A stretch of 33,520 bases of DNA from Oscillibacter sp. (GTDB lineage: Bacteria > Bacillota > Clostridia > Oscillospirales > Oscillospiraceae), in the NCBI GenBank assembly GCA_017547085.1, contig JAFYQM010000026.1, positions 1-33,520 of the forward strand. The letters run 5' to 3'. The stretch's first letter is position 1. Each line of letters opens with the position of its first letter. A model generated the notes under the pieces. The model had not been told where the DNA came from, made no database searches, and worked only from the letters and a program-made list of their open reading frames with translations. This document shows, one piece after another, positions 1-33,520 of the stretch. Both the position numbers and the translations under genes were made by a program.

Positions 1-512
<512 letters not shown>

Positions 513-538
513 CTATTAAAATTTTATTATCTGCAAAT

Positions 539-1132
539 TCAATTGGCCACCTGCACGATGGCGTAGCGGATGACCTTGTCACCCATTTCGAAGCCCGCCT
601 GAAACACCTGCGCCACTTCGTTTTCGCCGAATGCCTCATCATCGATGTGCATGACGGCGTTCATCTTCTCAGGATCAAAGGGCTGGCCCTTGGCTTCGAT
701 CTCCTTGACGCCCAGCTTTTCAAGAATGGTCTTGTACTGTTGGAAGATCATTTCCAGACCCTTTTTGTGGGGAGAGTCCTCACCGCCCTCGGCAGCTGCA
801 GCACGCTCCAGATTATCATATACATCAAGGAACGCTTTAATGGTATCTGCCTTGGCGTCCTGATAAATATTGTCCTTTTCCTTGGTGGTGCGCTTGCGGT
901 AGTTGTCATATTCCGCGCTCAGCCGCACGAACTGGTCTTTTACGGAATCCAGCTGCTTGACGGCCAGCTCCATCTGCTCCACCTGTTCACGGGTGAAGGT
1001 ATAGCCCTTCTCCTTTTTCTTCTTGCCCTTGGCAGGCTTTTCAGCGCCCTCGGCGCTTTCTTCCTGAGGGGCTTCCTGCTCAGCAGTCTCCGGCGTTTCC
1101 TCCGCCATCGGCTGCTTGTTCTCTTCGCTCAT
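539..1132 (-). CDS. grpE: Nucleotide exchange factor GrpE
   Basis: GrpE (197 aa) releases ADP from DnaK. The first 45 or so residues are an acidic, low-complexity, Lys/Glu-rich tail. A long coiled-coil helix follows (about residues 46-110, with the family signature YDNYRKRTTKE). The C-terminal beta-wing domain ends in GDKVIRYAIVQVAN, close to the classical GrpE signature. Length is normal. Its ATG overlaps the hrcA stop codon in an ATGA arrangement (4-base overlap), suggesting translational coupling, and dnaK follows 44 bases later. Regulation should be shared with hrcA through CIRCE. Confidence 0.97.
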   Translation of the reverse strand: MSEENKQPMAEETPETAEQEAPQEESAEGAEKPAKGKKKKEKGYTFTREQVEQMELAVKQLDSVKDQFVRLSAEYDNYRKRTTKEKDNIYQDAKADTIKAFLDVYDNLERAAAAEGGEDSPHKKGLEMIFQQYKTILEKLGVKEIEAKGQPFDPEKMNAVMHIDDEAFGENEVAQVFQAGFEMGDKVIRYAIVQVAN

Positions 1133-2175
1133 TGGTCGATATCCTCCTTCGGGGGTAATCCCTGTTTTCCAAACAGCCGCGTCAGCCCGTCGGCAAATCC
1201 GCTCAGTCGGGCGGCGACTGTTGCATAATCCATTCTCGTGGGGCCGACCACGCCGATCAGGCCTCTCATATCGTCCCCGATATCATAGCTTGCGACCACC
1301 ACACTGGTGTCTTTCAATGCATCGTTGACGTTCTCCGGCCCGATCAGGATCTTCATGGCTCCCTCATCCGGCACGGGAAGGTTTTCCTTGCTATCCGCTA
1401 AAAAGCTCATCAGTTCGTGAGCCTTGTCGGCATCCCGGAACTCCGGCAGCTTCAGCAGTTCTCTGGCGCCGGCGGTGTAGATCTCCCGGTGTCCGGCATC
1501 CTCAAGCTGCTCCACCGCGTATCCCACGGTCTGGGACAGCAGCAAAAACACCTGCGGCGGGACCTGTTCTGCCACATCCATCAGCCGCAAATTCATCTCC
1601 TCGGTGGAAATACCGGTAAAATGGGTGTTCAGCAGGGTGACCAGCACGGGCATCTGCTCCAGGTCCACCTTCAGCTGCATACGCAGCAGCTGGCTCTTCA
1701 CTCGGTTGCCGTCCATCATCATCACGACGATGCAGCTATGTTCGTCTACCGGCAGCAGCTCAAAGCGTCTGGCAGCAATACTCTTTTTACGGGCAGCCGC
1801 CATGTAGGTGGGGTAATTCACGTAGGAAGAAACCGCGCGGCCTGCCTGAGAAATCACCCGGTCCATCTCCTCCATCTTGATCTGGAGGGACTGGTTGATC
1901 TTCTCCGTTTCAGCAATGGACAATTTCTGCTGTTCCATCAGCTCATTGACGTACAGGCGGTAACCCTTGGGGGACGGGATGCGGCCCGCGGAAGTGTGGG
2001 GCTGCTCCAGATATCCCAGATCCACCAGATCCGCCAGCTCATTGCGGATGGTGGCGGAGCTGACCTTCCCAGCCATACGGGCTGCAATGGTTTTGGAACC
2101 CACCGGTTCAGCCGTGTGGATATAATCATCCACCACGATTTTCAATATTTGCTTTTTTCGACCTGTCAGTTCCAC
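1129..2175 (-). CDS. hrcA: Heat-inducible transcription repressor HrcA
   Basis: HrcA (348 aa) is the DNA-binding repressor of class I heat-shock genes; it binds CIRCE and is kept active by GroEL. The N-terminal winged helix (about residues 1-75) shows the typical signatures VGSKTIAARM, SSATIRNELADL and HTSAGRIPSPKGYRLYV. The GAF-like ligand/dimerisation domain fills the remainder. The start is GTG, not ATG: it sits 6 bases after an AAGGAG ribosome binding site and gives the usual N-terminus. First gene of the operon, overlapping grpE by 4 bases. Autoregulation is supported by the perfect CIRCE 32-58 bases upstream. Confidence 0.96.
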   Translation of the reverse strand: MELTGRKKQILKIVVDDYIHTAEPVGSKTIAARMAGKVSSATIRNELADLVDLGYLEQPHTSAGRIPSPKGYRLYVNELMEQQKLSIAETEKINQSLQIKMEEMDRVISQAGRAVSSYVNYPTYMAAARKKSIAARRFELLPVDEHSCIVVMMMDGNRVKSQLLRMQLKVDLEQMPVLVTLLNTHFTGISTEEMNLRLMDVAEQVPPQVFLLLSQTVGYAVEQLEDAGHREIYTAGARELLKLPEFRDADKAHELMSFLADSKENLPVPDEGAMKILIGPENVNDALKDTSVVVASYDIGDDMRGLIGVVGPTRMDYATVAARLSGFADGLTRLFGKQGLPPKEDIDQ

Positions 2176-2206
2176 AAAGGCTCCTTTTTTCTCAGTTCGC
2201 GAGACT

Positions 2207-2233
2207 TTAGCACTCGCTTTCCCTGAGTGCTAA
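2207..2233 (-). promoter_or_regulatory. CIRCE operator (HrcA binding site)
   Basis: A perfect 9-9-9 inverted repeat: TTAGCACTC, nine spacer bases, GAGTGCTAA. This is the exact CIRCE consensus. It sits just downstream of the predicted -10 box of hrcA, overlapping the expected transcription start, as is usual for HrcA-repressed operons. Confidence 0.97.
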
Positions 2234-2237
2234 GCGC

Positions 2238-2266
2238 AGTTTACCACCATAGTCAAACAATGTCAA
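2238..2266 (-). promoter_or_regulatory. Sigma-A type promoter of hrcA-grpE-dnaK
   Basis: Read on the minus strand: TTGACA (2266-2261), 17-base spacer, TAAACT (2243-2238). Spacing is optimal and CIRCE follows immediately, so repressor binding would block initiation. Confidence 0.8.
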
Positions 2267-2329
2267 TGGGATGGCTAATAAACAATTTGTGAACAAAACG
2301 CAGAATTTACCTGCCCTACCGCAAAAAGC

Positions 2330-2356
2330 AAAAAGGGGCCGCTTTTCAGCGGTCCC
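2330..2356 (-). terminator. Rho-independent terminator after folC
   Basis: On the minus strand a 9-bp GC-rich stem (arms 2356-2348 and 2343-2335, one G-T mismatch position) with a 4-base loop, followed by a run of T (complement of 2334-2330). It lies about 16 bases after the folC stop codon. Confidence 0.85.
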
Positions 2357-2371
2357 TCCTTGTCATTTTCT

Positions 2372-3649
2372 TCATTCTTTCAATTCCCGTTCCATAGCCG
2401 CGACTGCTTCTTTGATCGCGCCGGACAGGTACAAAGAGCCGACGGCGCAAACCGGTTCTCCGGTTTCCACCGCGCTTCGTACCGCCTGCTGCACCGTTTC
2501 GCAGGGAATAGCCTTCACGTTTCGCTCCCGCAGCATGGCACAAAGGGTCTCCACATCCAAGGCGCGGGGGCTGTCCGGCCGGATCACAAACACCCTTTCC
2601 GTCAGCGGTGCCAGCAGGTCCAGCATGTCCGGCACATCCTTATCCGCCAAGATCCCCAGCACCATCACCGGCTTCTGCCCCGGAAGCAGTGCGCGAAGAC
2701 TTTCTGCCGCGGCTTTCATGCCATGGGCATTATGGGCACCATCCAGCAAAAACAGCGGCTCCCGCCGCAGCACCTCAAACCGGCCCGGCCAGCGAGCAGC
2801 TGCAAGGCCGCGGGCAATGCTTTCCTCCGAAATGGCCCATCCTTTTTCCCGCAGCACCTCCAACGCAGTGATCGCCGTGGCTGCATTGCGCGTCTGATAA
2901 ACGCCCGCAAGCGAGATCCGCAGCGGCTGATAAGGTACAAACGTAAACTCCGCTCCGGCCAATGCGGGGGCCACCTGCTGCAGTCTGGAAAAATCCACTT
3001 CCTGCAAGGATGCGCATCTCTCTGCGCAGGTCGTTCGGAACACGGCATCTGCTTCTGCGCAGCCGCCATAGCTGACCACAGCGCTACCGTGCTTGATGAT
3101 GCCCGCCTTAGCCCGGGCCACATCGGTCATGGTAGGTCCGAGAATGGCGGTATGGTCCCGTCCCATGGCTGTCAGGACAGCCACCTCCGGACAGTCGATG
3201 ACATTGGAGGCGTCCAATTCCCCGCCAAGTCCCACTTCCAGCACCACGATGTCGCAGTTCTGCTCCTTGAAATACAGCATGGCAATGGCAGTGATCAGTT
3301 CAAACTCCGTTGGGTGCTCCGCCATAGCCTCTGCAGCCGGCCGCACCCGTTCCACCAGGTCCGAGAGCGCCTGATTGGAAATCATGTGGCCATTGACCTG
3401 AATCCGCTCGTGAAATGTGACGATATAAGGGGAAGTATTCAGGCCCACGCGGTAGCCTGCCGCCTGCAAAACAGCCGCCAGCATGGCACAGGTACTGCCT
3501 TTGCCATTGGTGCCTGCCACATGGACAAATTTCAATCCCTGCTGCGGATCTCCCAGCGCATGCAGCAATTCCCGCATCCGATGCAGGCCGGGTTCATGCT
3601 TCTCCCACTGAAAGGAATGAATATATGCAATGGCTTCCTGTCCGGTCAT
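2372..3649 (-). CDS. folC: Folylpolyglutamate synthase / dihydrofolate synthase (FolC)
   Basis: ATP-dependent cytosolic ligase (425 aa) that adds glutamate to folates, which retains them in the cell and makes them good cofactors; many homologues also form dihydrofolate from dihydropteroate. The Mur-ligase-type P-loop is GTNGKGS (residues 46-52). Further family motifs are SPYIVTFHERIQVNG, VVLEVGLGGELDASNV and LLDGAHNAHGM. Length is normal. The gene starts 9 bases after the folate transporter gene folT, so imported folate is probably trapped by this enzyme. Whether it has one or both activities cannot be decided from the sequence. Confidence 0.95.
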   Translation of the reverse strand: MTGQEAIAYIHSFQWEKHEPGLHRMRELLHALGDPQQGLKFVHVAGTNGKGSTCAMLAAVLQAAGYRVGLNTSPYIVTFHERIQVNGHMISNQALSDLVERVRPAAEAMAEHPTEFELITAIAMLYFKEQNCDIVVLEVGLGGELDASNVIDCPEVAVLTAMGRDHTAILGPTMTDVARAKAGIIKHGSAVVSYGGCAEADAVFRTTCAERCASLQEVDFSRLQQVAPALAGAEFTFVPYQPLRISLAGVYQTRNAATAITALEVLREKGWAISEESIARGLAAARWPGRFEVLRREPLFLLDGAHNAHGMKAAAESLRALLPGQKPVMVLGILADKDVPDMLDLLAPLTERVFVIRPDSPRALDVETLCAMLRERNVKAIPCETVQQAVRSAVETGEPVCAVGSLYLSGAIKEAVAAMERELKE

Positions 3650-3658
3650 AGCAATCTC

Positions 3659-4201
3659 TCACTTCATAAAATTCTGCCGGCGCAGCAGCTTTACCAGCGG
3701 CATGGCCACCGTGGCAACCAGCACTGCTGCAACGATTCCGGTCACAAAGCGGATGGCAGCCGCTCCAAACACCAGTGCAAAGGAATAGTAGCCGTAAATC
3801 ACGCTGTCCAACCAGATCACCGCTGTGTTGGCGGTTGTCCGCACCAGCGCCGCCAGAATACAGACCACATAGCAGGCCGCCGGACGGCATTCCAGCGTGC
3901 CCTTGCCCTGCCGCTTTGCAGTCAGACCAATGATCACCGCATAGATCACCGGAGGCATCACCCACAGCAGCGTGGTAGCAGTAATGCCGTAGGGGCTGAT
4001 GATCTGATTCAGCAATTCACCGAAAAAAGCGACCAGCGCCGCATCCAGCGGTCCCACCAGCAGCGCACTGACCATCACGGGCAGCGCATCGAAGGTGACA
4101 TGCAGATTACCCGGTGTCCGGATCTCCAACAGGTTCAGCACATAGTACATGGCCGCCAGCAGAGCAATGTAGCAAATCCGTCTGGCATTGAGTTTAGACA
4201 T
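3659..4201 (-). CDS. folT: ECF transporter substrate-binding component for folate (FolT)
   Basis: Integral membrane S component (180 aa) of an energy-coupling-factor vitamin importer; it docks on a shared EcfA/A'/T module not present in this window. It has about six hydrophobic helices. The loop LLEIRTPGNLHVTFDALPVMV and the segment GPLDAALVAFFGELLNQIISPYG resemble the folate S-component family. The start is the ATG of MSKLNARR, which follows AAAGGAGGT; an upstream in-frame ATG lies inside the regulatory hairpin and is rejected. Folate specificity is inferred from two independent facts: a THF riboswitch directly upstream and folC directly downstream. Confidence 0.88.
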   Translation of the reverse strand: MSKLNARRICYIALLAAMYYVLNLLEIRTPGNLHVTFDALPVMVSALLVGPLDAALVAFFGELLNQIISPYGITATTLLWVMPPVIYAVIIGLTAKRQGKGTLECRPAACYVVCILAALVRTTANTAVIWLDSVIYGYYSFALVFGAAAIRFVTGIVAAVLVATVAMPLVKLLRRQNFMK

Positions 4202-4207
4202 AAAAAG

Positions 4208-4258
4208 ACCTCCTTTTGTGGTTCGGCAGTCCGAAACGGAACGCCGCACAAAGGAAGT
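4208..4258 (-). promoter_or_regulatory. Shine-Dalgarno-sequestering hairpin of the folT riboswitch
   Basis: The folT ribosome binding site (complement of 4208-4220) can pair with the upstream strand ACTTCCTTTGTG (complement of 4247-4258), which would block translation. A competing helix is visible: TGCCGCAT (complement of 4275-4282, overlapping the 3' strand of riboswitch P1) can form 8 pairs with GTGCGGCG (complement of 4242-4249). Ligand-stabilised P1 would therefore free the sequestering hairpin and turn folT off. The pairing is seen directly; the switching direction is inference. Confidence 0.65.
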
Positions 4259-4278
4259 CACTTATCCATCCCATATGC

Positions 4279-4400
4279 GGCAGCGGGATGCGGAACACAT
4301 ACTGCGGGCCCAGCCCTTTCGTCCGGAAAACAACTCCCCGTTTTTCCGGCACTTCCTCCGGCGCGGTGCGCCGAAGATACACATGTATTCCTACTCTGCC
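4279..4400 (-). ncRNA. Tetrahydrofolate (THF) riboswitch
   Basis: The minus-strand leader of folT has the THF-riboswitch layout. P1 closes with GGCAG...CTGCC. The conserved 5' GAGTAG and 3' GCATCC segments flank P2 (ATACATG/TATGTGT). A hairpin CCGGAAAA/TTTTCCGG carries the loop ACGGGGAGTTG and is followed by ACGAAAG, matching the class's conserved loop and ACGAA segment. An additional stem (CTTCGGCGC/GCGCCGGAG) is inserted near the 5' side. THF riboswitches upstream of folT are established in clostridia. Assigned by reading motifs, not by a covariance model. Confidence 0.85.
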
Positions 4401-4412
4401 TTCATTGCTTAC

Positions 4413-4441
4413 ATGATAGCCCTTTCTTCGCCAAAAGGCAA
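4413..4441 (-). promoter_or_regulatory. Promoter of folT-folC
   Basis: On the minus strand TTGCCT (4441-4436), 17-base spacer, TATCAT (4418-4413). The predicted start falls a few bases before the riboswitch, so the transcript would begin with the aptamer. Confidence 0.75.
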
Positions 4442-4445
4442 TAGG

Positions 4446-4479
4446 AAAAACGCCCGAATCCTAAGATTCGGGCGTTTTT
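4446..4479. terminator. Terminator after rnfB, symmetric
   Basis: A perfect 15-bp stem including A and T flanks: 4446-4460 pairs with 4465-4479 around the loop CTAA, core CGCCCGAATC. It lies 13 bases after the rnfB stop on the minus strand. The A/T flanks make it functional in either direction. Confidence 0.92.
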
Positions 4480-4492
4480 AAGAAATTGGAAA

Positions 4493-5389
4493 TTACTCAG
4501 CCTTGGGAGCTTCAGCAGCCTTTGCAGCCTCGGCAGCGGCCTTGGCCTTCTCGGCCTGAGCCTTCTTGATCTCCTTGTACTTGGCCTTCTCCTCAGCGGT
4601 CGCGATGGGGAGGATGGCATCGCGGGGGCAGACCTTGGTGCACAGCTTGCAGCCGATGCACTTGTCATAGTCAACCACAGCAACACCGTTCACCACATGG
4701 ATGGCGTCCTTCTTGCACTCCTTCTCGCACAGGCCGCAGCCGATGCAGGAAGAGGAGCAGACATTCATGGCAGCCTTACCCTTGTCCAGGTTTGCACAAG
4801 CCACATGGACCTTCTTGGGGTTGGCAGGAACGGACACGATCAGCTTGCGGGGGCAAGCCTTCATGCAGGCACCGCAGTTGGTGCACTTCTCGGGATCGAC
4901 CACGGCAGAGCCGTTCTCGCCGATGGAGATGGCGCCGAACTGGCAGGCGGCCACGCAGGAGCCGAAGCCCAGGCAGCCGAACTGGCACTCCAGGTTACCG
5001 GCGGCAACCTTGGTGGCAGACAGGCAGTCCTGCACGCCCACATACTCGAAGCGCTTCTTAGCATTGGTGCCGCCGTTGCAGCGGACAAATGCCACCTGAC
5101 GCTCACCAGTAGGCGCAGCCATGCCCATGATCTCAGCGATCTTGGCAGCATTCTCAGCGCCGGCAGGAGCACAGCCATTGACGGGAGCCTCGCCAGCCAC
5201 GATGGCAGCAGCCAAACCGGCACAGCCGGGGAAACCGCAGCCGCCGCAGTTGGCGCCGGCCAGGCAGCCCAGAACAGCCTCTTCACGGGGATCCTTCTTG
5301 ACCTCGAAAATCTTGGAGGCAACTGCCAGGATCAGGCCGAACACAGCGCCCAGCACACCCAGCACAACGATAGCAAAAACAATATTCAT
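4493..5389 (-). CDS. rnfB: Rnf complex subunit RnfB (ferredoxin-type iron-sulfur protein)
   Basis: Electron-entry subunit of the Rnf complex (298 aa), thought to accept electrons from reduced ferredoxin at the cytoplasmic face. An N-terminal membrane helix (about residues 3-25) is followed by the RnfB-specific cluster motif GANCGGCGFPGC (about 46-57). Further cysteine groups follow: CQFGCLGFGSC, CTNCGACMKACP, CSSSCIGCGLCEKEC and CIGCKLCTKVCP. This multi-cluster form matches the long RnfB of clostridia and Acetobacterium. The final 30 or so residues are an Ala/Lys/Glu-rich, probably helical tail. Last gene of rnfCDGEAB, 13 bases after rnfA. Confidence 0.96.
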   Translation of the reverse strand: MNIVFAIVVLGVLGAVFGLILAVASKIFEVKKDPREEAVLGCLAGANCGGCGFPGCAGLAAAIVAGEAPVNGCAPAGAENAAKIAEIMGMAAPTGERQVAFVRCNGGTNAKKRFEYVGVQDCLSATKVAAGNLECQFGCLGFGSCVAACQFGAISIGENGSAVVDPEKCTNCGACMKACPRKLIVSVPANPKKVHVACANLDKGKAAMNVCSSSCIGCGLCEKECKKDAIHVVNGVAVVDYDKCIGCKLCTKVCPRDAILPIATAEEKAKYKEIKKAQAEKAKAAAEAAKAAEAPKAE

Positions 5390-5402
5390 CTAACGCGCCT
5401 CC

Positions 5403-5993
5403 TTACCAGATCTTCAGGCCGGAGAAGCCCATAAATGCCAGGGCCATCAGACCAGCAGTAACCAGAGCGATGGGGAAACCTTCGAAGGACTTGGGATAAT
5501 CAGCAAAGACCAGCTTCTCGCGGATACTTGCAAACAGCACGATAGCAACCAGGAAGCCAATACCGCCGGTGATACCATAGACCACGGAGGAAATGAAGTT
5601 ATAGTTGTTCTGGACGTTCAGCAGAACGACACCCAGCACAGCGCAGTTGGTGGTGATCAGAGGCAGATACACACCCAGTGCGGTGTACAGGGAGGGCATG
5701 GACTTCTGCAGGAACATCTCGATGAACTGCACCAGAGATGCAATGACCAGAATGAAGGCCACAGTCTGCATGTAACCCAGACCCAGAGGAACCAGAACGA
5801 AGTTGTTCACGGCAAAGCAAACGGCGGAAGCCAGACCCATAACAAAGGTAACGGCGAGACCCATGCCGATTGCGGTGTCAACCTTCTTGGAAACGCCCAG
5901 GAAGGGGCAGATACCCAGGAACTGAGAGAAGATAAAGTTATTTGCCAGAATGGCGCCCAGCGTAATCGCCAGGAGTTCAAAAATCTGATCCAT
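5403..5993 (-). CDS. rnfA: Rnf complex membrane subunit RnfA
   Basis: Polytopic inner-membrane subunit (196 aa), homologous to RnfE and NqrE; in related complexes RnfA and RnfE together hold a membrane [2Fe-2S] cluster. Six hydrophobic helices are readable. The half-helix motifs [16 protein letters not shown] (about residues 18-33) and [13 protein letters not shown] (about 110-122) each contain a cysteine, as expected for cluster ligation. It lies 15 bases downstream of rnfE and 13 upstream of rnfB, with a GGAGGA ribosome site. Length is normal. Confidence 0.96.
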
Positions 5994-6008
5994 TATTTCC
6001 TCTCCTCC

Positions 6009-6629
6009 TTATTTCTTAGTCTTGGCCAGGGCCCACTGCATAGCAGCAATCAGCACGCCCAGCACGAGGAAGCCGCCCACGGGCAGAGTCATGACGCCGA
6101 TGCCAAACTCTGCGGGAATGATCTGGATACCCTTACCGTCAATACCCAGCAGGCCGCCACCAAAGGTGCCGTTGCCCAGGAACTCACGGATGATGCACAT
6201 CGCCAGCAGAACAACGGTATAACCGAAGCCCTGGAAAATGCCGTCCCAGAAAGAAGCAGCAACGCTGTTCTTATAGGAGAAGCCTTCTGCGCGACCCAGA
6301 ATGATGCAGTTAACAACGATCAGGGGAATGAACACACCCAGAGATTCGGCCAGTGCAGGAATGAATGCCTGCAGCAGCAGGTCGACCATGGTCACGAAGC
6401 CGGCGATGACGACGATGAACATGGCAATACGAATCTTATCGGGAATGATCTTGCGGATTGCAGCGATGATGATGTTGGACAGGGTCAGGATCACCAGAAC
6501 GGCAACGCCCATACCCAAGCCATTGAAGAAGGAAGTGGTAATTGCCATGGTGGAGCACATACCCAGGACCTGGACCAGAACGGGGTTCTGGGTCAGGAGG
6601 CCTTCCATAAACTGTTTCTTCAGATTCAT
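6009..6629 (-). CDS. rnfE: Rnf complex membrane subunit RnfE
   Basis: Polytopic membrane subunit (206 aa), paralogous to RnfA. The characteristic segments are NPVLVQVLGMCSTMAITTS (about residues 15-33) and FIPLIVVNCIILGRAE (about 100-115), each with the cysteine expected to ligate the shared membrane iron-sulfur cluster. Six hydrophobic helices, normal length. Located between rnfG (18-base gap) and rnfA (15-base gap) in the canonical order C-D-G-E-A-B. Confidence 0.96.
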   Translation of the reverse strand: MNLKKQFMEGLLTQNPVLVQVLGMCSTMAITTSFFNGLGMGVAVLVILTLSNIIIAAIRKIIPDKIRIAMFIVVIAGFVTMVDLLLQAFIPALAESLGVFIPLIVVNCIILGRAEGFSYKNSVAASFWDGIFQGFGYTVVLLAMCIIREFLGNGTFGGGLLGIDGKGIQIIPAEFGIGVMTLPVGGFLVLGVLIAAMQWALAKTKK

Positions 6630-6647
6630 AAGTCAGCTCCTCCTTTC

Positions 6648-7253
6648 TCAGCCCATAACACCGGCAACAGCCAGTGCAGCATTCACGCCAGCGGTCACGC
6701 CCTTGGAGGACACGGTTGCACCGGTAATTGCATCCACGTTGGAGCCAACGTTCAGCACGCCGTCAGCAGCGCTCTTGCCGATGAACTGATCCAGAACGGG
6801 CACGCCCTTGTTGTTGGGTTCATTACCCATGACCTTGGTACCGATACCAGCGGTCTCGGAATGCTTAACCACGGAAACGCCGGTAACAGCGCCATCGGCA
6901 TCCAGACCCACCATCATGGTGATGATGCCCTGAGAACCGGAAGCGTCGATCTTCAGTGCATAGCCGGCATCAGCGCCGCCGACCTGAACGGCATAAGCCT
7001 CGACCAGAGAACCGCCGCCTGCCTGAGCTGCTGCAGTCATCTCGTCAGTCAGAGCCAGAGGGTCAGAGAAAGTGCTGTTGTCGGGATCGGCCACGACCGC
7101 CTTCATGGCAGCCTCGGTCTTTGCCTTGTTAATAGCAAGAATATTGGGAGCGGTCACTTTATTGACAACACCCAGCAGGCCGGCAACGATCAGGCAGGTT
7201 GCACACAGCTTGAGAGTCAGCTCAATAATGTACTTAGGATCCATCTTTTTCAT
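6648..7253 (-). CDS. rnfG: Rnf complex subunit RnfG, covalent FMN protein
   Basis: Membrane-anchored subunit (201 aa) whose FMN-binding domain faces outside. One N-terminal helix (about residues 12-31) is followed by the extracytoplasmic domain. The flavinylation motif DAITGAT (174-180) predicts phosphoester-linked FMN on Thr180; the transferase ApbE is not in this window. HSETAGIGTKV (131-141) is typical of the FMN-binding domain. Its ATG overlaps the rnfD stop by 4 bases. Shorter than some RnfG homologues but no domain is missing. Confidence 0.95.
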   Translation of the reverse strand: MKKMDPKYIIELTLKLCATCLIVAGLLGVVNKVTAPNILAINKAKTEAAMKAVVADPDNSTFSDPLALTDEMTAAAQAGGGSLVEAYAVQVGGADAGYALKIDASGSQGIITMMVGLDADGAVTGVSVVKHSETAGIGTKVMGNEPNNKGVPVLDQFIGKSAADGVLNVGSNVDAITGATVSSKGVTAGVNAALAVAGVMG

Positions 7254-8269
7254 TTCGCAGCTGCCTCCTTCTTGTCGGACTTCACGACGCCGAAACGAGT
7301 GGGCTTCGTGTACTTGTCAATCAGGGCGACCAGCAGGTTCATGACCATGATGGAGTAGCAAACGCCCTCATTGTAAGAGCCGAAGTAACGGATCAGCACG
7401 GTGAACAGGCCGCAGCCGATACCGAAGATCAGCTGGCCCTTCTTGGTAACGGGAGAGGTGGCATAGTCGGTAGCCATGAAGAAGGCACCCAGGAACAGGC
7501 CGCCGCCAAAGATGCTGTACAGCATCCACTCCAGACCGGTACCGGCCTTGGGGAACAGGAAGCTGAGGACAGCCACGGTTGCGATGTAAGCCACGGGGAT
7601 CTGCCAGTTGATGACCTTGCGCCACAGCAGGTAGATACCGCCCAGCAGCAGAGCCACAGCGGAGACTTCGCCCACAGAGCCGGGGATCTGGCCCAGGAAC
7701 ATAGCGGGCACATCATAGGTGGCCAGCAGAGCGTCGAAGTTGCCGCCCTTCATCATAGCCAGAGGAGTAGCGGTGGTGATCAGGTCAGGCGTTGCACCGA
7801 ACAGGGCAGCCTTGGGACCTGCGGGATCAGCCCAGCTGGTCATGGTGCCGGCATAGCTGGCAACCAGCATGGCACGGCCCACCAGAGCGGGGTTGATGAA
7901 GTTCTTGCCAATGCCGCCGAAGAGCTGCTTGGCCAGAATGATAGCGAAGAAGTCGCCGATCAGGATCATCCAATAGGGCATCTGCACGGGGCAGGTCAGA
8001 GCCAGCAGCATACCGGTGACGACACAGCTGAGGTCGCCCACGCTCTGGGGCTTCTTCATGACCTTGCGGTAGGCCCACTCAAAGAACATACAGCCGATGA
8101 CGGAGACAGCAGTCAGCGTCAGGGCGCGGAAACCAAAGTTGAAGCATGCGAAAGCCAGTGCGGGCAGCATAGCGATGATCACGTCCAGCATGATGGAACG
8201 GGTGGTCTCACTGCTGCGGATATGAGGATTGGAAGTGGCAATGAGCTTCAGATTCTTGTAATCATTCAT
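7250..8269 (-). CDS. rnfD: Rnf complex membrane subunit RnfD, covalent FMN protein
   Basis: Polytopic membrane subunit (339 aa), homologous to NqrB. About nine or ten hydrophobic helices. FGGIGKNFINPALVGRAML (about residues 117-135) is a strongly conserved RnfD/NqrB segment. DLITTATPLA (162-171) is the flavin attachment motif and predicts FMN on Thr168; the residue before the conserved Ala is Thr rather than Gly, a variant also known in RnfD. The gene starts 4 bases after the rnfC stop and overlaps rnfG by 4, indicating tight translational coupling. Confidence 0.95.
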   Translation of the reverse strand: MNDYKNLKLIATSNPHIRSSETTRSIMLDVIIAMLPALAFACFNFGFRALTLTAVSVIGCMFFEWAYRKVMKKPQSVGDLSCVVTGMLLALTCPVQMPYWMILIGDFFAIILAKQLFGGIGKNFINPALVGRAMLVASYAGTMTSWADPAGPKAALFGATPDLITTATPLAMMKGGNFDALLATYDVPAMFLGQIPGSVGEVSAVALLLGGIYLLWRKVINWQIPVAYIATVAVLSFLFPKAGTGLEWMLYSIFGGGLFLGAFFMATDYATSPVTKKGQLIFGIGCGLFTVLIRYFGSYNEGVCYSIMVMNLLVALIDKYTKPTRFGVVKSDKKEAAAK

Positions 8270-8273
8270 TTGT

Positions 8274-9638
8274 TCATGCCTCCTTCTTCTCTTCTGCGGC
8301 CTTCTTGGCCTCGGCAGCGGCCTTGTCGGCGGCAGCCTTGTCCTTCACCAGCTGCTTGCCGGTCTTGAACATCTGGGTCAGGTGCATACGGGCGGGGCAG
8401 GCGTAAGCGCAGGCGCCGCACTCCATGCAGTCCATGATGTGTGCTTCATTCAGTTCATCCACCATGCCCTTTTCGGCATACTGGTACATGAACAGGGGCT
8501 CCAGATGCACGGGGCAGGCAGCAACGCACTTGCCGCAGCGGATGCACTGGGGATTCTCAACGGTCTGCTCCTCGTTCTCGCAGAAGGCCAGCATAGCGCC
8601 GGTGCCCTTGCCCACGGGAACTTCAGCAGTGTACTGGGCCATGCCCATCATGGGGCCGCCGGCAACCAGCTTGTAAGTACCGTCCTTCAGACCGCCGCAG
8701 GCGTCGAACAGGCAGGAAACGGGAGTACCAATGGGGCACTCGAGGTTCTTGGGCTCCACAACGCCGCTGCCGGACACGGTGACGATCTTATTCACCACGG
8801 GCATACCGGTAGTGATGGCGCGATAGATAGCGCAGGTGGTGTTGATGTTGAACACAGCGCAGCCGATGTTGCTGGGCAGGCCGCCGGGAGGCACCTGCTT
8901 GCCGGTCAGAGCCTGGCACAGCTGCTTTTCACCGCCCTGGGGGTAACGGCAGTGCAGGGGCACCACTTCCACAGGAGCGTTCTGCTCGGCGATCACCTTG
9001 TTCATGGCATCGATGCCGTTCTGCTTGTTGTCCTCAACGCCGATGGTGACCTTGTCCACACCGAACATCTTGGCCAGATACTTGCAGCCGCCGATGATCT
9101 CCTCGGGGCGCTCCAGCATGGTGCGGTGGTCGCCGGTGATGTAGGGCTCACACTCAGCGCCGTTGATCAGGACGTTATCGACCTTGCCGATACCGCCGGA
9201 GATCTTGACGTGGGTGGGGAAGGTTGCGCCGCCCATACCAACGATACCGGCCTGCTTGACGATCTCGATCATCTCTTCCACAGACAGTGCGTTGGGATCA
9301 GCGGGAGCCTGAACTTCTTCGGAAACAGTGTCCTGGAAATCGTTTTCGATAACCACAGACATCATGTTGCCGCCCATGGAATAGGGACGGGGCTCCACAG
9401 CCTTGACTTTGCCGGAAACACTTGCATGGATCGGTGCGCCCAGACCGCGGAACTCACCAATCTTCTGACCCACCTTTACGAGGTCGCCCGCCTTGACCAG
9501 CGGAGTGCAAGGTGCGCCAAAGTGCATCGACATGGGAATGACCACCTCTGCCGGGGGTGCCAGCTGTTCGATGGCCTTTTCATTGGTCGCGGCTTTCATA
9601 TCATTGGGATGAACGCCGCCAAAGAAAGCTTGTGCCAT
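8274..9638 (-). CDS. rnfC: Rnf complex subunit RnfC (NADH-binding iron-sulfur flavoprotein)
   Basis: Peripheral cytoplasmic subunit (454 aa) that exchanges electrons with NAD+/NADH. Order of domains: an N-terminal lipoyl-like barrel (about residues 30-85), the FMN/NADH-binding region (GGATFPTHVK and INGAECEPYITGDHR, typical of the NuoF-like fold), a SLBB region, and two [4Fe-4S] motifs, CIRCGKCVAACP and CMECGACAYACP (about 366-415). It ends in an Ala/Lys/Glu-rich tail of about 25 residues similar in composition to that of RnfB. First gene of the operon; ATG preceded by GAGGTGA. Confidence 0.96.
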   Translation of the reverse strand: MAQAFFGGVHPNDMKAATNEKAIEQLAPPAEVVIPMSMHFGAPCTPLVKAGDLVKVGQKIGEFRGLGAPIHASVSGKVKAVEPRPYSMGGNMMSVVIENDFQDTVSEEVQAPADPNALSVEEMIEIVKQAGIVGMGGATFPTHVKISGGIGKVDNVLINGAECEPYITGDHRTMLERPEEIIGGCKYLAKMFGVDKVTIGVEDNKQNGIDAMNKVIAEQNAPVEVVPLHCRYPQGGEKQLCQALTGKQVPPGGLPSNIGCAVFNINTTCAIYRAITTGMPVVNKIVTVSGSGVVEPKNLECPIGTPVSCLFDACGGLKDGTYKLVAGGPMMGMAQYTAEVPVGKGTGAMLAFCENEEQTVENPQCIRCGKCVAACPVHLEPLFMYQYAEKGMVDELNEAHIMDCMECGACAYACPARMHLTQMFKTGKQLVKDKAAADKAAAEAKKAAEEKKEA

Positions 9639-9747
9639 TGTCTTTCACCTCATTTTTACTCCTGACAGCTTTCGGAACATGAGCGAACCCCGCACGCCGT
9701 AGCGACGGGGACACACACTTTCCGGATACTATCACATACTGTGTTTC

Positions 9748-9776
9748 ATTTTACACCCAAAAATAACGATTGTCCA
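9748..9776 (-). promoter_or_regulatory. Predicted promoter of rnfCDGEAB
   Basis: On the minus strand TGGACA (9776-9771), 17-base spacer, TAAAAT (9753-9748). It predicts a leader of about 100 bases before rnfC, containing a short CCCCG...CGGGG hairpin around 9686-9708. The 342 bases between rnfC and the next gene hold this promoter, the inverted repeat at 9799-9824 and the opposing promoter at 9885-9913. I see no gene there. Confidence 0.6.
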
Positions 9777-9798
9777 GCCTATGAACGACGTTTTTTGC

Positions 9799-9824
9799 GA
9801 AATTTCGGCTTTTACCGAAATTTC
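9799..9824. repeat. Perfect 10-bp inverted repeat between two divergent promoters
   Basis: GAAATTTCGG, six bases, CCGAAATTTC. It lies about 22 bases upstream of the -35 box of the rnf promoter and about 60 upstream of the opposing promoter. That position suits a regulator binding site better than a terminator, since no gene ends here. Confidence 0.6.
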
Positions 9825-9884
9825 ACACTTTTTAACAGATATCGTTTTGTCTTGCGCCTCTCCGCCATCTACTTGCCGCAGCCC

Positions 9885-9913
9885 TTGTCAAGTCCATCGA
9901 AATATGATAAACT
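9885..9913 (+). promoter_or_regulatory. Promoter of the DUF975 gene
   Basis: TTGTCA (9885-9890), 17-base spacer, TAAACT (9908-9913), about 65 bases before the start codon. Confidence 0.7.
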
Positions 9914-9980
9914 GGCATATACTTTTTATTGTATGAACCCATATATCTGACATCTTATCCTTTGTTCGGAGGTTTCTGCC

Positions 9981-10778
9981 ATGATGGCTTCCCTGATCAA
10001 CCGCAAACAGCTGAAAGCTGAAACCAAAGCCATGCTGCAGAGCGCGCAGGTCTCTCCCAAGGCCATGACCGCCCTGTACTTAGGCATCACACTTGTTTTG
10101 AATCTGCTCTCCTCGTTCAGCGGGGGTTCCGGCATTCTCTCCCTGTTCGTTTCCGTCCTGATCTCCCTGATGTCCATGGTCCTGACCGGTGGCTTTATCC
10201 TGTACTGCATGGCCATCCGCCGCGGCGAACGGGCAGAGTTTCTGACGCTGTTTGATGGCTTCTCCTTTGCAGGAAAGCTGATCGCACTTCATTTTGTCAT
10301 GTATCTCTTTATCATGCTGTGGACCATGCTGTTTATCGTGCCCGGCATTATCGCCGCATACCGCTACCGCTTCGCCCAGTACAACCTGTTTGAAAATCCC
10401 GGCATCAGCGTCATGGAAGCGCTGAACATGAGCAAAAAGCAGACCATGGGCTACAAGAGCCAGCTGTTTACGCTGGACCTCAGCTACCTCGGCTGGGCTT
10501 TGCTGGCAACCATTCCTTCCGGCTTTGAGACGTTTCATGCAACCTACGAAACCCTACAGTTTGCCGGAGGCTTTGCAGGCGCACAACTGACCTACTCCTC
10601 CCTTCTGCCCGTCTGGGGATGGGTCCTGCTCTCCGGCGCATGGTCCCTGTTCATCAGCCTGTTCTTCCTGCCCAATTACCAATGCGTGGAGTTGGGTTAT
10701 TTTGAAATTGCAAAATCCACCTCCGGCATCGGTAGCGCACCGCAGCAGGACAGCTGGTCCGATCCCACCCCCTATTAA
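9981..10778 (+). CDS. DUF975 family integral membrane protein
   Basis: Uncharacterised membrane protein (265 aa) of a family common in Firmicutes; no biochemical role is established. It opens with the family-like N-terminus LKAETKAMLQ. Hydrophobic helices lie at about residues 30-50, 55-77, 95-125 and 170-190, with another near 215-235. The family segments FIVPGIIAAYRYRFAQYNLFENP and MSKKQTMGYKSQLFTLDLSYLGW are clear. ATG follows GGAGG by 8 bases (a second ATG is adjacent). It stands alone between its own promoter and terminator, divergent from rnf. Confidence 0.85.
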   Translation: MMASLINRKQLKAETKAMLQSAQVSPKAMTALYLGITLVLNLLSSFSGGSGILSLFVSVLISLMSMVLTGGFILYCMAIRRGERAEFLTLFDGFSFAGKLIALHFVMYLFIMLWTMLFIVPGIIAAYRYRFAQYNLFENPGISVMEALNMSKKQTMGYKSQLFTLDLSYLGWALLATIPSGFETFHATYETLQFAGGFAGAQLTYSSLLPVWGWVLLSGAWSLFISLFFLPNYQCVELGYFEIAKSTSGIGSAPQQDSWSDPTPY

Positions 10779-10796
10779 CCCCATTCTAACCTATCA

Positions 10797-10834
10797 CGCC
10801 CCTGCGGTCTTTAGAACCGCAGGGGCGCTTTTAT
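10797..10834 (+). terminator. Terminator after the DUF975 gene
   Basis: A perfect 12-bp GC-rich stem (10797-10808 with 10817-10828, CGCCCCTGCGGT), 8-base loop, then CTTTTAT. It lies 18 bases after the stop codon. Confidence 0.85.
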
Positions 10835-10849
10835 CGTTTCTTTTACAAT

Positions 10850-11368
10850 TTACAGGTGGGGAAACAGTTTGCAGACATATCCACTCTTTCTCAAAGCAGA
10901 AACCAGCAGTGCCGCTGCCGCCATACCGAAAGCCGCCTGCGCCAAATTGGCCGGGATCCCCACAGCACTTCCTGCAAGGCTCTTCATCAGCAATCCATCA
11001 TACAGCCAGTATCCCACCACCATGATAGACTCGGCTGCCACGCCGCATACCGCTACAGCCCATGGTTTTTCCTTGAGTTTTTGATACAGGCAGCCTGCCA
11101 GCAGCCCCATTCCCGCCTTGATGATGAGCGTGGCCGGAACGTACACCGGAAACCCTGCCAACAGGTCGGCCAGCGCCGCACCGACACCGCCCGCCAGTGC
11201 GCCGTATACAGGGCCCAACAGGCAGGCACCCAACAGCACCACCGCATCTCCTAAATTCATGTACCCACCGCTGGGAGACGGGATCACCAAAACCATCGTT
11301 GCCACACAGGTCAGTGCGCAAAGCAACGCCGTCAACACCCATACTTTATTTTTCTCTTGCCTCGTCAT
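10850..11368 (-). CDS. ECF transporter S component, vitamin type (substrate unassigned)
   Basis: Small integral membrane protein (172 aa) with about five or six hydrophobic helices. The segment GGYMNLGDAVVLLGACLLGP (about residues 34-53) followed by an Ala/Gly-rich helix matches the riboflavin/HMP/pyridoxine-like class of energy-coupling-factor S components. The start chosen is the ATG 8 bases after GGAGG; an in-frame ATG five codons earlier is part of the ribosome site. It is transcribed divergently from a MocR-type regulator, which suggests a B6 vitamer or related ring compound. That is inference; no riboswitch is present in its short leader. EcfA/T genes are not in the window. Confidence 0.8.
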   Translation of the reverse strand: MTRQEKNKVWVLTALLCALTCVATMVLVIPSPSGGYMNLGDAVVLLGACLLGPVYGALAGGVGAALADLLAGFPVYVPATLIIKAGMGLLAGCLYQKLKEKPWAVAVCGVAAESIMVVGYWLYDGLLMKSLAGSAVGIPANLAQAAFGMAAAALLVSALRKSGYVCKLFPHL

Positions 11369-11411
11369 ACAGCCTACCTCCATCGCAGAAACATTGTCTT
11401 CTATATTGTTG

Positions 11412-11440
11412 TTGTCAGCATACCCGTTTTATGGTATGAT
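11412..11440 (+). promoter_or_regulatory. Promoter of the MocR-type gene with an embedded inverted repeat
   Basis: TTGTCA (11412-11417), 17-base spacer, TATGAT (11435-11440). An inverted repeat CATACC/GGTATG (11419-11424 and 11433-11438) spans the spacer and -10 box. It is a plausible operator for the divergently encoded regulator. Confidence 0.7.
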
Positions 11441-11489
11441 TGAAATATCCAAAATTAAACTTTTTTATAAGGTCAGATTGGAGGCTGCC

Positions 11490-12878
11490 ATGCTGACATA
11501 TACACTGGAGAATCGAAAAGGACTGCCCCTGTATGAGGCCCTTTACCGCCACATCCGGCAGGATATTCTGGACGGCACCCTGCTGGAAGGCGAGCGGCTG
11601 CCCTCCAAGCGGGCACTGGCAGAGCATCTGCACCTGTCCGTCATCACCGTGGAAAGCGCCTACCAGCAACTGGAGGCAGAGGGCTATGTCTACACCCTGC
11701 CCCGGCGGGGATTTTTTGTCTCCCGCGTGGAACGGAGTTCCGTGCCCACCATGGCCGCACCCGTCTCCCCGTCTCCGGCCTCTCCGGTCTGGCGGCTGGA
11801 CCTGCGCAGCAATCAGGTAGACCACTCCCGCTTTCCCGCGGCCACATGGGCGCGGCTGACGCGGCAGGTCCTTTCAGAGGGCGGCAGCGCATTTCTCTCC
11901 CCTATCCCCCATCAGGGACTGCCCGCCCTGCGACAGGCCATTGCTGATAACCTGCGGGACTTTCGGGGTATGTCTGTCTCTCCCGAGCAGATCGTCATCG
12001 GCGCAGGCGCGGAATATCTCTACATGCTGCTGGCCCAGCTGTTGGGCCGTGACGCCGTGTTTGCGCTGGAAGACCCCGGCTATTCCAAGATCCGGCAGGT
12101 CTATACCCGCTGCGGCGCGGCTTGCCTTCCCATTCCGTTAGACGGGCAAGGTCTGGATATCACCGCTCTGTCCAAATCCACTGCAACCGTGGCTCACATC
12201 TCCCCTTCTCACCACTATCCTACCGGCGTGGTGACCTCCATCGGACGGCGGCAGGGGCTGCTGCGTTGGGCGGAATCCGTGGGAGGCACCATCATCGAGG
12301 ACGATTACGACAGCGAATTCCGCTTCTCCGGCCGCCCCATCCCCACGCTGCAAAGCATCGACCGCAGCGGACGGGTCATTTACATGAACACCTTCTCTCA
12401 GACCATTTCTCCGTCCATGCGTGTGGGCTTCATGGTTCTACCACCGCGGCTGCTGGAGCAATACCGGGCCGAGCTGGATTTTTACGCCTGTACCGTCCCC
12501 GCATTGGAGCAGCATGTGCTGGCCCGTTTCCTCTCGGGCGGCCATTACGAACAGCACCTCTCCCGCATGCGGAAGGAATACCGCATCCGCCGCGCAGGTG
12601 TACTGGAAGCATTCCGAAACAGTTCCTTTGCCCACCGCATCACGCTGAACGAACAAGGGGCCGGCCTTCATTTTCTGCTGCGGCTGGACACCATCCAAAG
12701 TGACGAAGCCCTGCGGCGCAAAGCAGAATCGCTGGGCGTTCGGCTGGGGTTCCTCTCTGAATACGCCGCCATCCCCTCCTCCGGTTATGACCACACACTG
12801 GTCATCAACTACGCCAGCTTGAATGCAGACCGGCTGCCCGAAGCCATAGGCCTGTTGGAAACAATTTTTGCCGAATAA
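11490..12878 (+). CDS. MocR/PdxR-like transcriptional regulator (GntR HTH plus aminotransferase-like domain), PLP lysine absent
   Basis: A 462-residue fusion protein. Residues about 10-80 form a GntR winged helix (LPLYEALYRHIRQDILDG; LPSKRALAEHLHLSVITVESAYQQLEAEGY). Residues about 105-460 resemble a fold-type I aminotransferase (SPSHHYPTGVV, 238-248; EDDYDSEFR, 270-278). In this family a Lys in a TFSKT-type motif forms a Schiff base with pyridoxal phosphate. Here the motif is NTFSQTISPSMR and residue 304 is Gln (codon CAG, 12399-12401), so covalent PLP binding is not expected. ATG follows GGAGG by 5 bases; far-upstream in-frame starts are rejected. Divergent from an ECF S component it probably controls. 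Confidence 0.9.
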   Translation: MLTYTLENRKGLPLYEALYRHIRQDILDGTLLEGERLPSKRALAEHLHLSVITVESAYQQLEAEGYVYTLPRRGFFVSRVERSSVPTMAAPVSPSPASPVWRLDLRSNQVDHSRFPAATWARLTRQVLSEGGSAFLSPIPHQGLPALRQAIADNLRDFRGMSVSPEQIVIGAGAEYLYMLLAQLLGRDAVFALEDPGYSKIRQVYTRCGAACLPIPLDGQGLDITALSKSTATVAHISPSHHYPTGVVTSIGRRQGLLRWAESVGGTIIEDDYDSEFRFSGRPIPTLQSIDRSGRVIYMNTFSQTISPSMRVGFMVLPPRLLEQYRAELDFYACTVPALEQHVLARFLSGGHYEQHLSRMRKEYRIRRAGVLEAFRNSSFAHRITLNEQGAGLHFLLRLDTIQSDEALRRKAESLGVRLGFLSEYAAIPSSGYDHTLVINYASLNADRLPEAIGLLETIFAE

Positions 12879-12914
12879 AAAGGGAGACGTTCCAAAAGGA
12901 ACGTCTCCCTTTTT
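12877..12914. terminator. Bidirectional terminator between the MocR-type gene and trxA
   Basis: A perfect stem with 12 GC-rich pairs (12882-12893 with 12898-12909) around AAAA, flanked by A5 and T5. It serves the convergent genes on both strands and overlaps the stop codon of the regulator. Confidence 0.93.
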
Positions 12915-12916
12915 AT

Positions 12917-13234
12917 TTACAGATTCTTGTCCAACACATCCGTGAAGGCCTGCGGGGGCATCACGCCCACCTTGCGGTCAAATTCCCGGCCGTTTTTCAG
13001 GAAGACCACCGTAGGGATGCTCATCACGCCGAACTGGCGGGCCAGTTCCGGCTCCTCGTCCACATTGACCTTGCCGATGAGGGCCTTGCCCTCATACTGT
13101 GCGCCGATCTCCTCCACCAGCGGAGAGAGCATCTTGCAGGGGCCGCACCAGCTGGCCCAGAAGTCCACCATGGCCAGAGGGGCCTGCTCCATCAGAGCGT
13201 TGAATTCTTCCGTTTTCAAATGCTTCACTGCCAT
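12917..13234 (-). CDS. trxA: Thioredoxin
   Basis: Cytosolic dithiol protein (105 aa) that reduces protein disulfides. The active site WCGPC gives Cys30 and Cys33. The cis-proline motif SIPTVVFLKNG is present. Length and fold are standard. It is the last gene of an apparent arsR-type regulator / reductase / thioredoxin operon, 24 bases after the reductase-like gene. Its pairing with that flavoprotein suggests it is the flavoprotein's substrate. Confidence 0.96.
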   Translation of the reverse strand: MAVKHLKTEEFNALMEQAPLAMVDFWASWCGPCKMLSPLVEEIGAQYEGKALIGKVNVDEEPELARQFGVMSIPTVVFLKNGREFDRKVGVMPPQAFTDVLDKNL

Positions 13235-13258
13235 ATCTCATGTCTCCTTTATTTTTTA

Positions 13259-14083
13259 TTATTTCATTGTTTTTCTCTGCAGCGCCGCCACATAGGCTGC
13301 GGCGCTCTGTCCGGCGATCAGGCCTTCACCTGCCGCCACTGAAACCTGTAATGCTCCGCCGGTGCAGTCGCCTGCCGCAAACACACCGGGCAGGTTCGTC
13401 TCCATCTTCCGGCCGGTGCGGACATAGCCGTTCTCCAGTTCCAGCCCGGGGAACAGGTCCGTAGGTGCCATGGCGGGCCGCAGCAGGAAGACACAATCTG
13501 TGCGTACCGTCACGCCGTCGCAGGTGACCTTTTCCACCCGTTCCCCGCCGGAGATGCCGCACTGCTTCGGCCGCTCGAAATAGGTGACCTCACAGCCGAT
13601 GCCCTGCAGGAACTCCGCCTCGCGGCGGGCTGTTTCACTGTATCCCAGCACCGCCACCGGCTTTCCCCGGTACAGCATCCCATCGCAGGTGGCACAGTAG
13701 CTGACGCCGCGGCCGAGAAATTCCGCCTCACCGGGGAACTTGTTTCCCCGCACCACCCCGGAGGCAAGGACCAGCGCCTTTGCGTTTTCCATCTCCGTGC
13801 CGATGCTGACATACCACGTTTCACTCATATACATGGTGTTCAGCACCTTTCCCTCCTGCAGCACCACACCTGCACGCTCCGCGTGGCGACGAAAGGCCGT
13901 CAGCATTTGCGGGCCGGTCATGTCGGGCAGGCCCAGATAGTTGTCCACTTTTTCCGCGCGCCACAGCGCGTTTTCCTCCGGCGGGTTGGAGACTACCAGC
14001 ACGCTGCGGCCTCTCGCTCTGACATTCACTGCTGCGCTGAGTCCCGCGGGACCGCCGCCGATCACCAGCACGTCATACGACAT
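13259..14083 (-). CDS. Thioredoxin reductase-like flavoprotein, possibly ferredoxin-dependent
   Basis: FAD-dependent disulfide reductase (274 aa) of the thioredoxin reductase family, shorter than the usual 305-320. The FAD motif GGGPAG is at residues 9-14, the redox pair CATC at 130-133, and the C-terminal FAD motif GVFAAGDCTGG near 233-243. The NADPH site is degenerate: the normal GGGDSA is replaced by GYSETA (147-152), and the HRR-type motif that grips the NADPH phosphate is YFERPK here. Ferredoxin-dependent flavin thioredoxin reductases of clostridia lack the same motifs, so ferredoxin as donor is a reasonable inference. Its ATG overlaps the regulator's stop by 11 bases. Confidence 0.85.
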   Translation of the reverse strand: MSYDVLVIGGGPAGLSAAVNVRARGRSVLVVSNPPEENALWRAEKVDNYLGLPDMTGPQMLTAFRRHAERAGVVLQEGKVLNTMYMSETWYVSIGTEMENAKALVLASGVVRGNKFPGEAEFLGRGVSYCATCDGMLYRGKPVAVLGYSETARREAEFLQGIGCEVTYFERPKQCGISGGERVEKVTCDGVTVRTDCVFLLRPAMAPTDLFPGLELENGYVRTGRKMETNLPGVFAAGDCTGGALQVSVAAGEGLIAGQSAAAYVAALQRKTMK

Positions 14084-14372
14084 AGGCTGTCGCCTCCTCT
14101 TCCATCAATGCCGCCACCAGTGCCGCCACCTCACGGCTGGCTGCACGGTAATACACTTCGTTGCCCACGCGGTCCGCAACCACCACGCCCGCTGCCCGCA
14201 GGCGCTGCAAATGCTGGGAAATGCAGGACTGCGAAACGCCCGTATGACTTTCCATACAGCGTACATTGCGGCAGCCAACGGATAGAAGCCCGTGGACAAT
14301 CTCCAGCCGGACGGGATGCGCCAGCGATTTCAATAACTCCGCATGTTTTTGATAGTCTATGCGGTTTTCCAT
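14073..14372 (-). CDS. ArsR/SmtB family transcriptional regulator
   Basis: Small winged-helix repressor (99 aa). N-terminal segment KHAELLKSLAHPVRLEIVHGLL, recognition helix TGVSQSCISQHLQRLRAAGVV, and beta wing VGNEVYYRAAS are all typical. Cysteines lie at 34, 39 and 50. The first two sit where the metal-binding ELCVCDL-like motif occurs in ArsR/CadC proteins, but the exact motif is absent, so thiol-redox sensing is as likely as metal sensing. Start chosen at ATG after AGGAGGTGA, which gives the normal length; an upstream in-frame start would run through the promoter. First gene of the thioredoxin operon. Confidence 0.9.
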   Translation of the reverse strand: MENRIDYQKHAELLKSLAHPVRLEIVHGLLSVGCRNVRCMESHTGVSQSCISQHLQRLRAAGVVVADRVGNEVYYRAASREVAALVAALMEEEATAYVV

Positions 14373-14390
14373 GGCTTCACCTCCTATTTT

Positions 14391-14421
14391 TGATATTAGC
14401 ATATCATAATATTCCCGGCAA
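14391..14421 (-). promoter_or_regulatory. Promoter and overlapping operator of the ArsR-type/thioredoxin operon
   Basis: On the minus strand TTGCCG (14421-14416), 17-base spacer, TAATAT (14398-14393). Two nested AT-rich inverted repeats cover the spacer and -10 box: ATATTA-8-TAATAT (14393-14412) and TGATAT-4-ATATCA (14391-14406). A repressor bound there would block initiation, which supports autoregulation by the ArsR-type protein. Confidence 0.7.
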
Positions 14422-14463
14422 GCGGGTCGTTTTTGCAACAGTCCGAAAATTTCGTGCCCTTGG

Positions 14464-14492
14464 TTGCTTTTGCCCGCGGAGTTTGATACACT
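14464..14492 (+). promoter_or_regulatory. Predicted promoter upstream of rpe
   Basis: TTGCTT (14464-14469), 17-base spacer, TACACT (14487-14492). It would start a transcript about 215 bases ahead of the rpe start codon, immediately before the structured leader. Confidence 0.5.
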
Positions 14493-14508
14493 GAAGACAA
14501 CGCAAACA

Positions 14509-14685
14509 GGAGCCGACAGGACTTCCCATCGGCTCCCTATTCCAAAAAGCGGCGGCACCGTTCCTGTGGGGCAGACGCTGCGCAGAACGTTGATGGCAGG
14601 CGCTCAGCCGCTTGCAACATCCTATGCGCTGTCAGGGCGAAGCGCCACAGGACGGAAAACGGCATGTTTCTTCTCCAAAGCCGCC
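14509..14685 (+). ncRNA. Candidate structured leader or small RNA upstream of rpe
   Basis: The gap 14373-14711 has no gene but strong RNA-folding potential on the plus strand. A perfect hairpin GGAGCCGA/TCGGCTCC (14509-14536) is followed by a long rod. The rod stacks GGCGGC/GCCGCC (14551-14556 with 14680-14685), then CCG/CGG plus TCCTGTGG/CCACAGGA (14558-14569 with 14645-14655), then GAC/GTC and GCGCA/TGCGC (14580-14584 with 14625-14629), then GTTG/CAAC. I recognise no riboswitch or T-box consensus. A long bulged rod of about 180 nt recalls 6S RNA, but I cannot confirm that. Confidence 0.4.
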
Positions 14686-14711
14686 AAACTTACAGAAAAG
14701 AGGGCTTTCAT

Positions 14712-15356
14712 ATGATCAAAATTGCTCCTTCCATCCTCTCCGCCGATTTTGCAAATCTGGAGCGGGACATCAACCGCATTTCTGCCGCCGACTACGTCCA
14801 TGTGGACGTGATGGACGGCGTGTTCGTGCCCAACATCTCCATCGGCATCCCCGTGGTGCAGTCCATCCGCAAGGTGACCGACATGTTCCTGGACGTTCAC
14901 CTGATGATCGTGGAGCCCGTGCGCTATGTAGAGCAGTTCTGCGACGCCGGCGCCGATCTGGTGACCGTCCATGTGGAATCCGACACCGAAGAGAATATCC
15001 ACGCTGCCATCGATAAGATCCACGCCAAGGGCAAGAAGGCCGGCATCGTCCTCAAGCCCAAGACCCCCGCCGAGGCTGCCCTGCCCTTTATCGAGAAGGT
15101 GGAGCTGATCCTGGTCATGACCGTGGAGCCCGGCTTCGGCGGTCAGAAGTTCATGGCCGACATGATGCCCAAGGTTACCGCCCTGCGCAAGATGATCGAC
15201 GAGAAGAACCCCACCTGCGAGCTGGAAGTGGACGGCGGCGTGGCTCCCGACACCTGCAAGACCTGCATCGAGGCAGGCGCCAACGTGCTGGTGGCGGGCA
15301 GCGCCGTGTATAAGGCAGAGGACATCCCCGCCCGCATCGCGGAGCTGAGAGGCTGA
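14712..15356 (+). CDS. rpe: Ribulose-phosphate 3-epimerase
   Basis: TIM-barrel metalloenzyme (214 aa) that interconverts ribulose 5-phosphate and xylulose 5-phosphate in the pentose phosphate pathway. Family motifs: IAPSILSADFANLE (residues 4-17, substrate Ser), HVDVMDGVFVPNIS (metal-binding His/Asp), DVHLMI, VMTVEPGFGGQKF and EVDGGV (catalytic/metal Asp). The start is the ATG of MIKIAPS after a weak AGAGGG; an in-frame ATG 16 codons upstream lies in the structured leader and is rejected. The next gene begins 1 base after its stop, so the two are cotranscribed. Confidence 0.97.
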   Translation: MIKIAPSILSADFANLERDINRISAADYVHVDVMDGVFVPNISIGIPVVQSIRKVTDMFLDVHLMIVEPVRYVEQFCDAGADLVTVHVESDTEENIHAAIDKIHAKGKKAGIVLKPKTPAEAALPFIEKVELILVMTVEPGFGGQKFMADMMPKVTALRKMIDEKNPTCELEVDGGVAPDTCKTCIEAGANVLVAGSAVYKAEDIPARIAELRG

Positions 15357-15357
15357 G

Positions 15358-16329
15358 ATGAAGCAGCTAAGCGACTTGGCCAGACTGCCGCTGGGCGTGT
15401 ATCCCACGCCGCTTTACAAATTGGAAAACATCAGCGCCAGATACGGCAGGAACATCTGGATCAAACGGGATGACCTGTGCGGTGTGGCGCTGGGCGGCAA
15501 CAAAGTCCGCAAGCTGGAATTTCTGCTGGCAGATGCGAAGGCACAGGGCTGCGACACGGTGTTCACCACCGGCGGAGCCCAGTCCAACCACGCCATGCTG
15601 ACCGCCGCCTGTGCAGCACGCCTCGGTATGCGGTGCATCCTCATCCTGAAAAAGCGGGGCGTGACCGACCGCAGGGGCAACCTGATCCTTGACGAGATCT
15701 ACGGTGCCGATGTCCGCTTCATGGACACCGACAGCTATGACGACATCTATGCTGAAATGCATCGGGTGGCGGAAGAGCTGGCTGTAGAAGGTCACACATC
15801 CTACTTCATTCCCTGCGGCGGCTCCAATGCGTTGGGCGCACTGGGTTACGCTGCCTGCGTAGAGGAAGTGACCGCACAGGCTGATGCACTGGGCGTACAT
15901 TTCGGACACATCGTATCCGCCACCGGCTCCGGCGGCACCACAGCCGGACTGCTGCTGGGCGCGAAGCTGTTCTACCCGGATGCCAAAGTCACCGGCATCG
16001 GCGTGGATGACGACCCCTTCGGCGAGATCGTCCCCGCACTGGCCGCGGAAGCGGCATCGCTGCTGGACGGCACACTGGAACGCCGTGCAGATGATTTCGA
16101 AATGGTGTTCCATCTGGGTGATGGCTATGCCATCCCCAATCCGGAGGACACCCCTTACATCGAGGAACTGGCCCGCAGCGAAGGCATCCTGCTGGATCCG
16201 GTCTATACCGGCAAGGCATGGGCAGGCATGCTGAAGCTGCTGCAAAGCGGTTATTTTGAAGGACAGGAGGACATTCTCTTTGTCCACACCGGCGGCGCAG
16301 CCGCCCTCTTTGCAATGGACTTGCCTTAA
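15358..16329 (+). CDS. D-cysteine desulfhydrase / ACC deaminase family PLP enzyme
   Basis: Fold-type II PLP enzyme (323 aa). The PLP lysine lies in ALGGNKVRKLEFLL (about residues 43-56). GGAQSNHAMLTAA (about 72-84) and the phosphate-binding ATGSGGTTAGLLLG (about 186-199) match the family. Members deaminate D-cysteine to pyruvate, sulfide and ammonia, or 1-aminocyclopropane-1-carboxylate; the two are hard to separate without residue-level alignment. D-cysteine desulfhydrase is favoured for an enteric anaerobe. It follows rpe by 1 base, though no metabolic link is obvious. Confidence 0.82.
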   Translation: MKQLSDLARLPLGVYPTPLYKLENISARYGRNIWIKRDDLCGVALGGNKVRKLEFLLADAKAQGCDTVFTTGGAQSNHAMLTAACAARLGMRCILILKKRGVTDRRGNLILDEIYGADVRFMDTDSYDDIYAEMHRVAEELAVEGHTSYFIPCGGSNALGALGYAACVEEVTAQADALGVHFGHIVSATGSGGTTAGLLLGAKLFYPDAKVTGIGVDDDPFGEIVPALAAEAASLLDGTLERRADDFEMVFHLGDGYAIPNPEDTPYIEELARSEGILLDPVYTGKAWAGMLKLLQSGYFEGQEDILFVHTGGAAALFAMDLP

Positions 16330-16480
16330 GAGGGGCGCAGACTCCCCTCTTAGACTCCCCACCACCAGTGACATCGGTCACTGGTGAACGCCGCCCAAGG
16401 CGGCTAAGTCAACGTATTTTCGCCACATACATGCTGCGGCGAAAATCATTTCACTTCATTTGTTTGCTATGCAAACAAAT
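16327..16480. repeat. Block of five consecutive hairpins between the PLP-enzyme gene and recR
   Basis: Five separate perfect inverted repeats in 154 bases: TAAGAGGGG/CCCCTCTTA (16327-16352); CACCAGTGAC/GTCACTGGTG (16363-16386); GCCGCC/GGCGGC (16390-16404); ATTTTCGCC/GGCGAAAAT (16416-16446); ATTTGTTTGC/GCAAACAAAT (16458-16480). None has a clear T-tract, so a simple terminator does not explain it. It may be a dispersed intergenic repeat or a composite of small palindromic elements. Confidence 0.75.
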
Positions 16481-16501
16481 TGTTCAAGGAGTATCAGCGC
16501 T

Positions 16502-17104
16502 ATGGAATACTTCCCCGCACCTCTTGAAAAACTGGTGGAGCAGTTCGCCCGTCTGCCCGGCATCGGCAGCAAGTCCGCCCAGCGGCTGGCGTTCCACGTG
16601 TTAGGTCTGCCGGAGACGGAGGCGCAGGAATTTGCCGACGCGATTTTGGACGCCAAGCGCTCGGTCACCTGCTGTCCGGTCTGTCAGAACTTTACCGCAG
16701 GCGGCCTGTGCCCCATCTGTTCCTCTCCCAAACGGGACGGCGCCACCATCTGCGTGGTGGCAGACCCGCGGGATGTGGTGGCGGTGGAACGAAGCCGGGA
16801 ATACAATGGCCACTATCATGTGCTCCACGGCGTGATCTCCCCTATGAATCATGTGGGGCCGGACGACCTTTCCATCAAGTCTCTGGTGGAGCGGGTCGCC
16901 AAGGGAGGTGTGGCGGAAGTCATCATGGCCACCAATCCCGACACCGAGGGCGAAGCCACCGCCATGTATATCGCGCGGCTGCTGCGGCCCTTTGATGTGC
17001 GCATCACCCGTCTGGCCTACGGCATCCCCGTGGGCGGACATCTGGAGTTTGCCGACGACGCCACGCTGATGCGGGCACTGGAAGGCAGACGGGACATTCT
17101 GTGA
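16502..17104 (+). CDS. recR: Recombination mediator protein RecR
   Basis: DNA-binding ring-forming protein (200 aa) that works with RecO/RecF to load RecA at gaps. Domain order: helix-hairpin-helix LARLPGIGSKSAQRLAFH-like segment (about residues 15-33), C4 zinc finger CCPVC...LCPIC (about 57-72), and Toprim domain (VVADPRDVVAVE; ATNPDTEGEATAMYI). Start chosen at the ATG of MEYFPAP, 10 bases after AAGGAG; an upstream in-frame ATG lies in the preceding hairpin. In many Firmicutes recR follows dnaX and yaaK; here it stands alone behind the hairpin block. Confidence 0.96.
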   Translation: MEYFPAPLEKLVEQFARLPGIGSKSAQRLAFHVLGLPETEAQEFADAILDAKRSVTCCPVCQNFTAGGLCPICSSPKRDGATICVVADPRDVVAVERSREYNGHYHVLHGVISPMNHVGPDDLSIKSLVERVAKGGVAEVIMATNPDTEGEATAMYIARLLRPFDVRITRLAYGIPVGGHLEFADDATLMRALEGRRDIL

Positions 17105-17113
17105 GCATTCCAC

Positions 17114-17160
17114 AAAACTCTCTGTACGCTTTCAAAACGCACAGAGAGTTTTACTTTTTT
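17114..17160 (+). terminator. Terminator after recR
   Basis: A 12-bp stem AAAACTCTCTGT/ACAGAGAGTTTT (17114-17125 with 17141-17152) followed by ACTTTTTT, 9 bases after the stop codon. Confidence 0.85.
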
Positions 17161-17234
17161 CTGAAACAGGCCTTTTCTTTTGAACAGGAGAAGAGTAAAC
17201 TGTTTGGGATATTAAAGAAAGAGAACGGTGTGCC

Positions 17235-18104
17235 ATGAACCAGAAATATAAAGGGATCCTGTTGATCATCACATCAGCCCTGTGCTTTGCGGGCATGAAT
17301 TTCTTTATTCGCCTTTCCGGTGACCTCCCCACCATGCAAAAAAGCTTTTTTCGCAACCTGATCGCCCTGCTGGTGGCAGCGCTGATGATCCTGCGGGAGG
17401 GCAAGGGGTTTCGTCCGGCCGACAAGAAAAACCTGCCGTTCCTTCTAGGCCGCGCCATCTTCGGAACCGTGGGTATTTTGGCGAATTTCTACGCGGTGGA
17501 CCATCTGCTGCTCTCGGATGCCTCCATGCTGAATAAAATGTCCCCCTTCTTCGCCGTACTGGCCAGCATTTTTATTCTAAAAGAAAAGCTGTCGTCCGTG
17601 CAGGGCGTTGCCCTGATCGGCGCATTCACAGGCGCGCTGTTTATCATCAAGCCCACCTTCAGCAATCTGGACCTGATCCCGGCGCTGATCGGTTTTGCCG
17701 GCGGGCTCTGTGCCGGCATTGCCTATTCACTGGTGCGGCTATTAGGGCAGCGGGGCGAACGAAGCAGCTTCATCGTGTTTTTCTTCTCCACCTTTTCCTG
17801 TCTGGTGGTTCTGCCCCAGGTCCTGTTTCACTACACCCCCATGACCGTGCAGCAGGCTCTGTGTCTGCTGGCTGGCGGACTCTGCGCCGCAGGCGGCCAG
17901 TTTTCCATCACCGGTGCCTACAAGCACGCGCCTGCCCGCGAAATTTCCGTCTACGACTATTCTCAGGTCATCTTTTCCGCCATTTTGGGTTTCTTTGTCT
18001 TCGGTGACGTTCCCGATGGGTTCAGTATTCTCGGCTACTGCATCATCTGCGGTATGGCCATTCTCAATTTTCTCCACAACACAGGCCGCTTGTCCCGGCG
18101 TTAA
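17235..18104 (+). CDS. EamA/DMT superfamily transporter
   Basis: Integral membrane protein (289 aa) with about ten hydrophobic helices in two tandem EamA repeats (about residues 5-135 and 145-283). The repeat signatures are SALCFAGMNFFIRLSGDLPTM, MLNKMSPFFAVLASIFILKE and, in the second half, YDYSQVIFSAILGFFVFGDVPD. Members export or import small metabolites; the substrate cannot be predicted. Only a weak ribosome site precedes the ATG. It is monocistronic between two terminators. Confidence 0.88.
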   Translation: MNQKYKGILLIITSALCFAGMNFFIRLSGDLPTMQKSFFRNLIALLVAALMILREGKGFRPADKKNLPFLLGRAIFGTVGILANFYAVDHLLLSDASMLNKMSPFFAVLASIFILKEKLSSVQGVALIGAFTGALFIIKPTFSNLDLIPALIGFAGGLCAGIAYSLVRLLGQRGERSSFIVFFFSTFSCLVVLPQVLFHYTPMTVQQALCLLAGGLCAAGGQFSITGAYKHAPAREISVYDYSQVIFSAILGFFVFGDVPDGFSILGYCIICGMAILNFLHNTGRLSRR

Positions 18105-18114
18105 ACAAACCAAC

Positions 18115-18150
18115 AAAAAAAGGAGACGAACGGTTCGTTCGTCTCCTTTT
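18115..18150. terminator. Bidirectional terminator between the EamA gene and the SLH protein gene
   Basis: A perfect 11-bp stem GGAGACGAACG/CGTTCGTCTCC (18122-18132 with 18136-18146), loop GTT, flanked by A7 and T4. It lies between converging genes. Confidence 0.9.
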
Positions 18151-18166
18151 CATTCTGCTTCCGCAG

Positions 18167-21100
18167 TTACATCAGGTTATACAGGATCTTTGCCATCTGG
18201 CCTCGGGTAATGTTGTTGTGGGGTTTAAACGTCCCGTCCGCATAGCCGTTAATGATCCCCTGTGCCGCCATAGTCTGAATATAATAGGTGGCATATGCGG
18301 GGATCCTTGCCGCATCACTGAAGGCCAGTTCCACCGTGGCATAGCCCTTCTCCTGCGTGCGGCCGATCATGGTGGCCGCCTGCGCACGGGTCAAGGGATT
18401 GTTGGGGTTGAAATACAGCTTCCCGTCACTGCCCGTGGAGCCGTTGATGATGCCCTCGGTGTAAAGCGCGCGGATGGCAGGAATGGCATACTCCGCGATC
18501 TTGCCGTTGTCCGCAAAAGGCAGTTCCACTTCCGCATACTTACTCTCGTCCAGTCCCAGATAGCGGTAGAGCATCACGGCGAACTGGGCACGGGTGATGT
18601 TCTGATTGGGCCGGAAGCTGCCGTCGGCGTAGCCGGTGGTCACGCCTGAGTGATACAGGAAATCCACATAGGTGGCTCCCCAGTACTCGGAAATGTCGGT
18701 GAACTTATGCTCCATACCCAGCGCATCCACATCCACACTGGCGCGGCCAATATTGCCGGAGGCATCTCTGGCCGTGACCGTCACCCGCATAGCCTCGTAG
18801 CTTTCACCGGGCCCGGGCAGATCAAATTTCACACTGCCGCTTTCTTTCTGATATGTGAACTCCACCGGCTGGCCGTTGAAGGCAACGGTAATAAATTCCT
18901 TGCTCAGCATGCCGTCTACCGCATCGAAGACCTTGGCCGCCACCGTCCAGTTCTCCTGATCCAGTTCCGCCGTCACCACAGGAGCCTCCTGATCCACTGT
19001 ACCGTCAAAGGCAGAGACAAGCTGGTCGATATAAACCGTTCCGCTACATGCCGTCTCAGGATAAAGCGGCATGAGGCCGCCCAGACCGTCATCGATATAG
19101 GTCATCTCACCAGAGGAGATCCGCAGGCCCAGAATGGAGAAATACTCGTCCGCCAGCGGTACAGTCACCTGTTTCCACCCGGTAAAGTCCAGTACGGCAA
19201 TCTCCTTTGTCAGGAAACCCTTGGTGCCGTTGCTATACAGGAAGGAAAGGATATTGCCGCTTCCGTCACCGTAGACCCACACATTCAGGCTGGGATACAC
19301 AGAATTGTTGATATCCGTCAGTGCGGACGTCCGCCACTCTGCCGTAAAGCCATTCTGCATACTCAGCTCATAGTCCAGTTTACCGGCCTGTCTGCCCCGC
19401 ATCACAAAGTCGCCCGCGTTGGTGAGGCTGTACTGCATGCCGTTGCCGGTTCCGTCAAAGACCGTGGATGCAGCCTCAAAGTCCTCTACCATCTTCAGGG
19501 GGATGCGGGAGACCTGTACCTCCACCGTCGCGCTCTTTCCTCCGGCGGAGACTGTGATGGTCCCGCTGCCGGGACTGCCCGCGGTGAATTTGCCGGTTTC
19601 ATCAATCGTGCCGATATTTCCGGATACCGTCCATGTGAACAGCTCCGGATCGGCATGCAGAGGCAGGTGGTTGTAAGCCGCCGAAGCGGAGAGCTTGGTC
19701 ACAGACCCGGGCGTGGCCGTCAATTCGGAAATAATGGTACCGCTGCTGTTGCGGACCGCCACATGGTCTGGCTCTGCAATGGCATGCACGGTGGTGCTGC
19801 CGCTCTTGCCGCTGCCCTGCGCCGTCACGGTGACCTCACCGCCCGCAAGGGGAGTTGTCAGCACGTTTCCGTCCAGCTCACCGGAAGACGCCCGCAGGGT
19901 ATAGCCGCGGTTCATGGGGATATAGTTGCTGTCCACCGCGGAGGCGGAAATGTTCACCTTGCTGCCGGCCAGCACATAATCGTGATCGGCCTCCACATAG
20001 AAATGGGACAAGTGGCTGCTGCTTTCCGCGCTTGCCACGAGGAAAATGCGGTTGCTCACCGCCCGTTCCGCGCCGGAGGGGGTGTTCACCACTTCCGCCG
20101 CCGTGGAATCCGGCATGGTAACAGACAGTGTGGTGGAACCGCCGCCGTCCAGACAGACTGCCGTGGTGCAGCCCAGTTCAATCAGCCGCTCTGCTACCTG
20201 CGTCAGTGAGGCACCGACGGAGTGGCCAGTTCTCCGTCCGTCAATGGTATAGAAAATCAGCGTGCCGTCCGGCTTCTGTCCCACCGCCGTGCGGGGGCTG
20301 GCTCCGGCAGCAAGTCCGGACACCACTTCTCCCCGTTCCACGAGAGAATACAGGGCGCCTACGGCATACTCCACATCGTTCCACGCCTGATCCGCCGCTT
20401 CAGCGGTCAAGGTAATGGTGGTGCCCACGGGAATGTTCCGCAGGGCGTCCACATAATAGCTATTGGACTTTAAGTTGACGGACAGTACCACCTGATTTTT
20501 GCCCACCGGCGTGGCGGATGCCTGATCCAGCACCTGCTCTACCGTCAAATGCAGCGTATCTCCGATGGCCAGTTCTCCATCCGCAATGCTGCAAACCACA
20601 TCCACGCCGGGTTCTGTAGTGCCGTTGGTATGGGCAGCGTTGAAATCATGAGTATAGAGGTAAATGCCGCCGTCGGACACACGGGATTTGTTGACGGCTG
20701 TGATCTGGCGGATCAGCTGCGTATAGTTTCCAAATCCGTCATCCACTCCATAGCCCAAATCCGCTGTCAGTTTTACGGCAGGCTTGCCCAGCACTGCCGT
20801 TCCGTCTGCGCGGAAACCCACAGCGTAATGGCCGGCATCGCTGCTGCGCAGTTGCCCCTCCGTTACCACAATGCCGATGGGCAGACCGGTAGTGGTGTTG
20901 TAGAAATCGCCGTTGATGCCTGCCACCACCCGGTAGCCTGCGGCCTCCACCTTTTTCGCAGAAGCAGAAACGGTGGTCTGCTCCCGCAGCACTTCGCCAT
21001 AGGTGACGATGGGGGTCACCTTGTTACTGGGTTCATATGTAATATAATGCTCCGTCCGCAGATCGGAATATGCACTGCTCCAAAATACGCCGCGGGTCAG

Positions 21101-21241
21101 CTGCGTGTAGCGGTGCAGTTCCACCTCCTGCTGCGTCAGATCCTCGCCCAGCGCCTCCGATGCCGCGGCAGGCAGCGTCAGGCCGCTCACCAGCGCCAAC
21201 GCCAACAGCAATGAGATACTCTTTCGAACGATTTGCTTCAT
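18167..21241 (-). CDS. Secreted phosphodiester glycosidase (NAGPA-type) protein with three SLH domains
   Basis: Exported surface protein (1,024 aa). Signal peptide 1-28 (KSISLLLALALVSG core, cleavage near AAASEA). Residues about 50-402 form a NAGPA/DUF2233 phosphodiester glycosidase domain (AGINGDFYNTTTGLPIG, 107-123; VCLDGGGSTTL, 362-372). Ig-like domains occupy about 410-580, a jelly-roll, carbohydrate-binding-like region about 583-745, and another Ig-like domain 750-842. Three SLH repeats (about 846-900, 907-960, 970-1024) should anchor it to secondary cell-wall polymer. The catalytic family removes sugars linked through phosphodiesters, so a role on teichoic-acid-like or glycan polymers is possible. 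Start chosen at MKQIVRKS after GGAGGG. Monocistronic. Confidence 0.88.
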   Translation of the reverse strand: MKQIVRKSISLLLALALVSGLTLPAAASEALGEDLTQQEVELHRYTQLTRGVFWSSAYSDLRTEHYITYEPSNKVTPIVTYGEVLREQTTVSASAKKVEAAGYRVVAGINGDFYNTTTGLPIGIVVTEGQLRSSDAGHYAVGFRADGTAVLGKPAVKLTADLGYGVDDGFGNYTQLIRQITAVNKSRVSDGGIYLYTHDFNAAHTNGTTEPGVDVVCSIADGELAIGDTLHLTVEQVLDQASATPVGKNQVVLSVNLKSNSYYVDALRNIPVGTTITLTAEAADQAWNDVEYAVGALYSLVERGEVVSGLAAGASPRTAVGQKPDGTLIFYTIDGRRTGHSVGASLTQVAERLIELGCTTAVCLDGGGSTTLSVTMPDSTAAEVVNTPSGAERAVSNRIFLVASAESSSHLSHFYVEADHDYVLAGSKVNISASAVDSNYIPMNRGYTLRASSGELDGNVLTTPLAGGEVTVTAQGSGKSGSTTVHAIAEPDHVAVRNSSGTIISELTATPGSVTKLSASAAYNHLPLHADPELFTWTVSGNIGTIDETGKFTAGSPGSGTITVSAGGKSATVEVQVSRIPLKMVEDFEAASTVFDGTGNGMQYSLTNAGDFVMRGRQAGKLDYELSMQNGFTAEWRTSALTDINNSVYPSLNVWVYGDGSGNILSFLYSNGTKGFLTKEIAVLDFTGWKQVTVPLADEYFSILGLRISSGEMTYIDDGLGGLMPLYPETACSGTVYIDQLVSAFDGTVDQEAPVVTAELDQENWTVAAKVFDAVDGMLSKEFITVAFNGQPVEFTYQKESGSVKFDLPGPGESYEAMRVTVTARDASGNIGRASVDVDALGMEHKFTDISEYWGATYVDFLYHSGVTTGYADGSFRPNQNITRAQFAVMLYRYLGLDESKYAEVELPFADNGKIAEYAIPAIRALYTEGIINGSTGSDGKLYFNPNNPLTRAQAATMIGRTQEKGYATVELAFSDAARIPAYATYYIQTMAAQGIINGYADGTFKPHNNITRGQMAKILYNLM

Positions 21242-21293
21242 CGGGTCCCTCCATTTGTTGCGCGGTATACATAACACCTCAATAATGGCATAC

Positions 21294-21322
21294 AGGATAC
21301 CATACTCCCTTTGTAAAGTAAA
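21294..21322 (-). promoter_or_regulatory. Possible promoter of the SLH protein gene
   Basis: On the minus strand TTTACT (21322-21317), 17-base spacer, TATCCT (21299-21294), about 52 bases before the start codon. A direct repeat GTTTAC lies around the -35 region. Moderate match only. Confidence 0.4.
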
Positions 21323-21396
21323 CGCGAAATTGTAAACAATTTTCCTCATTTTTCCCTTTGGGTGCTGCCGCGTCAGTGCAAACCGCAAAAATGTTC

Positions 21397-21425
21397 TTGG
21401 CGAATCGGAAAACTCATATTACAAT
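21397..21425 (+). promoter_or_regulatory. Promoter of the ferredoxin gene
   Basis: TTGGCG (21397-21402), 17-base spacer, TACAAT (21420-21425), 30 bases before the ATG. An AAAGGAGGA ribosome site follows. Confidence 0.75.
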
Positions 21426-21455
21426 GGTAGCAGAACACAAAGGAGGACTTTTTCC

Positions 21456-21641
21456 ATGAACGTAAGCATTGACACCTCCCGCTGCATCGGCTGCGGCATG
21501 TGCGAATACACCGCTCCCGGTGTGTTCCGAATCGTAGGCCGCTTTTCCACCGCGCTGCCCGATCCGGATGAGGCGCAGTACAGACGGGCCCGTGATGCTG
21601 CCAACGGCTGCCCCGTCAACGCCATCAGCGTGAAAAAATAA
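21456..21641 (+). CDS. Single-cluster [4Fe-4S] ferredoxin
   Basis: Small electron carrier (61 aa). Cys10, Cys13 and Cys16 (CIGCGMC) plus Cys52 (GCPVNAI) would ligate one [4Fe-4S] cluster; the second cluster of the usual clostridial 2[4Fe-4S] ferredoxin is absent. This resembles the monocluster ferredoxins of Thermotoga, Desulfovibrio and many Firmicutes. Strong promoter and ribosome site. It is followed 20 bases later by an AAC(3)-family gene without a promoter of its own, so they are probably cotranscribed. Partner enzymes are unknown. Confidence 0.9.
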   Translation: MNVSIDTSRCIGCGMCEYTAPGVFRIVGRFSTALPDPDEAQYRRARDAANGCPVNAISVKK

Positions 21642-21661
21642 AGGATCACCCTCATTTCCCT

Positions 21662-22444
21662 ATGACAAAAGAATTTCTGAAACTTCAGATGGCAGAAATG
21701 GGCCTTTTGCCTTCTGACACCGTGGTCATTCATACATCGCTTCGGGCTGTGGGCCACTTAGAAAACGGCGCAGACACCCTTCTGGACGCATTCTGCGAAT
21801 ACCTGAAGGACGGCCTTTTTCTGGTCCCTACCCATACCTGGGCAAGCGTCAACGCCCAAGCCTCCATGTATGACGCTGCCTGCACCTTCCCCTGTCTGGG
21901 CGCAGTGCCTGCGGCGGCAGCCTTCCGGCGTGACGGCCTGCGCTCCTTGCATCCCACCCATTCCATGTGGGCCCACGGCAAGAATGCTGCCCTCTACATT
22001 CAGGGCGAGGAAACGGCCACGACCCCTGCACCTCCCCAAGGCTGCTGGGGCAGGCTTGCCGATGTGGGCGCAAAGATTCTACTCATCGGGGTGGACAATA
22101 GCAAAAACACCTTTATCCACGCGCTGGACGAACTGGCCGGTCTGCCCGACCGCCTCGGCACGCCCTACGAAACCACACTTGCTTCTCCCGACGGTCAGAT
22201 TTTCCACGGGCAGATGACGCCCCATTTCTGCTCACGCTGTCCGGATGTATCCAAAAACTATGTAAATTTTGAAGATGCCCTGACTGCTACCGGCGCCCAG
22301 CGGTTCGGCACACTGGGCCGCGCACAGGTGCGCGTTGTGGATGCCGCCGCCTGTCGGGATACCATTCTGCGCACTTACCGCCGCGCAGACCACGATGTCT
22401 GTGTCGGCCCGGAAATCATTCCGGAAGCATGGTATCTGCCCTGA
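21662..22444 (+). CDS. AAC(3) family N-acetyltransferase
   Basis: Acetyl-CoA-dependent N-acetyltransferase (260 aa) of the AAC(3)/YokD family. Conserved segments: VVIHTSLRAVGHLENGADTLL near residues 21-41, the substrate/CoA region RSLHPTHSMWAHGKNA near 97-112, and ILLIGVDNSKNTFIHALDE near 139-157. Some relatives modify aminoglycosides at N3, but many chromosomal members have no known substrate, so resistance should not be assumed. Only a weak AAAGGA lies upstream, rather far from the ATG. It is downstream of the ferredoxin gene and ends at a strong terminator. Confidence 0.85.
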   Translation: MTKEFLKLQMAEMGLLPSDTVVIHTSLRAVGHLENGADTLLDAFCEYLKDGLFLVPTHTWASVNAQASMYDAACTFPCLGAVPAAAAFRRDGLRSLHPTHSMWAHGKNAALYIQGEETATTPAPPQGCWGRLADVGAKILLIGVDNSKNTFIHALDELAGLPDRLGTPYETTLASPDGQIFHGQMTPHFCSRCPDVSKNYVNFEDALTATGAQRFGTLGRAQVRVVDAAACRDTILRTYRRADHDVCVGPEIIPEAWYLP

Positions 22445-22449
22445 TATCG

Positions 22450-22488
22450 AAAAAAGTTCCCCGGTCAAATAGACCGGGGAACTTTTTT
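22450..22488 (+). terminator. Terminator between the AAC(3) gene and the thiolase gene
   Basis: Perfect stem with 11 core pairs GTTCCCCGGTC/GACCGGGGAAC (22456-22466 with 22472-22482), loop AAATA, flanked by A6 and T6. It works for both converging genes. Confidence 0.93.
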
Positions 22489-22520
22489 GTGTTTGATGTT
22501 TGATCGCAGCTTGGAAGCGA

Positions 22521-22604
22521 TTAGCACTTCTCGACCACGATGGCAGTGCCCTGACCGCCGCCGATGCACAGGGTAGCCAGACCCTTCTTGGCATCCTCAC
22601 GCTT
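22521..22604 (-). pseudogene. Orphaned thiolase C-terminus beyond the amber codon
   Basis: In the same frame directly after the TAG, 27 well-conserved thiolase residues ([19 protein letters not shown] and onward to VVEKC) run to a TAA at 22521-22523. With the TAG read as an amino acid the protein would be 417 residues. The perfect conservation of this tail shows that the stop is recent, is an error, or is read through. Confidence 0.85.
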
Positions 22605-23774
22605 CTACAGCTCATGCACCAGAGTGACGATGATACGAGCACCGGAAGCGCCGACGGGGTGGCCCAGAGCGATAGCGCCGCCGTTGACGTTGACCTTCTC
22701 CATGTCGAAGCCCAGCTCACGGCCCACAGCGATGGACTGAGCAGCGAAAGCCTCGTTAGCCTCGATCAGGTCGATTTCGTCGATGGTGACGCCGGCCTTG
22801 GCCATAGCAGCGCGGGAAGCGGGAACGGGACCAACGCCCATGATCTTGGGATCGACGCCGCCCTGGCCCCAGCCGATCAGCTTGGCCATGGGCTTCAGGC
22901 CGTACTTCTCAACGGCTTCGCCGGAAGCAAGGATGATAGCAGCAGCGCCGTCGTTGATACCGGAAGCGTTGGCAGCAGTCACGCGCTGGACGTGCTTGTT
23001 GGTGTCTTCCTCATGGATACCGGTGACCTCGAAAGTGTGGACAACATCCACGGTCTCGGGCAGAACGGGGAATGCGCCGCGCAGCTTGGCAACGCTCTGA
23101 GCGGTAACGCCAGCCTTGGGATACTCATCCTTCTTGAACTCAACGATCTCCTTCTTCACCTTCACGGGAACGGCAACGATCTCATCGTCGAAACGGCCGG
23201 CAGCCTGAGCGGCCTCAGCCTTCTGCTGGGAAGCAGCTGCGAAAGCGTCCTGCTCTTCGCGGGTGATGCCCCAGATGTCGTTGATGTTCTCAGCGGTGGT
23301 GCCCATGTGATAGTTGTTGAACACGTCCCACAGACCCTCGTTGATCATGGTGTCGATCATCTTGGTGTGGCCCATGCGAGCGCCGTAACGACCGGTGGGA
23401 ACAGCATAGGGAGCAGCGCTCATGTTCTCGGTACCGCCGCAGACGACCACGTCAGCGTCGCCGGCCAGAATGGAGCGGGCGCCTTCGATGACAGTCTTCA
23501 TACCGGAGCCGCAAACCATGCCCACAGTGTAAGCGGGGATCGCATAGGGGATGCCTGCCTTAACAGCGACCTGACGGGCAACGTTCTGGCCGATACCAGC
23601 GGTCAGGATGCAGCCGAACATAACTTCGTCAACCTGCTCGGGCTTCACGCCGGCGCGGTTCAGAGCTTCCTTGACGACGATTGCGCCCATCTCGGCAGCG
23701 GGGGTATCCTTCAGGGAGCCGCCAAAGGAGCCAATTGCGGTTCTGCAGCAATTTACAATGTAGAGATCTTTCAT
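22605..23774 (-). CDS. thlA: Acetyl-CoA acetyltransferase (thiolase), cut short by an in-frame TAG
   Basis: Condenses two acetyl-CoA to acetoacetyl-CoA at the start of the butyrate/crotonyl-CoA route. The open frame gives 389 residues. Nucleophile Cys88 (GMVCGSG), NEAFAAQ and active His372 ([14 protein letters not shown]) are intact. The frame then meets TAG (22605-22607) in LVHEL*KRED, where homologues have Gln (HEMQKRD). The lost downstream 27 residues would contain the catalytic Cys403 (LCIGGGQG), so the truncated product should be inactive. About 28 residues at 235-262 are extra relative to C. acetobutylicum ThlA. ATG follows CGGAGGAA. Otherwise no decay is visible. Confidence 0.9.
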
Positions 23775-23895
23775 GGTGTTCCTCCGTTTTGTATGTTTTC
23801 TTGACAGCACAAACTGTCTGTTTTCCGTTGGCAGCCGTGTACCTTTCCGATACGATTCCGGGAAAATCCCACAGTTGCCTACCTTAACGATATTG

Positions 23896-23924
23896 ATTAT
23901 AGAGAGTTTTTCTGTGCTCGTCAA
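23896..23924 (-). promoter_or_regulatory. Strong promoter of the thiolase gene
   Basis: On the minus strand TTGACG (23924-23919), 17-base spacer, TATAAT (23901-23896). Close to the sigma-A consensus; predicts a 5' leader of about 115 bases. Confidence 0.85.
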
Positions 23925-23949
23925 TGTAAATCTAACTTTTGACAAGCTC

Positions 23950-23967
23950 TCGTTAATTTTTTGTCAA
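23950..23967 (-). promoter_or_regulatory. Weak Rex-like site upstream of the thiolase promoter
   Basis: Minus strand TTGACAA-AAAA-TTAACGA, matching the Rex pattern TTGTTAA-N4-TTAACAA except at three positions. It lies 26 bases upstream of the -35 box. Confidence 0.3.
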
Positions 23968-23991
23968 TACGCACAAACGAAACCGTTTTCT

Positions 23992-24009
23992 TTGTTAACT
24001 TTTTAGCAA
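23992..24009 (+). promoter_or_regulatory. Candidate Rex (NADH/NAD+ sensor) binding site
   Basis: TTGTTAA-CTTT-TTAGCAA matches the Rex consensus TTGTTAA-N4-TTAACAA with one mismatch. It lies 68 bases upstream of the thiolase -35 box. Rex control of thl and other butyrate genes is established in Clostridium. Position is rather distal, so function is uncertain. Confidence 0.45.
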
Positions 24010-24046
24010 TCCATTCTTTTGTTTGGACAAGCACGCCATCACATCT

Positions 24047-25018
24047 TTATTTTTCGCCCTTTGCCGCCCCTTGTTGCTGAATTTTTCGGTTAAATTCTGC
24101 AACATCCAGCTCCTCATAGGCCTTTGCACATTGCACATGTGCTTCATCCGCTGCTTTCTGCAGCAGCGCATCGAAATATGCTTCCCTCGCCACCGCCGCG
24201 TCCAGCTTCAGCCGCCGAAGAATGCAGAATCCCTCGTCCGTCTCCAGAATACCGGAGTATTGTCCTTCTTCCAATGACTCAAGGGCATCCTCCTCCACAG
24301 CAGACAGCATTTCGTCTCCCAATCTGACGGTCCGGGCTTCGGCAGGCGATCCGGTTTCTGCCGCAAGGGCGCCAAATTCCGCCATCCGGTCTGCCGCTGC
24401 ATTCAGCCGGGAAAAAAGTTCCGCTGCCTTTGCGGAAGCCGCGGTGCTGTCCTCACCCAGTGACACAAGAATGCAATCATAAGTTACCCATCCCTGCTCC
24501 TCTGCGAAGGCCGCCAGTTCGTCCGCTGCCGGAGCAAGGGCGCTTCCCTCCGTGCAGAACAGCTCATAAAGCTGGGCGTACATCCGTCCGGTGGCCGCCA
24601 GTTCGTCCGCCTGCTCCTGCGTCATGCCCATGTCCGGCGCAGCCTGTGATTCTGCGTTCTCTGCTGTGCAGCCATACTGCTCTGCCCAATTCTCCACCGT
24701 GGCGTACAGCACCGTGTCGGACAAAGCCTGCTGCTTCACATATTCCGCCAGCGTCTCTGTCCCGGCCGCCGCCGTCCAGTCCGGCTCCAGCCCTGCCGCC
24801 TCATATTCTGCGCGGATGGCGGTGCAGGCACGGGAGAGCCAGTACAGATACCGCCATGAAGGCACCTCCCGGCCGTCCACCACAAGCCAAATGTCCGTCT
24901 CCTCCGTCTGCGCAGCATCCTGAAAAGAAGGTGCCTGACGCGGGCCGTCCCCACCGCTGCCACAGGCGGACAGCAGCAGGCACAGCACCAGCGTCAGGCA
25001 CCAGACCATACGTTTCAT
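24047..25018 (-). CDS. Lipoprotein resembling SurA/PrsA peptidyl-prolyl isomerase foldases
   Basis: Predicted lipoprotein (323 aa): signal peptide 1-18 and lipobox LSAC with Cys19. After it comes a SurA N-domain-like opening (WLVVDGREVPSWRYLYWLS). The C-terminal half has the PpiC-like element SLEEGQYSGILETDEGFCILRRLKLD (about residues 255-280). A complete parvulin domain is not obvious, so enzymatic activity is uncertain; a chaperone role for exported proteins is likelier. Start chosen at MKRMVWC after GGAGGAG. It lies 72 bases downstream of mfd, an arrangement often seen in Clostridia. No clear terminator follows. Confidence 0.7.
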   Translation of the reverse strand: MKRMVWCLTLVLCLLLSACGSGGDGPRQAPSFQDAAQTEETDIWLVVDGREVPSWRYLYWLSRACTAIRAEYEAAGLEPDWTAAAGTETLAEYVKQQALSDTVLYATVENWAEQYGCTAENAESQAAPDMGMTQEQADELAATGRMYAQLYELFCTEGSALAPAADELAAFAEEQGWVTYDCILVSLGEDSTAASAKAAELFSRLNAAADRMAEFGALAAETGSPAEARTVRLGDEMLSAVEEDALESLEEGQYSGILETDEGFCILRRLKLDAAVAREAYFDALLQKAADEAHVQCAKAYEELDVAEFNRKIQQQGAAKGEK

Positions 25019-25090
25019 GCAGTTCACTCCTCCCCATGGGTTGTCCTCTTCCATATATATGAGAACACGCGGGGATTCATTCCTAAAAAA

Positions 25091-28000
25091 TCAAGGCTTT
25101 TGGGCAGCAGCCTTCTCTTCCGTGGCCAGCCGCAGATCCTCCACCAGCGTCAGCGCCGTTTCCAGCACATCCTCGCCCGGCTTCAGCTTCAGCGACAGCG
25201 CGGGGATCTCGCCCGCCGCCAGCGTCAGGCGGAACTTGTACTTACTCAACCCGCACACCGCCACCAGCGCCTCCGGTCGGAACACGCCCAGCGTGAAGCG
25301 CAGCACATCCTTTTTCTGTGTGATGTCGGACACCCCCGCCTTGGATGCCGCCGCACGCAGCAGCGCCACATCCAACAGCGCCAGCACCGATCTCGGCGCC
25401 TCGCCGTAGCGGTCCAGCAGTTCGTCCAGCAGATCGGATGCCTCGTCGTTGGTGCGAATGGCAGCAATGCGCCGGTAGAGGTCCATCCGCTGTTCAGCAG
25501 AGGGCACATAGCGTTCGGGAATGTTGGCGTTCACCGTCAGGTCAGCGGAGCACTCCGTCTCGATCTGCTTTTCTTCGCCGCGCTCCTCCAGCACGGCCTC
25601 CTCCAGCAGCTTCAGATACAGGTCGTAGCCCACGCTCATCAGATAGCCGGACTGCTCCGGTCCCAGCAGGTTACCGGCGCCGCGAATCTCCAGATCGCGC
25701 ATGGCGATTTTAAAGCCGGAGCCGAACTCCACGTACTCGCGAATGGCGGCCATCCGCTTGGCGGCAGTCTCCTGCAGGATCTTGCCCTTGCGGAACGTCA
25801 GGTAGGCATAGGCACGGCGGGAACTGCGGCCGATGCGGCCGCGGATCTGGTGCAGCTGGGCAAGGCCCATTTTATCCGCATCCTCAATGATGAGGGTGTT
25901 GACATTGGGAATATCGATGCCGGTTTCGATGATGGTGGTGCACACCAGCACATCCGCCTCGCCGTCCACCATGGCCTGCATGACGGAAGACAGCTCCTGC
26001 TCGCCCATTTTGCCGTGGCCCACCACAATACGGGCCTCCTCGCCCAGCATTTTCTGGATACGGGATGCCGTCAGATCGATGCTCTCCACGCGGTTGTGGA
26101 GATAGTAGACCTGTCCGCCGCGGGAAAGTTCCTTGCGCATGGCGTCCTCAATGATACCCCAATCGTGTTCCAGCACATAGGTCTGCACCGGCTGGCGGTC
26201 GGCAGGCGGCTCCTCGATGGTGCTCATGTCGCGCAATCCAGAGAGCGCCATGTTGAGCGTACGGGGAATGGGCGTTGCAGACAGCGTCAGCACATCCACC
26301 TGACGGCTCATCTCCTTCAGCCGTTCCTTGTGGGTCACGCCGAAGCGCTGTTCCTCGTCAATGACCAGAAGCCCCAGCTGCTTGAATTCCACGCCTTTTT
26401 GCAGCAGCTTGTGGGTGCCGATCAGTAGATCAATCGCCCCCCGTTTCGCCGCGTCCAGAATCCGTTTGGCCTCTTTTGTAGTGGTGAAGCGGGAAAGCAC
26501 CTCGATCTTCACGGGAAAATCCTTGAAGCGGCTCATGGCCGTGGCGTAATGTTGCTGGGCCAGCACGGTGGTGGGCACCAGAATGGCGGCCTGTTTGCCG
26601 TCCAGAATACACTTCATAATGGCGCGCAGCGCCACTTCCGTCTTGCCGTAGCCCACATCGCCACACAGCAGGCGGTCCATGGGCCGGGGCTTTTCCATAT
26701 CCCGTTTGATATCAGCGATGGCCTGCAGCTGGTCGTCCGTCTCCGCGTAGGGGAAGGCCTCCTCGAATTCCAGCTGCCACGGGGAATCCGGCGAGAAGGC
26801 AAAGCCGGGACGGCGCTGCCGCTCGGCATACAGGGCGGTCAAGCCCTTGGCCAGATCCTTGGCCGCCTTTTTGGCACGGGTCTTCTGTCTGGCCCACTCG
26901 GTACCGCCCAGCTTGTTCAGCTTCTGGCGGTCCTGATCCTCTCCGCCGCCGATATATTTGCTCACCAGATCCAGCTGCGTCACCGGCACATACAGGCAGT
27001 CGCCGCCGGCATAGTCGATCTTGATATAGTCCTTTTCCACACCGTCCACCGGTAAACGCTGGATGCCCGCGAAGCGGCCCACACCGTGATGCACATGCAC
27101 CACCAGATCGCCTACCGTCAAATCGGTGTAGGACTGGATCTTCTGGCGGTTGCTGTCCTTTTTCAACTTCGCCCGCCTCTGGGCAACAGTGGTCAGCTGA
27201 CCTTCCGTCAGCACCGCCAGCCGCAGCGCCGGCCACTCACAGCCGGCAGACAGCGCGCCGAGGCTGATGCGTACCTCGCCTGCACGGGGCATGGCCGTTC
27301 CCTGCAGGTCCGGCGTGGCAGGAATGCCCCGCTCTTCCAACAGCCGGTGCAGGTTTTTCGCCCGGTTCTCTCCGGCACAGAGCACCAGCACCGCGCTGCC
27401 GTTCTTTCGGTAGTGATCCAGATCGGTGACCGCCGTCTCCAGACTACCGCCATAAGAACTGAGCTGGCGTGCGTTCATGGTCAGCAGGCCTCTGGGCCTC
27501 AGCGGATGGCGGGAAGTGGGCAGGGAATCTGCCATGATGACCGGAAACTCCTCCAGCGCGGCATACACTTCCTCCGCAGAAAGCAGCAATTCCGCGTACT
27601 CGCCAGCCATGATGCCAGCCTCCAGCAGCACTTCCACATCCTGCTTGTGCTGCAGCAGCGCACTTTTGACCCGTTCATCCACCCGTCCGCTCTCACAGAG
27701 GAGCAAAATGCTGTCCACAGGCAGATAGTGAATGCCTGCCGTTTTTTCCGGATAGATGGCCGCCAGATAGCGATCCATGCCGCCGGGCTCGCTGCCGTGG
27801 AGCAGCCGTTCGCCGTCCTCCCGCAGCCTGATGGCCGTCTGCTCCGTTTTCTGCTTCTTTGTCAGTTTTTCCGCCAAAAGCAGCAGCTTCCGGCCCAAAC
27901 CTTCCATGCCGCCCTCAGCACAGTGAGGCAGCACCTCCGCCGCAGGCAGCAGCAGACAGGAGGAGACATTGGCGGTGCGTCGCTGATTGGCTGGGTCGAA

Positions 28001-28615
28001 AGAACCCATGGAATCGATCTCGTCATCGAAAAACTCGCAGCGCACCGGCTGCTCCATCAGCGGGGAAAACACATCCAGAATGCCGCCGCGCAGGGCGAAC
28101 TGGCCCACGCCTTCCACCTGCGTGCAGCGGGTATATCCGGCAGAGAGCAATTGCTGCGTCAGCTGCTGCAAATCCACCTGCTGTCCCACGGACAGCTTCA
28201 CCGCCAGTGCCTGCAACGTTTCCGGCGGCAGGGTGCGGGCCATCAGCGCGTCCGCCGTGGTCACCACAATCTTCGCCTCGCCGCAGGCGAGGGCATACAG
28301 CGCCGCCAACCGCCCCTGCTCCCACTCACGGGAGGAGATGGCACCGGGCCGCAGCTGCCACTCCCGGTGTACCAGCACCACGGGTTTGACACCGCTCAGG
28401 GTTTCCAGATCGGCACTCAGCTGCCGTACTTCCCGCTCGTCGCCGCAGACGAACACCGCAGGCCGCTCTGTAGCCTGCGCCACAGCAGCGCCGACACAGG
28501 CCCGCTGCACCTGCTGCAAGCCGCTGATGGCGGCGGGACAGCCGCCGTCCTCCACACGGCGCACCAGTTCCGCCACTTCGGGAAGCGTATTCAGTTGCCG
28601 CAGAAACTGTTCCAT
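25091..28615 (-). CDS. mfd: Transcription-repair coupling factor Mfd
   Basis: ATP-dependent translocase (1,174 aa) that removes RNA polymerase stalled at DNA lesions and recruits UvrA. Order: N-terminal UvrB-like region (about 1-350), CarD-like RNA polymerase interaction domain ([16 protein letters not shown], near 508), superfamily 2 helicase motor with Walker [13 protein letters not shown] (near 650) and DEEQ box (near 753), TRG motif region and C-terminal UvrA-blocking TRCF domain. Length is typical. Start chosen at MEQFLRQ after AGGAG; an earlier in-frame ATG lacks a ribosome site. It follows pth by 116 bases. Confidence 0.97.
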
Positions 28616-28656
28616 ATTGATCTCCTGTAAAAATCTGGAAATTTTAAGGCGCACTG

Positions 28657-28684
28657 CCCCCTCGCCGCCGCAGGCGGGAGGGGG
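28657..28684 (-). other. GC-rich hairpin between pth and mfd
   Basis: Arms CCCCCTCGCC (28657-28666) and GGCGGGAGGGGG (28673-28684) form a strong bulged stem in the 116-base gap. On the minus strand no T-run follows, so partial attenuation or mRNA stabilisation is more likely than full termination. Confidence 0.5.
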
Positions 28685-28731
28685 TGTTGTTCTGTTTTAT
28701 TGTGTGGATTTCCGGTTTATGACACAGTCTG

Positions 28732-29322
28732 TCAGTTAAAGCCGTTCATAGCTTTCTGACAGCCGTGGCGGATGATGCACTCGGCAGCCTCGATGGCCTT
28801 TTCAAAGGATTCGGCCAGGATTTTCCGCTCTGCCTGAGAGGGAGCACCAATCACCCAGTCCACCATGTCCTTGTCCGTTCCCTCCGGCGCACCCACGCCG
28901 ATCTTCACGCGAGGGAAGTCCTGCGTGCCTAAATGGGCGATGATGTTCTTGATGCCGTTGTGGCCTCCGGCACTGCCGCTGGGCCGGACCCGCAGCTTGC
29001 CCACAGGCAGGGAGATGTCATCGTAAATCACCAGCACATGGTCGGCCGGGATCTTGTAAAACTGGGCTGCCTCCCGCACGGCTTCGCCGGAGAGGTTCAT
29101 ATAGGTCTGGGGTTTCATCACCAGACATTTACAGCCCGCAAAATTCATAATATTATATGCAGACTTGAACTTCACCTTATTCAGCTTCACGCCTGCTTTC
29201 TCCGCCAGCAGCTCCACGGTGAGAAAGCCCATATTATGGCGGGTATGCTCATACTTCTGACCGGGGTTGCCAAGGCCCACCACCAGCCAGTCCACAGCAG
29301 ACGATTTGTTTCCAAACAGCAT
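28732..29322 (-). CDS. pth: Peptidyl-tRNA hydrolase
   Basis: Cleaves peptidyl-tRNA released from ribosomes, recycling tRNA (196 aa, cytosolic). Signature motifs are VVGLGNPGQKYEHTRHNMGF (about residues 14-33, catalytic His29), MKPQTYMNLSGE (about 68-79), VIYDDISLPVGKLRVRPSGSAGGHNGIK (catalytic Asp and the GGHNG loop) and RVKIGVGAP. Normal length. ATG after AAGGAG. It follows prs by 77 bases and precedes mfd; prs-pth-mfd is a widespread Firmicutes gene order. Confidence 0.97.
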   Translation of the reverse strand: MLFGNKSSAVDWLVVGLGNPGQKYEHTRHNMGFLTVELLAEKAGVKLNKVKFKSAYNIMNFAGCKCLVMKPQTYMNLSGEAVREAAQFYKIPADHVLVIYDDISLPVGKLRVRPSGSAGGHNGIKNIIAHLGTQDFPRVKIGVGAPEGTDKDMVDWVIGAPSQAERKILAESFEKAIEAAECIIRHGCQKAMNGFN

Positions 29323-29346
29323 ATACTTTCTCCTTCGGAAAGACTA

Positions 29347-29377
29347 CAAGGGCGGGAAAGTTGCCTTTCCCGCCTTG
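29347..29377 (-). other. Hairpin between prs and pth
   Basis: Arms CAAGGGCGGGAAAG and CTTTCCCGCCTTG (29347-29360 and 29365-29377, one bulge) around a short loop. On the minus strand the following bases are GTAGTCTTT, a poor T-tract. Could be a weak or intra-operon terminator. Confidence 0.5.
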
Positions 29378-29399
29378 TTGAAATACATGATGAAGAGAA

Positions 29400-30359
29400 T
29401 TAACGGAACAGCTTGGAGACAGAAACTTCCTGGAAGATGCGCTCAATCGCCTCGCTGAACATGGGAGCGACGGTCAGATACTTGATCTTGTCGCTCAGGC
29501 CGGCCTCGATGGCGGGGATGGTGTCCAGCAGCGCCAGCTCGGTAATGTCGCTGTTGTTGATGCGGTCGATGGCAGGGCCGGACAGCACGCCGTGGGATGC
29601 GCAGGCGTAGACATGCTTGGCGCCGCCCACTTCGACGATGGCCTTGGCGGCATTGCACAGGGAGCCGGCGGTATCCACCATGTCGTCAAACAGGATGCAG
29701 TCCTTGCCTTCCACGTCGCCGATCACGTTCATGACCTCGCACTGGTTGGCCTTCTGACGGCGCTTGTCCACGATGGCCAGCTGCATGTGCAGCTTCTGTG
29801 CAAAGGCACGGGCACGAGCCACGCTGCCCACGTCGGGAGACACAACGACCATATCGTCGCAGCGCTCGCCGAACTTCTTGGCGTAATAATCCACAAAGAT
29901 GGGATTGCCCAGCATATTGTCAACAGGGATGTCAAAGAAGCCCTGGATCTGTGCGGCATGCAGATCCATGGTCAGCACACGGTCAGCGCCTGCGGCGGTG
30001 ATCATATTGGCCACCAGCTTGGCGGAGATGGGATCGCGGGCCTTGGCCTTGCGGTCCTGACGGGCATAGCCGAAATAGGGGATGACCGCGGTGATGCGGC
30101 CGGCGGATGCGCGGCGCAGCGCATCGATCATGACCAGCATTTCCATCAGGTGGTCGTTGACGGGCTTGCAGGTGGACTGCACCACGAACACGTCGCTGCC
30201 ACGCACCGTCTCGTAAATGGAGACAGAAGCCTCGCCGTCTGCAAAACGCTTCACTTCAGAGTCGCCCAGTTTCGTTCCCATCAGAGAACAGATATCCTGT
30301 GCAAGTTTCGGGTTGGAATTACCGCAAAACACTTTGATATCCTTGCCGTGTGCAATCAT
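29400..30359 (-). CDS. prs: Ribose-phosphate pyrophosphokinase (PRPP synthase)
   Basis: Makes phosphoribosyl pyrophosphate from ribose 5-phosphate and ATP for nucleotide, His and Trp synthesis (319 aa). Motifs: KRFADGEASVSIYETVRG (flexible loop start), PYFGYARQDRKAKARDPISAKLVANM, the Mg-binding VLTMDLHAAQIQGFF, and the PRPP-binding loop CILFDDMVDTAGSL. Normal length; class I enzyme. It lies 51 bases after a reduced GlmU-like gene, in the slot after glmU seen in Bacillus (glmU-prs). Confidence 0.97.
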   Translation of the reverse strand: MIAHGKDIKVFCGNSNPKLAQDICSLMGTKLGDSEVKRFADGEASVSIYETVRGSDVFVVQSTCKPVNDHLMEMLVMIDALRRASAGRITAVIPYFGYARQDRKAKARDPISAKLVANMITAAGADRVLTMDLHAAQIQGFFDIPVDNMLGNPIFVDYYAKKFGERCDDMVVVSPDVGSVARARAFAQKLHMQLAIVDKRRQKANQCEVMNVIGDVEGKDCILFDDMVDTAGSLCNAAKAIVEVGGAKHVYACASHGVLSGPAIDRINNSDITELALLDTIPAIEAGLSDKIKYLTVAPMFSEAIERIFQEVSVSKLFR

Positions 30360-30410
30360 TTTTTATGCCCTCTTTTCTTTTTCTATATCAAAAAAATAAT
30401 TTGAATTCGA

Positions 30411-30914
30411 TCAGCTATCGCTGGCCTGAGGAGGCTGCATGCCTCGTTCCTGCATGGCAGGCTCCAGCTCCGCAATGGTCTCAGGCCCATAAACCGGCAG
30501 CCAGCCGGGAATCAGGGTGGCACCCTGCACCGCGTTGGTCATCTTAGTCTCCCAAGTGTCCTGCAGCTCATAGCCGGGAGCGGCATAGACAAAACCCGCA
30601 CCCGCTTCAGCAAAGGGGATCGCACCTCTGACAAACACCAGCACCGGATCCGGCGTCTTCAAGAAACTCATCAGGTCAGATTGCTGCTCGGACACGGTCA
30701 CGTCCGCGTCCGCCGGGAAGCATTTCCGGGCCTCTTCCGCAAAGCGGGGGCTACAGACAACAAAAAACCGCTGCACGCCATCGGCCAGCAACTGACTGCT
30801 CATCCATTTCAAGATCGGGCAAGAGAGAACTGCTTCCAGCATCAGCGGTTTAGACCCCGCGGAAATCGCGGCATCCTCTTCCATGAAAAAAATACTGCTT
30901 TTGGGGAAATCCAT
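30411..30914 (-). CDS. Reduced GlmU-like nucleotidyltransferase-fold protein
   Basis: Short protein (167 aa). The stretch GSKPLMLEAVLSCPILKWM (about 20-38) followed by LLADGVQRFFVVCS resembles the start of the GlmU uridylyltransferase domain, and TPDPVLVFVRGAIPF recalls its nucleotide-binding strand. The N-terminal GxGTRM loop needed for UTP binding is missing, and the whole C-terminal left-handed beta-helix acetyltransferase domain is absent. It may be a shrunken, non-catalytic paralogue. The position before prs is where full-length glmU sits in Bacillus. ATG after AAAGGAGGG. Function unknown; the GlmU link rests on local similarity and position. Confidence 0.6.
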   Translation of the reverse strand: MDFPKSSIFFMEEDAAISAGSKPLMLEAVLSCPILKWMSSQLLADGVQRFFVVCSPRFAEEARKCFPADADVTVSEQQSDLMSFLKTPDPVLVFVRGAIPFAEAGAGFVYAAPGYELQDTWETKMTNAVQGATLIPGWLPVYGPETIAELEPAMQERGMQPPQASDS

Positions 30915-30946
30915 GACAATTCCCTCCTTTCGAAAATTCCAGCTTC

Positions 30947-30975
30947 ATTATATCAAACTTTTCTTAGAAATCCAG
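30947..30975 (-). promoter_or_regulatory. Promoter of the glmU-like/prs/pth/mfd gene run
   Basis: On the minus strand a perfect TATAAT (30952-30947) with the extended -10 TG one base before it. The -35 box (CTGGAT, about 30975-30970) is weak. It lies about 33 bases before the start codon. Confidence 0.65.
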
Positions 30976-31158
30976 CCTTTCCGGAGAAATTGTCTTGAAA
31001 TTTTTCCGAATTTTTTTGTTTTTCCATCGGTCTTTTTGTCCAAATGCCCATATCCGGAAAAAACGTCAGGTTTTCTGAAACTTTTTCGGCATTTTGCAAA
31101 AAATAACCGTGCATCCCTGTCTTTTTCCATAAAAAGTGTTGATTTTTTGCAAAAATGG
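30976..31158. other. AT-rich divergent intergenic region without a gene
   Basis: The 305-base gap between the glmU-like gene and trmL is strikingly T-rich on the plus strand compared with the GC-rich surroundings. It holds the two opposing promoters at its ends. Two palindromic TTTTGCAAAA cores lie about 55 bases apart (around 31092-31101 and 31146-31155). No open frame has a ribosome site and no RNA gene is recognised. Confidence 0.5.
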
Positions 31159-31187
31159 TTGAATTTACAAAGGTAAAGGATTACAAT
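31159..31187 (+). promoter_or_regulatory. Promoter of trmL (and possibly pgk)
   Basis: TTGAAT (31159-31164), 17-base spacer, TACAAT (31182-31187), 32 bases before the trmL start. Confidence 0.75.
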
Positions 31188-31219
31188 ATGTTCCGTTCGT
31201 ATGAAAAGGAGGTGACCTC

Positions 31220-31711
31220 ATGCTGAACATCGTATTAGTGGAACCGGAGATCCCGCAGAACTGCGGTAATATTGCCCGCACCTGCGCCGCCACCGGCAGC
31301 CGCCTGCATCTGGTCCGCCCACTGGGGTTTGACATCTCCGAGAAGGCCGTCAAGCGCGCCGGACTGGACTACTGGCATCTGGTGGAGGTTTTCGACTACG
31401 AAAATCTGGACGACTTATTTCAAAAGCATCCGGAAGCCGCCGACGAAGCATGGCTGACCACCACCAAGGCACCCCGTTCCTATCAGGAAGCCTGCTTCAC
31501 TACAGACAGCTGGCTGTTCTTCGGCAAGGAGACCGCAGGCCTGCCCATGGATTTCCGGGAGCGATTTCGGGAACGCTGTATTCGCCTGCCCATGGTCTCG
31601 GAGGCCCGCAGTCTGAATCTCAGCAACACCGTGGCCGTCTGCGTGTACGAAGCGCTGCGGCAAACCGGCTTCCCCGGCCTGCTGGACACCGGCGAAATGG
31701 GAGACATTTGA
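31220..31711 (+). CDS. trmL: tRNA (cytidine/uridine-2'-O-)-methyltransferase TrmL
   Basis: SPOUT-class methyltransferase (163 aa) that 2'-O-methylates the wobble nucleotide of certain leucine tRNAs with S-adenosylmethionine. Motifs: [19 protein letters not shown] (about residues 8-26, motif 1 with catalytic Arg), [11 protein letters not shown] (about 99-109) and the knot segment [19 protein letters not shown] (about 122-140). Length typical. ATG follows AAAGGAGGTGA. It lies 47 bases upstream of pgk with no terminator between them, so the two may be cotranscribed. Confidence 0.95.
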
Positions 31712-31758
31712 ATTTCCGGCGCAGCCGCGCCGACACTTTCTATTTTATGGAGGATCCT

Positions 31759-33030
31759 ATGAATTACAACAAGAAGACGGTTCGCGACGTGGAGGTCACC
31801 GGCAAGAAGGTTCTGCTGCGCTGCGATTTCAACGTTCCTATGGCCAAGGACGGCAGCGGCGTCATTACCGATGACAAGCGCATCCGTGCCGCCCTGCCCA
31901 CCATTCAGTATTTGCTGGAGCAGAACGCCGCTGTGATCGCCTGCTCTCACATGGGAAAGCCCCAGCCCAGCTTTGAAAAATGGGTACAGAAGCAGACTGA
32001 AAAGGGCAAGGACCCCGCCTCCCTCACCGAGGAGAAGTGGAAGAAATCTCTGGCCGAACTGAGCCTGAAGCCCGTAGCCCAGCGCCTCGGCGAACTGCTG
32101 GGCAAGGACGTCTCTATGGCTGACGACGTGGTGGGCGCCGACGCACAGGCCAAGGCCGCCGCACTGCAGCCCGGCCAGATCCTGCTGCTGGAAAACACCC
32201 GCTTTGAAAAGGGCGAGACCAAGAACGATCCCGCACTGGCCAAGGCCATGGCCAACATGGCGGAGTTGTATGTGTCCGATGCCTTTGGCGCCGTGCACCG
32301 TGCCCACGCCTCCACCGCCGGTGTGGCAGAATATCTGCCTGCCGTTTCCGGCTTCCTGATCCAGAAGGAGCTGGACTTCATCGGCGGCGCACTGGCCAAT
32401 CCCAAGCGTCCTCTGGTCGCCATTCTGGGCGGTTCCAAAGTCAGCTCCAAGATCGGTGTCATCAACAACCTGCTGGAGATCGCCGACACCATCATCATTG
32501 GCGGCGGCATGGCCTACACCTTCTCCGCCGCACAGGGCGGCAAGGTGGGCAACAGCCTGCTGGAAACCGACTGGATGGACTACTCTCTGGAAATGGTCGC
32601 CAAGGCAAAGGCCAAGGGCGTGAAGCTGCTGCTGCCCGTGGACACCGTCTGCGCTGACAAGTTCGCCCCCGACGCCAACAGCCAGATCGTGGCCGCTGGA
32701 GAAATCCCCGACGGTTGGGAGGGTCTGGACATCGGCCCCAAGACTGTGGAGCTGTACTGCGCTGCCGTGCAGGATGCCGGCACCGTGATCTGGAACGGCC
32801 CCATGGGCGTGTTTGAATTCCCCGCCTTCGCCAAGGGCACCGAGGCTGTGGCAGAAGCCCTCAGCAAGACCGACGCCATCACCATCATCGGCGGCGGCGA
32901 CAGCGCGGCTGCCGTGCAGCAGCTGGGCTATGCCAACAAGATGACCCACATCTCCACCGGTGGCGGCGCTTCCCTCGAGTTCATGGAAGGCAAAGAGCTA
33001 CCCGGCGTTGCCTGCCTGCTGGACGCCTAA
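31759..33030 (+). CDS. pgk: Phosphoglycerate kinase
   Basis: Glycolytic enzyme making ATP from 1,3-bisphosphoglycerate (423 aa, compared with the usual 390-400). Motifs: [10 protein letters not shown] (18-27), SHMGKP (63-68, normally SHLGRP), [38 protein letters not shown], and the nucleotide-binding end GGGDSAAAV plus [18 protein letters not shown]. The extra length is a Lys/Glu-rich insertion at about 70-98, just after the SHMGKP loop in the N-terminal domain. Start at ATG after GGAGG. tpiA follows after 166 bases with its own promoter; gap is not adjacent. Confidence 0.96.
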
Positions 33031-33093
33031 GAATGTCTCATCTTTTTTACAAGTAAAAATCTTTCAAAAAGTTCGGTTTTTCTCGCAAAACAC

Positions 33094-33122
33094 TTGACAA
33101 ACGCCGTTATTTCCGCTATAAA
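33094..33122 (+). promoter_or_regulatory. Strong promoter of tpiA
   Basis: Perfect TTGACA (33094-33099), 17-base spacer, TATAAA (33117-33122), about 75 bases before the tpiA start. The region upstream (33031-33093) has only a weak AT stem and no convincing terminator for pgk. Confidence 0.85.
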
Positions 33123-33196
33123 TTAATAGGTTTTGCATTTGTAACTACCGTTTTAAGAAAACGCGCATATAAACAGACATAAAGGAGATAGAAATT

Positions 33197-33520
33197 ATGA
33201 ATCGCAGATATCGCAAGACTGTCATCGCCGGTAACTGGAAGATGAACATGACCGCTACCGAGACCAAGAAGTTTGCCGAAGAGATCAAGAAGATCATGCC
33301 CCGCGCCAAGTGGTGCGAGACCCTGATCTGCGTCCCCGCCTGCAACATCTCCGTTGCCATGAAGGCCCTGAAGGATGCCCGCATCTCCGTCGGCGCCGAG
33401 AACGTCTACTTCGAGGAGAAGGGCGCTTACACCGGCGAGGTTTCCGCCGACATGCTGAAGGATCTGGGCGTGAAGTACGTCATCGTGGGCCACAGCGAGC
33501 GCCGCGAGTACTTCTGCGAG
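33197..33520 (+). CDS. tpiA: Triosephosphate isomerase, N-terminal part
   Basis: TIM-barrel enzyme interconverting dihydroxyacetone phosphate and glyceraldehyde 3-phosphate. The first 108 residues are present and the gene leaves the right edge of the window. VIAGNWKMNMT (about residues 9-19, catalytic Lys) is diagnostic, followed by GAENVYFEEKGAYTGEVSADML and the catalytic-His loop VIVGHSERREYF. ATG follows AAAGGAGAT. Adjacent to pgk as in many glycolytic clusters but driven by its own promoter. Confidence 0.97.
   Translation, partial: MNRRYRKTVIAGNWKMNMTATETKKFAEEIKKIMPRAKWCETLICVPACNISVAMKALKDARISVGAENVYFEEKGAYTGEVSADMLKDLGVKYVIVGHSERREYFCE

Follow-up and report, generated by a model that had tools for sequence, protein, structure and literature searches.

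The question raised by this locus is whether a TAG codon lying in frame within a thiolase gene is read as an amino acid, or whether it simply ends the protein early. The window, by which we mean the whole stretch of DNA that was analysed (33,520 nucleotides), is the whole of contig C22 of an Oscillibacter draft genome (G000; 1.898 Mb in 97 contigs, 82.9% complete and 4.3% contaminated). Our answer is that the TAG is very probably a nonsense codon of the ordinary kind, peculiar to this draft, and not a new reading of the code. The features at issue are the following.

22521..23774, minus strand: acetyl-CoA C-acetyltransferase (thiolase) gene, identified by translation, PF00108, PF02803, TIGR01930 and PDB 8ecm_A.
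22605..22607, minus strand: in-frame TAG, codon 390 of the thiolase, identified by translation and homologue comparison.
22524..22604, minus strand: 27 conserved codons with the LCIGGGQG motif, 3' of the TAG, identified by translation, homologues and PDB alignment.
23896..23924, minus strand: sigma-70-like promoter, TTGACG-17-TATAAT, 11 of 12 positions, a consensus match only.
22450..22488, no strand assigned (listed on the plus strand only): 17-pair hairpin between two convergent genes, a possible shared terminator.

With the TAG read through, the gene has 417 codons followed by a TAA at 22521-22523; as written, it encodes 389 amino acids, and the premature stop removes the last 28 codons, the LCIGGGQG motif included. 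Translation bears out what an earlier note on this DNA had reported, namely a TAG in frame with 27 conserved codons and this motif behind it. The cysteine of the motif (Cys 403), to which the note gave a catalytic role, we take to be the second catalytic cysteine of thiolases. The read-through protein matches the full Thiolase_C domain (PF02803) and positions 2-233 of the 260 of Thiolase_N (PF00108), scores 449 bits against TIGR01930 (thiolase, acetyl-CoA C-acyltransferase subfamily; curated cut-off 240.55), and aligns with PDB 8ecm_A over residues 1-417. The near-consensus promoter of the earlier note is also there, at 23924-23896. Facing the thiolase on the plus strand lies a gene of the aminoglycoside 3-N-acetyltransferase family (21662-22444; PF02522, 148 bits), which stays under the NCBIfam AAC(3) cut-offs, so that resistance is not implied.

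One way to read the gene is that the 389-residue protein is functional in itself, since its N-terminal domain and GHPVGASG motif are retained. Against this, it is missing the CIGGG motif, the C-terminal motif of TIGR01930-type proteins, which sits 3' of the TAG. This motif is kept in those homologues at 65% identity or more whose tails are shown in the alignment (L046 ends early, at a contig end) and in two aligned solved enzymes, and we find a functional short form scarcely credible.

The thiolase is a core gene of the genus. A match was found in 79 of 86 same-genus genomes, our own included, the seven without one all being less than 90% complete, and all 42 genomes that reach 90% completeness with contamination no higher than 5% have a match, at 70% identity or more. 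Internal stops are absent from the thiolase matches listed for the 78 other genomes, which leaves our copy as the sole exception; apparent truncations in G006 and G055 turned out to be contig ends. In a further draft, G012, the same gene appears as two overlapping pieces with ambiguous bases present (L193, G012:C1:46500-49000). A 13.9 kb 'Bacteriophage sp.' record from human faecal samples (MT836014.1:6-992) is 80.6% like the thiolase DNA; it is probably of bacterial origin and was deposited under a phage name. A scan of viral_contigs for sequence of this species with another base in the TAG codon, by a 30-base pattern that fixed all but that codon's first base, gave no exact match.

Codon comparisons point to a tail that is constrained and without sign of decay, the 27 codons giving little power. 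In the comparison with L067, a 94% relative, 4 codons past the TAG differ synonymously and 2 non-synonymously, as do 85 and 21, respectively, over the 391 alignment columns in front of it. The corresponding counts are 3 and 2 after and 97 and 21 before for L039, and 12 and 4 after and 134 and 51 before for the more distant L069. No other damage was seen in the gene, and if the TAG is a real mutation, an undecayed tail would make it a recent one.

What preceded the TAG is less clear-cut than the earlier note had it, which placed the stop exactly where homologues have glutamine and explained it by one CAG-to-TAG change. Among 107 distinct homologues covering the site (matches at 65% identity or more that include residue 390, after removal of identical duplicates, of copies from our own genome and of loci L147-L190), codon 390 encodes Gln in 58, Ala in 21, Met in 17, Leu in 7 and Cys in 4, and is a stop in none. 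Glutamine is thus the commonest residue at a variable site, but the nearest relatives (L009/L039, L010/L067, L058, then L077) carry Ala, as GCC or GCA. In a FastTree tree of 104 genes the window thiolase groups with L039 and L067 (support 0.999) and then with L077 (0.991), all of them with Ala. Parsimony over the thiolase tree, with the window gene set as unknown, requires 23 changes at codon 390, so the site changes often. A Gln codon immediately ahead of the TAG in descent is therefore plausible and a single CAG-to-TAG step possible, without backing from the nearest relatives. Two points here count against an ordinary nonsense codon. As the Ala codon GCC is three changes away from TAG, a single-step origin presupposes some intermediate that is not seen, such as CAG, and an error arising at random out of GCC would take three wrong bases.

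The options that had been put forward for the TAG, namely a null mutation, an assembly error or amber readthrough, make up the right list, and the searches suggested for telling them apart were run where genome data allowed. Release factor 1 (prfA) is present and intact at C14:8405-9454, with no stop, 543 bits against a cut-off of 423, and GGQ present. RF1 is likewise over the cut-off and free of stops in the relatives G014 and G015, while neither RF1 nor a weaker, probably RF2, match was found in G022 (71% complete). None of the 44 tRNA matches in our draft has a CTA anticodon (43 are named by ARAGORN, and the remaining one, a shortened copy, has anticodon CGT); as the draft is 83% complete, a suppressor tRNA could be missing from it. 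The CTA anticodon is also absent among 96 of the relatives' 97 tRNA matches (34 in G014, 39 in G015, 24 in G022) that ARAGORN names, the unnamed one resembling part of tmRNA, below the cut-off. As regards pyrrolysine, the one PylS_Cterm match in our genome reaches 18.7 bits against a cut-off of 178, PylS is found in none of the 86 genus genomes at E 1e-6, and the test for MttB-type methyltransferases gave no TIGR02369 match in our genome.

Nor does TAG look like a sense codon elsewhere. No internal stops were seen in 51 ABC-transporter domain matches of our genome. A TAG with coding sequence both before and after it occurs in 1 of 219 of its ORFs (291 kb sample, window included), that one being the thiolase itself, and in none of 354 ORFs of the relatives (0/153 in G014, 0/30 in G015, 0/171 in G022); it occurs in 4 of 210 ORFs of G071, G082, G085, G001 and G005 together. 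Relatives whose TAG use is ordinary thus show an isolated in-frame TAG at least as often. On the RF1, tRNA, PylS and in-frame TAG tests, amber suppression or recoding was rejected as the main reading. Dedicated literature searches on premature stops in draft genomes, gut amber suppressors and TAG depletion found nothing.

An observation on the other side is the striking scarcity of TAG among the terminators of this clade, as judged from coding-potential gene calls with a score over 20 in DNA sampled per genome. In our own sample 4 of 221 genes end in TAG, one being the thiolase (3/220 without it); the counts are 0/155 in G014, 0/30 in G015 and 5/172 in G022, where three of the five lie in one 20 kb stretch. 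The five other genus members gave 7/72 (G071), 4/34 (G082), 6/51 (G085), 5/32 (G001) and 3/30 (G005). With the thiolase left out, this amounts to 8/577 in the clade against 25/219 in the five (Fisher p 5e-9, which is overstated, as genes of related genomes are not independent). Three genomes from other families of the order gave 2/36, 2/25 and 4/26 (self-trained calls, score over 20). The TAG share of stop trinucleotides in unassigned DNA is similar, at 0.18-0.19 in the clade and 0.16-0.23 in the other five, so base composition alone is insufficient to explain the rarity. TAG usage is about constant over bacteria of differing GC content, according to one study (PMC8789281).

With lower scores kept, our genome gives 6/239, including the thiolase and two calls of score 2-3, and the G022 count varied with the DNA used, from 5/17 (trained on 20 kb only) through 0/64 to the final 5/172. 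A count on longest ORFs had shown seemingly normal use (TAG 23/196) and was set aside because antisense ORFs had probably inflated it: of 10 TAG-ended longest ORFs tested, 9 had no NCBIfam match at 1e-30, and coding-potential calls leave 3/206. On this inflated set, extension length past TAG did not differ significantly from that past other stops. The other TAG-ended genes of our genome encode a 3-hydroxyacyl-CoA dehydrogenase, an FtsW/RodA-family protein and a Crp-type regulator; their domains are complete or near-complete before the TAG and the sequence after it looks non-coding, so TAG appears to terminate here. TAG is avoided in the sampled genes of the clade, yet without use as a sense codon.

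This rarity, together with the constrained tail, is what favours readthrough, in which a suppressor or near-cognate tRNA, or a weak RF1, would let sufficient full-length enzyme be made. Standing against it are a stop-free RF1 over the cut-off in three genomes, the lack of a CTA tRNA in the matches of our genome and in the relatives' named ones, the lack of a further TAG resembling a sense codon in 219 ORFs of our genome and 354 of the relatives, and the absence of this TAG from relatives. We judge readthrough very improbable, with a small chance left to it by the TAG avoidance. A bolder version, in which weak termination at TAG has nearly vacated the codon in this clade and a TAG in a core enzyme is tolerated by readthrough, strikes us as likewise very improbable; if true, stop-codon capture would be at an early stage here, one in which RF1 is retained.

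An ordinary nonsense codon thus being preferred, it may be a real mutation or an error of the draft. If the TAG is in the cell's DNA, RF1 would terminate there and the enzyme would be short by its last 28 residues; having lost the second catalytic cysteine, this copy of the thiolase would very probably be inactive. The earlier note had remarked that such a loss would be surprising in an only copy. Five further thiolase-family genes, all without stops, are present in the genome (on C14, C43 and, three together, C90), four of them over the TIGR01930 cut-off and the fifth without an NCBIfam match at 1e-80. The worry is eased by them only in part: they are just 26-35% identical to the window thiolase and so may not replace it. 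The three on C90 (L185, G000:C90:1-20000) lie beside ABC-transporter genes and, by eye, what we take to be CoA-transferase and dehydrogenase genes, and the locus may be an acyl-CoA degradation cluster.

If the sampled strain or population truly carries a null allele, with the other thiolases or another acetoacetyl-CoA route sufficing, the intact tail would fit a recent origin. A survey of butyrate producers states that some have alternative acetoacetyl-CoA routes, thl not being required (PMC5715108). Such an allele would be costly, however, since the gene is present in all 42 better genomes of the genus, and this, like the low identity of the paralogues, counts against it. We give a null allele slightly less than an even chance.

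The same near-even weight falls on a consensus or assembly error, with the organism itself having a sense codon at 390. An error would be in keeping with a draft of many contigs and some contamination, with a core gene in which no other damage is seen, and with the G012 draft, where this gene is in pieces. On the other hand, the rest of the window does not suggest an obviously high error rate. Close relatives are G014 and G015, about 88-89% identical to the thiolase DNA over the whole gene, and G022, 92% identical over 302 bases at the thiolase end; outside the thiolase their stretches are mostly 73-85% identical (one G014 stretch reaches 92%), and we take all three to be species other than the source genome. 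Of the 30 window genes listed, 23, among them the thiolase, have a match in these stretches. The remaining 22 show no sign of truncation, since in the relative the frame ends at most 23 codons beyond the aligned part, and where the relatives' aligned sequence has stops inside, in two window genes, these lie upstream of the likely ATG. A second thiolase allele on another contig was also considered and rejected, as the own-genome DNA search found only the gene itself and one weak 54-base thiolase match. Taken together, the tests that could be run (RF1 and other thiolases present, no CTA tRNA, no stop in homologues) favour the null mutation and error options over readthrough.

Two other features of the window deserve mention. 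A THF riboswitch (4279-4400, minus strand, 68 bits) lies just upstream of gene 3659-4261, which we take to be transporter-like, and a long protein (18167-21388, minus strand) combines a phosphodiester glycosidase, a CBM_11-like part and three S-layer homology stretches.

As it stands, one nonsense codon in one draft genome matters little. It does offer a caution: when a draft genome shows a stop in frame, this is no evidence of recoding, even if the tail behind it is conserved. Of wider reach is a clade that nearly avoids TAG as a terminator while keeping RF1, since vacated codons are where reassignment could begin.

Set beside known systems, the read-through thiolase has the same domains as the bacterial acetyl-CoA C-acetyltransferases PDB 8ecm, 8jg3 and 4n44, presumably of ThlA/AtoB type, and the same C-terminal motif as 8ecm and 8jg3, and differs from all three in the TAG at codon 390. 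An in-frame TAG where Gln is common also recalls the code 15 gut phages, in which TAG is read as Gln, as described in PMC9523058 and PMC10607447. According to the latter, 41 ORFs of phAss-1 contain TAG and the phage encodes three suppressor tRNAs with a CTA anticodon, though some TAG-recoded phages are without them (PMC10607447). Unlike phAss-1, our case has a single TAG codon, retains RF1 and yielded no CTA tRNA. The thiolase also resembles the nonsense alleles and recent pseudogenes of draft genomes, in having one premature stop, in a gene otherwise undamaged, in one genome.
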